This document shows positions 1 through 64,000 of a DNA stretch of 64,000 nucleotides, in pieces; the stretch's first letter is position 1, and each line of letters opens with the position of its first letter. The notes beneath the pieces are model-generated. The model was not told the origin of the DNA. It saw only the letters and a program-made list of their open reading frames with translations, and ran no database searches. The translations under genes and the position numbers were made by a program. Source of the stretch: Ralstonia sp. UNC404CL21Col. Its GTDB lineage: Bacteria; Pseudomonadota; Gammaproteobacteria; Burkholderiales; Burkholderiaceae. The stretch is taken from contig NZ_JIBE01000004.1 of the NCBI RefSeq assembly GCF_000620465.1, forward strand, positions 1,364,001-1,428,000, given 5' to 3'.

Positions 1-210
1 CAGCCCGAGCTGCTCGAGACGCCCGCGCACGCCACGGCATCGGCCGCGTGGTTCTGGCTGACCAACGGGCTCAACCGCTTTGCCGATCAGGAGACCGACA
101 CCGCGTTTGTGCAGCTCACGCGCCGCATCAATGGCGGCACGAACGGCCTGGATGATCGGCGCGCGCTGTGGTTGCGCGCCCGCGCTGTGCTGACTGGAGG
201 GGCTGCCTGA
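1..210 (+). CDS. phage-type GH19 endolysin, C-terminal part (partial)
   Basis: The open frame enters from the left edge and stops at 208-210, leaving 69 residues. The tail contains AAWFWLTNGLNRFAD and then TRRINGGTNGLDDR, the conserved end of glycoside hydrolase family 19 chitinase-like endolysins that cut peptidoglycan during phage lysis. The next frame begins inside its last codon (ATG at 210), giving the endolysin-Rz order of a lysis cassette. The family call is from sequence memory. The rest of the prophage or phage-like particle lies outside the window. Confidence 0.75.
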   Translation, partial: QPELLETPAHATASAAWFWLTNGLNRFADQETDTAFVQLTRRINGGTNGLDDRRALWLRARAVLTGGAA

Positions 211-722
211 TGAGCCTGTTCGACCCGCGCTTCTGGGCCAGCGCCTTCCTGGCGTTGGTGCTCACCTTTGGCCTCGGCTATGGGGCTGGCGATCTGCATC
301 GGCTTCGGGTCGAGCGATCCCACGCGTTGCAAGCCAAGGTGGCCGCCGCGCAAACAGAAACCCGCCAGGCCAACGTCAGCGCCCAGGTGGCTGATCAAGC
401 CGCCCAGGCTCAGACGCGCATCCAGACCGTCTTCCGAGACCGCATCCTTTACCGAGACCGTGAGGTGCCCCATGAAATCGTTGTGCACGACGACGCTGCT
501 TGCCGCATCCCAGGCCGTTTTGTCGGCATGTGGAACTCCGCCAACCGCGCCGAGCTTCCCACTGCCGCCGGCCTCCTTGATGAAGCCCCCAGTGGCGTTG
601 TCCTCTCTGACGTTGAAGCCCAGCACGAGCGCGAGGCCGAAGCTTTCCACAGCAACGCCCGGCAACTGAAAGACTTGCAGGATTGGGTGACTCAGCAGGA
701 GGAGGCCGCGAAGCCTCAATAG
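210..722 (+). CDS. Rz-like inner-membrane spanin
   Basis: This is a 170-residue protein with one N-terminal hydrophobic anchor (about residues 8-26), then an Ala/Gln/Glu-rich helical stretch (about 35-80) of coiled-coil type and a polar C terminus. That is the layout of i-spanins, which bridge to an outer-membrane partner and disrupt the outer membrane at the end of phage lysis. I chose the ATG at 210 because it overlaps the endolysin stop and places the anchor at the N terminus; an upstream start at 168 would sit in the endolysin. An o-spanin is embedded in another frame (472-669), which strongly supports the call. Confidence 0.8.
   Translation: MSLFDPRFWASAFLALVLTFGLGYGAGDLHRLRVERSHALQAKVAAAQTETRQANVSAQVADQAAQAQTRIQTVFRDRILYRDREVPHEIVVHDDAACRIPGRFVGMWNSANRAELPTAAGLLDEAPSGVVLSDVEAQHEREAEAFHSNARQLKDLQDWVTQQEEAAKPQ
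472..669 (+). CDS. Rz1-like outer-membrane spanin lipoprotein, embedded in Rz
   Basis: The 65-residue frame lies wholly inside the Rz gene in the +1 frame. It starts MKSLCTTTLLAASQAVLSAC, a short signal peptide ending in the lipobox LSAC with the lipidated cysteine at residue 20. A Pro-rich mature part follows (PP and PLPP runs), typical of Rz1 proteins. Rz and Rz1 form a periplasm-spanning complex that fuses inner and outer membranes during lysis. Embedded Rz1 frames are commonly missed by gene callers. The lipobox, length and nesting make the assignment good despite the absence of an alignment. Confidence 0.75.
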   Translation: MKSLCTTTLLAASQAVLSACGTPPTAPSFPLPPASLMKPPVALSSLTLKPSTSARPKLSTATPGN

Positions 723-766
723 AGAATAGAGAAGAGACCGAGCTTGCTGCGCCCGGTCAGGCTCAA

Positions 767-934
767 TCAATCGATGATGTCCGCGCAGGCGTCGGTGGGC
801 GCGGCCGCCACATGCCCGACCAGCGGCACCATCTTCAGGCCCGCCGATGCCACGCGGCACGGCGCGGCCACCACACCGCAGCCGGAAATGCATGCAGCAC
901 CAAGCAGGGACACAGCGAGCAGAAGGCGTTTCAT
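767..934 (-). CDS. small lipoprotein (DUF6726-like)
   Basis: The 55-residue product starts MKRLLLAVSLLGAACISGCG, a signal peptide with lipobox ISGC. The short mature part contains APCRVASAGLKMVPLVGHVAAAP and ends ACADIID. Small lipoproteins of this pattern are frequent in Ralstonia and Burkholderia; I recall them as DUF6726 but cannot verify that here. I took the internal start (codon 17 of the longer frame) because it places the signal peptide at the N terminus. It converges on the spanin genes and is probably host rather than phage DNA. The function is unknown. Confidence 0.6.
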   Translation of the reverse strand: MKRLLLAVSLLGAACISGCGVVAAPCRVASAGLKMVPLVGHVAAAPTDACADIID

Positions 935-982
935 CGTGGGCGAGTTCGAAAGCGAATGCCGCGCAGTGTGACACAGAGTCAT

Positions 983-1354
983 TCACCAACCTGTGCGCGT
1001 TTGTATCGGGAAATGACAATCTGTGCGCGTTCCAAAACCATGATGCGATGCGTCAGAACGCAACAATGCGACACGTTCGAAGACCGCACAACGCTGACTT
1101 TAGGCGAAAAAGTCACATCCTCGGTTTGCGCAAATCGAACCGCCGGCCGTTGCTGCAGGCCGCAAAACCACTGTTGATGCGGGTTTTCCCGCAATTTCAC
1201 AAACCGCAACAATAAATTGTCTGTCGCGACATTTATTGTCTGAACAGGCTCGCCTACGATGGGTTCATCGAATGCGGCGCCGCAGCGAAAAAGAAGACCC
1301 GGGAAACGCCCGGATCACCTGCCCGACGCGCTGCGCCCATCTGGAGAAGACATC
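983..1354. other. gene-free stretch with paired AT-rich palindromes
   Basis: No convincing gene is visible in these 372 bases. The stretch contains the palindrome TTTGCGCAAA at 1125-1134 and, at 1209-1240, two copies of a GACAATAAATTGTC-type motif, one in each orientation. It also repeats CTGTGCGCGTT at about 989 and 1020. It most likely holds the promoter and control region of the repeat-protein gene at 1355. Confidence 0.5.
1209..1240. promoter_or_regulatory. paired palindromic motif upstream of the repeat-protein gene
   Basis: ACAATAAATTGTC (1209-1221) and, inverted, GACATTTATTGTC (1228-1240) flank the short palindrome TGTCGCGACA. The 14-mer GACAATAAATTGTC recurs at 4630-4643 upstream of the MFS gene. 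An operator role is inferred from repetition and symmetry; the regulator is unknown. Confidence 0.45.
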
Positions 1355-1780
1355 ATGAAAGCCCAACGCACCCTGATCGCTGCCCTGATCGCCCTGGCAA
1401 GTGTGCCGGCCCTGGCAGCAGCCAAGTTTGACGTGTACACGCAAGGCGCCGCGCAAGTCGGCCAACGCTTCGACGTGTATTCGGATGGCGCCAAGGTTGG
1501 CGACAAGTTCGACCCGTACACTCAAGGCGCAAAGGTCGGCGACAAGTTCGATCCGTACACCCAAGGTGCCAAGGCCGGCAGCAAGTTCGACCCGTACACC
1601 GAAGGCGCCCTGGCCCGCGTCGGCAAGTTCGATACCTATACCGAAGGCGCCAAGGCTGGCAGCAAGTTCGACCCGTACACCGAAGGTGCGCTGGCCCGCG
1701 CAGGCAAGTTCGACACCTACACCGAAGGTGCCAAGGCCGGTAGCAAGTTTGATCCGTACACCGAAGGCGCCGTGGCCTGA
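1355..1780 (+). CDS. secreted tandem-repeat protein (KFDPYTxGA repeats)
   Basis: A 141-residue protein with a clear Sec signal peptide (MKAQRTLIAALIALASVPALAA) followed almost entirely by nine copies of a 13-14 residue unit with core (K/R)FD-[PVT]-Y-[TS]-x-GA. The last units form a 27-residue super-repeat that alternates KFDPYTEGALAR and KFDTYTEGAKAGS, a sign of recent duplication. The ATG at 1355 has GGAGA upstream; a longer frame from 1259 would bury the signal peptide. No enzyme motif is visible. A related protein with DPYTDGA repeats lies at 39444-39797 at the head of a metal-efflux operon, so a periplasmic metal-linked role is possible but unproven. A strong terminator follows. Confidence 0.8.
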   Translation: MKAQRTLIAALIALASVPALAAAKFDVYTQGAAQVGQRFDVYSDGAKVGDKFDPYTQGAKVGDKFDPYTQGAKAGSKFDPYTEGALARVGKFDTYTEGAKAGSKFDPYTEGALARAGKFDTYTEGAKAGSKFDPYTEGAVA

Positions 1781-1801
1781 GCCCGGTTTCTTCCGCAAGG
1801 A

Positions 1802-1825
1802 CGCCCGCACACAGCGGGCGTTTTT
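1802..1825 (+). terminator. intrinsic terminator after the repeat-protein gene
   Basis: Perfect 7-bp stem CGCCCGC/GCGGGCG with the 5-base loop ACACA, followed directly by TTTTT. It lies 22 bases after the stop codon. Confidence 0.85.
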
Positions 1826-1904
1826 ATTTGCGTCACCGGAAAGCGCAATGATTGCGAACTGAGTCGCCCTTGCTGCGTCTCACTGTCATCGCAACCAGGA
1901 AGCC

Positions 1905-2210
1905 ATGATGATTCGTTTCCGTCGTCCAAACCGCTCCCACCTGTGCCTGGCGCTCGCTGCGGCCGCCATGCTGGCCGGCTGCGCGACCGTCACGCCGGGC
2001 CCATTCCAGATCACCGTGCGTGATGCCGATGACACCGTACTGGAGCAATTCCAGTTCCAGGCCGGCTCGCAGGGGTCGCTTGAGACCGCCATGATCGGCA
2101 TGTGCCGCGTGTATCCGGACGCCACCGTCATCGCGGAGCAGCTCTCAACGCACGAGCGTCTGCAGGAGCGCTGCAAGCGCTCTTTCGCTTCCATGCTCTC
2201 GGCGTCCTGA
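1905..2210 (+). CDS. small lipoprotein of unknown function
   Basis: The 101-residue product has an N-terminal Arg-rich patch, a hydrophobic segment and the lipobox LAGC near residue 25, so it is probably a lipoprotein. The mature part reads as a small mixed fold (FQITVRDADDTVLEQFQFQAG) with two further cysteines. No family was recognised. Tandem ATG codons at 1905 and 1908 both fit; AGGAAG lies just upstream. It stands alone between the terminator at 1802 and the DUF1345 gene. Confidence 0.6.
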   Translation: MMIRFRRPNRSHLCLALAAAAMLAGCATVTPGPFQITVRDADDTVLEQFQFQAGSQGSLETAMIGMCRVYPDATVIAEQLSTHERLQERCKRSFASMLSAS

Positions 2211-2299
2211 TGCGGCGCTGAAGCGGCTACCATGTCGCCTCATCGGCTGGCGTTGCCGGCCTTGTGTGAACACCCCCGAGGCACGCACTTGAGGCGCAT

Positions 2300-2971
2300 G
2301 TGAACCCGCAAGACAAGTCTTCCGAGATTTCCCAGCTTTCCCGCTTCGCTGCGACGCGACCGCGTCTGTTGTCTGCGTTCGCGCTGGGCGCCGTCGCGGT
2401 CGCCGTCGTACCGGCGCATGGTTGGCTCGCGCGCCTGCTGCTCGGCTGGGACATCGCCGTGTGGGCGTACCTGATCCTGATCACGGTGATGATGTTGCGC
2501 GCCGATCCGCACCGCATCCGCGCCGTTGCCCGCCGTGAAGACGAGCGCGCTTCTGCGGTGCTGGCGGTGGTCTGCCTCGGCGTGGTGGCCAGCATGGTGG
2601 CCATTGCCTTTGAACTGGCCACAGCCAAGTCGGCGGGGCATGCGCAGACGTCGCACTATGTGTTTACCGGCATCACGGTGTTGGGTGCGTGGCTCATGGT
2701 GCCGATGATGTTCACGGTGCACTACGCGCATTTGTATTACCGGGCGCCGCACGAGCCGCCGCTGCGGTTTCCCGATGATCAGCTCGAGCCTGATTACTGG
2801 GATTTCCTCTACTTCTCCTTTACGATCGCGGTCGCCAGCCAGACGGCCGATGTCAGCATCCGTTCGGGCGCCATGCGGCGGGCGGTGCTGGGGCAATCGC
2901 TGCTGTCGTTCTTCTTCAATACGAGCATCCTCGCGCTCTCCATCAACATTGCTGCCGGCCTGTTTTCATGA
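2300..2971 (+). CDS. DUF1345 family membrane protein
   Basis: The 223-residue product has about five to six hydrophobic segments. It carries the family-typical stretch DYWDFLYFSFTIAVASQTAD near residue 170, with a conserved Asp/Tyr-rich loop before the helix. DUF1345 proteins are inner-membrane proteins of unknown function. The start is GTG at 2300, with GAGGCG upstream. Its stop overlaps the ATG of the next gene (ATGA at 2968), so the two are translationally coupled. Confidence 0.85.
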   Translation: MNPQDKSSEISQLSRFAATRPRLLSAFALGAVAVAVVPAHGWLARLLLGWDIAVWAYLILITVMMLRADPHRIRAVARREDERASAVLAVVCLGVVASMVAIAFELATAKSAGHAQTSHYVFTGITVLGAWLMVPMMFTVHYAHLYYRAPHEPPLRFPDDQLEPDYWDFLYFSFTIAVASQTADVSIRSGAMRRAVLGQSLLSFFFNTSILALSINIAAGLFS

Positions 2972-4005
2972 CGATGCTGCCTCCCGAGCTTCCACCCAAC
3001 GCGCACACGCGCCCAATCAACGCCATCAGCTATGTGCTGGTGGCCGCCATGATTGGGGCCGTGCTGTGGCTGCATTTGCTGCCGGCCGCTATTGCCGGCT
3101 TTCTTGTGTATGCGTTGGCGCGCAAGCTGGAGGCGCGCCTGCGTGCGCGGCACACGGTTTCCAAGCGCGCCAGGGCGATTGCGGTGATCTGTGTGTTCGT
3201 GATTGCCGCGCTCATTCTTGCGGCGCTAGGCATCGGGATCGGCCGCCTCGTCGAGCACGGGCATGGGCTCGAAGGCATGCTCACACGCATTGCCGATGTG
3301 CTCGACAACCTGCGCGAGTCGCTGCCGGCGGCGGTCGTCAACTATGTGCCGCAGTCGGTGACCGAGCTGCGTGTGCAGCTGGTGCAGATGATCAAGGAGC
3401 ACGGCCACCAGGTGTCGACCATGGGTATCGACGGCCTGCGCGCCAGCGCATTGATGCTGGTGGGGCTGATCCTGGGGGCAATGGTGGCCTGGTCGGAAAC
3501 GCCTGATGCCGAGCACCACAAGCCGCTGGCCGCCGCACTGGTGAACCGGCTGAGCCGGCTGACTGATGCGTTCGAGGCCGTGGTGTTTGCGCAGGTGAAG
3601 ATCTCGGCGCTCAACACGGCGCTCGCCGCCATCTACCTGCTGGGCGCGCTGCCGCTGTTCGGGCAGCACGTGCCGTATTCCAAATCGCTGATCCTGTTGA
3701 CCTTCGTGGCGGGGCTGATTCCGGTAGCGGGCAACCTCATCTCCAATACAGCGATCGTGGTGATGAGCGTCACCGCCTCATTGGAGCTGGCAGTGGCATC
3801 GCTCATCTTCCTCGTGGTGGTGCACAAGCTGGAGTACTTCGTGAACGCGCGCATCATCGGCAGCCGCATCGATGCGCGCGCGTGGGAACTGATTCTCGCG
3901 CTGATCGTGATGGAGGCGCTGTTTGGCGTGGGCGGCGTGATTGCCGCGCCAGTGCTGTACGCCTACATGAAACGCGAGCTGACGGACGCCGGGCTGATCG
4001 GCTGA
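2968..4005 (+). CDS. AI-2E family transporter (PerM-like permease)
   Basis: The 345-residue product has two N-terminal helices, a soluble loop region (about residues 90-145) and further helices. It includes the GLIPVAGNLISN region and the late LVVVHKLEYFVNARIIGSRI stretch, typical of the PerM/AI-2E exporter superfamily. Members move small molecules or ions; the substrate cannot be told from sequence. It overlaps the DUF1345 gene by 4 bases, so the two probably form an operon. Confidence 0.85.
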   Translation: MTMLPPELPPNAHTRPINAISYVLVAAMIGAVLWLHLLPAAIAGFLVYALARKLEARLRARHTVSKRARAIAVICVFVIAALILAALGIGIGRLVEHGHGLEGMLTRIADVLDNLRESLPAAVVNYVPQSVTELRVQLVQMIKEHGHQVSTMGIDGLRASALMLVGLILGAMVAWSETPDAEHHKPLAAALVNRLSRLTDAFEAVVFAQVKISALNTALAAIYLLGALPLFGQHVPYSKSLILLTFVAGLIPVAGNLISNTAIVVMSVTASLELAVASLIFLVVVHKLEYFVNARIIGSRIDARAWELILALIVMEALFGVGGVIAAPVLYAYMKRELTDAGLIG

Positions 4006-4072
4006 CGCGTTTCTCGCTGATGCGCGGGGTGACCCGCCAGCGCCCCCGCGCTGACGGCATCGGCAGAAAAGA

Positions 4073-4099
4073 GCGCGCCCTACGGGACGAGGGGCGCGC
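4073..4099 (-). terminator. possible terminator overlapping the small-gene stop
   Basis: The arms GCGCGCCC and GGGCGCGC flank a short loop. Read on the minus strand the hairpin is followed by TCTTTTCT. The stop codon of the 4080-4298 frame lies in the loop. Confidence 0.45.
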
Positions 4100-4298
4100 A
4101 ATAACTCGCTGACCGAGAGACGTCAGCGAGCCGAGGGTCGGTACACGGGGACGAAGCGGGCGGCGGGCGCGTGGCGTTGCCGGTGACATCCACGGCTTCG
4201 GACGTGACGAAGCAGCAGACGACCCGGTCGTCGAGCAGGGCTTGATAGAAAAGGTCTCCCATCGCGCGGCATAGCGTTCCCGTTAGCAGGATCATCAT
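4080..4298 (-). CDS. small hypothetical protein
   Basis: The frame encodes about 72 residues beginning MMILLTGTLCRAMGDLFYQA; an in-frame ATG lies five codons upstream at 4313. GGAGGGGAAG precedes the 4298 start. The segment FYQALLDDRVVCCFVTSEAVD resembles the compact beta-hairpin pattern of DUF1488-like small proteins, but the match is weak. The stop codon lies in the loop of a GC-rich hairpin (4073-4099) whose antisense reading is followed by a T-rich run, as expected for a gene ending here. I am unsure it is expressed. Confidence 0.4.
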   Translation of the reverse strand: MMILLTGTLCRAMGDLFYQALLDDRVVCCFVTSEAVDVTGNATRPPPASSPCTDPRLADVSRSASYCAPLVP

Positions 4299-4313
4299 GG
4301 CTTCCCCTCCCAT

Positions 4314-4743
4314 GTTGGCCGATGTGCGGCATCGTCGATGCGGGTCATCGGTTCGGGTTGCGGATCGTCGTGCGCGTGAAGTCGCTACGCATCGGTCTCC
4401 GTCAGGCCGTCGGCACTGGCGCCTGACTGGTATTCCGGCGTCGTGCTGCAGTCCATGCTGGCGAGTATAGAAAGCGTCTCCTGAGCGGCCATGCTCCGAA
4501 CGGAGTAGCCCCGCGCGAGAAAACGGCTAACACGTTAGCTGCCTGCCAGGGCAAGCGGGGCAAGGGTTTGCGGGAAGATGCCCCATGTTTGGGTGAAACC
4601 GGCACGGCGTGGGGTGACGCTTCTGCCCCGACAATAAATTGTCCGGTTTGCGCTAATCGTTGTCGAATTTGCGGTAACACGCCTGCACCGTTTAGGCGCA
4701 AGATTGAGCGCTTCCTCGCCTCAACCTCGTGACCTTAAACATC
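4314..4743. other. gene-free stretch upstream of the MFS gene
   Basis: No supported gene was found in about 430 bases. The 3' part holds the palindrome at 4630-4643 and the adjoining CGGTTTGCGCTAATCG, and probably the promoter of the MFS gene at 4744. Confidence 0.5.
4630..4643. promoter_or_regulatory. GACAAT-AA-ATTGTC palindrome
   Basis: A 6-2-6 inverted repeat about 100 bases before the MFS start. It shares 13 bases with the motif at 1209. The 16-mer CGGTTTGCGCTAATCG directly after it matches 15 of 16 bases of 1122-1137, so both elements occur in both control regions. Confidence 0.5.
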
Positions 4744-5985
4744 ATGCAAACCACCGCAAACGGCACGGCCGCTGCATCGGCGACGCCCGCCGCGCAGGCC
4801 GACAAGACCGGCTTTGGCGTGATCGGCGCCATCAGCTTCGCGCACTTCCTCAACGACATGATGCAGTCGTTGATCCTGGCGATCTATCCGCTGCTCAAGG
4901 GCAATTTCCATCTCGATTTTTCGCAGATCGGGCTGATCACGCTCACGTATCAGATCACCGCCTCGCTGCTGCAGCCGATGGTCGGGCTGTATACCGACAA
5001 GCATCCGAAGCCGTATTCGCTGGCGGTGGGCATGGGCTTTACGCTGGTGGGGCTGCTGCTGCTGTCGGTGGCGCCTAACTTTGGCACGGTGCTGCTGGCG
5101 GCAGCGCTGGTGGGCACCGGCTCGTCGATCTTCCATCCGGAATCGTCGCGCGTGGCGCGTATGGCGTCGGGCGGACGTCATGGGCTGGCGCAGTCGCTGT
5201 TCCAGGTGGGCGGCAATGTGGGCAGCGCGATGGGTCCGCTGCTCGCGGCAATCATCATCATGCCGTATGGGCAGCACAGCCTGGCGTGGTTCTCCATCGC
5301 TGCGCTGATCGCCATCTTCGTGCTGTATCACGTGGGCGGCTGGTACAAGCGTGAACGCGCTGCAGGCCACGCCCGCAAGGCGGGCGGCCGCGCACATGCC
5401 GCGGTCAAGCTGTCGGGCGGGCAGGTCGCGTTTGCGATGACGCTGCTGGTCGTGCTGCTGTTCTCCAAGTACTTTTACCTCGCGAGCCTGAACAGCTATT
5501 ACACGTTTTTCCTGATCACCAAGTTCCACCTGTCGGCGCAGACGTCGCAGCTGTTCCTGTTCCTCTTCCTGTTCTCGGTGGCGGTGGGCACGATCGTGGG
5601 TGGTCCGATTGGGGATCGCGTGGGCCGCAAGGTCGTGATCTGGGTGTCGATCCTTGGGGTGGCGCCGTTCACGTTGCTGTTGCCGTACGCCAACCTGTTC
5701 TGGACGGCTGTGCTGACGGTGATCATCGGGCTGGTGCTGGCCTCGGCGTTCTCGGCCATTCTCGTGTATGCGCAGGAGCTGATTCCCGGCAAGGTCGGGA
5801 TGGTGTCGGGCCTGTTCTTCGGGTTTGCGTTCGGGCTGGGCGGCATTGGCGCTGCGGTGCTCGGCAAGCTGGCCGATGCAACCGACATCTACAACGTCTA
5901 TCACCTGTGCTCGTTCCTGCCGCTCATCGGCTTGCTGACGGTGTTCCTGCCGGATATCGAACGCAAGCGCCAACAGGCGGCGTAA
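4744..5985 (+). CDS. fsr: MFS transporter, fosmidomycin-resistance (Fsr) family
   Basis: The 413-residue product has twelve predicted membrane helices. It carries IFHPESSRVARMASGGRHGLAQSLF in helix 4 and the following loop, the signature region of Fsr-type drug:proton antiporters, and GDRVGRKVV in the central MFS loop. A His/Lys-rich cytoplasmic linker (RERAAGHARKAGGRAH) separates the two six-helix halves. I chose the ATG at 4744 over the in-frame GTG at 4729. It is monocistronic, with a strong terminator behind it. The actual substrate is unknown. Confidence 0.85.
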   Translation: MQTTANGTAAASATPAAQADKTGFGVIGAISFAHFLNDMMQSLILAIYPLLKGNFHLDFSQIGLITLTYQITASLLQPMVGLYTDKHPKPYSLAVGMGFTLVGLLLLSVAPNFGTVLLAAALVGTGSSIFHPESSRVARMASGGRHGLAQSLFQVGGNVGSAMGPLLAAIIIMPYGQHSLAWFSIAALIAIFVLYHVGGWYKRERAAGHARKAGGRAHAAVKLSGGQVAFAMTLLVVLLFSKYFYLASLNSYYTFFLITKFHLSAQTSQLFLFLFLFSVAVGTIVGGPIGDRVGRKVVIWVSILGVAPFTLLLPYANLFWTAVLTVIIGLVLASAFSAILVYAQELIPGKVGMVSGLFFGFAFGLGGIGAAVLGKLADATDIYNVYHLCSFLPLIGLLTVFLPDIERKRQQAA

Positions 5986-6013
5986 CGCGACACACGTCGC
6001 ACACGGATGCAGC

Positions 6014-6050
6014 GCGGCGGACGTCCCCTCCCGGACGATCCGCCGCTTTG
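6014..6050 (+). terminator. terminator after the MFS gene
   Basis: Two-part stem: GCGGCGGA (6014-6021) pairs with TCCGCCGC (6039-6046), and inside it CGTCC pairs with GGACG. TTTGCTTT follows. Confidence 0.75.
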
Positions 6051-6067
6051 CTTTCTGCTGTTGGGCG

Positions 6068-7123
6068 TTACTTCTCGATGGCGTGAGTCGGGCCCGGCCA
6101 CACGCCGGTCATCTCGATTTCGCGCCGGCCGGTCAGCCATTGGCCGAGCGGGCTGGGCCAGCGGAATGAATAATTGTCGCTGTTCACGACGCCCTGGAAC
6201 TTCACGTCGACCTGGATATCGGTGGCGTTGAGCGGGATGTTTGCGACCGTTTTCGAGATGCCGCCGCTGAGCGAAAACTCATCGCTGCGCGGGCCTTGCG
6301 GCGTGTTGAAACGCAGCTTGATGTGCGTGACGTAGGTGCAGCCCGGCTTGTTGTTGAAGTAGATCTCGAAGCCGCCCAGGCGCGTGATCCAGTTCGGGAT
6401 CAGCAGGTTGCCGTCGAACGACGCAAAGGTGTAGGCCACCGGAATGGGCGCGGGCGCCTGCTTGCCGGGCTCGAACGGCCACAGATGCTGATCGACGCTC
6501 TTGGTCTGGTTGACCGACACGAACGATCCCTTGCCGGTCGCGCTGCCGAGCATGTCATGCACAGCGCCCGCCGAGCCTGTGATCGAGAATGACGAGTTGT
6601 TGTCTTGCGAGCCCACGTTCAGCCCGCTGTTGGCCAGAATCACGCTGGTCACCACGCCGAAGCCCTGCGCGATGTTCCCGCCCGAACCCATGCTGACGGA
6701 CTGGGCCTGCTCGGCCAGCCACTTGATCGTCTCGGGCCGCGTGAGCTGCGTGAGGTCGCTGATGTACGACTCCGAAGCAATGCCGAATTCCGAGGCAATC
6801 GACCCGACCGCCGAGAACTCCCATTTCACTTCCACGCCGGCGTTGATCTTCGTGCCGCTTTCAGGATCGGTGGCCGAGCCATCGAGCTTGACGTTGGTCT
6901 CGGTGCGGTGGACGTTGTTGGTCGACAGCTTCCATTGGTTCGGGACGGTGCGCGTGTTGATCGCCACGCCCGGTGTTTCGGGCTTGACGGGCGTGAAGTC
7001 GCCGGTGTCGGGCGACACAAAACCGACGGCGCCGGGTTTGATTGTGGGGGCAAGGGTCCAGTTGCCCCAGTAAGCTGCGCGGCCGTTGCGGATGAGGTCG
7101 GTGAAGGCGCGATTCCATTGCAT
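6068..7123 (-). CDS. unassigned beta-rich protein, 351 residues
   Basis: I do not recognise this protein. It has no signal peptide or membrane helix and starts MQWNRAFTDLIRNGRAAYWG. It is rich in Gly, Ser, Thr and Asn. One Ser/Asn-rich central stretch reads SQDNNSSFSITGSAGAVHDM. The C-terminal 110 residues (from about IPNWITRLGGFEIYFNNKPG to QWLTGRREIEMTGVWPG) look like a compact beta-sandwich, with the phrase VANIPLNATDIQVDV. The gene is alone, between a terminator and a LysE exporter in the same orientation. A ligand-binding or pore-forming fold would fit the composition, but this is speculation. Confidence 0.75.
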   Translation of the reverse strand: MQWNRAFTDLIRNGRAAYWGNWTLAPTIKPGAVGFVSPDTGDFTPVKPETPGVAINTRTVPNQWKLSTNNVHRTETNVKLDGSATDPESGTKINAGVEVKWEFSAVGSIASEFGIASESYISDLTQLTRPETIKWLAEQAQSVSMGSGGNIAQGFGVVTSVILANSGLNVGSQDNNSSFSITGSAGAVHDMLGSATGKGSFVSVNQTKSVDQHLWPFEPGKQAPAPIPVAYTFASFDGNLLIPNWITRLGGFEIYFNNKPGCTYVTHIKLRFNTPQGPRSDEFSLSGGISKTVANIPLNATDIQVDVKFQGVVNSDNYSFRWPSPLGQWLTGRREIEMTGVWPGPTHAIEK

Positions 7124-7306
7124 GGTTGCACTCCAGGCTTGAGGTTGTGCTGCGAGTCAGCGGGTTTGCGCGGTGGTCTCCATCGCCACGTAGCGACGGG
7201 CAGGGCGCGAGGGCACTGTCTCAAACGGGCTGGCGCCTGTTAATGCAGCAGAAGACCTGGGATGGAAGGCATGGGCGCAGGCATGGGAAGGCCGCCGTGC
7301 GTGGCA

Positions 7307-7933
7307 TCACGCAAGCCGCGCGAGCCCCAGCGCCAATCCCAATCCGATCAGGATCACGCCGATCACGCCGTCCACGATGCGTTGCCGTGCCAGCAGCGAA
7401 CGTCGCAACGCGCCTGACGCAAACACTGCGGCCACCAAGGCAAACCACACCGCGTGCGCAGCCGACATGAACACGCCGTAGCCGAACTGCGCGAGCAGCG
7501 GCGTGCTCGCGTGAACAACCTGCGTGTACGTGCTGACCACGAAGAGCGTTGTTTTTGGATTGAGCGCATTGGTGAGAAAGCCCATGCGCAGCGCTGCGAG
7601 GGTCGAAAGCGTCGGGGTGCCGACGCTGTCACTGGCAGTCTCTCCGCTGGGCAACGGCTTGGCCGACAGCGTCTTCCAGCCAATCCACACCAGGTACGCC
7701 GCGCCCACCAGCTTGATGCCGTGCAGAAGCGTTGGCGCGTGCGCAATCAGCAGCCCCACGCCGAACATCGTATAGAACACGTGCACCTGCACGCCGAGCG
7801 CAATGCCCAGCGCGCACAGCACGCCGGCGCGCCGCCCATGCAGCAGGCTGTTGCGCGTGACCATGGCAAAGTCCGCGCCCGGGCTGATGACGGCCAGGAT
7901 GGTGATGACGGCAACAGCAAGGAGTTCGGTCAT
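7307..7933 (-). CDS. LysE/RhtB family amino-acid exporter
   Basis: The 208-residue product has about six hydrophobic helices. The N-terminal stretch AVITILAVISPGADFAMVTRNSL includes the family SPGPD/SPGAD motif, and GFLTNALNPKTTLFV is the second conserved region. These proteins export amino acids or homoserine lactones by proton antiport. The start at 7933 aligns with family members; an upstream ATG would add a non-family extension. The divergent LysR gene at 8035 is its probable regulator. Confidence 0.88.
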   Translation of the reverse strand: MTELLAVAVITILAVISPGADFAMVTRNSLLHGRRAGVLCALGIALGVQVHVFYTMFGVGLLIAHAPTLLHGIKLVGAAYLVWIGWKTLSAKPLPSGETASDSVGTPTLSTLAALRMGFLTNALNPKTTLFVVSTYTQVVHASTPLLAQFGYGVFMSAAHAVWFALVAAVFASGALRRSLLARQRIVDGVIGVILIGLGLALGLARLA

Positions 7934-8034
7934 GTCCGGCGCAATCGCAAAGTGGAGGTGCGCCGATTCTCGAGGCATCCGTCATCGCTGAAAATCGATT
8001 TATGATGCCGTTTTTCGGTGAGAAAAACTGACAG

Positions 8035-8901
8035 ATGGCACTGCCTCCACTGAATACGCTGCGTGTGTTTGAAGCTGCGGCACGGCACGGCAGCTTCGTG
8101 CGGGCGGCGCAGGAGCTGCACGTGACACATGGTGCAGTTAGCCGCCAGATACGGCAGTTGGAAGCGTCGTTAGGCGTGGACTTGTTCGAGCGTCGCAATC
8201 GGGCGGTCTTCCTGACATCGGCGGGCGAACAACTGCATGCCGCTGCCACCGATGCGTTTGGAATTCTCACCGATAGCATCGACCGGATTGCCCGTCGGGC
8301 AACGTCATCGGCGCTGGTGGTGTCATGCGAACCGACGCTGGCGATGCGATGGTTGATCCCGAGGCTGTCGCGCTTTCAGGCCCGGCATCCGGCCATCCAG
8401 GTGCATCTGTTCGCGGCGGGCGGCCCGATCGATTTCGCACGCAGCGGTGTGGACGTCGCCTTGCGCCGTGACGACTTTGCATGGCCCGCGCACGTGCATG
8501 CAGCACCCATTTGCGACGAGTGGATCGGCCCGGTGCACGCGCCGCAAGCGGATCCCGCCGCGCGCCGACGGCTGCTGCACACCGCCACTCGCCCCGACGC
8601 ATGGCAGGCGTGGTGGCGTGCCAGCAGCACGGCCCGACCGCGCGGCCGGTTGCCCGAGGCGCGCTATGAACATTTCTATTTGAGTTTGCAGGCGGCCCTG
8701 GCCGGGCAGGGCACGGCCATCGCGTCAAAGCTCATGGCCGGCGACGATTTGAAAGATGGACGGCTGATCGCGTCAGAAGGGTTCCGGCGCGACGGCTCTG
8801 GCTACTACTTGCTGGCCGATGCACCTATCGCTTCCGACAGCCCGGCCGGCGCTTGGCTGGCCTGGCTGCGTGAAGAGACGGCCGCCACGCTGGCGGATTA
8901 A
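8035..8901 (+). CDS. LysR family transcriptional regulator
   Basis: A 288-residue protein with an N-terminal winged helix-turn-helix (RVFEAAARHGSFVRAAQELHVTHGAVSRQIRQLE, about residues 10-45) of the GcvA-like subgroup. A periplasmic-binding-type effector domain follows (about 90-285). It is divergent from the LysE exporter with a 101-bp shared promoter, the usual arrangement in which an amino acid or similar effector activates export. No clear operator was picked out in the spacer. Confidence 0.88.
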   Translation: MALPPLNTLRVFEAAARHGSFVRAAQELHVTHGAVSRQIRQLEASLGVDLFERRNRAVFLTSAGEQLHAAATDAFGILTDSIDRIARRATSSALVVSCEPTLAMRWLIPRLSRFQARHPAIQVHLFAAGGPIDFARSGVDVALRRDDFAWPAHVHAAPICDEWIGPVHAPQADPAARRRLLHTATRPDAWQAWWRASSTARPRGRLPEARYEHFYLSLQAALAGQGTAIASKLMAGDDLKDGRLIASEGFRRDGSGYYLLADAPIASDSPAGAWLAWLREETAATLAD

Positions 8902-8913
8902 CGCAAACCGGCG

Positions 8914-9183
8914 TTACGCCGCCGCGTGCCCGCCGCCCAGAATGCGGCGAATGGTGGCCAGATAGGCTTCTCCCACGGCCCGGTTGAGCGGTCGCGCACG
9001 GGGTGCTGCGCGTTTGCGCGGCGGCGTCAGGCCCAGCGTGCGGCAGACTTCCGACGCATAGGGCCGCCCACGCACATCCATGCGCAACACGACTTCGTTC
9101 AGCGCCTGTTCACCCAGACGCTCGCGCAGCCAGAGCACCGTCTGGCGGTCGTACTCGTTTTCGATGCGGATCAGGTCGTCCAT
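8914..9183 (-). CDS. small protein of unknown function behind a large palindrome
   Basis: The 89-residue protein is rich in Arg and Leu (MDDLIRIENEYDRQTVLWLR), with a basic Pro-rich linker PPRKRAAPRARP in the middle and a C-terminal helix. I do not recognise a family. The charge pattern could suit a nucleic-acid-binding protein. The internal start at codon 29 of the longer frame was chosen because the residues before it are encoded by the palindromic operator. Eight bases upstream of this start is the centre-symmetric site at 9191-9225, which suggests tight, perhaps autogenous, control. Confidence 0.55.
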   Translation of the reverse strand: MDDLIRIENEYDRQTVLWLRERLGEQALNEVVLRMDVRGRPYASEVCRTLGLTPPRKRAAPRARPLNRAVGEAYLATIRRILGGGHAAA

Positions 9184-9190
9184 GGCAGTG

Positions 9191-9225
9191 CTGTATAAAT
9201 TTACAGTTACTGTAAATATATACAG
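9191..9225. promoter_or_regulatory. 35-bp near-perfect palindrome (operator)
   Basis: The core TTTACAGT-T-ACTGTAAA (9200-9216) is perfect. It extends outward through CTGTATA and TATACAG to 17-bp arms with one mismatch, centred on 9208. It is strongly AT-rich against a GC-rich background and ends 8 bases before the start of the 8914-9183 gene. Confidence 0.75.
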
Positions 9226-9309
9226 GTATCCACAGATTTCAAGGACGATGTTGCGGCCGCGCCGCACTAGCGTGACGGGCGGCTCAGTGGATGCTGTAAA
9301 CGCCCAGTG

Positions 9310-10074
9310 TCAGACCGTCATGCCGCCATCGACGACGATGCATTCGCCGTTGGTGTAGCTCGCCGCATCCGACACGAGATAAAGCACCGTGCCCGCCATC
9401 TCGCGCGGTTCGGCGTGGCGGCGCAGCGGGATTTCGCTGATCCAGCGGTCGTATGTGGCCTTGTCTTCAAAGAGGGCGCCTGCGAACCTGGTCTTGGTCA
9501 GGCCCGGCAGCAGCGCGTTCACGCGAATGCCGAAGGGCCCGCATTCCTTGGCGAACGCGCGCGTCATGTGGGCCACGGCGGCCTTGGTGATGGAATAGAT
9601 GCCCTGCTTGTCGCCCGGGTGCAGCGCGTTGACCGATGCGGTGTTGACGATCGCGCCGCCGCCCTGGGCCTTCATCATCTTGCCGGCTTCGACCGACATG
9701 AAGAAGTAGCCGCGGATGTTCACTTCCACCGTCTTCTCGTAGGCTGCCAGATCCGTGTCGAGGATGTGGCCGAAGTGCGGGTTGGCCGCGGCGTTGTTGA
9801 TGAGAATGTCGAGCCGGCCGTGCGTGCGGCGGATGGTGTCGAACGCCGCGGCAATGTCTTCCATGCGGCCGACGTGGCAGGCGAGGGCTTCAGCTTTGCC
9901 GCCCGCGGCGCGGATGTGTTCGGCCACGATTTCGCAGTCGGCGAGCTTGCGGCTGGACACGATCACGTGTGCGCCTTGTTCTGCCAGCAGCTTGGCAATC
10001 TCTTCGCCAATGCCGCGGCTGGCGCCGGTGACCAGGGCGATCTTGCCGGTCAGGTCGAACAGGTTCGTGCTCAT
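9310..10074 (-). CDS. SDR family oxidoreductase
   Basis: The 254-residue product has the Rossmann motif TGASRGIG at residues 16-23, NNAA at 93-96 and the catalytic Ser147, Tyr160 and Lys164 (YSITK), so it is a complete classical short-chain dehydrogenase/reductase. Reactions in this family are NAD(P)-dependent oxidation or reduction of alcohols and ketones; the substrate is not evident. GGAGGAG precedes the 10074 start. The upstream histidine phosphatase gene has the same orientation and is only 49 bases away, so they may be co-transcribed. Confidence 0.9.
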   Translation of the reverse strand: MSTNLFDLTGKIALVTGASRGIGEEIAKLLAEQGAHVIVSSRKLADCEIVAEHIRAAGGKAEALACHVGRMEDIAAAFDTIRRTHGRLDILINNAAANPHFGHILDTDLAAYEKTVEVNIRGYFFMSVEAGKMMKAQGGGAIVNTASVNALHPGDKQGIYSITKAAVAHMTRAFAKECGPFGIRVNALLPGLTKTRFAGALFEDKATYDRWISEIPLRRHAEPREMAGTVLYLVSDAASYTNGECIVVDGGMTV

Positions 10075-10123
10075 GGTGTGCTCCTCCAATGGTGATGTGT
10101 TGTGGGCGTCTGCGCGTAGGCGT

Positions 10124-10798
10124 TCAGCCGTAGGTCTGGAACGCGCGCCGCGCCGGGTCGTCCAGATGCGGGATGCCGTTGAAGGTGGCAAGCTGGAACG
10201 ATTCGGCGTTGAAGAAATACTGCGAGACACTGCTGTTGCGGATCTGCAGGTTCAGCGCGATGGCGCTGGTGGGCGGTGCGGCCAGCACCTGCTGTGCGGT
10301 CACTGCAATGGGGCCGCCGGAACTGATCGCCAGCACACGCTGGCCGCCGCCAGCCTGGATGGCCGCGCGGGCATCGGCCACGCGCTGCTGGAAGGCGGCC
10401 CACGTCTCGGGCAGCGGCCCGCGGATCTTGTCGTCCGACCACAGATGCAGCACCTGCTTGAGCGCCCGGTAGTGATCGCGCATCGACCCCGAAGCCAGCT
10501 GTGTCAGCTCCGGAAAATCCTCGCCGAGGGCGGCAAACAGCCCTTGGAAGTCGTATTCATTCAGCCCGGCATGCTGCTCATACGCCGCGCCTGAAATGCC
10601 CATGCCCCGCAGGATGCCGTCGACGGTCTGCTCATGGCGCCGCAAGGTGCCGCAAATGACGCGATCAAAAACAATGTCCTGCTGCGCGAAATATTCACCA
10701 AGCCAGACGCTCTGCTGCTCGCCGCGCTCGGAGAGCCGGTCGTAATCTGCCGCGCCAAACGAGGCCTGTCCGTGCCGTACGAGATAAAGCTCCGCCAT
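10124..10798 (-). CDS. histidine phosphatase family protein
   Basis: The 224-residue product begins MAELYLVRHGQASFG. The RHG motif (residues 8-10) carries the phospho-accepting His9, and the second His lies in the C-terminal half region of branch-1 phosphoglycerate-mutase-like phosphatases. It is probably a small-molecule phosphatase; the substrate is unknown. It sits directly upstream of the SDR gene in the same orientation. Confidence 0.85.
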   Translation of the reverse strand: MAELYLVRHGQASFGAADYDRLSERGEQQSVWLGEYFAQQDIVFDRVICGTLRRHEQTVDGILRGMGISGAAYEQHAGLNEYDFQGLFAALGEDFPELTQLASGSMRDHYRALKQVLHLWSDDKIRGPLPETWAAFQQRVADARAAIQAGGGQRVLAISSGGPIAVTAQQVLAAPPTSAIALNLQIRNSSVSQYFFNAESFQLATFNGIPHLDDPARRAFQTYG

Positions 10799-11029
10799 CG
10801 TCTGCTCGCCAAAATCAACAGGGGAGCCAGATTAGCGGTGCGACCATTATTTGTGAAATTTATTCTTTGAATGACCGGTAATGCATGCAATGAATAGTTG
10901 TGCGACTGCATGAGTTGCGCCGCGAGAGCAAGCTGCGGGTGACGACCGTGCGCCGCACGCAACATGGCTGCCCGTGCGCGCCGATCTTGTGTGTAATGGT
11001 TGTTTCGCCACTCGCTACAAAGGTCCTGT

Positions 11030-12253
11030 ATGAAACCGTCTCGCCTTGCCGTTGCTGCGCTGCTGCTGTGTGTCTCAGGTCTGTCTTGTGCCGCCGATGC
11101 CAATCCCAAGGTGCTGTCCGCCGCCGAGGGCTACCGCGGCGATGCGCTGCAATTGCTGGAGCGCCTGGTGAACATCGACTCGGGCACGGGCAACGAAGCG
11201 GGGCTCAGCCAGATCGGCACCATCGTGACCGACGAACTGCGCAAGGCCGGCGCCCAGGTGGAAACGGTGTCTGCGGCGCCGGCAGTGGGCAACAACATCC
11301 TGGCGACCTGGAAGGGCACCGGTAAAACGCGCATTCTGCTGATGGCCCACATGGACACCGTCTTCAAGGACGGCACTGCCCGCGCCAAGCCGTTCACCAT
11401 CAAGGACAAGCGCGCCTATGGCCCCGGCGTGATGGACGACAAGGGCGGCGTGGTGGCGGGTTTGTATGCGATGAAGATCCTGCAGCAGCTCGACTTCAAG
11501 CAATACGGGCAGGTCACGCTGCTGCTCAACACCAACGAGGAAACCGGCTCCAAGGGCACGCGCGCGTTGATCGAGCGCGAAGCCAAGCAGCATGACGTTA
11601 CGCTCAATCTGGAGCCGGGCCGCCCCGCCGATGGGCTGGTCGTATGGCGCAAGGGCAGCGGCACGGCGGAGGTGGACGTGAAGGGCAAGGCGGCACACGC
11701 AGGTGTGGCGCCCGAATCGGGCCGCAACGCCGCTAACGAACTGGCGCACCAGGTGTTGCAGCTCGGCAAGCTGGGCGACAGCGCCAAGCAGACGACCTTC
11801 AACGTCACCGTACTCAAGGCTGGTGACGCGACCAACGTTATCCCGGACCACGCAACGGCTTACGCAGACGTGCGCGTGGCCGTGCCGGAAGAATTCGACC
11901 GCGTGGAGCGTGACCTGACGCGCGTGTCGGCCAACAAGCTGATCCCCGATACGGAAGTGAAGACCTCGCTGGTGCGCAGCTTCCCCCCGATGCCGCGCAA
12001 TGCTGCGTCGGACCAGCTTGCCGCCCGGGCACAAGCCATCTACGGCGAGATTGGGCGCAAGCTCACACTGGAAGGCAGCGGCGGCGCGGCCGATTCCAGC
12101 CTGTCGGCCGGTGTCGGCACGCCCACGCTCGATGGCTTCGGGATCGTCGGCGGCGGCATCCACACGCCGGAGGAATACGCGGAAGTGGAGAGCGTCGTGC
12201 CGCGTCTCTACCTGCTGTCGCGCATGATCATGGAGCTTGCGGCGAACAAGTAA
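11030..12253 (+). CDS. secreted M20 family peptidase (glutamate-carboxypeptidase-like)
   Basis: A 407-residue precursor with a Sec signal peptide (about residues 1-20), followed by a dinuclear-zinc M20 hydrolase. AHMDTVF supplies the first metal His and Asp, MDDKGG the bridging Asp, and NTNEETGS the general-base Glu and metal ligand. The dimerisation domain (GSGTAEVDVKGKAAHAGVAPE) lies near residue 210-230. It resembles carboxypeptidase G2, which removes C-terminal glutamate from folates and peptides. It is probably periplasmic and monocistronic, with a terminator directly after. Confidence 0.88.
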   Translation: MKPSRLAVAALLLCVSGLSCAADANPKVLSAAEGYRGDALQLLERLVNIDSGTGNEAGLSQIGTIVTDELRKAGAQVETVSAAPAVGNNILATWKGTGKTRILLMAHMDTVFKDGTARAKPFTIKDKRAYGPGVMDDKGGVVAGLYAMKILQQLDFKQYGQVTLLLNTNEETGSKGTRALIEREAKQHDVTLNLEPGRPADGLVVWRKGSGTAEVDVKGKAAHAGVAPESGRNAANELAHQVLQLGKLGDSAKQTTFNVTVLKAGDATNVIPDHATAYADVRVAVPEEFDRVERDLTRVSANKLIPDTEVKTSLVRSFPPMPRNAASDQLAARAQAIYGEIGRKLTLEGSGGAADSSLSAGVGTPTLDGFGIVGGGIHTPEEYAEVESVVPRLYLLSRMIMELAANK

Positions 12254-12284
12254 GCGCCGCGCCGACGGTAAGCAACAACGAACG

Positions 12285-12319
12285 GGTGACGGCGCCGCGC
12301 TGTCACCGGTTTTTTTTTT
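12285..12319 (+). terminator. terminator after the M20 peptidase
   Basis: GGTGAC (12285-12290) and GTCACC (12302-12307) flank a GC-rich loop and are followed by a run of ten T. Confidence 0.8.
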
Positions 12320-12333
12320 GACCGCGTGAGACG

Positions 12334-13263
12334 CTACGCAGGCACTGGTGAAAGCAGGCCAAGCCACGCCACCAGCGCCAAGATCAGCACGGCGAGGCAG
12401 GTTTCCGCCTGTAGGCTTCTATGCAGCGTTTTCACCGCACCTGTGGCATCGCCCGTGCGAATTGCAGCCGCAAGCCGCGGGCTCAATCGATAGCGATTGC
12501 CCGCCGCCAGCGCAAGCATCAGCGCAAACAGCACGAGCTTGCCGAGCAGCAACCGCCCATACGGCGTGGTGAACAGCGCATCGAACGTCGGGCCGGCAAC
12601 CAGCACGTAGTTGACGACGCCCGTCGCAATCAACATCGCGACGATGCACGTGCCGATGGTCGCGAAGCCGCTGGCGGCACGGCTGAGCGTTTGCACCGTA
12701 TGCGGCGTGCCGGTCCGGCGAGCCGACGACAGCACCACGAAGGCGACCAACGCACCCACCCACATGCCAGCCGCGAGCAGATGCGTCACGTCAGCGGCGA
12801 GATGCAGCACGCCGCGCAAGCCGTCGTCCATGGCGCCGTGCCCCGCCCATGCAAGCGTGGCCAGCGCGATGGCGCCCGACGCGGCCAGCCCGATCTGTCG
12901 GCGGCGCGCATTTCGGCGCCACGCGTTTGCCGCGACCACGCCCGCTGCAAGCACTGCTAGCCGCACCAGCCAGGCCGCGCCGACTGCCGTGCCGGTCAGG
13001 ATCATGTCGAAAATATGGCTGGTCAGCTCGCTGTAGCGCGTCGCGCCGCTCATCGACTCGGCCATCGCCACCACGTCCCAGATCGACAGCACGATGCCAG
13101 CCAACGCCGATGCGTTGGTCATCCTGCCGTACAGCCGAGCGATGCCCGACGATGGATCGGTCGGCCCGAGCGCGTAAACGCTGAAAAGCGATACGCCAAA
13201 AAGCACCATCAAATCCAGATACAGCGCAAAGCGCAGGGTGACGGCCAGCCAATCCTCCGGCAT
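12334..13263 (-). CDS. copD: copper-resistance CopD family membrane protein
   Basis: The 309-residue product has about eight hydrophobic helices. It contains conserved residues of the CopD family such as HLAADVTHLLAAGMWVGAL (paired His near residue 160) and the N-terminal LRFALYLDLMVLFG segment. CopD proteins sit in the inner membrane and work with periplasmic CopC in copper uptake or tolerance. The copC gene ends 4 bases upstream, so this is a copCD operon. Confidence 0.88.
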   Translation of the reverse strand: MPEDWLAVTLRFALYLDLMVLFGVSLFSVYALGPTDPSSGIARLYGRMTNASALAGIVLSIWDVVAMAESMSGATRYSELTSHIFDMILTGTAVGAAWLVRLAVLAAGVVAANAWRRNARRRQIGLAASGAIALATLAWAGHGAMDDGLRGVLHLAADVTHLLAAGMWVGALVAFVVLSSARRTGTPHTVQTLSRAASGFATIGTCIVAMLIATGVVNYVLVAGPTFDALFTTPYGRLLLGKLVLFALMLALAAGNRYRLSPRLAAAIRTGDATGAVKTLHRSLQAETCLAVLILALVAWLGLLSPVPA

Positions 13264-13267
13264 CGCG

Positions 13268-13648
13268 TTACTTCACCTGGAACGTCAGGTTGCCGGCTAC
13301 GCGGTGCGTGTCTGCGGCCACGACATGCCAGTCGACGCGGTAGGCCCCAGGCGCGAGCGGCTGCGTGGGCGAGACGGTCAGCGTCCGCCCGTCGGTGCTC
13401 GTGGCGACCTTGGCGGCCACATTCGTCGTCGAGCCGGAGCCTGCGTTCATGACCAGCGTGGCATCGCAGAACTGGGCAACGAGTTTTTCCGAGAAATGGA
13501 GCGCAATCTGGGCCGGTGCCGGGCCAACGGACTTGTCGGCGGGACTGGCCGAGAGCAGCTTCGGATGGGCCAGCGCCAGCGAGGCAGCGAGGGCAGCGGC
13601 AACGGCCACGCACGCGTGGGCGGTGCGTGAAGGGTTGAGCATCGGCAT
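13268..13648 (-). CDS. copC: CopC family periplasmic copper-binding protein
   Basis: A 126-residue precursor. The signal peptide ends SLALA, so mature CopC starts at His (HPKLLSASPAD), the N-terminal Cu(II)-binding His of the family. The later H of the WHVVAADTHRVAG stretch and the preceding Asp complete a typical Cu(II) site. The Ig-like beta fold and length match CopC. ATG codons at 13648 and 13642 are both possible. It is the first gene of copCD and is transcribed away from the KASIII gene at 13848. Confidence 0.88.
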   Translation of the reverse strand: MPMLNPSRTAHACVAVAAALAASLALAHPKLLSASPADKSVGPAPAQIALHFSEKLVAQFCDATLVMNAGSGSTTNVAAKVATSTDGRTLTVSPTQPLAPGAYRVDWHVVAADTHRVAGNLTFQVK

Positions 13649-13847
13649 TGGAGACCTGCGGAGTTCGGGGCTGACGGCTAGCGTAACGCATTGTTTCGGC
13701 CCAGGGCGCCGAAGCGGGGATGCGCGCCCGCCCATGTGCGCGCTGCAGCGCAACGCCAAAGTAGATGTAAACGACCACATCCCGCAGCCCGCATTGCCGG
13801 GCCGATGTGCTATCGTCGCCGCCACGAAAAATTTACAAATTCCGGGT

Positions 13848-14969
13848 ATGCACGACGTCGTCATCAGCGGCACGGGCCTGTGGGTCGCGCCCGAGGTCAT
13901 CACCAACGAGGAACTGGTCGCCTCGTACAACGCCTACACCCAGCTCTACAACGCGCAGCACGCTGCGGCGATTGCGGCGGGCGAGCTGCCGGCGCTGGCG
14001 GAATCGTCGGCGGAGTTCATCGAGAAGGCTTCGGGTATTCGACAGCGCTACGTGATCGACAAGGCCGGCGTGCTGGACCCGATGCGCATGCGCCCGCATC
14101 TGACGCCGCGCCCGGACGATGCGCTGTCGCTGCAAGCCGAGATTGGCGTGGCCGCTGCGCGCGACGCATTGGCCGCTGCCGGACGCGACGCCGCCGACGT
14201 CGACATGCTGCTTTGCGCGACGTCCAACTTCCAGCGCCCGTATCCGGCGTTGGGCGTGGAAATTCAGAACGGCATTGGCGCGGGCGGTTACGCGTTCGAC
14301 ATGAACGTCGCGTGCTCGTCGGCCACGTTCGGGCTGGAGCAGGCCATCAACGCCGTGCGCAGCGGCACAGCGCGCGCCGCGCTGGTGGTGAGCCCGGAAA
14401 TCACCTCCGGCCACCTCGATTGGAAAGACCGCGATTGCCACTTCATCTTTGGCGACGTGTGCACGGCCGTGCTGGTCGAGCGCGCGGAAGACACGCGCTC
14501 TGCGGACGCCTGGCGTGTGCTGGGCACCAAATGCGCGACGAGCTTTTCCAACAACATCCGCAACAACGCCGGCTACCTCTCGCGCAGCGAAGACCGCAAC
14601 CCCGACGACCGCGATCAACTCTTCCGCCAGGAAGGCCGCAAGGTCTTCAAGGAAGTCTGCCCGATGGCGGCGGAGCACATTGCCGGCCATCTGCAGCAAC
14701 TGGGCCACGCGCCGGCCGACGTGCGCCGCTTCTGGCTGCATCAGGCCAACCTGGCGATGAACCAGCTGATCGGCAAGCGCTTGCTTGGGCACGACGCATC
14801 GGCCGACGAGGCGCCGGTCATTCTGGATGAATTCGCCAACACGGCATCGGCGGGTTCCATCATTGCGTTCCACCGCCACCGTGCCGACCTGAAGTCGGGC
14901 GACCTCGGCATGATCTGTTCGTTTGGCGCGGGCTATTCGATCGGCAGCGTGGCGGTGCAGAAGCAGTAA
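13848..14969 (+). CDS. beta-ketoacyl-ACP synthase III family enzyme
   Basis: The 373-residue thiolase-fold protein has a complete KASIII triad: Cys156 (NVACSSATFG), His298 (WLHQANLAMN) and Asn331 (FANTASAG). It is longer than housekeeping FabH (about 320 residues), with insertions at about residues 28-56 and 240-262. Ralstonia species are known to carry a second KASIII-type enzyme besides FabH, and this fits that class, though I cannot confirm it is the orthologue. It condenses acyl-CoA with malonyl-ACP or makes a specialised acyl product. It stands alone, divergent from copCD. Confidence 0.85.
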   Translation: MHDVVISGTGLWVAPEVITNEELVASYNAYTQLYNAQHAAAIAAGELPALAESSAEFIEKASGIRQRYVIDKAGVLDPMRMRPHLTPRPDDALSLQAEIGVAAARDALAAAGRDAADVDMLLCATSNFQRPYPALGVEIQNGIGAGGYAFDMNVACSSATFGLEQAINAVRSGTARAALVVSPEITSGHLDWKDRDCHFIFGDVCTAVLVERAEDTRSADAWRVLGTKCATSFSNNIRNNAGYLSRSEDRNPDDRDQLFRQEGRKVFKEVCPMAAEHIAGHLQQLGHAPADVRRFWLHQANLAMNQLIGKRLLGHDASADEAPVILDEFANTASAGSIIAFHRHRADLKSGDLGMICSFGAGYSIGSVAVQKQ

Positions 14970-14997
14970 TCGATCTGCACCGAATCGCGGGCGACGC

Positions 14998-15325
14998 TCA
15001 GGTCTGACCGGGCAGCGTCGTCGCGAAAAAATCCAGCGCCCGGCGCACGGCCCGGGCATGCACCGCATCGCGATCGACGCCGGGGTTGTCGTTGCACAGC
15101 AGCGGCACATGGGGTGCGGCACCTGGCAGGCACGTGTCCACGAACGTGTAGTGCGACGCCCCCGGCACCAGCAGCAGATCGGCCTTGGGCAGCATCTTGG
15201 CGACGCGTCGTACGTTGGTGTCGACGGGCACGGTGACATCCGCGTCTCCGGCCATCAGCGAGACGGGGATGCTGATGTTGCCAAGCGACATGGCGTCCAT
15301 CGCCATGCCCAGCGCGGGGCTTCAT
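14998..15325 (-). pseudogene. truncated dienelactone-hydrolase-like alpha/beta hydrolase
   Basis: Only the last 100 or so residues remain: SIPVSLMAGDADVTVPVDTN carries the acid Asp region and VPGASHYTFVDTC the catalytic His. The serine nucleophile half is absent. An in-frame TGA lies about 15 bases before the first ATG (15306), and the adjoining LysR gene ends at 15404. The tail CNDNPGVDRDAVHARAVRRALDFF matches the C terminus of a dienelactone-hydrolase/PAF-acetylhydrolase-like family. It is best read as a gene remnant left by a deletion. Confidence 0.65.
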
Positions 15326-15403
15326 GCGGCAAAGCATAGTCGCCCCGCCGCCGTCGCGCGGTGCAGCGATTGCGCAAAATGCGCGTGCGGGAGGGGCGTC
15401 CCG

Positions 15404-16264
15404 CTACCGTCCGCCCGTGGCCCGCAAGGTGGAGGCGAAGGTCCGCAGCGCCTTCTTTGCGGCTGGATCGGCGAGCCGTGAATGCAGCACCACGCTGCGC
15501 GACGGAAGCGGCGGCAGGCCAAGCGCATCGCCCACATCGATGGTGCCGGTGGGTGCCACGCGTCGGCTCAAGGCCGCCACTGCAAGGCCGGCCGCCACCG
15601 CCGCGCCGATGGTAGCCACGCCACCACCGATAAACACCTCTTGCCAGGCGATGCCCGCGGCGTCCAATGCCGTCGTTGCCATCTGCCGGATGCGGCACGT
15701 TTCGGTCTGGTTGGCCAGGCGGACCGGTTCGCCCGCGCGGTGCTCAAAGTCGGGTGCGGCCATCCAGCCGAAAGGCTCTTCCATGAGGACTTCGCCGTCG
15801 GTGCGGCGGTTGTCGTGGCGCAGCACGATGGCGGCATCCAGCACGCCGCCTTCGAACATCTCCAGGACTTCCCAGGAACTGGCGATGCGGATCTCCAGTG
15901 TGAGCGTCGGTTCGGCCCGGCCCATCTGTCGCAACAGGCGCGGCAGTTCTGCGCCGACGATGTGGTGGCTCATCCCGACCGACAAGCGCCGCCGTTCCAC
16001 GCCAAACGAGCCCAGCGCGCCTTCGTGCGCAGCGACCAGGTCACGCGCTGCCGCGAGAAACGCCGCGCCATCCTGCGACAGCCGCACCAGGCGCGGCGTG
16101 CGCTCCAGAAGCCGGCGGCCCAGTGCATCTTCCAGCCGCTTGATCTTCAGGCTCACCGCGGATTGCGTGGAGTCCATGGCCTCCGCCGCGCGCGTGAAGC
16201 TCTTCAGATCGGCCGTCAGCACGAAGGCCTGGACAGCCTCCAGGTCGAGCATTCTCATGTTCAA
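15404..16264 (-). CDS. LysR family transcriptional regulator
   Basis: A 286-residue protein with the N-terminal winged helix-turn-helix (AFVLTADLKSFTRAAEAMDSTQSAVSLKIKRLE) and a substrate-binding-type effector domain. Start codons at 16264, 16258 and 16252 are all in frame. It is divergent from the tautomerase gene. A 10-9-10 inverted repeat at 16260-16288 lies in the shared promoter and overlaps its own start region, as expected for LysR autoregulation. Confidence 0.88.
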   Translation of the reverse strand: MNMRMLDLEAVQAFVLTADLKSFTRAAEAMDSTQSAVSLKIKRLEDALGRRLLERTPRLVRLSQDGAAFLAAARDLVAAHEGALGSFGVERRRLSVGMSHHIVGAELPRLLRQMGRAEPTLTLEIRIASSWEVLEMFEGGVLDAAIVLRHDNRRTDGEVLMEEPFGWMAAPDFEHRAGEPVRLANQTETCRIRQMATTALDAAGIAWQEVFIGGGVATIGAAVAAGLAVAALSRRVAPTGTIDVGDALGLPPLPSRSVVLHSRLADPAAKKALRTFASTLRATGGR

Positions 16265-16288
16265 TCATTTTGAAATCGAATGATTGAA
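16260..16288. promoter_or_regulatory. LysR-type operator, 10-9-10 inverted repeat
   Basis: TTCAATCATT and AATGATTGAA are perfect complements separated by 9 bases. It lies between the LysR gene and the tautomerase gene and contains a T-N11-A pattern. Confidence 0.7.
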
Positions 16289-16360
16289 ATATCTTAGGAT
16301 GTCTTTTTGCAATGAGCAATGTGAGGCATGCTGTGGTCACTGCAAACCAAGGAGTGGACC

Positions 16361-16753
16361 ATGCCCCTCGTTCAAGTGTCGCTGCGGCGCGGCAAGCCTG
16401 CCGCTTATCACCAGGCCATTTTCGACGGCGTCTATCGCGCCATGCGCGAAACATTCAACGTGCCGGAAGACGACCGCTTCATGACGCTGACCGAGCACGA
16501 CGCGAGCACCTTCAGCGTCAGCCCGACCTACTTCGGCATCGCGCGCAGCGACGACGTGGTGATCATCCAGATCACCGCCAACAACACGCGCAACCGTGAG
16601 CAGAAGCAGGCGCTCTATCGCCGCATCGTCGAGCTGCTGGGCGACAAGCCCGGCGTGCGGCCCGAAGACGTATTCATCAACCTCGTAGAAGTGCTGCCCG
16701 AGAACTGGTCGTTCGGCCACGGCATCGCGCAGTACGCAGTGGACCCGCGCTGA
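16361..16753 (+). CDS. tautomerase family protein
   Basis: The 130-residue product starts MPLVQVSL after Met removal, giving the N-terminal Pro that acts as general base in 4-oxalocrotonate tautomerase-like enzymes. Length and the PEDVFINLVEVLPENWSFG region fit the long-chain (about 130 residue) tautomerase group. GGAG precedes the start at 16361, which is the only one that exposes Pro1. It forms an operon with the DUF4865 gene at 16770 and is probably controlled by the divergent LysR. Confidence 0.85.
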   Translation: MPLVQVSLRRGKPAAYHQAIFDGVYRAMRETFNVPEDDRFMTLTEHDASTFSVSPTYFGIARSDDVVIIQITANNTRNREQKQALYRRIVELLGDKPGVRPEDVFINLVEVLPENWSFGHGIAQYAVDPR

Positions 16754-16769
16754 GAGGGGAGGGCGCCGC

Positions 16770-17336
16770 ATGCTGCTCGCTCACTACGTCCACCATCTGC
16801 CTGCCGATTACGACATGGCGCGACTGCATGCGCGGGCAAGTCAACGCGGCCCGTTGTGGGATGACGCGCCTGCCTTGTTCTTCAAGGCTTTCCTGCTGCG
16901 CGAACGTGGAAAGGTGGGCGCGACGGCCAATCAGTATGCGTCGCTGTACCTGTGGCAGCAGGATGCGGCCTTCCGCGATTTCCTCGTCAACGGCCGCTAC
17001 CACGTGGTGACGGAAAGCTTCGGCCGCGCCGCCATTCGCACACACGTTGCACTCGACGCGCGCAAAGGCCCCGCCCATGCGGCGCGCTTTGCGTACGTTG
17101 AAGAGGAAGACATCGCCCCCGATGTGGAACTCACCGGTGTCTTTCGCCAAGCCATCGAACGCAACCGTGCAGCGGCGGAGCAGGCGGGAACGGTGGCCGC
17201 GGTGATTGGCGTCGATACGGCGGCGTGGCGCTTGACGCGCGTGCGCTTGTCGGAGGCGCCGCCCGCTGACGATGAGATCGCGGCCTGCCACCAGTTGCTG
17301 CACCTCGCGCAGCCGTTGCTGGAGACCTTGCCATGA
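16770..17336 (+). CDS. DUF4865 family protein
   Basis: The 188-residue product begins MLLAHYVHHLPADYDMARLH, the family-like N terminus. It continues with LWDDAPALFFKAFLLRERG and a ferredoxin-like dimeric alpha-beta pattern resembling antibiotic-biosynthesis monooxygenase folds. The function is unknown. It is 16 bases downstream of the tautomerase gene, and its stop overlaps the next start (ATGA at 17333), so these three are translationally linked. Confidence 0.7.
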   Translation: MLLAHYVHHLPADYDMARLHARASQRGPLWDDAPALFFKAFLLRERGKVGATANQYASLYLWQQDAAFRDFLVNGRYHVVTESFGRAAIRTHVALDARKGPAHAARFAYVEEEDIAPDVELTGVFRQAIERNRAAAEQAGTVAAVIGVDTAAWRLTRVRLSEAPPADDEIAACHQLLHLAQPLLETLP

Positions 17337-17458
17337 CCACGCGTCAGATCCTGTTCGCCTATGTGGGCGGCTTGCTCTGGGGAATGCTGCTCATCGTCGG
17401 CGCGGCGGTCACGTTGGCGGCCGTCGCGCGCGACGTGTTGCCGAGGCTCAGTCCTTGA
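17333..17458 (+). CDS. 41-residue single-helix membrane protein
   Basis: The frame reads MTTRQILFAYVGGLLWGMLL and continues through a hydrophobic stretch to VLPRLSP. It has one transmembrane helix (about residues 7-31) and a short basic tail. The start overlaps the DUF4865 stop, and its 3' end overlaps the convergent SRPBCC gene by 11 bases. The coupling and composition support a real small membrane protein; the function is unknown. Confidence 0.55.
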   Translation: MTTRQILFAYVGGLLWGMLLIVGAAVTLAAVARDVLPRLSP

Positions 17459-18410
17459 GCGAATTGCCCAGCATGTCGAGCAGGAACTGCGTGCCGCGCT
17501 CGCGCGATCCGGAATCGTCGTAGCCATCCAGGAAGGCGCCTTGCTCGGTCATGACGAGGTGCGTGCCGCCGGAGCCGTCCTTGGGCTCGCGCAATTCCAG
17601 CGTGGCGAGCGAGGCGGAGATCTTGCGATCGTCCAGGTGCATCACATACGAATAGACGACGCGTTCGTTCGGGATGACGTCGTGATACAGCGCCTCGAAG
17701 CTGGAGACGACACCGCTGTCCCACCGGCCCTTGACGACTTCGCGGCCGCCGGGCGTGGCATCCATTTCACGCACGAGCAGCGTGTAGCCGTTGCCGCCGG
17801 CAAACCACTTGGCCTTGGCGGCCGGGTCGGTCAGTGCCTTGAACACGCGCGAGCGCGGTGCGTCGTAGGTGCGTTCCACCGTAAAGGTGGCATGCACCAC
17901 GGAGCGCTGGATGCCATCGGCCACCGGCACGCTTGCGGCTTCGCGTTCCAGCTTGTCGAGCGTCTGCTTCCAGCCCTCGGATGCGCCCTTGATCATCATC
18001 TCGGCAATCGGTGCGAGCGGCGTGTGGGTCTGCGTGACTTCCATGCGCGTGCCGCCGCCGGTTTCCTCGGCAAATGTGACGACGGTGTGGGCGTTCATCA
18101 GCGGGCGGTTGTCGCCGTCCACCACGTTCATGTCGATGACGAGCCGCGCGTTGGGCACGATCTCGAGAAAGTGGCCGCGCGACCAGTGGTCTTGCCCCTC
18201 GGGCGAGCGCATGCAGACGTCAAACTTGCCGCCCACGCGAAACTCGACTGTTGCGTCCGGCACCGTGAAGTGCGTCGGGCAGAACCAGCGCTTGATGTGG
18301 TCGGCGGTGCTCCAGGCCTTGAAGACCCAGTCGCGCGAAACGGGGAAGGTGCGTGAGATCACGAGGGGGCGCAGGGTCGTGCCGGCGGGGCTGTCAATGG
18401 TCGTCGTCAT
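17448..18410 (-). CDS. tandem SRPBCC (AHSA1-like) protein
   Basis: The 320-residue protein is built from two START/AHSA1-type domains, about residues 15-160 and 170-318. Both open with the same pattern, RTFPVSRDWVFKAWSTADHI and RTYDAPRSRVFKALTDPA, followed by WF. Single-domain versions are normal; this is a duplication or fusion. The domains bind hydrophobic ligands. The gene starts within the 3' end of the ArsR gene (17-bp overlap), the usual ArsR-SRPBCC pairing, so the regulator probably controls both. Confidence 0.85.
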   Translation of the reverse strand: MTTTIDSPAGTTLRPLVISRTFPVSRDWVFKAWSTADHIKRWFCPTHFTVPDATVEFRVGGKFDVCMRSPEGQDHWSRGHFLEIVPNARLVIDMNVVDGDNRPLMNAHTVVTFAEETGGGTRMEVTQTHTPLAPIAEMMIKGASEGWKQTLDKLEREAASVPVADGIQRSVVHATFTVERTYDAPRSRVFKALTDPAAKAKWFAGGNGYTLLVREMDATPGGREVVKGRWDSGVVSSFEALYHDVIPNERVVYSYVMHLDDRKISASLATLELREPKDGSGGTHLVMTEQGAFLDGYDDSGSRERGTQFLLDMLGNSLKD

Positions 18411-18750
18411 GCAAGTCTCCTTGGGTTTTGAGCGTTTCCAGATAGGCGCCCAGGCGGTCGAAGTGCTGTTCCCACTCCAGGCGTCGTTGGTTGATCCACT
18501 GCTCGGCGAGGCTCAGCGCCTCGGGTTCGATACGGCAAGTCCGCACGCGGCCCACCTTTTCCGATCGCACGAGACCGGAGTTCTCCAGCACCGACAGGTG
18601 CTGCATCACCGCGGGCAGCGAGATGTCGAGGGGTTGCGCAAGTTCGCTCACCGACGCCGGCCCGCGCACGAGCTGCACCAGCATCGCGCGCCGGTTGCCG
18701 TCGGCCAGGGCCTGGAAGGCGAGATCGAGGGAAGTGTCATGGTTAAGCAT
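18394..18750 (-). CDS. ArsR-family helix-turn-helix regulator
   Basis: A 118-residue winged-helix protein (LADGNRRAMLVQLVRGPASVSELAQPLDISLPAVMQHLSVLE) of the ArsR type without metal-binding cysteines, so it probably senses an organic ligand or a partner. It overlaps the downstream SRPBCC gene. An 8-11-8 inverted repeat (18755-18781) begins 5 bases before its start, which points to autorepression. Confidence 0.88.
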   Translation of the reverse strand: MLNHDTSLDLAFQALADGNRRAMLVQLVRGPASVSELAQPLDISLPAVMQHLSVLENSGLVRSEKVGRVRTCRIEPEALSLAEQWINQRRLEWEQHFDRLGAYLETLKTQGDLHDDDH

Positions 18751-18754
18751 GTGG

Positions 18755-18781
18755 TTAACTATAGCGACTCTGAATAGTTAA
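18755..18781. promoter_or_regulatory. probable ArsR operator
   Basis: TTAACTAT (18755-18762) and ATAGTTAA (18774-18781) form a perfect inverted repeat with an 11-base spacer, adjacent to the ArsR start codon. Confidence 0.65.
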
Positions 18782-18817
18782 GCAAGTACTTTATCTTTCT
18801 GTCGTTGACACACCGAT

Positions 18818-18854
18818 TTACTTCGCATACAAAGTAAAACACTTCGCATGCGAA
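18818..18854. promoter_or_regulatory. two TTCGCAT-type boxes upstream of the hydrolase-MarR operon
   Basis: TTACTTCGCATACAAAGTAA (18818-18837, 16 of 20 bases symmetric) and the perfect 12-mer TTCGCATGCGAA (18843-18854) share TTCGCAT and lie 14-50 bases before the hydrolase start. MarR proteins commonly bind such sites, and one is encoded in the operon. Confidence 0.65.
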
Positions 18855-18867
18855 CTAAACCGACGTC

Positions 18868-19755
18868 ATGGACAGCACACCGCACACCATTCCCGCCACA
18901 GACGGCTATCGCCTCGGCGCCATGCTCTGGACGGCTGCCGGCGCGCCGCAGGGCGTGGTGGTCATGCACCCGGCCACCGGCGTGCCCCAGCGCATCTACC
19001 AAGCCTTTGCCAAGTTCCTGGCCGAGCACGGCTTCCACACGATCACGTACGACTACCGCGGCATCGGCGCATCGCGGCCCAAGAGCCTGCGGCGGTTTAC
19101 TGCCCGCATGCGCGACTGGGCGCTGCTCGACGCCGAAGGTGTGATGCGATGGGCAAGGGTGCGCTATCCGGAGTTGCCGCAACTGGCGGTGGGGCACTCG
19201 GTGGGCGGCCACGCCATCGGCCTGTGCTGCGCCGACTGGGATGTCGCGGGCGTGGTGCAGGTGGCCTGCCACACGGGCAACTCGCGCTTCATCCGCCAAC
19301 GCGGCGAACGTTGGCGCGTGGAGTTGATCCTGCGCGGTGTCGGCCCCTTGATGGCGCGGTTGATGGGCTACGTGCCGGGCAAGCGCATGGGCCTGGGCGA
19401 AGACCTGCCGGGCGGCGTCGCCATCGAATGGGGCGCATGGGCCGGCATGCAGCGCTACTTTTTCGATGATCCGACGCTCGGCGCCATCGAGCGCTTCAAC
19501 CGCGTCACGCATCCGGTGCTCGTCTACGGCTTTGACGATGACCCGTGGGCCACGCCCGCCGCCATCAACGCATTGACGATGCACTTCACGAACACGTGGG
19601 TCGAGCGGCGGCAGATCACGCCTGCCCAGGCCGGCGGCGCGGTGGGGCACATGGGCTTCTTTCGCGCGCAGTTCGCCACCACGCTGTGGCCGGGTCTGGT
19701 GGATTGGCTGCGCGAGCGTGCCGCTGCCACACGCAGCGAAGCGGAGGCTGCATGA
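18868..19755 (+). CDS. alpha/beta hydrolase (serine-aminopeptidase-like)
   Basis: The 295-residue product has the nucleophile elbow GHSVGG with Ser111, the oxyanion region HPATGVPQ near residue 34, an Asp in GFDDDPWATP and a catalytic His in GHMGFFR. It is a complete cytoplasmic alpha/beta hydrolase, probably an esterase or thioesterase. It is the first gene of a three-gene operon with MarR and an enoyl-CoA hydratase, which suggests hydrolysis of an acyl compound before beta-oxidation-like steps. Confidence 0.85.
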   Translation: MDSTPHTIPATDGYRLGAMLWTAAGAPQGVVVMHPATGVPQRIYQAFAKFLAEHGFHTITYDYRGIGASRPKSLRRFTARMRDWALLDAEGVMRWARVRYPELPQLAVGHSVGGHAIGLCCADWDVAGVVQVACHTGNSRFIRQRGERWRVELILRGVGPLMARLMGYVPGKRMGLGEDLPGGVAIEWGAWAGMQRYFFDDPTLGAIERFNRVTHPVLVYGFDDDPWATPAAINALTMHFTNTWVERRQITPAQAGGAVGHMGFFRAQFATTLWPGLVDWLRERAAATRSEAEAA

Positions 19756-20186
19756 CAGCACCCGACCGCCGCCTTGTGTATCTGATCAGCGTTGGACAAC
19801 GCCGCTTGCAGCGCTGGATTCAATCGCGCACCGGCGAGGGCGTGACCGCCGCGCAATCCGGCCTGCTGTTCTTCCTGGAAAAGAACGACGGCGCGTTGAT
19901 GCGCGAAGCCGGCGCCGCGTTGGACCTCGGCCCCTCTGCCATGAGCGGCCTGGTCGATCGCTCAGTCGACGCCGGCCTCATCGAGCGACGCGCCGATGCC
20001 AAGGATGGCCGCGCCTGGCAACTCTGGATCACCCCCGCAGGCCGCGACGCCTTGGCCGAAACACGCACCGGCCTGGCTGAGCTGAACGCGCGGCTGACCG
20101 ACGGTTTTACCGACGCCGAGATCGACGTCGTCGCACGCTGGCTGGCCAGCCTGCAAACCAAGTTCCCCAACGGAGACGAGCAATGA
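19752..20186 (+). CDS. MarR family transcriptional regulator
   Basis: A 144-residue winged-helix protein with the MarR core EAGAALDLGPSAMSGLVDRSVDAGLIERRADAKDGRAWQL, including the DxRxW-like wing. It overlaps the hydrolase stop by 4 bases and the next start by 4 bases, so all three genes are coupled. It probably represses its own operon through the boxes at 18818-18854 and is released by an aromatic or acyl-CoA ligand (family inference). Confidence 0.88.
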   Translation: MTAPDRRLVYLISVGQRRLQRWIQSRTGEGVTAAQSGLLFFLEKNDGALMREAGAALDLGPSAMSGLVDRSVDAGLIERRADAKDGRAWQLWITPAGRDALAETRTGLAELNARLTDGFTDAEIDVVARWLASLQTKFPNGDEQ

Positions 20187-20971
20187 GTGAACACATCCAG
20201 AGCCACAACGCCGACGGCGTGCTGACGCTCACCCTGGCGCGCGCCGACAAGAAGAACGCCATGACCGACGCGATGTACGGCGCACTGGCCGATGCGCTGG
20301 ACGCCGCCGAGCGCGACAACACCGTGCGCGTGGTGCTGCTGCGCGCCGAAGGCGACATGTTCTCCGCCGGCAACGACATCACCGAATTCGCATCGATTGC
20401 CATGACCGGCGGCAAGGGCAACAAGGGTGACGCCGAGCGCAACGTCGTCCGCTTCCTGCATGCGCTGGCCAGTGCCACGCGCCCGCTGGTGGCGGCAGTG
20501 CAGGGCCGCGCGGTCGGTATCGGCACGACCATGCTGCTCCATTGCGACTTCGTGCTGTTGGCGGACAACGCGCAGCTGTCCACGCCGTTCGTCAATCTGG
20601 CGCTGGTGCCCGAAGCCGCATCGAGCCTGCTGATGCCGGGGCGCCTGGGCCACGTGCGCGCGTTCGAGATGTTCGCGCTGGGCGATGCGGTGAGCGCCGA
20701 ATCGGCACTCGCGTGGGGTTTGGCGAATCGGGTGGTGCCGCTGTACCAGCTCGGCACGGAGGCGCAGGCCATTGCGGCGCGGTTGGCGCGCCAGCCGCTG
20801 GGCGCCCTGACCGAAACCAAGCGCCTGATGCGCGATGCTGAACTGCTCAAGCAACAGATGGATGCGGAGAGCGCCTGCTTTGCGCGGCGGCTGCAATCGC
20901 CAGAGGCGCATGAAGCCTTCCGGGCGTTTGCTGATCGACGGCCGCCCAATTTCAACGCCGTGGCGCACTGA
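20183..20971 (+). CDS. enoyl-CoA hydratase/isomerase family protein
   Basis: A 262-residue crotonase-fold protein. The oxyanion-hole segments are AEGDMFSAGNDITEF and VQGRAVGIGTTMLLHCD, and a Glu in LALVPEAASS corresponds to one of the two catalytic acids. It is probably an enoyl-CoA hydratase or isomerase acting on fatty or aromatic acyl-CoA. It is the last gene of the hydrolase-MarR operon and is followed by a terminator. Confidence 0.88.
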   Translation: MSEHIQSHNADGVLTLTLARADKKNAMTDAMYGALADALDAAERDNTVRVVLLRAEGDMFSAGNDITEFASIAMTGGKGNKGDAERNVVRFLHALASATRPLVAAVQGRAVGIGTTMLLHCDFVLLADNAQLSTPFVNLALVPEAASSLLMPGRLGHVRAFEMFALGDAVSAESALAWGLANRVVPLYQLGTEAQAIAARLARQPLGALTETKRLMRDAELLKQQMDAESACFARRLQSPEAHEAFRAFADRRPPNFNAVAH

Positions 20972-20990
20972 GCGCGGCGGTGTCTCCTTC

Positions 20991-21017
20991 GGCGGCCCTG
21001 GTCCGGCCGCCTTTTTT
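20991..21017 (+). terminator. terminator after the enoyl-CoA hydratase
   Basis: GGCGGCC (20991-20997) and GGCCGCC (21005-21011) flank a 7-base loop and are followed by TTTTTT. It separates two convergent operons. Confidence 0.85.
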
Positions 21018-21020
21018 CAT

Positions 21021-21953
21021 TCAAACCGCCAATCGCCCTTGCGTGGCTGCCACGGAAATCGTCGCTTCCATGCCGGCGGTAAAACGCAGGTAATCGGCCT
21101 CCATGCCGTCGGAAAAGATCACGCCGTTCTCCGGCATGCGCGAGCGCAGCTTGAGCGGTTGGTCTGCATCCACACGGCCAAACACGAGCGTGGCCTGCGA
21201 TGCGCGGCTCGGAAACGGCTCGCGCACAGCGAACGTTAGTTGCGGGGTGTCCCACGGTTCGGGTTCGTAGCGGAAGCCATCGCCGCCGGCATGCATGGCG
21301 CGTGCGACGCCCATCGAGCCGGTCACGATGCTCTTCAGCCACGCCGTCGAACCGAGCCCCGTGGCGACGATAATGCCCGACGACGATTGCGCTTCACGCC
21401 GCTCACCCAGTTCGATTTCATACAGCGCAGACGCATGCGTGCGCGGCCCGATGAACAGGTCGTTGACGGCGCGCAGCACCTGCCCGTCAGACAGCCGTGC
21501 TTCGGCCATCGTCACCGCTTTGATGGGGCGCCTGTCGCGCGCCACGTCGGCCAGCACGGTGCCGAGATTTTTCGGCTCGAAGGGCAACAGCACGCCGTCC
21601 CAGCGGCCGGGCTCCGGGTTCAGGCCAATCAGCGGCTGGCCATCGAGATACTTCATCGAGTTGGCGACCAGCCCGTCTTGCCCGAGCGCCACGACGATAT
21701 CGTCCGGCGCAAAGATGAAGTTGGGCAGGTAGCCGCGATCCACCACCTGATAGCGGCCCCAGGCTTCCAACGCGCGCACGGTGATGTCGAGGCTGCGCGC
21801 GTAGGCGGCGTTCTCGGCCAGGTAGTCGGAAAAATCGGCGCCCAGGTGTTCGAGGTAGAACTTCGCCTGCGCCAGCGTGTGGTGGCGCGCCACCAGCTCT
21901 TCAAGCCGGGTGCGGCGCGTCACCAGTACGACCTTGCGGCCTTCGGTGCTCAT
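21021..21953 (-). CDS. divergent NAD kinase family protein
   Basis: The 310-residue product keeps the NAD-kinase layout. The ATP-site loop reads ALGQDGLVANS (GQDG at residues 91-94 where kinases have GGDG). It has an ND motif in RAVNDLFIGP and the GSTAW motif in VATGLGSTAWLKS. The altered first motif leaves doubt about normal kinase activity. It overlaps the SPFH gene by 4 bases. The divergent neighbour is an NrtR-type regulator, and such regulators are tied to NAD metabolism, so an NAD(H)-linked role for the pair is likely. Confidence 0.8.
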   Translation of the reverse strand: MSTEGRKVVLVTRRTRLEELVARHHTLAQAKFYLEHLGADFSDYLAENAAYARSLDITVRALEAWGRYQVVDRGYLPNFIFAPDDIVVALGQDGLVANSMKYLDGQPLIGLNPEPGRWDGVLLPFEPKNLGTVLADVARDRRPIKAVTMAEARLSDGQVLRAVNDLFIGPRTHASALYEIELGERREAQSSSGIIVATGLGSTAWLKSIVTGSMGVARAMHAGGDGFRYEPEPWDTPQLTFAVREPFPSRASQATLVFGRVDADQPLKLRSRMPENGVIFSDGMEADYLRFTAGMEATISVAATQGRLAV

Positions 21954-22993
21954 GACGCGACCCGTGCGGTGGCGTTGGAGGCGGTGGCGTTCATCAGCCC
22001 TTGCAGCAGGTCCGGCGACACGTTCAATTGGCCGATGCGTTCTGCACGTTCGGCAATGCCGCCAAAGGCCTGCGCGATGAGCTGGCCAGGCTGCATGCCG
22101 GCTGCAGCCAGCGCGTTGACGATGCGCGGGTCTGCCTTTTCCAGCGCCTGCATGACGGCGGCCACGCGGTAGGCCTCGGCTTCTGCCAGCGTGCGGCTGT
22201 TTTCGGCCTGCCCGGCCACGAAGGCCTTGCGCTGGCCTTCGAGTTCCACATCGGCGGCCATCTGTTCGTTGCGCAGGGCATTTTCCTTGCGCATCAGTGT
22301 GGCCTTGGCTTCCATCTGCGTCTCGCGGATCTGGCGCTTCTTCTGCTCAACCGCAATGTCGGTGTCCAGCTCGTTCTGGCGAATGGCGCGTTCGTTTTCC
22401 ACGGCCGACATGCGACGCAAGTAGACGGCGTCATCCGCGGCCTTGAGGTTGGATTCGCGAGCTTCGGCTTCCAGCGCGCGGGCGATGTCCGGGGTCGGCT
22501 TGACCGCCATGACCGACACGCCCAGGATCTCCAACCCCAACGCGGCAATTTCAGGCTGCGCAGCCAATTCGGCTTGCGCGGTGCGCGCGATGGCCGCCGA
22601 TGCGCGCAGCGCGGCCTTCAGCTCCATCGCCTGCACGGCTTGCTGCACGATCACTTCCACTTGCTGAGCCACGCGATCGCCCAGACGCTTCGGGTCTTCC
22701 GACACGTAGGTCTGGCCGTTCTTGGCGAGCGAGAAATCCATCATCGCGGCGGTGCGGCGCGGATCGCTGATGCGGTACGTCACCTGGCCCTGCACGGTCA
22801 CGCTCTGGAAGTCGGCCGTCACCAGTTCAAGGATGAAAGGGCGGTCCTGACTCGCTACCGGCACCGCCACCAGCGTGGTCGTCGGGCCGTAGTAGAAGAA
22901 CGACAGGCCCGAGCCTTCGCGCACTACCTTGCCGGCGCGGAACTGCATGAGATGAACGGTGGGCTGTGACTTGATGAAGCGGATGCCGAACAT
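21950..22993 (-). CDS. SPFH/Band-7 family protein
   Basis: The 347-residue product has an SPFH domain at about residues 20-180 (ADFQSVTVQGQVTYRISDP). A long charged helix (about 190-290, VENERAIRQNELDTDIAVEQKK) is likely to form a coiled coil, and a Gly/Ala-rich tail follows. There is no obvious transmembrane segment, so it may be peripheral. SPFH proteins assemble membrane-associated oligomers. The start at 22993 has a perfect GGAGG. It is the first gene of the operon with the NAD-kinase-like protein and faces the NrtR gene across two palindromes. Confidence 0.85.
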   Translation of the reverse strand: MFGIRFIKSQPTVHLMQFRAGKVVREGSGLSFFYYGPTTTLVAVPVASQDRPFILELVTADFQSVTVQGQVTYRISDPRRTAAMMDFSLAKNGQTYVSEDPKRLGDRVAQQVEVIVQQAVQAMELKAALRASAAIARTAQAELAAQPEIAALGLEILGVSVMAVKPTPDIARALEAEARESNLKAADDAVYLRRMSAVENERAIRQNELDTDIAVEQKKRQIRETQMEAKATLMRKENALRNEQMAADVELEGQRKAFVAGQAENSRTLAEAEAYRVAAVMQALEKADPRIVNALAAAGMQPGQLIAQAFGGIAERAERIGQLNVSPDLLQGLMNATASNATARVAS

Positions 22994-23011
22994 GATGACC
23001 TCCTGTTTTGT

Positions 23012-23053
23012 AAGTTGTACAGTACAACTTGTATGGGTTGGACAATACAACTT
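23012..23053. promoter_or_regulatory. NrtR-type operator pair
   Basis: The perfect palindrome AAGTTGTAC-A-GTACAACTT (23012-23030) is followed by a degenerate inverted copy (TAAGTTGTATTGTC on the minus strand, 23040-23053). It lies between the SPFH operon and the NrtR gene and probably controls both. Confidence 0.75.
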
Positions 23054-23087
23054 ACTATGGGGGCCGTCAAGACATTTGTGATGCGCC

Positions 23088-23822
23088 ATGGCTACCCGAA
23101 CTTCTGCGAAGACCTTCCCGCTGCCGTTCACCACCGTCGATGTCGTCATCTTTACGGTGCTGGACGACGTGTTGCGCGTGCTGCTCGTGCAGCGTCCCAA
23201 TACGGAAGGGGAGCCTTTTCCCGGCGCATGGGCGCTGCCGGGGGGCTTTGTCGATACGGCTGTCGATGCCACGCTGGAAGACTGCGCGCGCCGCAAGCTG
23301 CTGGAGAAAACCGGTGTGGGCAGCCCGTATCTGGAGCAGTTGGGCAGCTGGGGCGGTGCGACGCGCGACCCGCGCGGCTGGTCTGCCACGCATGTCTACT
23401 TTGCGTTGATGCCCGCGCAGGGCGTGGCGCTCGCCAAGGGCGCCAATGCGGCCGACGTGGCGTGGTTTGCTGTGGACGACGTGCTTCGCGCGCCTGAACT
23501 GGCCTTCGACCACGCGGACATCCTGCGCGCCGCCGTTGAGCGTTTGCGCAGCAAGGTCGAATACACCTCGTTGCCCGCCTTTCTGCTGGCCGAGCCGTTT
23601 TCGCTGCCGCAGTTGCAGCGCATGTACGAAATCGTGCTCGGCCGCCCGGTCGACAAAAGCGGTTTTCGCACCCGCATGCTGGCCGCCAACTTTCTGGAAG
23701 AGTCCGGCGTGGCGGAAGGGGATTCGTACCGTCCTGCCAAGGGCTACCGGCTGATTGACCGCAGCCAGCCGGTCGTTTTTCCGCGCACGTTCAGCCCGCG
23801 CGGTGGTGATTCAAACGCCTGA
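23088..23822 (+). CDS. nrtR: NUDIX-domain transcriptional regulator (NrtR type)
   Basis: The 244-residue product has an N-terminal NUDIX domain (about 12-150) and a C-terminal winged helix (about 155-235, EYTSLPAFLLAEPFSLPQLQRMYEIVLGRP), the NrtR layout. The catalytic NUDIX box is degenerate: RKLLEKTGV stands where REUxEExGU is expected, with two glutamates replaced by Lys. That suits ligand sensing (ADP-ribose or a relative) rather than hydrolysis. It is divergent from the SPFH/NAD-kinase-like operon across a perfect palindrome, so it is probably that operon's repressor. Confidence 0.88.
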   Translation: MATRTSAKTFPLPFTTVDVVIFTVLDDVLRVLLVQRPNTEGEPFPGAWALPGGFVDTAVDATLEDCARRKLLEKTGVGSPYLEQLGSWGGATRDPRGWSATHVYFALMPAQGVALAKGANAADVAWFAVDDVLRAPELAFDHADILRAAVERLRSKVEYTSLPAFLLAEPFSLPQLQRMYEIVLGRPVDKSGFRTRMLAANFLEESGVAEGDSYRPAKGYRLIDRSQPVVFPRTFSPRGGDSNA

Positions 23823-23870
23823 GCGCGCCTGGGGCTCAGGCTCTGGGGGGCGGACGTGTTGAAGCGCCTG

Positions 23871-24326
23871 CTAAGGCTGCTCATCGTCTTCCAGCGAAAA
23901 CCGCTGTGCAGCGCGTGTGCCGTTGCGGGCCGTTTCATCGACCACGCCTCGCATGACCACCCGCTGGCCGGGCTCCGCAGCGATGGTGGGGCGCCCCTGG
24001 TTGGGCCGGCTGTCGATCCCGGCGATGGGGGCTTCCGGGTCCGGCTCAGGGCGGCTGTTGTCGAGGGACGCATTCGAGTAGATGACGTTGTCTTGCCACT
24101 GTGACGCGCTCTTCGCAGCCTCCAGGCCCTTGCCGTCGGTGTCGACGGTGTTGTCCGTCGCTTCGGCGCCTGCAGCGTCGACGGAAAGGATGCGGCGGGA
24201 GGCGCGCGCAAGCGGGTCGTTGCGCGGCGAATCGGGTGGCGGTTGCGTCAGCTTGGCGCCTTCGGGCTGGCGCGTCACGGGTTCTTCGGGCTGAGGCTGC
24301 GCTTGGTTGTGCTCGGCGTTGTGCAT
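23871..24326 (-). CDS. acidic, Pro/Asp-rich hypothetical protein
   Basis: The 151-residue soluble protein is rich in Asp, Glu, Pro and Gln and looks largely disordered (MHNAEHNQAQPQPEEPVTRQ, ending DDEQP). No family or catalytic motif was recognised. The start at 24326 has AGGAG at good spacing; the longer frame from 24470 would add Arg-rich residues that overlap the neighbouring MocR gene. It follows the MocR gene in the same orientation. Confidence 0.55.
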   Translation of the reverse strand: MHNAEHNQAQPQPEEPVTRQPEGAKLTQPPPDSPRNDPLARASRRILSVDAAGAEATDNTVDTDGKGLEAAKSASQWQDNVIYSNASLDNSRPEPDPEAPIAGIDSRPNQGRPTIAAEPGQRVVMRGVVDETARNGTRAAQRFSLEDDEQP

Positions 24327-24399
24327 GATCGGGCTCCTGCGCCGCTGCATGCGGCATGAACCCCTGCAGCACCGCAACGTGCGTGCCCGGCCTCGTACC

Positions 24400-25818
24400 T
24401 CAGGCGCGTTTGCGGCCCGGCCGGCGCCCGGCTTCTTGCAGGAAGGCCACCGCACGCGGCTCCGTCGCATAGGCGCTGTTGATGCGCACCCACGGCGAGA
24501 CCTCCAGGTTCGGGCGGAAGTAATGGCCGGGCGCCAGCGTCACGCCGTGCTTTTCTGCGGTGGCTGCCAGATCGCGCGAATCGTCCACGTGCGGCACACG
24601 CGCCCAGAGGAAGTTGCCGCCCGACGGATGGTGAAACACCTCCCAGCCGGCATCGGCCAACACATCCAGCGAGGCGATGACAGAGTCACCTGCGCGGTGG
24701 CGCAGCCGCTCCACATATTTGCGATAGGCACCGCGTTCCAGCAGCGTGCTGACCACGGCCTCGGCAAAGCGCGAACCGCCCACGCTGGTCAGCATCTTCA
24801 CGTTGGTCAGGTCATGTACCAGCTCGCGCTTGGCAATCAGGTAACCCACCGGCAGCGATGCCGACACCGTCTTGGAAAACCCGCCCACGTAGATCACATG
24901 ATCCAGCTGGTCCAGCGTGGCAAGCCGTGCGGTCGGATCGGCCTGCAGGTCGGCAAAGATGTCGTCTTCGAGAAACGTGAAGCCGTGGCGCCGCGCCAGT
25001 TCAAGCAGGCGGAACGCGACCGGCGGTGACACCACCGAGCCCGTGGGGTTCTGCAGCACGCTGTTGATGAAGAACAGCTTGGGACGGTGCTCGCGCAGCA
25101 TTGCTTCGGTGACTTCCACGTCGGGCCCGTCGCTGCGGCGCGGAATGCCGACCAGCTTCACGCCGTGCAGCCGCAGCAGCCCAAACACGGTGTAGTAGCC
25201 AGGGTCTTCCACGAAGACCGTGTCGCCCGGTTTGAGCAGGTGCCGCATCACCAGGTCGATGGCCTGGCTCGTACCGGCGGTGATGAGCACATTGGGCTGG
25301 TCGGCCTGGATGCCGAGCTGGCGGGCACGCATCATGACCTGATGCCGCAGCGCCGTGTTGCCCAGCGGGGAGGAATAGTCGATCACCGCGTGCGTGTCGG
25401 TGCGCGACACCTGGCGGATGGCCTGCGTCAGGCCGTCGACGTCGCGCCAGTCGGCCGGCACGAACCCGCCGCCGAGCTTGAGCATGCCGTCGGGGTAGCT
25501 GAACTGCTCGAAGATGTGTTTCGACTCGGCCTCCGCGCGGCGCGGGTCGGACCAGCCGCGCCCGTCGCGCCCGGTCAGGTTGCTCTCCGCCACGTAGAAG
25601 CCGGAGCCGTGACGCGAGTCCAGCAGCCCCAGCGAGACCAGCCGGTCATACGCCTCGATCACGGGGAAGCGGCTGATGCCGTAGTCGGCCGCCAGTTGCC
25701 GGATCGACGGCAGCTTGGCGCCGGGGCGCACGTCGTTGTCGCGAATCCACGCCTGCACGCCGGCCACGATCTGGTCGGCAATCGGTACGCGGGTACTGGC
25801 ATCGATGAGGAGTTTCAT
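24400..25818 (-). CDS. MocR family regulator (GntR HTH fused to aminotransferase-like domain)
   Basis: A 472-residue protein with an N-terminal GntR winged helix (about 10-75, GAKLPSIRQLAADYGISRFPVIEAYDRLVSLG) and a C-terminal fold-type-I PLP domain (about 110-460) with Lys316 in VYVGGFSKTVSAS, the PLP-binding lysine. MocR proteins use PLP or an amino-acid aldimine as effector; PdxR and TauR are studied members. It is divergent from the encapsulin operon. Its promoter carries the same box array as the TauD/DUF2917 promoter (36632-36663), so a TauR-like sulfur role is a reasonable inference. Confidence 0.88.
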   Translation of the reverse strand: MKLLIDASTRVPIADQIVAGVQAWIRDNDVRPGAKLPSIRQLAADYGISRFPVIEAYDRLVSLGLLDSRHGSGFYVAESNLTGRDGRGWSDPRRAEAESKHIFEQFSYPDGMLKLGGGFVPADWRDVDGLTQAIRQVSRTDTHAVIDYSSPLGNTALRHQVMMRARQLGIQADQPNVLITAGTSQAIDLVMRHLLKPGDTVFVEDPGYYTVFGLLRLHGVKLVGIPRRSDGPDVEVTEAMLREHRPKLFFINSVLQNPTGSVVSPPVAFRLLELARRHGFTFLEDDIFADLQADPTARLATLDQLDHVIYVGGFSKTVSASLPVGYLIAKRELVHDLTNVKMLTSVGGSRFAEAVVSTLLERGAYRKYVERLRHRAGDSVIASLDVLADAGWEVFHHPSGGNFLWARVPHVDDSRDLAATAEKHGVTLAPGHYFRPNLEVSPWVRINSAYATEPRAVAFLQEAGRRPGRKRA

Positions 25819-25852
25819 GGCGCGGGTCGGGTCGGTGGGGCGGAAGATGCCG

Positions 25853-25884
25853 AACAGTCATCTCAAACTGTTCAGCAGTGTTCG
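25853..25884. promoter_or_regulatory. three-box array in the MocR/encapsulin promoter
   Basis: GAACAGT (25853-25859), 7 bases, AACTGTTC (25867-25874), 2 bases, CAGTGTTC (25877-25884). The last two are direct repeats with a 10-base period. Spacing and sequence match the array at 36632-36663. It lies 35-66 bases upstream of the MocR start. Confidence 0.75.
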
Positions 25885-26067
25885 TATTGTAGTGGGACCG
25901 CGTGCAACGGAAAGCCGATCGCCCGGGCGAGGCGCCGGGGGCTCGCTTATGCATTGGGCAACCATCGAAGGGCGGTTTTATTCGTTTTGGCAAATATCAC
26001 CCACGGCTAGAGTGGGCTTGTCCGTCACTCATTGCGCGCTCGTTGCGATTATTCAGTCGGAGGTTCG

Positions 26068-26586
26068 ATGTCTGCCACCACCATTCAAACTGCGCCACGC
26101 GACCCGGCTGTGCAGGCCGTGCTCGATAGCGTTCTGTCTACACCCTCGTCAACGCTGCTGGAGCGTGCACGCAGCCACGCCAGCGCGCAGGGGTTGCGCT
26201 ATGCAGGCGGCCTGACGCCGGCTGAAGCGTGGGCCTTGGTCAGCCGTGGCGATGCCGTACTCGTGGACGTACGTACCGCAGAAGAACGGAAGTTCGTGGG
26301 TCGTGTGCCGGATACCCCGCATGCGGCGTGGCAGACCGGCCCTGCCATGATCAAGAACCCACGCTTCCTGCGCGAGCTGGAGAAAGCGGCGCCCAAGAGC
26401 GCCGTGGTGCTGCTGCTGTGCCGCAGTGGCAAACGCTCTGCTGCCGCTGCGGAAGCCGCCACCGCCGCCGGATTCCAGAACGTGTTCAACGTTCTGGAAG
26501 GCTTCGAGGGCGACCTCGACGAACAGCAGCAGCGCGGCGAAGCCGGCGGCTGGCGCCGCTGGGGCCTGCCCTGGCAGCAGGACTGA
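26068..26586 (+). CDS. rhodanese-domain protein of the encapsulin operon
   Basis: A 172-residue single rhodanese domain (about 45-165) with the active-site loop CRSGKRS starting at Cys118, which would carry a persulfide. It lacks a signal peptide, so it is cytoplasmic. It is the first gene of a rhodanese, serine O-acetyltransferase, encapsulin and cysteine desulfurase operon; rhodaneses recur in family 2A encapsulin operons. It probably moves sulfane sulfur to or from the compartment. GGAGG lies upstream of the 26068 start; the MocR gene is divergent. Confidence 0.88.
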   Translation: MSATTIQTAPRDPAVQAVLDSVLSTPSSTLLERARSHASAQGLRYAGGLTPAEAWALVSRGDAVLVDVRTAEERKFVGRVPDTPHAAWQTGPAMIKNPRFLRELEKAAPKSAVVLLLCRSGKRSAAAAEAATAAGFQNVFNVLEGFEGDLDEQQQRGEAGGWRRWGLPWQQD

Positions 26587-26634
26587 GCGCCGCGGCACCG
26601 CCAACAACCAAACCAACAAAACAGGGGAGCGACG

Positions 26635-27669
26635 ATGAGCGATCGCGTCATCGCGGGGAGGCCTGCGCCCGCGCACGACCCAGGCTGGCAATTGGACCGC
26701 ATCGTCAGCGAGCTGCGTGCGGCCCGGGCCGATTGGCGCGCCCGCAACGGCCGTACCGAAGTCACGGGCCGCGAGTTGCCCTCGCGCGAGGCGGTGCGGC
26801 AGATTCTCGAGGCGCTGCGTGGGGCACTGTTCCCGATGCGGCTCGGCCCCACGGACCTGCGTGAAGAAAGCGAAGACTTCTACGTCGGCCATACGCTCGA
26901 CGCGGCACTCAATGCGCTCGTCGCACAGGTGCGGCTGGAGCTGCGTCACACGGTGCGCCAGGCGCGTGCCGTGGATCGCGATCCCGATGCCGAGGCGGTG
27001 CAACTCGTGCGCGACTTCGCGTCGGCACTGCCCACGCTGCGTCGCCTGCTCGACACCGACGTGCTGGCTGCCTACCACGGTGATCCGGCAGCGCGCAGCG
27101 TCGACGAGGTGCTGCTGTGCTACCCCGGCATCCTCGCCGTCATCCATCACCGGATTGCCCATCACCTGTACCGCGCAGGCTTGCCGCTGCTCGCGCGCAT
27201 GGTGGCCGAGACTGCGCATGCCGACACCGGCATCGACATCCACCCTGGCGCGCAGATCGGCAGCGGCTTCTTCATCGACCACGGTACGGGCGTGGTGATT
27301 GGTGAGACCGCCGTGATTGGCGAGCGCGTTCGTATCTACCAGGCGGTGACGCTGGGGGCCAAGCGCTTTTCCGCCGATGCCGATGGCCACCTCGAGAAGG
27401 GCGCCCCACGCCACCCGGTGGTGGAAGACGACGTCGTCATCTACGCCGGCGCGACCATCCTCGGCCGGATCACCATCGGGCGCGGTTCCTCCATTGGCGG
27501 CAACGTGTGGCTCACGCGCAGCGTGCCGCCCGGCAGCAGCGTCACCCAGGCAAACGTGCAGAGCGGCATTCAGGACGGCGTTCAGGACGCCGTTCGGGAG
27601 GGCGTTCGGGACCCTCGGCCGCACACGCACAGCGACAGCGAGGCACACCCCGCCCGCCGATCCGTCTGA
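26635..27669 (+). CDS. epsC: serine O-acetyltransferase (EpsC type)
   Basis: The 344-residue product has an N-terminal helical domain (about 20-190) and a left-handed beta-helix of hexapeptide repeats (about 195-300). The active-site stretch is FIDHGTGVVIGETAVIG. It makes O-acetylserine from serine and acetyl-CoA, the acceptor for sulfide in cysteine synthesis. The C-terminal tail has a four-residue repeat series (VQSG, IQDG, VQDA, VREG, VRDP) from a 12-base tandem repeat at 27556-27615, unusual for the family. It lies 48 bases after the rhodanese gene and 81 before the shell gene. Confidence 0.88.
   Translation: MSDRVIAGRPAPAHDPGWQLDRIVSELRAARADWRARNGRTEVTGRELPSREAVRQILEALRGALFPMRLGPTDLREESEDFYVGHTLDAALNALVAQVRLELRHTVRQARAVDRDPDAEAVQLVRDFASALPTLRRLLDTDVLAAYHGDPAARSVDEVLLCYPGILAVIHHRIAHHLYRAGLPLLARMVAETAHADTGIDIHPGAQIGSGFFIDHGTGVVIGETAVIGERVRIYQAVTLGAKRFSADADGHLEKGAPRHPVVEDDVVIYAGATILGRITIGRGSSIGGNVWLTRSVPPGSSVTQANVQSGIQDGVQDAVREGVRDPRPHTHSDSEAHPARRSV
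27556..27615 (+). repeat. 12-base tandem repeat in the epsC 3' end
   Basis: Five degenerate 12-base units related to GTTCAGGACGGC encode tetrapeptides of pattern V(Q/R)(D/E)(G/A). Confidence 0.7.
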
Positions 27670-27750
27670 CACGCCTTTCGCACCGGTTTTATCCACCGCA
27701 CCCGCCAGAGAAACGGGGGCATTTTTTCAAATGAAGTTGGGAGTCATTGC

Positions 27751-28689
27751 ATGGCAGAAGCAGATACCCAGGACGTGCGCACTGCGCTAGGCGACAGCGC
27801 CGCACGCCAATTGGCGAACGCGACCAAGACCGTTCCGCAGCTTTCCACCATCAGCCCGCGCTGGCTGGTGCACCTGCTGCAGTGGCAGCCGGTGGAGGCC
27901 GGCATCTTCCGCCTGAACCGCGTGAAAAATCCGCGCGATGTGCGCGTTGCCTGCTCGCAGCGCGACGAGGCAGAGCTGCCGCAGACCTTTGTCGACTACG
28001 ACGAACATCCGCGCGAGTACTTCCTCAACGCGGTCACGACGGTGCTGGACGTGCATACGCGTGTCTCCGATCTGTACAGCAGCCCGCACGACCAGATTCA
28101 GCAGCAGCTGCGCCTGACCATCGAGACCATCAAGGAGCGTCAGGAAAGCGAGCTGATCAACAACCCCGACTACGGCCTGCTGGCCAACGTGGATGAAACG
28201 CAGCGCATCTCCACGCTCACCGGCGCGCCCACGCCTGACGATCTGGACGAGCTGATCACCAAGGTCTGGAAAGAGCCGGCGTTCTTCCTTGCGCATCCGC
28301 TGGCGATTGCCGCGTTTGGCCGCGAATGCACGCGCCGTGGTGTGCCGCCGCCGACCGTCAGCCTGTTCGGCTCGCAGTTCCTGACGTGGCGCGGCCTGCC
28401 GCTGATTCCGTCGGACAAGGTGCCCATCGACGAGAACGGCCGCACGAAGATCCTCCTGCTGCGCGTGGGCGACAAGCGCCAGGGCGTGGTCGGCCTGTAT
28501 CAGCCGGGTGTGGCGGGCGAGCAGAGCCCGGGGCTGTCGGTGCGCTTCATGGGCATCAACCGGAACGCCATCGCGTCGTATCTGATTTCGCTGTATTGCT
28601 CGCTGGCCGTGCTGACCGAAGACGCGCTGGCAGTGCTCGAAGACGTGGAGATCGGCAAGTACCATGACTACCCCGACACCTACAAGTAA
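27751..28689 (+). CDS. family 2A encapsulin shell protein
   Basis: A 312-residue HK97-fold shell protein of encapsulin family 2A, without the cyclic-nucleotide-binding insertion that marks family 2B. Recognisable stretches are RQLANATKTVPQLSTISPRWLVHLLQW at residues 14-40, the E-loop region near YSSPHDQIQQQLRLTIE, and the C-terminal ASYLISLYCSLAVLTEDALAVLEDV. Such shells self-assemble around a cysteine desulfurase cargo and have been linked to elemental-sulfur storage. The adjacent downstream gene is exactly such a desulfurase, overlapping by 26 bases; rhodanese and serine acetyltransferase lie upstream. Confidence 0.92.
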   Translation: MAEADTQDVRTALGDSAARQLANATKTVPQLSTISPRWLVHLLQWQPVEAGIFRLNRVKNPRDVRVACSQRDEAELPQTFVDYDEHPREYFLNAVTTVLDVHTRVSDLYSSPHDQIQQQLRLTIETIKERQESELINNPDYGLLANVDETQRISTLTGAPTPDDLDELITKVWKEPAFFLAHPLAIAAFGRECTRRGVPPPTVSLFGSQFLTWRGLPLIPSDKVPIDENGRTKILLLRVGDKRQGVVGLYQPGVAGEQSPGLSVRFMGINRNAIASYLISLYCSLAVLTEDALAVLEDVEIGKYHDYPDTYK

Positions 28690-30532
28690 TGCGCCCGGCG
28701 TGAGCGGTCTGGCACCGCCGGCGGGTTTGCCTGACCCGGCCGCGCTGGCGCAGTTGGCCAACGCGTTCTTCACGGCGCTGCCCGGTCGTGAACCCGAACC
28801 CGAGCCGGCACCCGCTATCGATCTGACACCGGTGGGCGCATCACCGCAACTCAGTGCGTTGCCCGTTGCGGAGACCGCACCGAGTGCACCACAGGTGCCT
28901 GTGCTGGGCGTGCCGACGCAGTACGCGGCAGCATTGCCGCAGGCGGCATCTGGCCACGGTTTGCCGGGGCCTGCGCATTCCGTCTCGGCACCGAGTTCGC
29001 CGTACTACTTCCTGGGTGAGGCGAGCGGCTATCAGTCCGCTGCGCCGCATGCGGGGGTGGCGGCGTCGGAGGTGGGTGTGCCGGAGGATCGTGTCTCGGC
29101 GCAGCCGTTTCAGCTGCCGGGCACCGATGCGCTGGCACGGCTGATCGATGGCGCATCCGGCACGCCGCCTGCGGGGCCGGAGGCATTGCGGCAGCCCGGC
29201 GGGGCTGCGCAGGCGGGGCAGTTCTACTTCCTCGCGCCAGCCGGCGGTCCGGCCGCACCCGCGCTGGAGGCACCGCGCAATACGAGGGACGAGCAGAGCC
29301 ACCAGCCGCATCGCGTTGGCGCCTTCGATGTGCATGCCGTGCGGCGGGATTTTCCGATCCTGGCCGAGCGCGTCAATGGCCGGCCGCTGATCTGGCTGGA
29401 CAACGCTGCCACTACGCACAAGCCGCAAGCGGTGATCGATCGGCTGGCGTATTTCTACGCGCACGAGAACTCCAACATCCACCGCGCGGCGCATGAGTTG
29501 GCCGCGCGTGCGACGGATGCGTACGAGGGTGCCCGCAACAAGGTTGCGCGGTTCCTCGGTGCGCGGTCGGCAAGCGAGATCATCTTCGTGCGCGGCGCCA
29601 CCGAGGCGATCAACCTCGTTGCGCAGACGTTTGGCCGTCAGCACATCGGCGCGGGGGACGAGATCATCGTCTCGCACCTGGAGCACCACGCCAACATCGT
29701 GCCGTGGCAGCAGCTGGCCGCGCAGGTGGGCGCGCGCATCCGCGTGATTCCGGTGGATGACAGCGGCCAGGTGCTGCTGGATGAGTACCGCAAGCTGTTG
29801 AGCAGCCGGACGAAGCTGGTGTCTGTCACGCAGGTGTCGAATGCGCTGGGGACGGTGACGCCCGTGCAGGAGATCATCGCACTGGCGCATGCGGCCGGCG
29901 CGCGCGTGCTGGTGGACGGCGCGCAGGCGGTCTCGCACTTGCGTGTGAACGTGCAGGCGCTGGACGCGGATTTTTACGTGTTCTCCGGCCACAAGGTCTT
30001 CGGCCCGACGGGCATTGGCGTGGTCTACGGCAAGCAGGATCTGCTCGACACGCTGCCGCCGTGGCAGGGCGGCGGCAACATGATTGCCGACGTCACGTTC
30101 GAGAAGACGCTGTACCAGCCCGCGCCCGCGCGCTTTGAAGCCGGCACCGGCAACATCGCCGACGCGGTGGGGCTGGGCGCTGCGCTCGATTACGTCGAGC
30201 GCATCGGCCTGGAACACATCGCGCGCTACGAGCACGACCTGCTGGTCTATGCCACGCATGGGCTGTCGCGCATTCCTGGTGTGCGGTTGATCGGCACGGC
30301 TGCCAACAAGGCCAGCGTGCTGTCGTTCACGCTGGCCGGGTACCGCACGGAAGAAGTGGGCGCGGCGCTCAACCGCGAAGGCATTGCCGTACGGTCGGGC
30401 CATCACTGCGCGCAGCCGATCCTGCGGCGCTTTGGGGTGGAGGCGACGGTGCGGCCATCCCTGGCGTTCTACAACACGTGCGAGGAGGTGGATGAACTCG
30501 TGCGCGTGGTGGGGGCGCTGGCTCGGCGGTGA
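28664..30532 (+). CDS. cysteine desulfurase with N-terminal cargo-loading domain
   Basis: The 622-residue protein has two parts. Residues 1-220 are disordered, rich in Pro, Ala and Gly, and hold short islands: DPAALAQLANAFF (24-36), PYYFLGEASGYQ (113-124), ALARLIDGA (156-164) and QFYFLAPAGG (186-195). Residues 222-622 are a SufS-type PLP cysteine desulfurase with Lys444 (SGHKVFGPTG) and catalytic Cys582 (SGHHCAQPIL). The N-terminal extension is the cargo-loading type seen in family 2A encapsulin systems. The enzyme takes sulfur from cysteine and, in the shell, is thought to feed sulfur storage. Confidence 0.9.
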   Translation: MTTPTPTSNAPGVSGLAPPAGLPDPAALAQLANAFFTALPGREPEPEPAPAIDLTPVGASPQLSALPVAETAPSAPQVPVLGVPTQYAAALPQAASGHGLPGPAHSVSAPSSPYYFLGEASGYQSAAPHAGVAASEVGVPEDRVSAQPFQLPGTDALARLIDGASGTPPAGPEALRQPGGAAQAGQFYFLAPAGGPAAPALEAPRNTRDEQSHQPHRVGAFDVHAVRRDFPILAERVNGRPLIWLDNAATTHKPQAVIDRLAYFYAHENSNIHRAAHELAARATDAYEGARNKVARFLGARSASEIIFVRGATEAINLVAQTFGRQHIGAGDEIIVSHLEHHANIVPWQQLAAQVGARIRVIPVDDSGQVLLDEYRKLLSSRTKLVSVTQVSNALGTVTPVQEIIALAHAAGARVLVDGAQAVSHLRVNVQALDADFYVFSGHKVFGPTGIGVVYGKQDLLDTLPPWQGGGNMIADVTFEKTLYQPAPARFEAGTGNIADAVGLGAALDYVERIGLEHIARYEHDLLVYATHGLSRIPGVRLIGTAANKASVLSFTLAGYRTEEVGAALNREGIAVRSGHHCAQPILRRFGVEATVRPSLAFYNTCEEVDELVRVVGALARR

Positions 30533-30555
30533 GGGGTTTTGGGCTGTTGAAGAAG

Positions 30556-30603
30556 AACGCCCTGTTGGTCCGATGCATCACGGGCTGGCGGGGCGTTTTT
30601 TTT
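30556..30603 (+). terminator. possible terminator of the encapsulin operon
   Basis: AACGCCC (30556-30562) and GGGCGTT (30591-30597) are complementary across a 28-base loop and run into eight T. The long loop lowers confidence. Confidence 0.5.
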
Positions 30604-30645
30604 GTTTTGGCTTTTGGCTTTTGGCCTTTGGCGGGGCGGGGGTTG

Positions 30646-31196
30646 GTGGTGCATCTCTTTTTCTCCCCCTGCCGGGGGCGACTTACTTTCTTTGTCTTGC
30701 CAAAGAAAGTAAGCAAAGAAAGGCGCGCCCGAGATGGCGACTTCCCCTTGGATTTTTGTAACCGGGCGGAGACGGGAAAAACTCGCTTCGCTCAGACAGT
30801 TTCCCGTCTTTTTTCCGCCCGCTTACAAAAATCCAAGGCGCCATCAAGGGCAGGAACGTCAAAGGCCACACCGACGGTGTGCTGGCCTCGGTGGCTCTTG
30901 TTCGTTGCGGTGTTGCTCGCTCTGCTTCGCGTTGTGCTGCGGAGTCCTACTGCACTCGTGGTCGATGGTTTGGCCTTTGACTTTCCCTGCCCTATGCGGC
31001 GCCTTGAATTTCTGTTGCAAGGAGGAAAAAGGAAGGGAAACTGTTTGAGCGAAGCGAGTTTTTCCCTTCCCCTCCTTGCGACATAAATTCAAGGAGGGGG
31101 TCGCCGCATCGGGCGCGCCTTTCTTTGCTTACTTTCTTTGGCAAGACAAAGAAAGTGAGTCAGCCCCGGCAGGGGATGAAACAAGGGATGCACCAC
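30646..31196. repeat. 551-bp composite inverted repeat
   Basis: The outer arms begin GTGGTGCATC (30646) and end GATGCACCAC (31196). They continue inward through the AAAGAAAGTAAGC/CTTACTTTCTTT stretches and GTCAAAGGCCA/TGGCCTTTGAC near the centre. Each half holds its own hairpin: CTTGGATTTTTGTAA with TTACAAAAATCCAAG (about 30748-30836) and CCTTGAATTT with AAATTCAAGG (about 31002-31094). The open frames across it are by-products of the symmetry. It fills the 700-base gap between the encapsulin operon and metI. Confidence 0.75.
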
Positions 31197-31230
31197 TAGC
31201 AAAAAAAATCAACACGCCCTCAACGCGCTC

Positions 31231-31884
31231 TCAACGCGCCTTAAGCCGCCGCACCGAGACATCCCCCACCCACTGCACCAGGCTCACCAGCCCGATCAGC
31301 ACCACGATCACCACCGCCATGACGGTGGTGTCGAAGCGCTGATAGCCGTAGCGGATGGCGATGTCGCCCAGCCCGCCTGCGCCGACGGCACCCGCCATGG
31401 CCGATGCGCCAATCAACGACACCACGGTCAGCGTAAAGCCGCCGATGATGCCGGGCAGCGCTTCGGGCAGCAGCACGTGCCAGACGATGTGGCGGCGTTC
31501 GCAGCCCATGGCCTGCGCGGCTTCCATCAGGCCGCGGTCGACTTCGCGCAGGCTGATCTCGGCAATGCGCGCGAAGAACGGTGTGGCGCTGATCGACAGC
31601 GGTACGACCGCTGCCCATACGCCAATGGTTGCGCCCACCACCAGCCGCGTGAACGGCAGCAGCGCCACCAGCAGGATGATGAACGGCGTGGCCCGAAAGC
31701 CGTTGATGAGCGCGCCCAGCACGCGGTGCACGCGCGGCGATTCCAGCGCATTGCCCGGCGCCGTCAGCACCAGGATGAGCGCCAGCGGAATACCGGCCAG
31801 CACGGCGATCAGCGCGGAGGCCGACACCATCGTGAGCGTGTCGAGCAAGCCCTGCCAGATGCGATCAATCGTGAGCGGCGACAT
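31231..31884 (-). CDS. metI: methionine ABC transporter permease MetI
   Basis: A 217-residue inner-membrane permease with about five helices and the EAA loop [27 protein letters not shown], the contact site for the ATPase. With MetN and MetQ it imports D/L-methionine or related sulfur amino acids. The start (31884) overlaps the metN 3' end by 20 bases, so the three genes metQ-metN-metI form one operon on the minus strand. Confidence 0.9.
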
Positions 31885-33001
31885 AGCCGAGGCTCCGGGT
31901 GTGTTGGGACAACTGCAGCGCGGCGAGCGCGTCGGCCGACAGCGTGCTGCCCGCTGCTGCCACCAGCAGGCGCCCTTGCGTGCGGCCCTGAATGCGGTCA
32001 AGGTCGGCGCGCAGCAGGCGGGTGGGTTGGTGCAGGGCCTGGGCAATCTGCGCGAGTTCCGGCACAGCGGCGGCGCCGGTGTAGCTGAGTTCGATCAGTT
32101 GCTCGAACGGAGCGCGCGCGGGCGGCGTGGGCTGCAACCGCAAGGCCACGTCTTCGGGCAGGCCGCCGCGCAGCGGCTCGAGCAGTGCCCGTGTTGCGTC
32201 GTGCTGCGGGTCGCCAAAGACGCGCCAAACCGGGCCTTGCTCGGCAATGCGGCCAGCTTCCAGCACGAGCACGTTGTCGCAGATATCGCGGATCACGCCC
32301 ATCTCGTGCGTGATGAGCACGATCGTCAACCCCAGGCGGCGGTTGATGTCGCGCAGCAGGGCGAGGATGGCGTCGGTCGTCTCGGGGTCGAGCGCGGAGG
32401 TGGCCTCATCGCACAGCAGAATTTCGGGGCGATGCACGAGCGCGCGCGCAATCCCCACGCGCTGCTTTTGCCCGCCGGACAGGCGCCCCGGATACACGTG
32501 CTGCTTACCCTCAAGCCCGACCAGTGCGAGCAGCGCATCCACGCGCTGTGCGATCTCGGCAGCCGGCACACCAGCCACCTTCAGCGGCAGCGCGACGTTT
32601 TCCCATACCGTCTTGGCGGAAAGCAGGTTGAAGTGCTGGAAGATCATGCCGATGCGCCGGCGCAGCTGCACCAGTGCGGCCCTGCCGAGCGTGCCGACAT
32701 CGACGCCGTCCACCAGCACTTGCCCGCTGGTGGGCTGTTCCAGCCCGTTGATGGTGCGCAGCAGGCTGGATTTGCCCGCACCGCTGCGCCCGATGATGCC
32801 GAAGATGCCTCCAGCCGGAATGTCGAGGTCGATGCCTTGCAGTGCATGCACATCGCCCGCCGCTGCGCGATACGTCTTGCCGACGTTGCAGAACGTGATG
32901 GTGCCGGCAGTGGGGGCGGAGATTGCGGCATCGGCGTGTCTGGCATGCGGCGCGATCGCGTCGGTCCAGATGTGCGTGGGGTTCGAGACGAGTGTGGTCA
33001 T
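31865..33001 (-). CDS. metN: methionine ABC transporter ATP-binding protein MetN
   Basis: The 378-residue product has Walker [10 protein letters not shown] (71-79), signature LSGGQKQ (174-180), Walker B ILLCDE (194-199) and a C-terminal NIL-type regulatory domain (about 290-370), the methionine-sensing part of MetN. It has an N-terminal extension of about 35 residues before the first ABC strand. It sits between metQ (21 bases upstream) and metI. Confidence 0.9.
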
Positions 33002-33021
33002 GGCCTTGGCGCTTTACCGTT

Positions 33022-33852
33022 TTACCGTTTCACCCAGGGCAGAGTGAAGAGCTTGTCGTCGTTGGCATAGGACGTGCGCACTTGCTGGCGCACGGCTGGC
33101 GAATCCTGGTACAGCTTGATGAAGCGGGCGATGCGTGGGTCGTTGGCGTTGTCGTTGCGGGCAACGAAGCGGATGGCGAAGTACTCGTCGTCGATGCCCG
33201 AATACAGCAGGCCGGCGCTCGCGACGTCCGGTTTGCCGGCGTTGACGAAGTGCGCGGGGTAGCCCTGGGCAAGGTCCACGTCATCCAGCGCGCGTACAAG
33301 CTGCGGGCCTTCGATTTCGACAAACTTCAGCTTCTTCGGATTGCCGACCACGTCGTTGAGCGTGCCGCGCGCACCCACGCCATCGCGCAGTTTGATCAGC
33401 CCCGCCTTCTGCAGCAGCAACAGCCCACGGCCCTGGTTGACAGGGTCATTGGCCACGGCCACGCGCGCGCCGTCCTTCAGATCGCTCAGGCGTTTGATCT
33501 TGCTGGAATACAGGCCGATATTGCCCAGCACGCCGATGCCGACGCTCTTGAAGGCATAGCCGCGTTCCTTGATCGCGTTGTCGAGAAAGGCCTGGTGCTG
33601 GAAGTAGTTGAGATCCAGGTCGCCCGAGGCGAGTGCGACGTTGGGGGTGGTCCAGTCGGTCAACTCGACCACCTTGACTTCAAGCCCCTGCTTGCGGGCT
33701 TCGGCGGCGGCCACCTCCACGGAATCGGCCAGTGCACCCGGCGTGACGCCGATGCGCAGTGGCGCCGCCTGTGCGGCAGCTGTCATGCCGAGGACAGCGA
33801 GGGCCATCACGGCCGGAGCGATGAAATGCGCGAGTCGTTGTACGAGTTTCAT
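33022..33852 (-). CDS. metQ: methionine substrate-binding protein MetQ
   Basis: A 276-residue precursor of the NlpA/MetQ family. The signal peptide ends AAAQA with no lipobox cysteine, so it is soluble in the periplasm or retained by its helix. Family stretches are RIGVTPGALADSVE, LNYFQHQAFLDN and the periplasmic cleft region ALDDVDLAQGYPAHFVNAG. It delivers methionine or a related compound to MetNI. The intergenic region towards the M20 gene is 160 bases with no obvious riboswitch. Confidence 0.9.
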   Translation of the reverse strand: MKLVQRLAHFIAPAVMALAVLGMTAAAQAAPLRIGVTPGALADSVEVAAAEARKQGLEVKVVELTDWTTPNVALASGDLDLNYFQHQAFLDNAIKERGYAFKSVGIGVLGNIGLYSSKIKRLSDLKDGARVAVANDPVNQGRGLLLLQKAGLIKLRDGVGARGTLNDVVGNPKKLKFVEIEGPQLVRALDDVDLAQGYPAHFVNAGKPDVASAGLLYSGIDDEYFAIRFVARNDNANDPRIARFIKLYQDSPAVRQQVRTSYANDDKLFTLPWVKR

Positions 33853-34012
33853 GGGCGTGGGGCATGGTTGCCGCAAAAGGAACATGCGGTGATTCCAGCA
33901 TGGCAACGCGCCCCATTCCCACGAATATTTGCGTAGATGGTTACTCGGTCTGGGTTAGGGCGATACTTGCGGTCGGCCGTGGTCGTTCAATCAAAAAGGA
34001 GGGGACTTTTCA

Positions 34013-35539
34013 ATGCATGCATCTTTTAAACGTCGCCGGACAAGGACGGGGCGGGTGGTGGGGCGTCTGCTGTTGGCAATCGCCGTCATCCTGGTGGGCC
34101 TTGCGGCGGTTGTGGGGGTGAATACATGGCGACACGACTCGCGCCAGCTGGATGTGCCGGCCGTCACGCCGGTTGCGGTGGATGGCCCGGCCGCAGCGGC
34201 GCACCTGGCCGAGGCCGTGCGCGCACGGACCGTGTCGAGCGCCGCCGATGCGCAACTGAATGCCGACCAGTTCCGCCAGTTGCATGCCATGCTCGCGGCG
34301 CGCTACCCCCAGGCGCACGCCGTGCTGCAGCGTGAGCAGGTGGGCGACTTCGCGTTGCTCTACACCTGGAAGGGCACTGACCCGTCGCTCAAGCCCATCA
34401 TGCTGATGGCGCACCAGGATGTCGTACCGATTGCTCCCGGCACCGAAGGCGACTGGACCCAACCGCCGTTCGACGGTGTGGTGAAAGACGGCATGGTCTG
34501 GGGCCGCGGCGCGTGGGACGACAAGGGCAACCTGATCTCGCAGATGGAGGCCATCGAGCTGCTGGCCGCCAGCGGCTTCAAGCCGCGCCGCACCATTCAC
34601 CTGGCGTTTGGTGCCGACGAGGAAGTGGGCGGCGACCGCGGCGCCAAGCAGATCGCCGCACTGCTCAAATCGCGCGGCGAGCGTCTCGACTTCGTGATCG
34701 ACGAAGGGCTGCTGATTACCGAAGGCGTGCTGCCGGGGCTCACCAAACCGGCGGCGCTGATTGGCGTGGCGGAGAAGGGCTTTCTTTCCGTCCAACTCAA
34801 GGTCGGGGCCACGCCGGGGCATTCGTCGATGCCGCCACCGCACGGGCAGAGCGCCATCGCCATGATGAGCGCCACGCTCAAGCGCCTGGATGACGATCAG
34901 TTGCCCGCCGGCATTCGCGGTGTAGCGCAGGAGATGTTTGCAACGCTGGCGCCCGAGATGCAGGGTTTCAGCCGCGTGGCACTGTCGAACCTGTGGCTGT
35001 TCGGGCCGCTGGTGCAGAAGCAACTGGAGGCGTCCGGCAGCTCCAACGCCATGCTGCGCACCACGACTGCGCTGACCATCGTGCAGGCCGGCAATAAGGA
35101 CAACGTGCTGCCTGGCCGCGCCGAGGCCACGGTCAACTTCCGCCTGCTGCCGGGCGACACCATCGCCTCCGTCACCGCGCACGTGGAAGACGCCGCCAAG
35201 GCGGCAGCGCCCCACGGCAAATTCGAACTGAGCCGGCTGCCGGGTTCCAGCGAAGCCTCGCCGGTGTCGCCCACGCAGTCGGCGTCGTATCAGTTGATCA
35301 ACAAGACGGTGCGCGAGCTGTTCCCGGGCACGGTCGTGGCGCCCGGGCTGATGATCGGTGCGACGGATTCGCGCCACATGATCGAGATTGCCGACCACGT
35401 GTATCGGTTTTCGCCGGTGCGCGCCAAGCCGGAAGACCTGCCGCGCTTTCATGGCACCAACGAGCGGATCACCGAGGCCAACCTGGTGGAGCTGATCCGG
35501 TTCTACCACCGGCTGGTGCAGCAGGCGGCTGGGGCTTGA
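34013..35539 (+). CDS. membrane-anchored M20 family peptidase
   Basis: The 508-residue product has an N-terminal transmembrane anchor (about residues 15-36) preceded by a basic patch, then an M20 dizinc hydrolase: MAHQDVVPIAPGTEGDW (first metal His/Asp), GRGAWDDKGNL and GADEEVGGDRGAKQI (general base). It is closest in layout to carboxypeptidase S/PM20D1-like enzymes that cut or form N-acyl amino acids. The strong AAGGAGGGG site supports the start. It lies between metQ and the TauD gene and may release amino acids for uptake. Confidence 0.85.
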   Translation: MHASFKRRRTRTGRVVGRLLLAIAVILVGLAAVVGVNTWRHDSRQLDVPAVTPVAVDGPAAAAHLAEAVRARTVSSAADAQLNADQFRQLHAMLAARYPQAHAVLQREQVGDFALLYTWKGTDPSLKPIMLMAHQDVVPIAPGTEGDWTQPPFDGVVKDGMVWGRGAWDDKGNLISQMEAIELLAASGFKPRRTIHLAFGADEEVGGDRGAKQIAALLKSRGERLDFVIDEGLLITEGVLPGLTKPAALIGVAEKGFLSVQLKVGATPGHSSMPPPHGQSAIAMMSATLKRLDDDQLPAGIRGVAQEMFATLAPEMQGFSRVALSNLWLFGPLVQKQLEASGSSNAMLRTTTALTIVQAGNKDNVLPGRAEATVNFRLLPGDTIASVTAHVEDAAKAAAPHGKFELSRLPGSSEASPVSPTQSASYQLINKTVRELFPGTVVAPGLMIGATDSRHMIEIADHVYRFSPVRAKPEDLPRFHGTNERITEANLVELIRFYHRLVQQAAGA

Positions 35540-35549
35540 TATCAGTGGG

Positions 35550-36506
35550 TCAGTGGGCGTTGGCCACCAGCGTGTCGATGTGCGCGTCGTTGGTGGCTTC
35601 GGGGCGGCGCAGTTGCGTGCTGCGGCTGCCGTCCACTGAGATGGCTGTGTCGCCGTGCACGGTCACGCGGCGTACCAGGCGCGGCTGGTTGCCGTAATCG
35701 TTGATGGCGTAGTGCTGCGTGGCGCGGTTGTCCCAGATGGCGACGTCGTGCTGGCGCCATTGCCAGCGGACGGTGTTGTCCAGCCGCGTCACGCGGTTCT
35801 GCAGCAGTTCGAACAGCCGCGTCGATTCGCTGCCCGGCAGGCCGGTGAAGCGCTTGACGAAATGCCCGAGCAGCAGGGCGCGCTCGCTGGTCTCGGGGTG
35901 CACGTGCACCACCGGGTGCGAGGCTTCATACACCGAGGCGGTAAACACATCGCGGTGGTGCCGCAGGCGTGCGCTGTCGATCTGCGTGCGTTCGGCACCG
36001 TAGTCGTAATCGTTGGTGTGCACGGCCCAGAGCTGCTCGGCAAGCTGCTTGAGCGGGTCGGGCAACTGCTCGTAGGCGCGGGCGGTGTTGGCCCAGACCG
36101 TGTCGCCGCCGTAAGCCGGAATCGTCACCGCGCGCAGGATCGAGACCTTCGGAAACGCATCGAGAAACGTCACGTCGGTGTGCCACGAGTCGGCACGGCC
36201 GCCGCCCTTCGACGCGTCCAGTTCAAACAGGTGCGTGCCGGTGGGCGCCGGCACGGTCGGGTGGGCGACGATGCGGCCGAAGCGCTTGCCGAAGGCCTGG
36301 TGCCGGTCATCGTCCAACTGCTGCTGGTCGCGAAAGAACAACACCTTGTACTTGAGCAGCGCCGCATACAGGCTCGCGAACGTGTCTTCCGCCAAGTCGG
36401 CGCCGAGCTTGAGGTCGAGCACCTCCCCGCCGATATGTCCGGCCACGCGGCGTACGCGCAGGGTGCCGAACGTGGTGTCGATGGCGGTGTTGTGATCGTC
36501 TGGCAT
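35550..36506 (-). CDS. TauD/TfdA family dioxygenase
   Basis: The 318-residue Fe(II)/2-oxoglutarate dioxygenase has the HxD pair His109-Asp111 (SWHTDVTF), the distal His265 (NRATQHYAIND) and downstream Arg residues (RLVRR) for 2-oxoglutarate. The family acts on taurine and other sulfonates, sulfate esters or phenoxyacetates. Nearby MetNIQ and encapsulin sulfur genes favour a sulfur substrate, but TfdA-type activity remains possible. The divergent DUF2917 gene shares its promoter, which carries the MocR-like box array. Confidence 0.85.
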   Translation of the reverse strand: MPDDHNTAIDTTFGTLRVRRVAGHIGGEVLDLKLGADLAEDTFASLYAALLKYKVLFFRDQQQLDDDRHQAFGKRFGRIVAHPTVPAPTGTHLFELDASKGGGRADSWHTDVTFLDAFPKVSILRAVTIPAYGGDTVWANTARAYEQLPDPLKQLAEQLWAVHTNDYDYGAERTQIDSARLRHHRDVFTASVYEASHPVVHVHPETSERALLLGHFVKRFTGLPGSESTRLFELLQNRVTRLDNTVRWQWRQHDVAIWDNRATQHYAINDYGNQPRLVRRVTVHGDTAISVDGSRSTQLRRPEATNDAHIDTLVANAH

Positions 36507-36611
36507 GGCGGCTCCGGCAGAAATGGCGATGGATCATGCTAGCCACCCGATGCCCAGCCGAAAACGAACGGTTTGACATATCCAAATGCAGTTCTGTCGG
36601 TCATGCCGATG

Positions 36612-36663
36612 AACTGTTCGCGAAAGATGCTGAACAGTTCAGCCAAACTGTTCACAACTGTTC
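36612..36663. promoter_or_regulatory. four AACTGTTC boxes between the TauD gene and DUF2917
   Basis: AACTGTTC at 36612-36619, inverted GAACAGTT at 36632-36639, then AACTGTTC at 36646-36653 and 36656-36663. The last three repeat the spacing of the MocR promoter array (25853-25884): 14 bases from GAACAGT to AACTGTTC, then a 10-base period. Confidence 0.75.
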
Positions 36664-36758
36664 ATGTCAACTCGTTGCGCTGCCGCGCAAGATGGAACCG
36701 TGCCGATCCGCAGTCCCCATAAAAACCCACCACGAACCCCGGCACAGGAGTCTCAATC

Positions 36759-37121
36759 ATGCGCGAAATCAGAATCTTCGAACTGGACCGGCCGGGCGTG
36801 CCGGTGAGCTGGCGGTCGGCACGGGCCCAAACCATCGCCGCACAAGCCGGGCTGTTGTGGGTCACGCAAGAGCATCAACGCCAGGACATCTGGCTCAAGC
36901 CCGGGCAGGCGATCGACGTGCCGGCGGGCGTGCGCTTCTGGCTATCGGGTGAGCCGGTGGACGGCACGCCGGCGCGCTTTTCAGTGACCGAAGACATCAA
37001 TGCGCCGCGCCGCCTGCTGCGTTTTATCGGCGCGATGGTCGTGGCTGCATATCGGCAGGTTCTGCGCGACGACGGGCAGGATGCCGCGCGTATACCGTCG
37101 GCGCAGCGGATTGGCACCTGA
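36759..37121 (+). CDS. DUF2917 family protein
   Basis: The 120-residue product begins MREIRIFELDRPGVPVSWRS. It contains the cupin-like beta core LLWVTQEHQRQDIWLKPGQAIDVPAGVRFWLSG and a C-terminal helix. DUF2917 proteins have no established function; the fold resembles a small cupin. It is divergent from the TauD dioxygenase and probably under the same regulator as the MocR gene. Confidence 0.8.
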   Translation: MREIRIFELDRPGVPVSWRSARAQTIAAQAGLLWVTQEHQRQDIWLKPGQAIDVPAGVRFWLSGEPVDGTPARFSVTEDINAPRRLLRFIGAMVVAAYRQVLRDDGQDAARIPSAQRIGT

Positions 37122-37130
37122 AGCCTGGCG

Positions 37131-38573
37131 TCAAACCGGAAACACGAGCCGGAACTCGGTCCGCCCACCCGGCGGGCTGCTGGCCTGCACGCTACCGCCG
37201 TGCAGGTCCATGATGGTTTTGACGATGGCCAGTCCCAACCCGGTCGACTGGCTTGATTGCGCCCCAGACTGCGCCCCGGACTGCGCCCGCGAGGGGTCGC
37301 CCCGGTAGAACCGCTCGAACAGCAGCGGCAGGGCGGTCGGCGCAATGCCCGGCCCAGGGTTGTGCACGGCGATTGCGATGCCCTGCGGCGCTGTCTCGAT
37401 CGTCACGTCGATGCGCTCGCCGGTGGGCGTGTGACGCAGCGCGTTGTCGAGCAGGTTGTTGATGGCCCGGCGCAGCAACGTGGCGTCTGCGTGCAGCCGC
37501 GCATCGCCGCGCACGTCGATGGCGATGTCGCGATCGGCAGCCACTGCCTCGAAATAATCGACCAGCACCTGCACCTCGTGGCGCGCATCCAGCGGCTCGA
37601 TGGACAGCGCCACGCGGGCATGGTCGGCGCGTGCCAGAAAGAGCATGTCTTCGATCATGTGCGACAGGCGCGCGTATTCCTCCAGGTTGGATTCGAGCAC
37701 GCTGCGGTATTCCTCGCCCGTGCGCGGGTGTGCGAGCGTGACTTCGGTCTGGCCCACCAGATTCGCCAGCGGCGTGCGGAAGTCGTGCGCCAGGTCCGCA
37801 GAGAACTGCGACAACCGCGCAAAGCCGTCCTGCAGGCGCGTGAGCATGGCGTTGAGCGATGCCAGCAGGTCGGCCAATTCGCGCGGCGCGCCCTGCAGGG
37901 TGAGACGCGTGTCGAGCTGGCTCGGCACCACGGCCGCAGCCTGACTGCCGATGCGCGCCAACCCGCGCAGCGTGCCCCGCACGAGCAGCAGGCTCAGCAG
38001 CGCCACCGCCGCCACGCCGCCCATGACGGCAAAGACGATGTGGCGCTGGTACTGGGTCAGCAATGCCGCGCGGCTATCGCCATCCTGCGCGACCAGCACG
38101 ATCACTTTCGCGTTGTTCTGGCCCAGCCAGGCCTCCGCCGCTGCAGCGCGCGAGGCCATGCCGGTCATCGACGTCCATGTCTGTACGGACGACTCCGACG
38201 GCGGCACCGCAGCCGCAACCACGGGCGGCATCGTCACCTGTTCGCCCTCGGGGTTCACTTCGACCAGCGTGCGGCCTTCCGGCGTGGCAATGCGCAGGAT
38301 CAATCCATCGTGGCCCGACACCACATCGGTATAGCGGTGCGCGGTACGCACCAGATCGTCGGCGCTGGGTACCTCGCTGGCGAGGTGGCGCAGCTGGGCG
38401 ATCTTGCCGATCAGCATGGCATCGTCGGTCGCGCGCAGCTGTGCGTTGAGCGCGAAGTACAGATACGTGCCAGCTGCGGTGAGCGTGACCGATGCCACCA
38501 CCACAAACGCCAGCACGAGCCTGCCCGCAAGCGATGTGGGCCAGCGCATGAGTGTGCCGTTGAGCGACGCCAT
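37131..38573 (-). CDS. heavy-metal-type sensor histidine kinase
   Basis: The 480-residue inner-membrane kinase has TM1 at about 15-40, a periplasmic sensor (41-177), TM2 at 178-200, HAMP, the dimerisation helix with His263 (DLAHDFRTPLANL) and an HATPase domain. It belongs to the CusS/CzcS/IrlS group of metal sensors. An unusual AQSG repeat (AQSGAQSGAQSSQS) sits near the ATP lid, encoded by a 12-base tandem repeat at about 37253-37290. Its ATG overlaps the response regulator stop, so the two are coupled. Confidence 0.88.
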   Translation of the reverse strand: MASLNGTLMRWPTSLAGRLVLAFVVVASVTLTAAGTYLYFALNAQLRATDDAMLIGKIAQLRHLASEVPSADDLVRTAHRYTDVVSGHDGLILRIATPEGRTLVEVNPEGEQVTMPPVVAAAVPPSESSVQTWTSMTGMASRAAAAEAWLGQNNAKVIVLVAQDGDSRAALLTQYQRHIVFAVMGGVAAVALLSLLLVRGTLRGLARIGSQAAAVVPSQLDTRLTLQGAPRELADLLASLNAMLTRLQDGFARLSQFSADLAHDFRTPLANLVGQTEVTLAHPRTGEEYRSVLESNLEEYARLSHMIEDMLFLARADHARVALSIEPLDARHEVQVLVDYFEAVAADRDIAIDVRGDARLHADATLLRRAINNLLDNALRHTPTGERIDVTIETAPQGIAIAVHNPGPGIAPTALPLLFERFYRGDPSRAQSGAQSGAQSSQSTGLGLAIVKTIMDLHGGSVQASSPPGGRTEFRLVFPV

Positions 38574-39247
38574 CAACGGCCCACCGCGTCGAGCACGTAG
38601 CCCATGCCGCGCAAGGTGTGGATCAGCTTGTGCTCGAACGGATCGTCCACCTTGGCGCGCAAGCGCCGGATCGACACATCCACCACGTTGGTGTTGCTGT
38701 CGAAGTTCACGTCCCATACCTGCGAGGCGATCAGCGAGCGCGAAAGGACCTCGCCCGCGCGCCGCGCCAGCAGATGCAGCAGCGCGTATTCCTTGGCGGT
38801 CAGGTCGATGCGTTGTCCTGCCCGCGTCACGCGGCGTTTGATCGTGTCGATCGTCAGGTCGGCAATTTCGAGGATCTCGCTTTCGCGCAGCGGGCCGCGC
38901 CGCAGGATGGTGCGCACACGCGCCACCAGTTCGGCAAAGGCGAAGGGTTTGACGAGGTAATCGTCTGCGCCCAGCTCCAGGCCTTTCAGGCGGTCGGCCA
39001 GTTCGTCGCGCGCGGTCAGGCACAGCACCGGCGTGCTCTTGCGGCGGCGCAGTTCCTGCAGCACCTGCCAGCCGTCCATGCCGGGCAGCATGATGTCGAG
39101 CACGATCAGGTCGTACTGATGCTCCATGGCCTGGAAAAGGCCATCGGGGCCGGTGCGGGCCAGGTCGGCCACAAAGCCGGATTCCGTCAGGCCCTTGAGC
39201 AGGTAATCGCCCGCTTTGGGCTCGTCTTCAACAATGAGCAGTCGCAT
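38573..39247 (-). CDS. OmpR-family heavy-metal response regulator
   Basis: The 224-residue product has a receiver with phospho-acceptor Asp51 ([10 protein letters not shown]) and a C-terminal winged helix ([23 protein letters not shown] and [14 protein letters not shown]-like helices). It belongs to the CusR/CzcR group. It is divergent from the repeat-protein/RND operon. A perfect 10-bp-arm palindrome at 39319-39340 in the shared promoter matches the known copper-type box, so it probably activates both directions. Confidence 0.9.
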
Positions 39248-39318
39248 GGTGAAAAGTGGCGCGCTGGGTGTCTGCGCCAATGCCGCCAAGATATGCCAAA
39301 ACCTCAGGCCCGGGCACA

Positions 39319-39340
39319 AAGATGACAAGTTTGTCATCTT
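39319..39340. promoter_or_regulatory. metal-responsive two-component box
   Basis: AAGATGACAA and TTGTCATCTT are perfect complements separated by GT. The arrangement TGACA-N-TGTCA matches the CusR/CopR-type box of heavy-metal response regulators. It lies 72 bases before the response regulator and 104 bases before the repeat-protein gene. Confidence 0.75.
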
Positions 39341-39443
39341 CGAGTCATGCCCGCGTGGTGCACCGCTCCCTAGACTGGCCTCACTGACATCGCCCCCCAA
39401 TCCCCCTTGTTTGCTGATGTCAGGCCTTTTCAAGGAGATCCTC

Positions 39444-39797
39444 ATGGCGATTCGATTCCAACGCGTGCTTCCCCTGGTTGCCCTGGCCGCAATGCTGGCA
39501 ACCGGCACGGCCGTGGCCGCGCAAGGCGATCACGATGCGTGCTGCGCGCCGCAGGCCACGTCGATGCCCGCGCCGCTGGCCAAGGCTGGCGCCCGCGACC
39601 CGTACACCGATGGCGCCCGGACCGGCACGCGCGACCCCTATACCGATGGCGCAAAGGCCGGCGCGCGTGATCCGTACACGGACGGTGCAGCGCAAACCGC
39701 GCTCGATGCCCGCGTCGGCACACGTGACCCCTACACCGATGGCGGCTTGAGCAACCCGCGCAGCCCGGATCCGTACACCGACGGTGCGATTGCGTAA
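39444..39797 (+). CDS. secreted DPYTDGA-repeat protein at the head of the efflux operon
   Basis: A 117-residue protein with a Sec signal peptide ([20 protein letters not shown], cleavage near AVAA), then a short [10 protein letters not shown] segment and five copies of DPYTDGA separated by linkers. It is the first gene of the metal-efflux operon, where other systems carry small periplasmic metal chaperones, but it has no chaperone fold recognisable to me. Asp, Cys-Cys and His offer possible metal ligands. It is related to the repeat protein at 1355. AAGGAG precedes the start, and its stop overlaps the next start. Confidence 0.75.
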
Positions 39798-41068
39798 TGC
39801 GCGGTTTCCAGCTCACCGGGGCAGCCCTCGCATGCCTTCTGGCTGCCCCGTTGGCCACCGCAGCGGCGACTGACTCCGTCGCTCCGGTGGCCGTTTCCAT
39901 GTCGGGTGCCTCCGTGGTTGCGGCAACGGAGCGCGTGACGCTGCAGCAGGCCGTTGAGCGTGCGCTGCAGACGCATCCGGCGCTGGCCGCTGCGGGCTAT
40001 GAAGTGGCCGCCAGTGAGGGCGCGCTCGACCAGGCCCGTCGGTTGCGCAATCCCGAAGCGGCCTTCACGACGGAAGACGTCCGCCGCGACCGCGCCACGA
40101 TGACGGCGCAACTGAATATCCCGTTGGAACTGGGCGGCAAACGCGGGGCCCGCACACGCGCCGCAGAAGTGGCACGAGACGCCACCACGCAGGATGCTGC
40201 CGTGCTGCAGGCCGAGTTGCGTGCGGACGTCACACGCGCGTTTTTCGATTTGGTGATCGCCCAGGAGCGCCTGTCGCTCGCGCAGGCGTCGGATGCGTTG
40301 GCCGCCCAGGCCGAATCCGCCGCCGCGCGCCGCGTGCAGGCAGGCAAGGTGTCACCGGTGGAGCAGACCAAGGCAGGCGTAGCGCGTGCCAGCGCAGCCA
40401 TCGAACTGCGTGATGCGAATGCCGAGTTGCGGGTCGCCCAACGCGCCCTGGCGGCCTTCTGGGGCACGCCTTCTGCCGCGCCCGAAGCCGACGGAAGCGC
40501 AGAGACGCTGCCCGCCGTGCCGCTCGAAGCGCGCCAAGCTGCCGGCACGTTGGAAAACACGCCCCGCGCCATCCGCGCCCGTCTGGAGATCGACCGCCGC
40601 CAGGCACTTGCCAACGTGGAGCGCAGCAAGCGCGTGCCCGACGTGACGCTCACGGTGGGCGCCAAGCGCGACAGCGCCGCGAACAACAACATGGCGGTGC
40701 TCGGCATTGCCGTGCCACTGCCGTTGTTTGATCGCAACCAGGGCAGCCAGCTTGAAGCGCAGCGTCTGGCCGACAAGGCGTTTGAAGACTACCGCGCCCT
40801 GCAGCTTGAACAGAACGCCACGCTCGCGCAGGACGTGGCGCGGCTCGATGCGGCGCGCGCCGCCGTGCAGTCGCTGCGGCAAGACGTGTTGCCCGGCGCG
40901 CAGCGCGCGTATGACGCTGCACGTATCGGCTTTGATGCCGGCAAGTTCAATTTTCTCGATGTGCTGGATGCCCAGCGCACGCTGTTTCAGGCGCGCGCGC
41001 AATACCTGGCCGCGCTGTCGCGCGCGCATCAGGCGGCTGCCGGCATCGATCGCATCCTCGGCCGGTAG
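39797..41068 (+). CDS. czcC: TolC-like outer-membrane efflux protein (CzcC type)
   Basis: The 423-residue product has a signal peptide (ends ATAAA) followed by two TolC-type repeats. The typical N-terminal part is TLQQAVERALQTHPALAAAGYEV, and the repeat cores are RRLRNPEAAFTTEDVRRDR and GVARASAAIELRDANAELR. It forms the outer-membrane channel for the RND pump encoded downstream. It overlaps the repeat-protein gene by one base and is followed by the adaptor gene 24 bases later. Confidence 0.88.
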   Translation: MRGFQLTGAALACLLAAPLATAAATDSVAPVAVSMSGASVVAATERVTLQQAVERALQTHPALAAAGYEVAASEGALDQARRLRNPEAAFTTEDVRRDRATMTAQLNIPLELGGKRGARTRAAEVARDATTQDAAVLQAELRADVTRAFFDLVIAQERLSLAQASDALAAQAESAAARRVQAGKVSPVEQTKAGVARASAAIELRDANAELRVAQRALAAFWGTPSAAPEADGSAETLPAVPLEARQAAGTLENTPRAIRARLEIDRRQALANVERSKRVPDVTLTVGAKRDSAANNNMAVLGIAVPLPLFDRNQGSQLEAQRLADKAFEDYRALQLEQNATLAQDVARLDAARAAVQSLRQDVLPGAQRAYDAARIGFDAGKFNFLDVLDAQRTLFQARAQYLAALSRAHQAAAGIDRILGR

Positions 41069-41092
41069 CGCGGCCTTTCTCTTTCTGCTGAC

Positions 41093-42283
41093 ATGACACT
41101 TCCACCGCAACAACGGCGCGCCATCGCGCTCATCGTCGTGCTCGGGGCGCTGGCCGCTGTCGGGCTGTGGTTCGGCATGGGTGCACGCCAGGCGCCGACG
41201 GCCGATGCTGAGGCAGCACCCGCACCGGCCGCCACCGAGCAAGCCGAGGCGCCCCACGCCGAGACGCTTGCCATGACGGCCGACGCCATCGCCAATGCCA
41301 AGATCGGCGTGGACACCGCCGGGGCTGCCGACTTGCGAACGCAGGTGGTCCTGCCCGGCGAGATCCGCCTGAACGAAGACCGCACCGCGCACGTGGTGCC
41401 GCGCGTGGCGGGTGTGGCCGAAAAGGTGGCGGTGGAACTGGGCCAGCCGGTGACGCGCGGCCAACTGCTGGCCGTGCTCTCCAGCCCCGCGCTGTCGGAT
41501 CAGCGCAGCGAACTGCAGGCTGCCCAGCAACGCCTTGCGCTCGCGCAGGAAACACACGCACGCGAAAAGCGCCTCTGGGAGCAGGGCATCGCCGCCGAGC
41601 AGGATTACCAGCAGGCGCGCACGTCGCTGCAGGAAGCGCGCATTGCTGCGGATAACGCACGCCAGAAGCTGACGGCCATTGGCGCAGCACCGGCGGGTTC
41701 GGCGCTGAATCGCTTCGAGTTGCGTGCGCCGTTTGATGGCGTCGTGGTCGCGAAGCATCTGTCGCAGGGTGAGGCCGTGCAGGCGGAGACAGCCGTTTTT
41801 ACCGTGGCGGACCTGCGCACCGTGTGGGCGGACTTTTCCGTCACCGCCAAGGATCTGGAAGCGGTCACCACCAACGCTGCCGCCACCGTGCGCGCCACGG
41901 CCACGGGCACCGCCGTGCAAGGCAAGGTCTCTTACGTTGGCACCTTGCTGGGCGAACAGACCCGCACCGCGCCCGCCCGCGTCACGCTCGACAACCCGAA
42001 GCTCGCTTGGCGGCCCGGCATGTTCGTCAACGTGTCGGTCGAATCGGGGCGCGTGCAGGTGCCCGTGGCCGTGCGCGCCGATGCCGTGCAGACCGTCGAT
42101 GAGAAACCCTCGGTGTTTGTGCCTGTGCCCGCCGGCTTTGAAGTGCGCCCCGTCAAAACGGGCCGCACCGACGGCACCTGGACGGAGATTCTCGAAGGGC
42201 TTCCCGCCGGCGCGCGCTACGCCGCGACCAACAGCTACGTGCTGAAGGCCGAAGCCGGCAAGTCCGCCGACCACGGTCATTGA
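41093..42283 (+). CDS. czcB: RND efflux periplasmic adaptor (CzcB type)
   Basis: The 396-residue membrane-fusion protein has an N-terminal transmembrane anchor (about 8-26), a barrel-sandwich lipoyl domain (PRVAGVAEKVAVELGQPVTRGQ), a helical hairpin (QRSELQAAQQRLALAQETHARE) and a second lipoyl half (FELRAPFDGVVVAKHLSQGEAV). It joins the inner-membrane pump to the outer channel. An Ala/Pro/Glu-rich linker follows the anchor. The next gene starts 11 bases after its stop. Confidence 0.88.
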   Translation: MTLPPQQRRAIALIVVLGALAAVGLWFGMGARQAPTADAEAAPAPAATEQAEAPHAETLAMTADAIANAKIGVDTAGAADLRTQVVLPGEIRLNEDRTAHVVPRVAGVAEKVAVELGQPVTRGQLLAVLSSPALSDQRSELQAAQQRLALAQETHAREKRLWEQGIAAEQDYQQARTSLQEARIAADNARQKLTAIGAAPAGSALNRFELRAPFDGVVVAKHLSQGEAVQAETAVFTVADLRTVWADFSVTAKDLEAVTTNAAATVRATATGTAVQGKVSYVGTLLGEQTRTAPARVTLDNPKLAWRPGMFVNVSVESGRVQVPVAVRADAVQTVDEKPSVFVPVPAGFEVRPVKTGRTDGTWTEILEGLPAGARYAATNSYVLKAEAGKSADHGH

Positions 42284-42294
42284 AAGGAGGCGCC

Positions 42295-45200
42295 ATGTTT
42301 GAACGCCTCTTGCGCACCGTCATCGCCCAGCGCTGGCTGGTGCTGCTGGCCGTGCTGGCCGCCGCCGCGTTCGGCGCGTACAGCTATACGCGTCTGTCGA
42401 TCGACGCGGTGCCCGACATCACCAACGTGCAGGTGCAGATCAATACGCCCGCACCGGGCTATTCGCCGCTGGAGACCGAACAGCGCATCACCTATGCGCT
42501 GGAAACCGCCATGGCCGGCTTGCCCAAGCTGGAGCAGACGCGCTCGCTGTCCCGCTACGGCCTGTCGCAGGTGACGGTGATCTTCAAGGAGGGCACCGAC
42601 ATCTATTTCGCGCGCCAACTGGTGAGCGAACGCCTGCAGGCCGCAAAGGAGCAGTTGCCCGACGGCATTTCGCCAAGCATGGGGCCGGTCTCCACCGGCC
42701 TGGGCGAGATCTACCTGTGGACCGTAGAGGCCGACGCCAACGCGCGCAAGCCCGACGGCACCGCCTACACCCCCGCCGACTTGCGCGAGCTGCAGGACTG
42801 GGTGATCCGCCCGCAGATCCGCAATGTGCCGGGCGTGACGGAGGTCAACACCATCGGCGGTTTTGCCAAGGAATTCCTGGTGGCGACGAGCCCCGAACGC
42901 CTGGCGTCGTACAAGCTCACGCTGGCCGATGTGGTGACCGCGCTGGACCGCAACAACGCGAACGTCGGGGCCGGCTATATCGAGCGCAAGGGCGAGCAAT
43001 ACCTCGTGCGTGCGCCCGGCCAGTTGCGCGATGCGGCCGACATCGGCAACGTCGTGCTCGCCAGCCCGAACGGCACGCCGGTGCGCTTGCGCGACGTCGC
43101 CAGCATCGAAAGCGGCAGCGAACTGCGCACGGGCGCGGCGACCAGCAACGGGCGCGAGGTGGTGCTCGGCACGGCGTTCCTGTTGATGGGCGAGAACAGC
43201 CGCACCGTCTCGCAGGCCGTGGACAAGCGCATGCAGGAGATTCGCAAGACGCTGCCGGCGGGCATTCGCGTGGAGTCGGTGTACGACCGCACGGTGCTCG
43301 TCGACAAGGCCATCGCCACGGTCAAGAAGAATCTGCTGGAAGGCGCCATTCTCGTCATGGCGGTGCTGTTCCTCTTTCTGGGCAACCTGCGCGCAGCCGT
43401 GCTGACGGCGCTGGTGATTCCCTTGTCGATGCTGATGACGTTCAGCGGCATGGTGTCGGCCAAGGTGAGCGCCAACCTGATGAGTTTGGGCGCCCTGGAC
43501 TTCGGCATCATCGTCGACGGCGCGGTGGTGATCGTCGAGAACTGCGTGCGGCGCCTTGCGCATGCGCAGGAATTGCGCGGACGCCCGCTCACGCGCGCCG
43601 AGCGTTTCGACGAGGTGTTTGAAGCCGCCCGCGAAGCGCGCCGCCCGTTGCTGTATGGCCAGCTCATCATCATGGTGGTGTACCTGCCGATCTTTGCGCT
43701 CTCGGGTGTGGAAGGGAAGATGTTCCACCCGATGGCGATCACGGTGGTGCTGGCGCTGGCTGCGGCCATGATTCTCTCCATCACGTTTGTACCGGCCGCC
43801 GTGGCCTTGTTCATTGGCGAGCGCGTCGCCGAGAAAGAGAACCGCCTGATGGGTTGGGCGCGCCGCATGTATGCCCCGCTGCTCGAACGCGTGCTGGCTG
43901 CGCCTGCCGTGGTGTTGACGTTTGCCGCGGTGGCGGTGTCGGTCTCGGTGGTGGCAGCCACGCGCCTGGGCGCCGAGTTCGTGCCCAACCTGAACGAAGG
44001 CGATCTTTCCATCCAGGCCATGCGCGTGCCGGGCACCGGCCTGGCGCAATCGCTGGACATGCAGATGCAGATCGAGCGCACGCTCAAGACGAAGTTTCCC
44101 GAGATCGAGCGTGTGTTTGCGCGCACCGGTACCGCAGAGGTCGCGACCGACGTGATGCCGCCCAGCATCTCTGACGGCTACATCATGCTCAAGCCCGAGC
44201 GCGACTGGCCCACCGGCGCCGATGGCAAACGTCGCAACCGGGATCAGTTGCTGGCCGACATTCGCACCACGGTCGAAGCGCTGCCCGGCAACGCGTACGA
44301 GTTCTCGCAGCCGATTCAGTTGCGCTTCAATGAACTGATTTCGGGCGTACGCAGCGATGTGGCCGTCAAGCTCTTCGGCGACGACATGAGCGTGCTGGAA
44401 GCCCAGGCCAAGCGTATTGCGGCGCAGCTCGGCAAGCTGGCCGGCGCTGCCGAGGTGAAGATCGAACAGACCGGCGGCCTGCCTTTTCTGAACGTCGACA
44501 TCGATCGCGACAAGGCCGCGCGTTATGGCCTTTCCATCGGTGCGATTCAGGACACGGTGTCCGCCGCCATCGGGGGTAAGGATGCGGGCACGGTATTCCA
44601 GGGCGACCGTCGTTTCGGCATCGTCGTGCGGCTGCCGGAAACTGCGCGCAGCGACCCGGCCGCGCTGGGCCGCTTGCCGCTGGCATTGCCCAACGGGCAG
44701 GGTTACGTGCCGCTATCCGAGGTGGCCACGCTCAACGAGGTGACCGGTCCCAACCAGGTCAGCCGCGAAGACGGCAAGCGCCGCATCGTCGTCAGCGCCA
44801 ATGTGCGCGGGCGCGATATCGCCTCGTTCGTCGAAGAAGCGCAGGCGGTGCTCGATGCGCAGGTGCGCCTGCCGGCCGGTTACTGGATGGCGTGGGGCGG
44901 GCAGTTCGAGCAATTGCAGTCGGCCACCGGGCGCCTGCAGATCGTGGTGCCGCTGGCGCTGGCCATGGTGTTCACGCTGCTGTTCATGATGTTCGGCAAC
45001 CTGAAGGACGGCTTGCTGGTGTTTTCCGGCATTCCGTTTGCGCTGTCGGGCGGCATCCTGGCGCTGGCGTTGCGCGGTATTCCGCTGTCGATTTCCGCGG
45101 CGGTGGGCTTCATCGCGCTGTCGGGCGTGGCAGTGCTCAACGGGCTCGTGATGCTGAGCTTCATCCGCAGCCTGCGCGAGAGCGGCAAGCCCGTCGACGA

Positions 45201-45465
45201 GGCCGTACGTGAGGGCGCGCTGACGCGCTTGCGTCCGGTGCTGATGACCGCGTTGGTGGCATCGCTGGGCTTCGTGCCCATGGCACTGGCAACCGGCACG
45301 GGCGCTGAAGTGCAGCGGCCGTTGGCCACGGTGGTGATCGGGGGGATTCTGTCGTCGACGGCGCTGACGCTGCTGGTGCTGCCGGTGTTGTATCGGCTGG
45401 CCTATCGACGGGGTGCGCAGCCAGGAAGAGGGGACGCACCCGCGCCCGAAGCGTCATCCGCCTGA
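42295..45465 (+). CDS. czcA: heavy-metal RND efflux pump (CzcA type)
   Basis: The 1056-residue proton-driven pump has 12 transmembrane helices. The TM4 proton-relay residues are Asp402, Asp408 and Glu415 (DFGIIVDGAVVIVEN), the pattern of CzcA-type Co/Zn/Cd pumps rather than the CusA copper pattern. The divalent-cation site region (FVPNLNEGDLSIQAM) is also typical. I chose the ATG at 42295 because AAGGAGG lies 5 bases upstream; the TTG at 42280 is a worse start. It is the last gene of the czcCBA-type operon. The copper-like promoter box leaves the metal uncertain. Confidence 0.9.
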   Translation: MFERLLRTVIAQRWLVLLAVLAAAAFGAYSYTRLSIDAVPDITNVQVQINTPAPGYSPLETEQRITYALETAMAGLPKLEQTRSLSRYGLSQVTVIFKEGTDIYFARQLVSERLQAAKEQLPDGISPSMGPVSTGLGEIYLWTVEADANARKPDGTAYTPADLRELQDWVIRPQIRNVPGVTEVNTIGGFAKEFLVATSPERLASYKLTLADVVTALDRNNANVGAGYIERKGEQYLVRAPGQLRDAADIGNVVLASPNGTPVRLRDVASIESGSELRTGAATSNGREVVLGTAFLLMGENSRTVSQAVDKRMQEIRKTLPAGIRVESVYDRTVLVDKAIATVKKNLLEGAILVMAVLFLFLGNLRAAVLTALVIPLSMLMTFSGMVSAKVSANLMSLGALDFGIIVDGAVVIVENCVRRLAHAQELRGRPLTRAERFDEVFEAAREARRPLLYGQLIIMVVYLPIFALSGVEGKMFHPMAITVVLALAAAMILSITFVPAAVALFIGERVAEKENRLMGWARRMYAPLLERVLAAPAVVLTFAAVAVSVSVVAATRLGAEFVPNLNEGDLSIQAMRVPGTGLAQSLDMQMQIERTLKTKFPEIERVFARTGTAEVATDVMPPSISDGYIMLKPERDWPTGADGKRRNRDQLLADIRTTVEALPGNAYEFSQPIQLRFNELISGVRSDVAVKLFGDDMSVLEAQAKRIAAQLGKLAGAAEVKIEQTGGLPFLNVDIDRDKAARYGLSIGAIQDTVSAAIGGKDAGTVFQGDRRFGIVVRLPETARSDPAALGRLPLALPNGQGYVPLSEVATLNEVTGPNQVSREDGKRRIVVSANVRGRDIASFVEEAQAVLDAQVRLPAGYWMAWGGQFEQLQSATGRLQIVVPLALAMVFTLLFMMFGNLKDGLLVFSGIPFALSGGILALALRGIPLSISAAVGFIALSGVAVLNGLVMLSFIRSLRESGKPVDEAVREGALTRLRPVLMTALVASLGFVPMALATGTGAEVQRPLATVVIGGILSSTALTLLVLPVLYRLAYRRGAQPGRGDAPAPEASSA

Positions 45466-45500
45466 CTGCGGTGCGTCCTTTCTGGCTCGGTGTGCCGCGC

Positions 45501-45680
45501 TCAACGCCACAGGCCGGCGATGTGCAGCAGCGCTGCGCATGCGCCGACCGCTACGAGGAACAGGCCCGCCCCGATGGGCGAGCCCCAGCCATACCAGCTC
45601 AGGGCCTTCTCGGCATTCGGGTCGAACGGAATGGATGACGAATGCGTGTCGCGCGGCACGGTTTGCGATGAGGTCTGCAT
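45501..45680 (-). CDS. 59-residue single-helix membrane protein
   Basis: The frame reads MQTSSQTVPRDTHSSSIPFD, then a short cytoplasmic part and a hydrophobic helix (about 33-57, PIGAGLFLVAVGACAALLHI) ending GLWR. It converges on the RND pump and lies 37 bases after the PadR stop in the same orientation, so it may share the PadR operon. The function is unknown. Confidence 0.6.
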   Translation of the reverse strand: MQTSSQTVPRDTHSSSIPFDPNAEKALSWYGWGSPIGAGLFLVAVGACAALLHIAGLWR

Positions 45681-45717
45681 GACGACTCCGGTTTCACTGC
45701 GTTGACGGTGGCCCGGC

Positions 45718-46347
45718 TCAGGCCGGCCCGGTAGTGGAGGCGGTCTTCTCGGCCGCCGCGCGCTGCTGATGCCAGCCGCGCCAGAGGTCCAGCCCGCCCA
45801 GCGTGCCGGCCTCCATCTGGGTGATGAGTCCGATCACGAACTGACGTTCTGCCAGCAGCAGCGCGCGCTGGTATTCGGACTCAATCAGAAACAGTTGCGG
45901 CACTTCCTGCGCGGCACCCGTCGTCAGCTCGGCATCGACTTCTGCGATGAGCGGATCGAGGCGCGCCAGGCGGTCGCGCAGCAGGTCGATCACGTGATCG
46001 GGCGGCAGTGCGGGCAGCAGCGATAACCCGGCTTCGAAGCGCAGGTATTCCTTCTCCGGCCGCGCGATCCATTCACGCAGCCAGTCGTTCATCTCGGCGC
46101 GGCCGGCAGGGGTGATGGCGTAGACGGTCCGCTCCGGGCGAGCGCCATCTCGCACGGTTTCGGTTGGCACGATCAGCGCGGCGGCTTCCAGCGAATCGAT
46201 CACGGTGTACAGCGAGCCGTAGCGCAGCTTGATGCTTTTCTCCTTGCCCCGTGCACGCATGGTTGACGCCATCTCATACGGATGCATCGGTTTTTCAAAC
46301 AGCAGCACAAGGACCGCAAGGGCCAACGGACTGGTCGGACGCTTCAT
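45718..46347 (-). CDS. PadR family transcriptional regulator
   Basis: A 209-residue protein with the N-terminal PadR winged helix (about 5-90, ALAVLVLLFEKPMHPYEMASTMRARG and SLYTVIDSLEAAALI) and a long C-terminal dimerisation helix (PadR subfamily 2). It has no transporter partner except the small membrane protein downstream. A perfect 13-bp-arm palindrome lies 8 bases upstream of its start, the natural operator for autorepression. Confidence 0.88.
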   Translation of the reverse strand: MKRPTSPLALAVLVLLFEKPMHPYEMASTMRARGKEKSIKLRYGSLYTVIDSLEAAALIVPTETVRDGARPERTVYAITPAGRAEMNDWLREWIARPEKEYLRFEAGLSLLPALPPDHVIDLLRDRLARLDPLIAEVDAELTTGAAQEVPQLFLIESEYQRALLLAERQFVIGLITQMEAGTLGGLDLWRGWHQQRAAAEKTASTTGPA

Positions 46348-46354
46348 ATTTGCT

Positions 46355-46390
46355 CGGTTGCGTATATCCGCCGACGAATATACGCAACCG
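46355..46390. promoter_or_regulatory. PadR operator, 13-10-13 palindrome
   Basis: CGGTTGCGTATAT (46355-46367) and ATATACGCAACCG (46378-46390) are perfect complements separated by 10 bases, just upstream of the PadR start. Confidence 0.8.
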
Positions 46391-46501
46391 GCTGGGTAAA
46401 CGCAAGAACGATGCGGAGTCGGTACAGCGGGGGGGGGCGAGATTGAAAAGGGAGGAGGTTCGCGAGGCCGGCTGGTGCGGCCTCGGCGTGTGGGGTGACG
46501 C

Positions 46502-46936
46502 TTATTCGGCCTGCAGTGCGGCGATGATCTTTTCGGCTTGGGCCTTCAGCTTGTCGGTGTCGGCCTGCACGCGGGCGTGCGGTTGCAGCGGGGTGTCGCT
46601 GTAGCGCGGCAGCACGTGAAAGTGCACGTGCGGCACCGTCTGTCCGGCAGCGCTGCCGTTGAGCTGGAAGATGGCGATGCCCGGCGGCGTGAACGCGGCG
46701 CGCACGGCGCGCGCCAGCTTGCGCGTGGTGCGGATGGCAGCTGATGCCGCGTCGTCGGACAGGTCGAACAGTTCCGCTGCGCCTTCCTTGGGCAGCACGA
46801 GCACGTGGCCGTCGGCCTGCGGCATGATGTCCATGAAGGCGATGGTGTGGTCGTCTTCGTACACCTTGATGCACGGCAGCTCGCCGCGCAGGATCTTGGC
46901 GAAGATGTTCTGGTTGTCGTAAGTCGCGTCAGGCAT
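46502..46936 (-). CDS. HIT family hydrolase
   Basis: The 144-residue product has the HIT motif HVHFHVLPR in the second half and the N-terminal nucleotide-binding hydrophobic stretch IFAKILRGELPCIKVYEDD. It is a histidine-triad nucleotide hydrolase or transferase acting on AMP-linked substrates. It has no clear operon partner. Confidence 0.9.
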   Translation of the reverse strand: MPDATYDNQNIFAKILRGELPCIKVYEDDHTIAFMDIMPQADGHVLVLPKEGAAELFDLSDDAASAAIRTTRKLARAVRAAFTPPGIAIFQLNGSAAGQTVPHVHFHVLPRYSDTPLQPHARVQADTDKLKAQAEKIIAALQAE

Positions 46937-47032
46937 GAAGTGTCTCCAGTAAGCGGGAAAAGCACAGGAAAGCGCTGCGCGAAAGTATATAGGCGACCGG
47001 CGGCGACGCGCCGCGCACAGGTTTAGCGCAGA

Positions 47033-48478
47033 TCAAGCCGGGGTGTCATCAAGCGACAACGGCGCAGCCACGTGTTCCAAGGGTTTGCGCTCCGCGGCCG
47101 TCCCCCAGAGCGCCTGAACCGCGGCCGCCAGCAGCATCAGCACGGCGCCGAATGCATAGCCCCCGAACACGGCACCGCGCGAGTGCGTATCGATCAGCCA
47201 ACCGAACAGCGCAGGCCCGGCCACGCCGCCGAGCCCGGTGCCCACGGCGTAGAACAACGCGATGGCAAGGGCGCGCACCTCGAGCGGAAAGGTCTCGCTC
47301 ACCGTCAGATACGCCGAGCTGGCGGCGGCCGATGCAAAGAAGAACACCACGGTCCACGCGATCGTCTGTGTGGCGCTGTCGAGCACACCGGCCTTGAAGA
47401 GCGCGCCACTCACCAGCAACAGCAGGCCGCTGATCGCATAGGTGGCAGCAATCATCGTGCGCCGGCCCACTACGTCAAACAGCCGCCCCAGCAGCAGCGG
47501 CCCGAGGAAGTTGCCCAGCGCGAACGGCAGCAGGTAGGTGCCGACCTTCGTCGCGGGCACGTCGTAGAAATCGGTCAGCACCAGCGCGTAGGTGAAGAAG
47601 ATCGCGTTGTAGAAAAACGCCTGCGCTGCCATCAGAGCGAGGCCCACCAGCGCGCGTTGCCGATGCTGCACGAACAGCACGCGGGCGACTTCGGTCAAGC
47701 GTGGATGGCCGCGGCTGCGCATGCGCAATGCCGGCAACGGCGCCGTATCGAAGCGATGGCCGCGCGATGCAATCTCGCTTTCGATATCGCGCACGATGGC
47801 CTGGGCTTCTTCGTGCCGGCCGCGCGTGATGAGCCAGCGTGGGCTTTCCGGAATCCAGAAACGCATGACCAGAATGATGAGCCCCAGCACTGCGCCGATG
47901 AAGAAGCACAGCCGCCAGCCCGTATCCACGCTCATGTGTGCGGGGTCCAGCAACCACAACGAGGCGCCCGCGCCCAACGCCGCCCCGACCCAGAACGTGC
48001 CGTTGATGGCGAGGTCCGTCCAGCCGCGCACGCGTGCGGGCGTCAACTCCTGGATGGTCGAATTGATGGCCGCGTATTCGCCGCCGATCCCTGCGCCCGT
48101 GAGCACACGAAACACGACGAGGCTGGCAAAGCTCCACGAAAACGCCGTGGCGAACGTGGCGAGGATGTACACGCCCAACGTGATGAAGAACAGCTTGCGG
48201 CGGCCGAGCCGATCCGTCATCCAGCCGAACAGCAGCGCGCCGAACACCGCCCCAATCAGGTAGGCACTGCTGGCAATGCCGACCTGCGCATTGGTGAGAT
48301 GCAGGGCTGGGCTTTGCTTGAGGGCGCCCGCCACGGCACCGGCCAGCGTCACCTCCAGGCCGTCGAGCAGCCACGTAATGCCCAGCGCAATGACCACGCG
48401 CGTGTGAAAGCGGCTCCACGGCAGACGATCGAGCCGGCTGGGCAGGTCGGATGTGTGGAAGGCTGGCGATTCGGGCAT
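47033..48478 (-). CDS. MFS transporter, sugar/metabolite symporter type
   Basis: The 481-residue product has twelve helices and both MFS signatures: GWMTDRLGRRKLFF in loop 2-3 and GRLFDVVGRRTMI in loop 8-9, with PESPRWLI after helix 6 as in the sugar-porter family. It probably imports a sugar, polyol or organic acid. The TetR gene upstream is in the same orientation, 41 bases away. Confidence 0.85.
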   Translation of the reverse strand: MPESPAFHTSDLPSRLDRLPWSRFHTRVVIALGITWLLDGLEVTLAGAVAGALKQSPALHLTNAQVGIASSAYLIGAVFGALLFGWMTDRLGRRKLFFITLGVYILATFATAFSWSFASLVVFRVLTGAGIGGEYAAINSTIQELTPARVRGWTDLAINGTFWVGAALGAGASLWLLDPAHMSVDTGWRLCFFIGAVLGLIILVMRFWIPESPRWLITRGRHEEAQAIVRDIESEIASRGHRFDTAPLPALRMRSRGHPRLTEVARVLFVQHRQRALVGLALMAAQAFFYNAIFFTYALVLTDFYDVPATKVGTYLLPFALGNFLGPLLLGRLFDVVGRRTMIAATYAISGLLLLVSGALFKAGVLDSATQTIAWTVVFFFASAAASSAYLTVSETFPLEVRALAIALFYAVGTGLGGVAGPALFGWLIDTHSRGAVFGGYAFGAVLMLLAAAVQALWGTAAERKPLEHVAAPLSLDDTPA

Positions 48479-48519
48479 CGCGGCGCACTCGAGCTGGAAT
48501 GCGCACGACGCAGCACGAA

Positions 48520-49185
48520 TTATTCCCGCACAGGTGCGGCCGAGTCTTCTTGCGATGCGCCGGCGAGCAGCGTGTCTTCAAAGAAGCGGCGGCGCGCGTC
48601 CTTGTCGGGCTTGCTGCCCTGGTGCCAGAGCGTGGCCTCCGACAGCTGGTAGGCGTACAGCATGAAGGCGCGCGTCTTGGCGTCCTTGCGCGTAAAGCCG
48701 ATCGCCTGGAAGTGCTGGACGTAGTAATCCATGCGGTGTTCATCGACGGCTTCGACGGCCTCTTGCGCCATCGGGTCGCGCCGCGCCCAGGCACGGATGG
48801 CGAACTCGATCATGGCTGTGCGGCGCGCGCTGCGTCCGCGAAACGGCAGTGCGAGCAGATCGCGCACCAGGCCCTGCACCGATGCGTTCTGCCGCTCCAG
48901 CTTGGGGCCGATGCGCGTGCGCTCGCTCCAGTCCTGCAGCACCTGGTGCAGCAGGTCGTCGCGGTTCTTGAAGTGCCAGTAGAAACTGCCGCGCGTGACG
49001 TCCAGCTGCTTGGCGAGCACGTCCACGCGCACCGCATCGATGCTCTTGGTGACGAGCAGATCGGTGGCGGCGCGCACCCAGTCGTCGGGCGTGAGCTGGG
49101 CACGCGGCGCGGCAGGGGTGGAGGTTTCGGCATCGACGTCCACGGCAGCGTCGTGTTCGTCGATCAGCAAGGAAGGCTTGGGCAT
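48520..49185 (-). CDS. TetR family transcriptional regulator
   Basis: The 221-residue product has a TetR-type helix-turn-helix (about 40-85, SIDAVRVDVLAKQLDVTRGSFYWHFKNRDDLLHQVL) and a C-terminal ligand domain. It is divergent from the orphan periplasmic-binding gene at 49415, and a 9-6-9 palindrome (49286-49309) lies in between; it is followed by the MFS gene. It probably controls the binding protein and perhaps the transporter. The internal start at 49185 was chosen over 49212 to remove a non-family extension. Confidence 0.88.
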   Translation of the reverse strand: MPKPSLLIDEHDAAVDVDAETSTPAAPRAQLTPDDWVRAATDLLVTKSIDAVRVDVLAKQLDVTRGSFYWHFKNRDDLLHQVLQDWSERTRIGPKLERQNASVQGLVRDLLALPFRGRSARRTAMIEFAIRAWARRDPMAQEAVEAVDEHRMDYYVQHFQAIGFTRKDAKTRAFMLYAYQLSEATLWHQGSKPDKDARRRFFEDTLLAGASQEDSAAPVRE

Positions 49186-49285
49186 GAAGGCGGATTCTAG
49201 TCCCGCTGACAAGGCTGTCCAGCGCTTAAATCATGCTGACGCCCCCAGGTTTGCGCGGGTTGACACGGCAATAAACGCACTCCTA

Positions 49286-49309
49286 CCATGCACATACGTT
49301 TGTGTATGG
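49286..49309. promoter_or_regulatory. probable TetR operator
   Basis: CCATGCACA (49286-49294) and TGTGTATGG (49301-49309) are complementary with one mismatch, with a 6-base spacer, resembling AcrR-type sites. Confidence 0.65.
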
Positions 49310-49414
49310 AAGGATCGAGCTACCGTAAGCCTCGGTTTGCGGTTTAGTACAAGAACCATGCTCGACGATGCCTTCTGCACGGCGTCTAACGATAAGACAT
49401 CAGGAGACATTTGC

Positions 49415-50671
49415 ATGAAGGCATTCCGACTCGCGCTGTGCGCGGCGGCAGCAGTTGGCACATTTGCGGGCGCATTCTGCCCGACCATCGTCCACGCCGA
49501 GACCGTCAAGATCGCGTGGATCGATCCGCTGTCCGGGCTGATGGGGGCGCTGGGCCAGAACCAGCTGCGCAGCTGGCAATACGCGGCCGATCTGGCCAAC
49601 CAGCAGAACTGGAGCGGCAACGGCACCAAGTTTGAAGTCGTCGGCTTTGACAACAAGGTGTCGCCGCAAGAAAGCCTGACGATCCTCAAGCAGATCACCG
49701 ACCAGGGCATCCGCTACGTCGCGCAGGGCGACGGTTCCAGCGTGGGCATGGCGCTGCAGGACGCGATCGCCAAGTACAACGACCGCAACCCGGGCAAGGA
49801 GATCATCTATCTCAACTACGCCGCGGTCGATCCGGACATGACCAACAGCAAGTGCAACTACTGGCACTTCCGCCTGGACGCCAACTCCGACATGAAGATG
49901 GAGGCCCTGACCAGCTACCTGGCCAAGGACCCGAACATCAAGAAGGTCTATCTGCTGAACCAGAACTACTCGTTCGGGCACCAAGTGGCGCGTGCGGCCA
50001 AGGAATACCTCAAGCGCAAACGCCCGGACATCCAGGTGGTGGGTGAAGACCTGCACCCGCTGGCACAGGTGAAGGACTTCTCGCCGTATGTCGCGAAAAT
50101 CCGCGCATCGGGCGCCGATACGGTCATCACCGGCAATTGGGGGAGCGATCTGGCACTGCTGATTCGGGCGTCGAAGGATGCGGGCCTTACCACCAACTTC
50201 TATACGTACTACGCAGGCACCACCGGCGTGCCCACGGCGATGGGGGCGTCCGGCGCCGACCGCGTGAAGGTCATCAGCTACTTTGCCCCGAACGACGGCA
50301 ACGCCAAGACGAGCGCCGTGCTCGACGGCTTCAAGAAGAAGTACAACGACGACTTCTTCAACGCCGATGTCTACACCGGCATCGCCTTCCTGGCCAAGGC
50401 CATCAAGACCAGCGGTTCGGCGGAGCCGGCCAAGGTGGCCAAGGTGATGGAAGGCATGACGGTCGATGGGCTCAACGGCCCGATCGAGATGCGCAAGACC
50501 GACCACCAGGCCCAGCAGACGCTGTACGTGACCACCTGGGTGAAGGCCGACGGCAAGAAGATCAAGTACGACCAGGAAAACACCGGCTACGGCTGGCGCA
50601 CTGACGTCACGCTGGAACCGCACCTCGCGGCCCAGCCGACGTCGTGCCAGATGAAGCGTCCGGCGTCGTAA
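49415..50671 (+). CDS. branched-chain amino acid-type periplasmic binding protein
   Basis: A 418-residue precursor with a signal peptide (cleavage near VHA). The LivJ-like fold reads KIAWIDPLSGLMGALGQNQLRSWQ, then the periplasmic cleft stretches DGSSVGMALQDAIAK and KKVYLLNQNYSFGHQVARAAKEY. It binds an amino acid or aromatic amide/urea-like ligand for an ABC importer. No permease or ATPase genes are next to it, so it is an orphan. The divergent TetR gene with its palindrome suggests inducible expression. Confidence 0.88.
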   Translation: MKAFRLALCAAAAVGTFAGAFCPTIVHAETVKIAWIDPLSGLMGALGQNQLRSWQYAADLANQQNWSGNGTKFEVVGFDNKVSPQESLTILKQITDQGIRYVAQGDGSSVGMALQDAIAKYNDRNPGKEIIYLNYAAVDPDMTNSKCNYWHFRLDANSDMKMEALTSYLAKDPNIKKVYLLNQNYSFGHQVARAAKEYLKRKRPDIQVVGEDLHPLAQVKDFSPYVAKIRASGADTVITGNWGSDLALLIRASKDAGLTTNFYTYYAGTTGVPTAMGASGADRVKVISYFAPNDGNAKTSAVLDGFKKKYNDDFFNADVYTGIAFLAKAIKTSGSAEPAKVAKVMEGMTVDGLNGPIEMRKTDHQAQQTLYVTTWVKADGKKIKYDQENTGYGWRTDVTLEPHLAAQPTSCQMKRPAS

Positions 50672-50703
50672 CGGCGTGATCGAGGTGTCCCCGGGTCAGA
50701 TCC

Positions 50704-51636
50704 TCAGACCGGGGACACCACGCCTGTGCCCGCCAGGTGTCCGCGGGCGTTCTCCAGAAAGCGATCCACCGTCGCCTGCACCGATTCCGGCGACCAGCCC
50801 GCAATGTGCGGCGTCAGCACGACCTGCTCCAGGTCCAGCAGCCCGGCCGGCGGCTTGGGCTCGCTCTCATACACATCCAGCCCCGCGCCGCCCAGCTTGC
50901 CTGCGCGGATGGCCGCTTCCAGCGCCGCCGTATCCACCACGCTGCCGCGCGCAATGTTGACCACGTAGCCGCTCGGGCCCAGCGCCTCCAGGATCGTCTG
51001 GTTGACCAGATGCTTCGTCTGCGCACCGCCCGGCGTGGCAACGATCAGGAAGTCCGCCCACTCCGCCATGTCCTTCAGCGCATCGAAGTAGCGGTATGAC
51101 ACGCCTTCGCGCGGCTTGCGATTGTGGTAGCCGATCTGCATGTCGAAGCCGGCAGCGCGGCGCGCGATCTGCATGCCGATGGTGCCCAGGCCGACGATGC
51201 CCAGTCGTTTGCCGCATACGCCGGGCTGCAGCGGAATGTCGTCGCGCCAGACGCCGTTGCGTGTGGATCGATCCAGCTTGGGAATGCCGCGCACGGTGGC
51301 CAGCAGCAAGCCAAAGGCGTGGTCGGCCACGCAGGCGTCGTTGGTGCCGGCACCGTTGGCTACGGCCACGCCACGCGCGCGGGCGGCGTCCACGTCGATG
51401 TTCTCGTAGCCGGCGCCCAGCGCGCAGGCAAGTTCCAGCTTGGGCATCGCGGCGATCTCCGCGCCCGTCAGGCCCGTCGAGCCGTTGGTGAGGACGATGC
51501 GGACATCCTGCCCGTGGCGCGCGATCGCGGCGTCGCGTTCGGCGCGGGTGGGCGCATGGATGACGTGGAAATGTTCAGCGATCTGCGCCACGTTATCGGG
51601 CGTCATCGCAATGAGGAGCAGCAGGGTCGGTTGCAT
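50704..51636 (-). CDS. D-2-hydroxyacid dehydrogenase family protein
   Basis: The 310-residue product has the GxGxxG motif (VGLGTIG) and the catalytic Arg (NIARGSVVDT), Glu (GLDVYESEP) and His (LTPHIAGWS) of NAD(P)-dependent D-2-hydroxyacid dehydrogenases, including glyoxylate/hydroxypyruvate reductases. It is a complete enzyme. The start at 51636 avoids a 70-residue non-family extension. It is monocistronic. Confidence 0.88.
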   Translation of the reverse strand: MQPTLLLLIAMTPDNVAQIAEHFHVIHAPTRAERDAAIARHGQDVRIVLTNGSTGLTGAEIAAMPKLELACALGAGYENIDVDAARARGVAVANGAGTNDACVADHAFGLLLATVRGIPKLDRSTRNGVWRDDIPLQPGVCGKRLGIVGLGTIGMQIARRAAGFDMQIGYHNRKPREGVSYRYFDALKDMAEWADFLIVATPGGAQTKHLVNQTILEALGPSGYVVNIARGSVVDTAALEAAIRAGKLGGAGLDVYESEPKPPAGLLDLEQVVLTPHIAGWSPESVQATVDRFLENARGHLAGTGVVSPV

Positions 51637-51911
51637 GGGTAAGGAGGGGAGGCGGAGCGCAAGAATAGGGAGACGCCAGTAAACAGGTAACAGGTGCGTC
51701 GCGCGGCGCTTGGCGATGATAACGCGCGACCCGCCAGCCTTGCTCGAAGCCATGCCCCGCATGCGGTTACACGCCGTTACCGATGAGCAGGTTTGGTTGC
51801 ACGGGTTTGCCAGGCTGCGGCATAGACTTTGCGGCAAGAGGCGCATGGCCGCAGGCCGCAGACCAGACCGCAGGTCGGCCCAGACGCCTCGTTCACCAGA
51901 CGGGAATCATC

Positions 51912-52616
51912 ATGCGAGCAACGAACAAGTCGGACCGTGCAGGGCACGCAGCGCGTTGGGTGGCAGCGGCCGCATTGGCGGCGGTGGCAGCCGGGCTGAC
52001 GGGCTGCGTGACGGCGCCGGCGTACCCCGGTTATGGCGCGGGCTACGGTGCAGGGTATGCCGCGGGCAGCAATGCTTACGCGAACAGCACAGGCCCGACC
52101 ACCTACAGCAGCGGCTATACCAGCGGGTACGACAGCACGTACAACAACGCGTACAACAACGGCTACGGCAGCTATGACCCCAACGCGCCGCAGCCCTATC
52201 CGCAACAGCCTGCGCCGGCGTACTCGCAGCCGAACTATTCGCCGTATCCGGGCAGCAGCGACCCGTCTTATCAGGCGCCGGCGGATAACCGCTACGGCGT
52301 TGTCGAATACGTCGAAGCCGTGCCGGTGCGCGGTCAGCCGAGCGGCGTGGGAGCGGTGCTGGGCGGCGTCGTGGGTGGCTTGCTGGGCCACCAGGTGGGC
52401 GGCGGACGCGGCAACACCGTGGCCACCATTGGCGGCGCCGTGGCCGGCGCCATGGCAGGCAACGCCGTCGAGGGCAACACGATGGTCGGCCAGACCTACC
52501 GCGTCACCCTGCGGCTGAACGACAACTCCCGCGTCACGCTCACGCAGAACAATCCGAACGGCTTGCGTACGGGGGATCGCGCCCGTATCGAAAACAACAT
52601 GGCTGTGCCGTACTAA
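51912..52616 (+). CDS. glycine-zipper outer-membrane lipoprotein
   Basis: A 234-residue lipoprotein (lipobox LTGC near residue 32). A long Gly/Tyr/Ser/Pro-rich low-complexity section follows (about 35-140, including YNNAYNNGYGSY and PQPYPQQPAPAY). Next comes a SlyB-like glycine-zipper helix (GAVLGGVVGGLLGHQVGGGRG and GGAVAGAMAGNAVEG), and the end is a small beta domain. Glycine-zipper 2TM lipoproteins sit in the outer membrane and affect envelope stability. It lies between the dehydrogenase and the chemoreceptor, with no operon partner. Confidence 0.85.
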   Translation: MRATNKSDRAGHAARWVAAAALAAVAAGLTGCVTAPAYPGYGAGYGAGYAAGSNAYANSTGPTTYSSGYTSGYDSTYNNAYNNGYGSYDPNAPQPYPQQPAPAYSQPNYSPYPGSSDPSYQAPADNRYGVVEYVEAVPVRGQPSGVGAVLGGVVGGLLGHQVGGGRGNTVATIGGAVAGAMAGNAVEGNTMVGQTYRVTLRLNDNSRVTLTQNNPNGLRTGDRARIENNMAVPY

Positions 52617-52717
52617 CCACATCGTGCATGGGCGGCCGCCCGGCCCGGCGTTGAACGGGCTTCAGAAACGGCGCGGGGCGGCCGATATAGCGGGGGCAAT
52701 AACCCGCGGTGACTCCC

Positions 52718-54565
52718 ATGCTCAATCGACTTTCCATCCGTTTCCGACTCAACGCAGCGCTGGCGGTCCTGGCCGCGCTACTGGCGGCCACCGGCACCAT
52801 CGGCGTGGTCGGAATGCGCGCGTCCGACGCGAACATCAACGAGATCTACACCAATCAGCTCGCTTCGACCTCGCTGGTCGGCAAGTCGCAGCTGAATGCG
52901 GCGATCGTGCGTACAACGCTGGATCGCGCGGTCTTCCATCCGGATGCGGCCGACGTGCCAGCCATCCTCGACAAGGCTAACGGCTACCGCGCCAAGTCTG
53001 ACGACGCGTGGAAGCAATACAAGGCGCTGCCCATGAGCGCGGATGAAGCGCGCCTGGCTGCGGACATGGAGGCCAAGCGCAACGCGCTCTTCCGCGACGG
53101 GATCGAGCCGTTGATGAGCGCATTGCGCGCCCGCGATGCCGCAGCCGCCGACAAGGTGGTGATGAACGTCATCCCGCCGCTGTCCGTGGCGCTGACTGCT
53201 GCTGCCGACGCGCTGGACCGCAGCCAGGTCGAACAGGCCAAGGCCGCTTACGAAAGCGCGGCGGCCCGCACGCACGCGTTTCTGATGCTGATCATTGGCG
53301 CCATCGTGGTGGGCATTGCAGCGGCACTCGGCTGCGCATTCGGCCTGCACCGCGCGATCTCGGTGCCGCTGTCGAAGATGCTCGGGCACTTCAGCGCGAT
53401 CTCGAACGGCAACCTGACGGAACGCATCACTGTCAGCAGCAAGGACGAAATGGGCGCGCTCACGCAAGGTCTCATCAACATGCAGAACGGCCTGATCCGC
53501 ACCATCCTGACGATGCGCGGCGGTAGCGAATCCATCGCCAGCGCGACCAAGCAGATCGCGGCCGGCAACATGGACCTGTCGCAACGCACCGAGGAGCAGG
53601 CGTCGTCGCTGGAAGAAACCGCGTCGAGCATGGAAGAACTGACGAGCATCGTGCGCCAGAACGCCGACAACGCGCGTCAGGCCAGCCAGCTTGCAGGCAA
53701 CGCGTCGGACATCGCCGTGAAGGGCGGTGAAGTGGTGGGCCGCGTGATCGAGACGATGTCGGGCATCAACGACAGCAGCAAGAAGATCGCCGACATCATC
53801 GGCGTGATCGAAGGCATTGCCTTCCAGACGAACATCCTGGCGCTGAATGCGGCAGTGGAAGCTGCCCGCGCGGGCGAGCAGGGACGCGGCTTTGCGGTGG
53901 TGGCCGGCGAGGTGCGCAGCCTCGCGCAGCGCTCGGCCACGGCGGCCAAGGAAATCAAGGAACTCATCAGCGATTCGGTTGGCCGCGTTGAAAACGGCAC
54001 GACGCTGGTGGCCGAAGCGGGCAGCGTCATCGACGAAGTGGTGGTCGCCGTCAAGCGCGTGACCGACATCATGGGCGAGATCAGTTCGGCATCGGACGAA
54101 CAAAGCGCCGGCATCGAGCAAGTCAACCAGGCCGTCACGCAGATGGATGAGGTGACGCAGCAGAACGCCGCGCTGGTGGAAGAGGCGGCGGCCGCTGCGC
54201 AATCGCTGGAGGAGCAGGCCGGCGTGCTGCGCGAGGCCGTGGCGTCGTTCCGGCTGCCGGCGGCGGGTGCGCATGCGGGGCCGGTGCTGGCTCCCGTTGC
54301 TGCCAACCCCGTGAACGTTGCGAAGGTGGCGGCAGCGGTATCGGCGACGCCCGCTTCGTCCAGCACGACAGCGAAACCAGTCGCGCGCAAACCGGCCGCA
54401 GCGACAGCACGTGCAGCACGCAAGCGCCTGGCAGCGCCCGTCAAGCCGGTGGCTGTGCCGGCTCCGGATGCGAAGGCAGTCCCTGCTGTGGCAGCTGAGC
54501 CCAAGGCAGGCAAACTTGCCCTGGCTGCAGTGTCCAGCGATGCCGACGACTGGGAACAGTTCTGA
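52718..54565 (+). CDS. methyl-accepting chemotaxis protein
   Basis: A 615-residue chemoreceptor with TM1 at about 10-32, a periplasmic four-helix sensor (about 35-185), TM2 at about 188-212, HAMP and a long cytoplasmic coiled-coil signalling domain whose tip reads [33 protein letters not shown]. The C-terminal tail is a 90-residue Ala/Pro/Lys-rich linker ending DDWEQF, with WxxF spacing like the CheR-tethering pentapeptide. The ligand is unknown. GTG at 52709 is an alternative start. A terminator follows. Confidence 0.9.
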
Positions 54566-54593
54566 CACGCAAGCCGAGACGCTCTTTTTAACA

Positions 54594-54616
54594 AGCCGCG
54601 CCCTGAGCGCGGCTTT
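54594..54616 (+). terminator. terminator after the chemoreceptor
   Basis: AGCCGCGC (54594-54601) and GCGCGGCT (54607-54614) flank a 5-base loop and run into T. Confidence 0.75.
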
Positions 54617-55227
54617 GTGTTTCAGCGCTGCAACCGATTTGCCGAATCGCTTGGGCCGATGTTGTCGGTCAGGCCGGCGATTTGCGCGGGGCAGTCGCTG
54701 CCGCTTCGCTCGTCCGCGCCGTCGGCCGTCTCCCAGGGGCGTTTCGTCTGGCAGACCCTTTGCGCATCAGGCTTTGCAGCCTGCATGCCGTTGCACGCCG
54801 CCGTCCCTGCGCCAACATGCGCGCCCCGCTCGTCAGGTGCACTTCCCGCTCGCCTAACCCAAACACCCTGTACTTGATCACCCACCACCTCCGTCATTTG
54901 TATGGAGGCCTTGTCCACTGCCCGGACGAATGTCCATCACGTCAGGCCGCACTGCATGCCGTGGCGTTGATCTTGGCACGCGCGCCGCGTGCGTCTTGCG
55001 TTCACGCATGCAACAACCCGACGCACCTATTCACCGCCTGAAGACGCATGCGGCGTGCTGCACCGCATAACGGCGCGCCTCGGCGGGTGTTGGTATGGTC
55101 CTCGCGTTCCTCCTCGCGAGAAGCAGGCTAGAGGGCGACGCGTCGATCCGATTGACAGCAGGCGATTGGGCCGGATGCCGCGGCGCAAGCGGTTGCGTCG
55201 CACGTCGAAGAAGACCTTGGGGGAAGC
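54617..55227. other. gene-free stretch upstream of the nfrBA cluster
   Basis: About 610 bases contain no supported gene; open frames there lack ribosome sites and family signatures. No riboswitch could be recognised. It probably holds the promoter of the exopolysaccharide cluster. Confidence 0.5.
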
Positions 55228-55308
55228 ATGAGCGCCACAGCGCAAGGCGGGGGGTACGCCGGACACTGGCAACGCGTCCACTGGGCCGGGGCAGGGGAGC
55301 GGCCATGA
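55228..55308 (+). CDS. possible 26-residue leader frame coupled to nfrB
   Basis: The frame starts at ATG 55228 after GGGGGAAG and reads MSATAQGGGYAGHWQRVHWA, ending AGAGERP. Its TGA overlaps the nfrB ATG (ATGA at 55305). It could serve translational coupling or be chance; there is no family. Confidence 0.35.
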   Translation: MSATAQGGGYAGHWQRVHWAGAGERP

Positions 55309-57416
55309 GCGATCTGCCATGGGAGCTTTACCTCGCCTTGCTCAACACCTTGACGGTGGCGACCACGCTCGTCATCTTCATCAGCACCGCCGACGACTTT
55401 TTCCTGGATGCCTTCTATTGGGTGCGCGAACTGTGGCTCTGGCCGCAGCGCGGTCGCACGCCGGTCACGATCTCGGCGCAATCGCTGCGCGAACGTGAAG
55501 AGCAATGGCTCGCCATCATGGTGCCAGCGTGGAAGGAATACGACGTTATCGCCAAGATGGTCGAAAACACCCTGGCGACGATGGAGTACACGCGCTTCAT
55601 CATCTTTGCCGGCGCGTACCGCAACGATGCGGAGACCACCACCGAAGTCGAGCGCATGGTGCGCCGCTACCCGGGCCGCGTGGTGCGTGCCGCCGTTACG
55701 CACGATGGCCCGACGTGCAAGGCCGACTGCCTGAACACCATCATCCAGACCATCATCCGGCACGAGGCCGGCCACGGCATCCGCTTTGCGGGCGTGATCA
55801 TGCACGACTGCGAAGACGTGATCCATCCGCTGGAGTTGAAGTACTTCAACTACTTCATCCTCGATCAGGATCTGGTGCAGCTGCCCGTGCTCTCGCTCGA
55901 GCGCAAGTGGTACGAGTGGGTGGCCGGCACCTACATGGATGATTTTTCGGAGACGCACCAGAAAGACCTCGTGGCGCGCCAGGCGCTGACCGGCACGGTG
56001 CCCGGCGCAGGCGTCGCGCTGTGCTACAGCCGCCGTGCGATTGAAGCCGTGATGAAGGTGCGCGGCGATTCGCCCTTCAACACCAGCACGCTCACCGAAG
56101 ACTACGACTTCAGCTTCCGCCTGCGCGAACTCGGCATGCGCGAAGCGTTCGTGCATTTCCCAATTTGCGAGAACGCAGAACCGGCCGAAGACGCCGAAGG
56201 CAAGGCGCGCACACGCTGGCGCCTGGGGCGGCGCAAGGGCGCGCGCCCCCAACTGCTGGCGACGCGCGAGTACTTTCCAAGTACCTTCCGCACGGCGTAC
56301 CGGCAGCGTGCGCGCTGGGTGCTCGGCATCGCGTTCCAGGGATGGCTGCAGATGGGGTGGGACGGCAACCTCATCACCCGCTACATGTTCTTCCGGGACC
56401 GCAAAGGCGTGCTTACGGCGCTGTTCTCCATCCTGGCTTATGTGCTGTCGCTGAACTATCTGGCGCTGGGTGCGCTGATGGCCAAGGGCGTGGTCACGAT
56501 TCCCGATGGAACGTTCGTGGTCGGCAGCCTCTGGATGCAGGATCTGCTGGCCGTCAACGCAGCGCTGCTCTTCAACCGGCTGGCGCAGCGCGTGTACTTT
56601 GTGGGTCGGCTCAACGGCCCGCTGCAGGGCGTGCTGTGCCTGCCCAGGCTGGTGGTGAACAACTTCATCAACTTCTTTTCGGTATGCCGGGCGTGGAAGA
56701 TCTTCCTGATCTACTGCCTGACCGGCAAGCCCATCGCCTGGGACAAGACGCAGCACACCTATCTGTCGAACGACGCGCTGGGCCGCACGCGCTGCAAGCT
56801 GGGCGAAACGCTCATCAAGTGGGAAGTTCTCACGCAGGCGCAGCTCGATGCCGCCCTCGCCATTCAGAGCCAGACCGGGCGCCGGCTGGGGCAAGTGCTG
56901 GTCGAGCAGGGTTTGGTCACGCCCGACACGCTGGCCGATGCGCTGGCCGAGCAGGTCGACCTGCCGCGCGTGAGCCTGACCAACGTCGTGCTCGGCGCGC
57001 TGGCCGATTGCCTGCCGCGTGACCTGGCTGTGCGGCATCACGTGGTGCCGTTCTCGATCGGCGAAGACGGCTCGCTCAACATTGCCGTGTCGGAGCTGCC
57101 CAACGGCGAAGTGCTCGAAGAGCTGGCCCGTGCGGCGGGCCGCAAGGTCGCGTGCTTCATGGCGTGCGACCACGAGATGTCGGCCGAGCTGGCGCAGATG
57201 GCCGACCCCAACCGCCGTACCACGGTCGTGTTCGGACCGTCGGCGCATTCGGCCATGCTGGCCGTCGAATCCATGACGGGCGCCGGCCCAGGCATTGCAG
57301 CCGGCACGGCACCCGCACCCGAGGCTTCCACCATCCCCCCGATTCCTGTGCCGCCGGATCTGCCCCCTGGGGCAGGGCCGCGGCCGAACCCATCTGTTGC
57401 GGGAGGTGTGGCATGA
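55305..57416 (+). CDS. nfrB: NfrB-like exopolysaccharide synthase with c-di-GMP-binding MshEN domain
   Basis: The 703-residue inner-membrane protein has a GT2 glycosyltransferase (about 60-345): DCED at 168-171, TED at 264-266 and QRARW at 334-338, the DxD, TED and QxxRW motifs of processive synthases. Transmembrane helices follow (about 370-470). The MshEN motif is complete in tandem: KLGxxLx10LxxxLxxQ at 498-521, five residues, then RLGxxLx10LxxxLxxQ at 527-550. MshEN binds c-di-GMP, so synthesis is likely c-di-GMP-gated. E. coli NfrB with NfrA makes a ManNAc-type polymer. The next gene overlaps by 4 bases. Confidence 0.9.
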   Translation: MSDLPWELYLALLNTLTVATTLVIFISTADDFFLDAFYWVRELWLWPQRGRTPVTISAQSLREREEQWLAIMVPAWKEYDVIAKMVENTLATMEYTRFIIFAGAYRNDAETTTEVERMVRRYPGRVVRAAVTHDGPTCKADCLNTIIQTIIRHEAGHGIRFAGVIMHDCEDVIHPLELKYFNYFILDQDLVQLPVLSLERKWYEWVAGTYMDDFSETHQKDLVARQALTGTVPGAGVALCYSRRAIEAVMKVRGDSPFNTSTLTEDYDFSFRLRELGMREAFVHFPICENAEPAEDAEGKARTRWRLGRRKGARPQLLATREYFPSTFRTAYRQRARWVLGIAFQGWLQMGWDGNLITRYMFFRDRKGVLTALFSILAYVLSLNYLALGALMAKGVVTIPDGTFVVGSLWMQDLLAVNAALLFNRLAQRVYFVGRLNGPLQGVLCLPRLVVNNFINFFSVCRAWKIFLIYCLTGKPIAWDKTQHTYLSNDALGRTRCKLGETLIKWEVLTQAQLDAALAIQSQTGRRLGQVLVEQGLVTPDTLADALAEQVDLPRVSLTNVVLGALADCLPRDLAVRHHVVPFSIGEDGSLNIAVSELPNGEVLEELARAAGRKVACFMACDHEMSAELAQMADPNRRTTVVFGPSAHSAMLAVESMTGAGPGIAAGTAPAPEASTIPPIPVPPDLPPGAGPRPNPSVAGGVA

Positions 57417-59146
57417 CACACGAGAGAGCCAACCGTTTAACCGTACGCCGTTTGCGCTGGCCGATTGCTGTGGCAGTGTGGGCGCTGTGTCATGGCGTAT
57501 CGCTCGCCGAGCAGCCCGCGCCGTTGCCGCCCGACGCCTACTTTCGCGCCGACCGCGCCTACCGCGCCATCGACGCCAACAAGCTCGACGATGCCGAAGC
57601 CGCCACGCGCGCAGCATTGGCCGCGCAGCCAGACAGCCTGCAACTGAACCTGCTGCTGCTGGATGTGCTGACGCGCAAGGGCCAGTTGGATACGGCACGC
57701 GCGCAGGCCGATGCGCTGCTGCGGAAGTATCCCGACGAGCCCCGTGTGTTTGCACAGCACGGCTTCCTCGCGCAGAAAGCGAACGACCCCGCTGTCGCTG
57801 AACAGGACTTTGCACACGCCGTGCAAGGCACCGACTGGACCGCCCAGGAGCAGCGCAACCTGCATCTGGCCTGGTCGGACAGCGCATATTCCGCCAAGCA
57901 TCCGCAGGCTGCCATCGATGCGCTCAGCGGCATGAAGGACGAACCCGATGCCGACGTGCAACTGCGCCTCGCGCAATCTCGCCTGCAGCTGGGCGATCGC
58001 GATGGCGCAACGCAGGCCGCCACGCTGGCTGCCGAGCACGCGACCGACCCGGCGCGACAACGCTATGCCAAGGCACTGCTTGCCCAGGCGATGGCGCCCG
58101 AAGCGCAGGGCGATGCCACGTCTGCCAATGATCCGCGCGTGATCGGCCAGCGCGAGTTGAATGAGGCCTACAGCCACCTGCGCGCGCGCGACGACCGTGC
58201 CGCGCTCGCAGCGTTCCAACGTGGTTTTGCGACGGGTCAGGGCAGTTGGACTCACTACGCCGATGCCGCCTATGCAGCGAAGCGCCAGGGCGACAACCCG
58301 ACCGCCATCAAGCTCTTCCGCGAAAGCCTCGACCGCGCCGATGCCGACGCCAAGAGCGAAAGCGGCGGCAATGGCGACGACCGACTTCCGCCGGATCGCC
58401 GCTTCGGCTACCGGCGCGAAGTCGAGCAGATGCAGCGCACGTTCGGCATGGTCCTCTCCGGCGCGTATCAAACGTCTGCGTTCGGTTTGCCCAACACGGT
58501 GAGCGCGGGGCAGGCCGGCGCGGAGGTGTACTGGCAACCGCCCGGCATCGGCTACCGTGACGGCAGCATCTTCCAGTTCTTCGTGCGTGGCTACGACAGC
58601 GTGTACGACCGCAACGGCAGCACCGGCCTGCCGACCGCGCAGGGCTCCGTTGGTGCGCGCTACAAGCCGATCAAAGACGTCAACCTGGTGTTCACGGCCG
58701 AGCGCCTCTTCCGCATTGGGCAACTGACGACCAACGACACGCTGCTGCGCATCGGGTTCTCGACCGACCAGGGGCTCGACCTGCAGGTCCCCAAGCCGCG
58801 CTGGCAGACCTGGCAGGTGTATGGCGAGGGCGCCTATTTTCTCAACCAGGGCCGGATGATCATCAGCACGGAAATGCGCTACGGACACACGTGGCTACTG
58901 AACTCCATCAGCGATCGCCTCACGGTCTACCCGCACATCGTGCTGGCGGGCGATCACGACAACAAAGCGATCGGCCAGCAGCTTGCGCTGGGTGTCGGCC
59001 CAGGCATCAACTTCCGCTATTGGTTTCGCGAGTCGCACTACGCAGCGCCGGCCAGTTGGCTGGACTTGACGTTGCAGTACCGCCTGCCATTGACGCACGC
59101 GGATCGAGCAAAGGGGGTGGTCGCGCGCGCCATTCTTTGGTTCTAA
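57413..59146 (+). CDS. nfrA: NfrA-like outer-membrane polysaccharide export protein
   Basis: The 577-residue precursor has a signal peptide ending SLAEQ. TPR-like helices (about 35-330, e.g. AYRAIDANKLDDAEAATRAALAAQP) are followed by a beta-rich C-terminal barrel-like part (from about 345, FGMVLSGAYQTSAFGLPNTV to ARAILWF). The final residue is Phe, as in outer-membrane barrels. The layout matches NfrA, the N4 phage receptor and exopolysaccharide exporter that works with NfrB. It overlaps nfrB (ATGA at 57413). It is shorter than E. coli NfrA (about 990 residues), so the TPR part is reduced. Confidence 0.82.
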   Translation: MTHERANRLTVRRLRWPIAVAVWALCHGVSLAEQPAPLPPDAYFRADRAYRAIDANKLDDAEAATRAALAAQPDSLQLNLLLLDVLTRKGQLDTARAQADALLRKYPDEPRVFAQHGFLAQKANDPAVAEQDFAHAVQGTDWTAQEQRNLHLAWSDSAYSAKHPQAAIDALSGMKDEPDADVQLRLAQSRLQLGDRDGATQAATLAAEHATDPARQRYAKALLAQAMAPEAQGDATSANDPRVIGQRELNEAYSHLRARDDRAALAAFQRGFATGQGSWTHYADAAYAAKRQGDNPTAIKLFRESLDRADADAKSESGGNGDDRLPPDRRFGYRREVEQMQRTFGMVLSGAYQTSAFGLPNTVSAGQAGAEVYWQPPGIGYRDGSIFQFFVRGYDSVYDRNGSTGLPTAQGSVGARYKPIKDVNLVFTAERLFRIGQLTTNDTLLRIGFSTDQGLDLQVPKPRWQTWQVYGEGAYFLNQGRMIISTEMRYGHTWLLNSISDRLTVYPHIVLAGDHDNKAIGQQLALGVGPGINFRYWFRESHYAAPASWLDLTLQYRLPLTHADRAKGVVARAILWF

Positions 59147-59392
59147 GGCAACCCCGATTCAAGCAGACCCCAGTCAGAGGTGTCGCAGATGAAACGTTTT
59201 TGACCGCCGAGGGAAACGGGTAACAAAGAGAAACGGCAGCGACGTCCGCTGGATGGCGTCGCTGCGCCATGGTGAGTCAAAGCGGGATGCATGGCACGGC
59301 CTTCGCTCAATGGCGAAGTCTGCGCCGGCGTCAGAAGCGACACGTTCGTCGTCGCGCTTTGCGTGCGCCGATGCAGATGACTGGGGGGAATC

Positions 59393-60652
59393 ATGACAGG
59401 GAAAATTCTGACCGTATTCGGCACGCGCCCGGAGGCCATCAAGATGGCACCGCTCGTGCAGGCATTGCAGGCCGAGGCAGGTTTTACGTCGGCGGTCTGT
59501 GTGAGCGCGCAGCACCGGCAGATGCTGGATCAGGTGCTGGAACTCTTCGGCATCGTGCCGGAGTTTGACCTCAACCTGATGCGGCCTGGGCAGACGCTGT
59601 CCGATATCACGTCCAACGTGCTGGGCGGCATCGACGGCGTGCTCGACGCCTACAAGCCCGATGCCGTGCTCGTCCACGGCGATACGACGACCACGCTGGC
59701 GGCAAGCCTGGCCGCGTTCTACCGGCGCATTCCGGTCGGGCATGTGGAAGCGGGTTTGCGTACGGGCAACATCTGGTCGCCATGGCCGGAAGAGCTGAAC
59801 CGGCGCGTCACCGATTCCGTCACCACCTGGCACTTCGCACCCACGGCAGAGTCCCGCCAGAACCTGCTGGACGAGGGCGTCGACCCGGAGCAGGTCACGC
59901 TCACCGGCAATACCGTCATCGATGCGCTGCTGGCCGTGAAGCAACGGCTGGACGCGGATGCCGCGCTGTCGGCGCAGATGGCGGCGCGCTATCCGTTCCT
60001 GGAGGCCGGCCGGCGGATGATCCTGGTGACAGGCCACCGCCGCGAGAACTTCGGCGAGCCGTTCGAGAACTTCTGCGTGGCGCTGCGCTTGCTGGCGGCG
60101 CGCCATCCGGATGTGCAGGTGGTCTATCCCGTCCACCTGAACCCGAACGTGCAGCAGCCGGTCAACGCCATCCTTTCGGGCCACGACAACGTCCATCTGA
60201 TTGCGCCGCAGGACTACTTGCCGTTCGTCTATCTGATGGACCGCGCCTACCTGATCGTCACGGATTCCGGTGGCATTCAGGAAGAGGCGCCCGCGCTGGG
60301 CAAACCGGTGCTGGTGACGCGCGACACCACCGAGCGTCCGGAGGCGGTGGCTTCGGGCACCGCGCGGCTGGTGGGCACCGACACGCAGCGCATCGTCGAC
60401 GAAGCCGAAACGCTGCTCAACGATGCGGCCGAATACGAACGCATGGCGCAGGCGCACAACCCCTATGGCGACGGTCAGGCCTGCCTGCGCATTGTTGATG
60501 CATTGAAGCAGGCCTTTACCACGCAGCCGAAGAATGTCGCGCGCGGCCCGCAACTCACTCGCAAACCGGCCACCGAGGCCGAGATCATCGATCTGGAAGC
60601 GGCGCGTGTGACCGCGCAAGGGTCGTCAACACAGCACCGCCTGAACGGTTAG
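59393..60652 (+). CDS. wecB: UDP-GlcNAc 2-epimerase (non-hydrolysing)
   Basis: The 419-residue product has all the family stretches: [14 protein letters not shown] near residue 6, [39 protein letters not shown] and [18 protein letters not shown]. It makes UDP-ManNAc, the likely donor for the NfrB polymer. It has an extra C-terminal tail of about 45 residues beyond most WecB. The gene is 246 bases after nfrA and heads the second part of the cluster. Confidence 0.9.
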
Positions 60653-60661
60653 GAGGCTTTG

Positions 60662-61114
60662 ATGAAAGCGAAGCAAATCGGGGGCGGCGTATTGGTTGCC
60701 TCCGCACTTGTCGCCGGTTGGCTGATCGTTGCACCGCCGGGAGGCCGGGATGGTGGCGTACCCCCCATCGTGACTGGCGCGACAGACCAGCGCACCCCCG
60801 GCGCCGACACGGACAAGAAAGCCCCATCCCCCGCGTCTTCAAAGGCGACGGCCATGACGGCGCAACCCGTGCAGCCCACCGTTGTGGCAGCAGTAACACA
60901 CAGGCCCGTGACTGGAGGCGCGCGCGCCTACGGGTACGGCGTCATGGATGAGAACGGACAGGTCATCCCTCCACCGCGCCCAGCGGTCATGACTGAAGTC
61001 CGGCCCGGTATACCGGACAACGAGACAGCAGGCACAGACCGTGGTCACGATCGTGGCCCTAACTTCAACCTCGGGCTCTACCGCCAAGCGGACGGCTCGT
61101 TCTATCGCCCATGA
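60662..61114 (+). CDS. membrane-anchored hypothetical protein of the nfr cluster
   Basis: The 150-residue protein has an N-terminal hydrophobic anchor (about 7-25, VLVASALVAGWLIVAPP) and a disordered Gly/Pro/Thr-rich periplasmic part. The C terminus is tidier (NFNLGLYRQADGSFYRP). No family was recognised. TAGGAGG precedes the ATG at 60662. It sits between wecB (9 bases) and the DUF2334 gene, so it is probably part of the polymer system. Confidence 0.6.
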   Translation: MKAKQIGGGVLVASALVAGWLIVAPPGGRDGGVPPIVTGATDQRTPGADTDKKAPSPASSKATAMTAQPVQPTVVAAVTHRPVTGGARAYGYGVMDENGQVIPPPRPAVMTEVRPGIPDNETAGTDRGHDRGPNFNLGLYRQADGSFYRP

Positions 61115-61137
61115 TTGCCATGAGTCGGAGAGTCATC

Positions 61138-62856
61138 ATGAAGACATTGCTACGTAAGTTCCTGTGCGCGCTCGTCTTTGCGGGCGGCCTGCTCGGGGTC
61201 TCGCTGACAGCGCCAGCGCAGGCCGCCACTTGCACGATCGGGCTTGGGCCCATCTGCGTGACGATCGGTGGATCTGCGTCGGCCCAGACGGCACCTGCCC
61301 CGATGCTCGTGCTGTACGACGCGCCACCGAATGACCAGTACACCAACCTCGGCAAGTCGTACGCGATCATGCTGTACAACCTGCTCGCGCACTTCAACAC
61401 CACCATCACGCTGCTGCCTGTGCAGAACTACACGGCCGGCATGACCGAGCAGTACACCGCCATCTTTTACATGGGGAGTTACTACAACAATCCCATCCCG
61501 GCAGCGTTTCTGTCGGACGTGACGACCACGCAGAAGACGGTGGTCTGGTTCAAGTACAACCTATGGGAACTTGCCTGGAATACGGCGTATCCGTTCACCT
61601 CGCGATACGGCATCACGTTCTCCAACCTGGCGGGCATGAATGCGGCGCCGTCAGCCAGCGCACCAAATCCTGGATTCTTTGACACGATTACGTACAAGAA
61701 CCAGACGATGACGAAGTACTACGCCTTCGACGCCACGACCGGGGCGGTTTCCGCAGACCCCGATATCGGCGTGACGGCGGTGGCCGATGCCACCAAGGCG
61801 ACGAGCCTGGTGACGATCACCAACTCGGTGACCAAGGCAACGGCTCCGTATGTGATCCGCTCTGGCAATTTCTGGTACTTCGCCGACATGCCGTTCTCGT
61901 ACATCGGACCACGCGACCGCTATCTGGTGATCTGCGACATGCTGCACGACATCCTGGGCACCAATGCGGCGACGTTGCACCGTGCACTGGTGCGCCTGGA
62001 GGACATCAACGCCACCAACACGGTGACGTCCATCAACACCCTCACGGACTTCCTGTACAGCAAGAAGATTCCGTTCTCGCTTGCCACCATCCCGCTGTAC
62101 AAGGATCCGAACGGCGTCTACAACGGCGGCGTTGCGCAGACGATCCACCTGGTCAATGCAACGGGGCTCAAGTCGGCGCTCAACCATGCGCTGCCACGTG
62201 GCGGGAAGATCCTGATGCACGGCTACACGCACCAGTACAGCAACATCCCGAACCTCATCAACGCCGTCAGCGCGAACGACTTCGAGTTCTGGCTCGCCAC
62301 GCAGAACCGGCCCGTGAACGAAGATTCAACGCAATGGGCAGCGGGGCGGTTGTCGTCTGGGCTGCTGGAGTTTCAGCTCAACGGCTACGCGCCGTTCGCG
62401 TGGGAGGCGCCGCACTATCAATCGTCTCCGCTGGCCATCAAGGCGGTACCGCAGTACTTCAAGAACACGTATCAGCGCGTGGTGTACTACACCTCCGACA
62501 ATCCGCAGACGCTGAATGCCTCGACGCCGGGTCATGATTTCTCGGTTGGCCAGTTCTTCCCGTACATCATTCAGAAGGACTACTACAACCAGCGCATCAT
62601 TCCGGAAAACCTGGGCAACGTGGAATACAACATCTGCAATATCGATCCGTCGTCGTGCCTGACCTACACCGCACAAGACATCCTGACCAATGCGACGTAT
62701 GCGCAGGTGGTGCGAGACGGCTTTGCCTCGTTCTTCTTCCACCCGTTCTGGCTTGAACCGGAGATCGGCACGCCGGGCTATGCGGATTTCCAAACCATCA
62801 TCAACGGCATCACCGCGCTCGGCTTTACGTGGGTCGATGCCAGCACGGCGCAGTAG
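61138..62856 (+). CDS. secreted DUF2334 deacetylase-like protein
   Basis: The 572-residue precursor has a signal peptide ending PAQAA. The DUF2334 domain (about 270-470) contains LVRLEDINATNT, with the Asp expected to bind metal, and LMHGYTHQYSN, the HGxxHQ motif. DUF2334 is related to polysaccharide deacetylases and is probably periplasmic. The N-terminal half (about 50-260) looks like a second domain with the pattern APNQYTNLGKSYAIML. I chose the start at 61138 because GGAG lies 7 bases upstream. It is four bases before the glycosidase gene and belongs to the nfr cluster. Confidence 0.8.
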   Translation: MKTLLRKFLCALVFAGGLLGVSLTAPAQAATCTIGLGPICVTIGGSASAQTAPAPMLVLYDAPPNDQYTNLGKSYAIMLYNLLAHFNTTITLLPVQNYTAGMTEQYTAIFYMGSYYNNPIPAAFLSDVTTTQKTVVWFKYNLWELAWNTAYPFTSRYGITFSNLAGMNAAPSASAPNPGFFDTITYKNQTMTKYYAFDATTGAVSADPDIGVTAVADATKATSLVTITNSVTKATAPYVIRSGNFWYFADMPFSYIGPRDRYLVICDMLHDILGTNAATLHRALVRLEDINATNTVTSINTLTDFLYSKKIPFSLATIPLYKDPNGVYNGGVAQTIHLVNATGLKSALNHALPRGGKILMHGYTHQYSNIPNLINAVSANDFEFWLATQNRPVNEDSTQWAAGRLSSGLLEFQLNGYAPFAWEAPHYQSSPLAIKAVPQYFKNTYQRVVYYTSDNPQTLNASTPGHDFSVGQFFPYIIQKDYYNQRIIPENLGNVEYNICNIDPSSCLTYTAQDILTNATYAQVVRDGFASFFFHPFWLEPEIGTPGYADFQTIINGITALGFTWVDASTAQ

Positions 62857-62859
62857 GCC

Positions 62860-63741
62860 ATGCTGCGGATGCGCTCGGGTCTGGCGGCAGCCATGCTGGT
62901 CTTGAGCGCATCCACCCAAGCTGCAGGGCCGGTGGGCGCGATGCCTTCCGGCCCTGCGCCGTTGTATGGCGTGACGATCGATGCTGTCGACAACGTGCCC
63001 GCCGTGGTCGACGCGCTGTCGCACCTGTCGCGCACGCCCACGGTGCGCGTCGTCTTTGATGAGGGCATGGATGCGCCGCATTACGTCGGGCCCGTGGTCG
63101 CCATCCGCGACGTGGCTTACGTGATGGGCGAACTGGCCGATTCATCCACGCTCAAGCAATACACCGCGCCGCAACTGCGCCAGCGCGCCGCCGCATACCT
63201 GCACACGCTCGGCAGCAACGTCGACGTTTGGGAAATCGGCAACGAAATCAACGGGGAGTGGACCGGCACCACACGCGATGTTGTCGACAAGACGATGGCC
63301 GTCTACGAGGTCATCAAAGCGGGCGGCGGCCGCACCGCGCTCACGCTGTACTACAACGAGGGCTGCGCCGAGCAGCCGTCCCGTGCGATGTTCGATTGGG
63401 TGCAGCACAACCTGCCGCCACGCCTGCGCGGTGGGCTGGACTACGTGTTCATCAGCTTCTATGAGGACGACTGCAAGATCGCCCCGCCCGATTGGAACGC
63501 CGTATTCACCCGCCTGGGAGAACTGTTTCCGCATGCCGCGCTGGGCTTTGGCGAAGTCGGGACGCGGCATGCCATGCGCAAGGCCGCGCTCGTGGCGCAC
63601 TACTACGGGCTCACGATCGCGCATCCGCGGTTTGTCGGCGGGTACTTCTGGTGGTACTTCCGGCAGGACATGGTGCCGCGTTCGAGGCCGCTGTGGCGCA
63701 GCCTCGATGCGGCGTTTCTCGGCATGCCGGTTAGCCGCTAG
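62860..63741 (+). CDS. secreted glycoside hydrolase-like protein
   Basis: A 293-residue TIM-barrel protein. It has an acid/base Glu129 in WEIGNEINGEW (the NE motif at the end of beta-4) and the probable nucleophile Glu232 in GFGEVGT (beta-7), the clan-A layout of GH5/GH39-like enzymes. The N-terminal signal peptide is short (ends QAAG). It probably cleaves the NfrB polymer for release or turnover, as PslG-type or PgaB-type enzymes do elsewhere. It lies 3 bases after the DUF2334 gene; its 3' end overlaps the convergent MscS gene by 11 bases. Confidence 0.78.
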   Translation: MLRMRSGLAAAMLVLSASTQAAGPVGAMPSGPAPLYGVTIDAVDNVPAVVDALSHLSRTPTVRVVFDEGMDAPHYVGPVVAIRDVAYVMGELADSSTLKQYTAPQLRQRAAAYLHTLGSNVDVWEIGNEINGEWTGTTRDVVDKTMAVYEVIKAGGGRTALTLYYNEGCAEQPSRAMFDWVQHNLPPRLRGGLDYVFISFYEDDCKIAPPDWNAVFTRLGELFPHAALGFGEVGTRHAMRKAALVAHYYGLTIAHPRFVGGYFWWYFRQDMVPRSRPLWRSLDAAFLGMPVSR

Positions 63742-64000
63742 CCCGCGCGCTGACGCGCTGGGCGTTGGCTGTTGACTTGCGGTCTGCTAGCTCTTCGGGT
63801 TGAACGGGTTCGCCGTCACGGCGCACGAGCTGGATCGTGCGCGTGGGCAGGGCGAACGAGGTGCCCAGATTTTCCAGCCCTTCCAGGATCGTCAGGTTGA
63901 TGCGCTGCTGGATATCCATGTACAGATTGAAGTCCGGATCGGTCACGAAATAGACGACCTCGAAGTTCAGCGCGTTCTCGCCAAACTCCTTGAAGTGCGC
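63731..64000 (-). CDS. MscS-type mechanosensitive channel, C-terminal part (partial)
   Basis: The frame runs off the right edge; about 90 C-terminal residues are present. VTDPDFNLYMDIQQRINLTILEGLENLGTSFALPTRTIQLVR is the end of the C-terminal domain of small-conductance mechanosensitive channels, and the preceding ALNFEVVYF segment fits as well. It converges on the glycosidase gene. Confidence 0.75.
   Translation of the reverse strand, partial: AHFKEFGENALNFEVVYFVTDPDFNLYMDIQQRINLTILEGLENLGTSFALPTRTIQLVRRDGEPVQPEELADRKSTANAQRVSARASG

Follow-up and report, generated by a model that had tools for sequence, protein, structure and literature searches.

The 64,000-nucleotide stretch of DNA from Ralstonia sp. 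UNC404CL21Col that was analysed (hereafter the window) contains four genes that are the standard version of a known bacterial shell operon packaging a cysteine desulfurase. The operon type is already published (Andreas and Giessen 2021, PMC8346489), and against the family 2A CD operons described in the sections of that paper cited here, the window operon showed no essential difference. We consider it very probable that these genes form a family 2A encapsulin nanocompartment operon that would be switched on when sulfate is scarce, and that cysteine would be made and then stripped by the desulfurase (CyD), with the sulfur stored in the shell. All four genes lie on the + strand within 26068-30532, in the order claimed in the initial annotation:

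26068-26586, + strand: rhodanese, single-domain, 172 aa (Pfam PF00581, 46.4 bits)
26635-27669, + strand: serine O-acetyltransferase (SAT), EpsC type, 344 aa (EpsC 167.7 bits, cut-off 150)
27751-28689, + strand: family 2A encapsulin shell, 312 aa (NCBIfam encap_f2a 551.9 bits, cut-off 380)
28664-30532, + strand: cargo cysteine desulfurase (CyD), 622 aa (NCBIfam f2_encap_cargo1 921.9 bits, cut-off 800)

The last two reading frames overlap, as also claimed, sharing 26 nt (28664-28689). The feature is far beyond chance. A profile search against family 2A shell and cargo desulfurase models, named as a check in the initial annotation, passed both curated NCBIfam models, and the assignments of shell, desulfurase cargo, and accessory rhodanese and SAT were borne out by curated models together with the conserved operon order. 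The rhodanese starts at an ATG inside a longer mechanical ORF with a TTG start at 26032; its active-site loop is CRSGKR, in which Cys118 is the only cysteine of the protein. The EpsC type proposed for the SAT held, as the NCBIfam EpsC model was passed; the protein scored 41.5 bits for Pfam Hexapep and 173.3 bits for the NCBIfam cysE model, below its cut-off of 210.65. It is a second SAT in the genome; the other, a cysE located elsewhere (contig C3), passes both the EpsC and cysE models.

The shell also matched the Pfam SrpI-like 'Type 2A encapsulin shell' (363.9 bits) and passed the family 2B model (441.6 bits, cut-off 400), with a best stretch of only model positions 210-449 of 450. Its 312 aa match the 2A profile continuously from 1 to 295, and thus it has no inserted nucleotide-binding domain, the distinction between 2A and 2B; four probable 2B proteins from the phylum sample, whose frames are 471-520 aa long, gave matches split in two. 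The best solved match was PDB 8t6r (shell residues 5-312, 576 bits, E 1.4e-172), an Acinetobacter baumannii family 2A encapsulin according to the part of PMC11946847 giving its organism and family. PDB 6x8m followed with 505.6 bits (E 2.8e-151); it belongs, with 6x8t, to the Synechococcus elongatus SrpI/CyD system, likewise with a family 2A shell, as described in the portions of PMC8049743 used here. There, the shell gene is plasmid-borne, SrpI particles are reported to measure about 25 nm, SrpI/CyD are raised under sulfur starvation, and the main text does not mention a rhodanese, unlike the window operon, which has one.

Among the 80 nearest loci, the order rhodanese-SAT-shell-CyD was the commonest (53 loci), and 12 further loci hold all four genes plus cysteine synthase. 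Cysteine synthase was added in 13/80, one of which was checked against NCBIfam. The cited sections of PMC8346489 count 1281 family 2A CD operons, 813 of them in Proteobacteria, and describe SAT and rhodanese as accessory genes; there, cysteine synthase appears as the next pathway enzyme without being named among the operon genes, and nothing is said about promoters.

The CyD core matched Pfam Aminotran_5 (492.3 bits) and is SufS-type (TIGR01979, 561.7 bits, cut-off 475.1). Among the four PF00266 matches above 100 bits in the genome, CyD alone was SufS-type, the remaining three being IscS, an IscS/NifS-like protein and a protein taken for SerC on inspection by eye. The catalytic Cys582, in RSGHHCAQP, was invariant in 18 aligned CyDs, as were HHAN and the H443-K444 pair. 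The f2_encap_cargo1 match spans residues 1-617, thereby including the N-terminal region, in which the following motifs were located:

28745-28771, + strand: cargo motif A, LAQLANAFF, CyD residues 28-36, inside predicted helix 25-37
28994-29014, + strand: cargo motif B, SSPYYFL, CyD residues 111-117 (54/88 N termini, shuffle maximum 1)
29222-29233, + strand: FYFL, the second cargo motif of YF-L type, CyD residues 187-190

LAQLANAFF and SSPYYFL correspond to LARLANEFFS and AASPYYFLDG, the motifs reported for the disordered N-terminal domain of S. elongatus CyD in the cited part of PMC8049743. With patterns written after viewing the sequences, A-type motifs were found in 84/88 N termini (shuffle maximum 4), and at least two YF-L motifs in 61/88 (shuffle maximum 1). 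Conserved motifs in the cargo N terminus are thus more numerous than the two that we found in print. The 220-residue disordered N terminus of cargo-loading type in the initial annotation was upheld as to the loading motifs, while its disorder was supported rather than proven: 10-residue pLDDT means were 27-49 over residues 1-220 of the AlphaFold2 model, but the whole model is modest too (mean pLDDT 60.5, pTM 0.59, some core segments below 50 as well). As the region is also rich in Pro, Ala and Gly, a composition compatible with disorder, residues 1 to about 220 are probably a disordered N-terminal loading region.

The operon by itself would be one more family 2A encapsulin, and the useful part is a regulatory clue upstream of the rhodanese gene:

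25981-26013, + strand: promoter element TTCGTT (25981-25986)-N21-TAGAGT (26008-26013), preceded by TTTTA
36539-36568 (C4:1400539-1400568), - strand: TTCGTT-N21-TAG upstream of tauD (genome pattern scan)

The first half of this element would be the activator box/-35 region of the operon and the second half its -10. The comparison comprised 98 sequences (the 80 nearest, 13 fetched, four further Ralstonia and the window), 87 of which had a rhodanese match and enough DNA. TT[CGT]GTT-N21-TA was present upstream of the rhodanese in 61/87 (shuffles: mean 1.2, maximum 6) and missing from 26/87; as the pattern was drafted after reading upstream regions, 61/87 is no blind test, and the 87 include close relatives (seven Ralstonia; loci L093 and L161, being equal in length, are apparently one contig). 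Grouping the 61 element-bearing regions by spacer gave 23 clusters, and alternative spacings of 15 to 27 gave 0 to 7 matches. All eight Ralstonia operon holders carry the element, and it is absent from the eight non-holders. Outside Ralstonia, Janthinobacterium lividum (locus L072) is one example that has both operon and element.

Within the same genome, sbp, ssuA and tauD also have the element in their upstream regions, and a TTGGTT form lies by a cysB-linked permease; those of sbp, tauD and the permease were first noticed by eye, and that of ssuA was picked up blind when the genome was scanned. In the printed upstream regions of cysI and metQ of this genome it was absent. Strict matches numbered 7 in the genome versus 31 for the reversed pattern, and 130 versus 553 over 16 Ralstonia genomes; because the reversed pattern is commoner, the pattern is not enriched overall, and its weight lies in position and conservation only. 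The short string TTATTCGTTT alone was rejected as a regulon marker, having two genome matches, the other by ahpC/ahpF (read by eye); it is therefore uninformative alone, and the spaced element is needed. A search with 103 bases of the promoter block, meant to reveal any second copy, gave no other match of more than 21 bases. The genome encodes a CysB-family regulator (559.5 bits, cut-off 402), and the shared element suggests that the operon may be under sulfur-limitation control of CysB/SsuR type, CysB and SsuR being candidate names for its putative regulator.

The following course of events is proposed. When sulfate is scarce, the operon would be turned on from a promoter type common to some sulfate- and sulfonate-scavenging genes, presumably by a CysB/SsuR-type activator. 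SAT would supply O-acetylserine, to be converted to cysteine by cysteine synthase. The multi-motif N terminus would draw CyD into the self-assembling shell, and CyD would remove sulfur from cysteine onto Cys582. Sulfur may then accumulate within the shell, by analogy with a related compartment, and the rhodanese most likely acts at the shell or outside it, moving sulfur in persulfide form. The cargo of the A. baumannii 8t6r shell is presumably a desulfurase. Sulfur storage by this A. baumannii family 2A encapsulin has reportedly been described, judging from a 2024 title by Benisch, Andreas and Giessen (Sci Adv, eadk9345).

More tentatively, and with somewhat more doubt than belief, we propose that the family 2A encapsulin of many Betaproteobacteria is a member of the sulfate/sulfonate-scavenging regulon through TT[CGT]GTT-N21-TA, in which the 21-bp spacing is exact and the spacer sequence turns over, and that with its own SAT (in some lineages also cysteine synthase) it constitutes a dedicated pathway that makes cysteine and then banks S0 under sulfur limitation. 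If so, the compartment would not be an overflow store but a buffer against erratic supply of sulfur, and the strictly spaced element, by linking it to sulfur scavenging in many betaproteobacteria, would bear on the question of when a sulfur store is built and what purpose it serves.

The same compartment could instead be a sulfur-transfer device, as proposed in the cited sections of PMC8346489, with the shell restricting the acceptors of CyD and the rhodanese taking persulfide for cofactor or Fe-S synthesis. The presence of the rhodanese in 75/80 nearest loci (the other five are at contig ends) and of CRSG in 85/87 rhodaneses compared fits such a role, but tblastn with the window's protein found no rhodanese in 6/13 wider-sample loci (one near a contig start), the genome has its own IscS, and the 2024 title claims storage; we regard transfer as unlikely, if worth keeping in mind. 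The possibility, raised in the cited part of PMC8049743, that the compartment guards cytosolic cysteine, such that encapsulated CyD wastes none during sulfur limitation, agrees with a promoter element common to scavenging genes, but leaves unexplained the SAT, and the cysteine synthase of 13/80 nearest loci, in the gene row, and seems rather improbable. Since encapsulins have the same fold as HK97 capsids (PMC8346489, cited sections), the shell gene might be a phage capsid gene, domesticated or left as a remnant, that forms no functional compartment; as a matter of sequence, the score far above the family 2A cut-off, the gene row conserved over beta- and gammaproteobacteria and the intact cargo gene weigh strongly against this, and we give it almost no credence.

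The sulfur link of the operon is better shown by the element common to sbp, ssuA and tauD than by the neighbouring genes to which the initial annotation had pointed, a MocR regulator and a MetNIQ/TauD region. The features on the MocR side were as follows:

24400-25818, - strand: MocR-type GntR/aminotransferase regulator, a neighbour outside the system
25852-25891, - strand: GAACAGT/ACTGTTC-type boxes by the MocR promoter (coordinates checked)

MocR is indeed adjacent, and its divergent arrangement, with 249 bp between, would suit a regulator of the encapsulin operon. Against such control, MocR is present in 16/16 Ralstonia genomes, eight of which lack the shell, similar boxes occur at empty sites as well as in operon holders, and among the 80 nearest loci MocR was found within 4 kb of the shell only in the two Ralstonia loci long enough. 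The boxes would therefore be MocR's own operator and not that of the operon. Control by MocR is very unlikely, and MocR was rejected as a dedicated regulator; because MocR and the boxes persist without the operon, this fixed neighbour is no evidence for the system. The MetN, MetQ and TauD-type neighbours are likewise real, but MetNIQ is variably linked; MetN, MetQ and TauD score under their NCBIfam equivalog/subfamily cut-offs, so these are family-level names only. MetI is an inner-membrane transporter component, and the next gene encodes an M20 peptidase. A tRNA-linked island was ruled out, the window having no tRNA, and no known RNA matched Rfam at the gathering threshold in the whole window.

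In seven of the eight shell-less Ralstonia genomes, the MocR-M20 site is empty. Presence and absence of the operon on a Ralstonia tree require at least five changes, and the operon is therefore dispensable. One Ralstonia genome keeps an operon relic at the fixed site, which, together with the presence and absence at this site, sets up a naturally occurring contrast between relatives that have the compartment and relatives that lack it.

The operon at window positions 26068-30532 (+ strand), which encodes a rhodanese, a serine acetyltransferase (SAT), a shell and a cargo cysteine desulfurase (CyD), is an ordinary example of a family 2A encapsulin operon. The four ORFs claimed in the initial annotation were all found at their coordinates, and the families it named (rhodanese, EpsC-type SAT, family 2A shell and cargo desulfurase) were upheld by Pfam and NCBIfam; it was a sound first reading. 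SAT, shell and CyD each exceeded the cut-off of their own NCBIfam model (EpsC, encap_f2a and f2_encap_cargo1, respectively), the latter two in the profile search that the annotation had proposed. The operon SAT, the second in the genome, scored under the cysE equivalog cut-off (173.3 vs 210.65), and the other SAT, located elsewhere, exceeded the cysE cut-off (240.3 bits) and also passed that of EpsC (226.9). Thus, the EpsC label means no more than 'serine acetyltransferase'. The closest solved shell structures were 8t6r (E 1.4e-172), from Acinetobacter baumannii and of family 2A according to an excerpt of PMC11946847, and then SrpI 6x8m (2.8e-151). The host genome comprises 5.09 Mb in 11 contigs. 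Among the relatives listed, from which the window genome's own records were possibly excluded, the closest named shell was that of Ralstonia pickettii H2Cu5 (100% identity), followed by that of Ralstonia sp. A12 (97%). The catalytic CRSG motif was retained in 85 of 87 compared rhodaneses, including that of the window.

The core of CyD is SufS-like (TIGR01979, 561.7 bits), and its catalytic Cys582 was invariant in 18/18 sequences. Four proteins of the genome matched PF00266 above 100 bits:

PF00266 matches above 100 bits in the genome
CyD: 494.3 bits, the sole SufS-type protein among the four
IscS: above 100 bits
IscS/NifS-like protein: above 100 bits
SerC (by eye): above 100 bits, Aminotran_5 alone in Pfam

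The C-terminal extension of an IscS/NifS-like desulfurase at L116 (1129-2709, - strand) contains a CRSGNR loop and resembles a domain of its own.

In the AlphaFold2 model of CyD (modest overall, mean pLDDT 60.5), block means were 27-49 up to residue 220, with two short helices predicted in this N terminus, at 25-37 and 154-163. Two N-terminal motifs are described for Synechococcus CyD in an excerpt of PMC8049743. Of 90 CyDs, 88 had an N terminus with definable limits and were used for motif counts: motif A (L..LA..FF type) occurred in 84, the PYYFL type in 54, the LPG...L type in 52, the VP..YA.ALP type in 42, and at least two YF-L motifs in 61, and counts in residue-shuffled N termini never exceeded 4. 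All five types are present in the window CyD, where motif A lies inside helix 25-37 and helix 154-163 starts within the LPG motif. The desulfurase at L091 (8956-10935) has a duplicated VP..YA.ALP plus PYYFL unit (YAAALP ... TPYYFLGE) in its N terminus. CyD was matched in several pieces at L028 (8896-10708) and L063 (9064-10258), indicating a broken gene or a sequencing error.

Among the 80 nearest loci (the best 80 of at least 559 relatives), 53 showed the order rhodanese-SAT-shell-CyD, namely 51 and two Ralstonia loci with the divergent regulator gene mocR adjoining. Twelve carried all four genes and a cysteine synthase gene, placed between rhodanese and SAT in 11 and after CyD in one; for L060, the cysK model confirmed this identity (456.7 bits, cut-off 350.95). 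Eight had rhodanese-shell-CyD with SAT not found, and seven, one with cysteine synthase, were incomplete at contig ends. The shell model matched in 17 of 398 genomes drawn from the phylum, all above the cut-off. Four of these matches, in two pieces on long frames and barely above the cut-off (381.9-387.9 bits), are probably family 2B, leaving 13. Twelve of these (window left out) and G028 formed a wider sample of 13 loci, with the four-gene order in six, SAT-shell-CyD in four, and rhodanese-shell-CyD, CysK-SAT-shell-CyD and shell-CyD-SAT in one each. L031 (7120-7674; SZAS-78 MAG) and L034 (7249-7803; Zoogloea) contain an ORF between rhodanese and shell with an XRE-like helix-turn-helix at its end (by eye); SAT was looked for at both loci and not found. 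MetN/MetI/MetQ-like genes lie directly upstream of the operon in L017, L023, L026, L028 and L163 (four of them from Aquitalea, one from another genome); several Ralstonia have MetNIQ on its downstream side.

What a specialist might not expect is the presence or absence of the operon at a fixed site, together with a spaced promoter element. MocR was found in 16/16 Ralstonia genomes and the shell in eight. In seven shell-less genomes mocR directly adjoins the M20 peptidase gene, operon and MetNIQ both being absent at this site. The eighth, G013, has kept MetNIQ and, between it and mocR, a fragment (L131, 4523-4727) matching window 29441-29643 of CyD at 77% identity, which is a relic of a lost operon. 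Two holders of the operon, G012 and G003, lack MetNIQ at the mocR site; in holder G008, and on the mocR side in G006, the contig is truncated. On a tree of mocR and the M20 gene (mocR alone in the case of G006 and G008), operon presence changed at least five times, with one weak node (0.434). Given the single fixed site and the relic, repeated loss is the simplest reading; the operon may also have been replaced by recombination between the conserved flanks.

The 249-bp mocR-rhodanese intergenic region carries GAACAGT/ACTGTTC-type boxes on its mocR side in holders and empty sites alike, and an operon-side block present in 8/8 holders and 0/8 sites without the operon. Read across relatives, this block includes TT[CGT]GTT-N21-TA, which occurred in 61 of 87 rhodanese upstream regions (mean 1.2, maximum 6 in 200 dinucleotide shuffles). 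Spacings of 20 and 22 gave one match each in these regions, and the remaining spacings from 15 to 27 gave 0 to 7. The spacers of element-bearing regions form 23 sequence clusters; therefore, the spacing is conserved and the spacer sequence variable. The 26 regions without the element comprised eight Pseudomonas/Azotobacter-type or other gammaproteobacterial loci, three Aquitalea and 15 mixed loci, many of them betaproteobacterial; eight of the 26 had a TTATTTTTT box in its place.

The strict form, TTCGTT-N21-TAG, had seven matches in the window's genome (reversed control, 31), located at the operon, sbp, ssuA, tauD, a MarR-type gene (by eye) and, in two cases, within long ORFs; Sbp and SsuA were named from profile matches. 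Ahead of the cysI cluster, a permease gene and a CysB-family gene (559.5 bits) are divergently oriented, and a TTGGTT form precedes the former. No element was found in the regions examined upstream of cysI and metQ in this genome. Across 16 Ralstonia genomes there were 130 strict matches (reversed control, 553). By eye, the element occurred at sbp in 16/16 genomes, at the operon in 8/8 holders and 0/8 others, at tauD and ssuA in 9/16 each, and at the MarR-type gene in 11/16. In 6/16 it preceded a pair of genes, the first GntR-like and the second flavoprotein-like (L195, L216 and L218 inspected by eye). At L188 (G000:C4:759923-759952) the strict element is directly upstream of the MarR-type gene (by eye), which has no known sulfur link. 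We infer that a CysB/SsuR-type LysR activator controls the operon through this putative element. No paper combining 'encapsulin' with 'CysB' was found among the open-licence papers searched.

The 2024 paper of Benisch, Andreas and Giessen on the A. baumannii shell reportedly, by its title, concerns sulfur storage. In Synechococcus, the N terminus loads CyD and expression rises under sulfur starvation (PMC8049743, in excerpt), and an excerpt of PMC12407261 states sulfur storage for published relatives. By analogy, CyD of the window operon would be loaded by its N terminus, the operon would be raised under sulfur starvation, and sulfur would be stored; the regulator acting on it and the role of the rhodanese are likewise putative.
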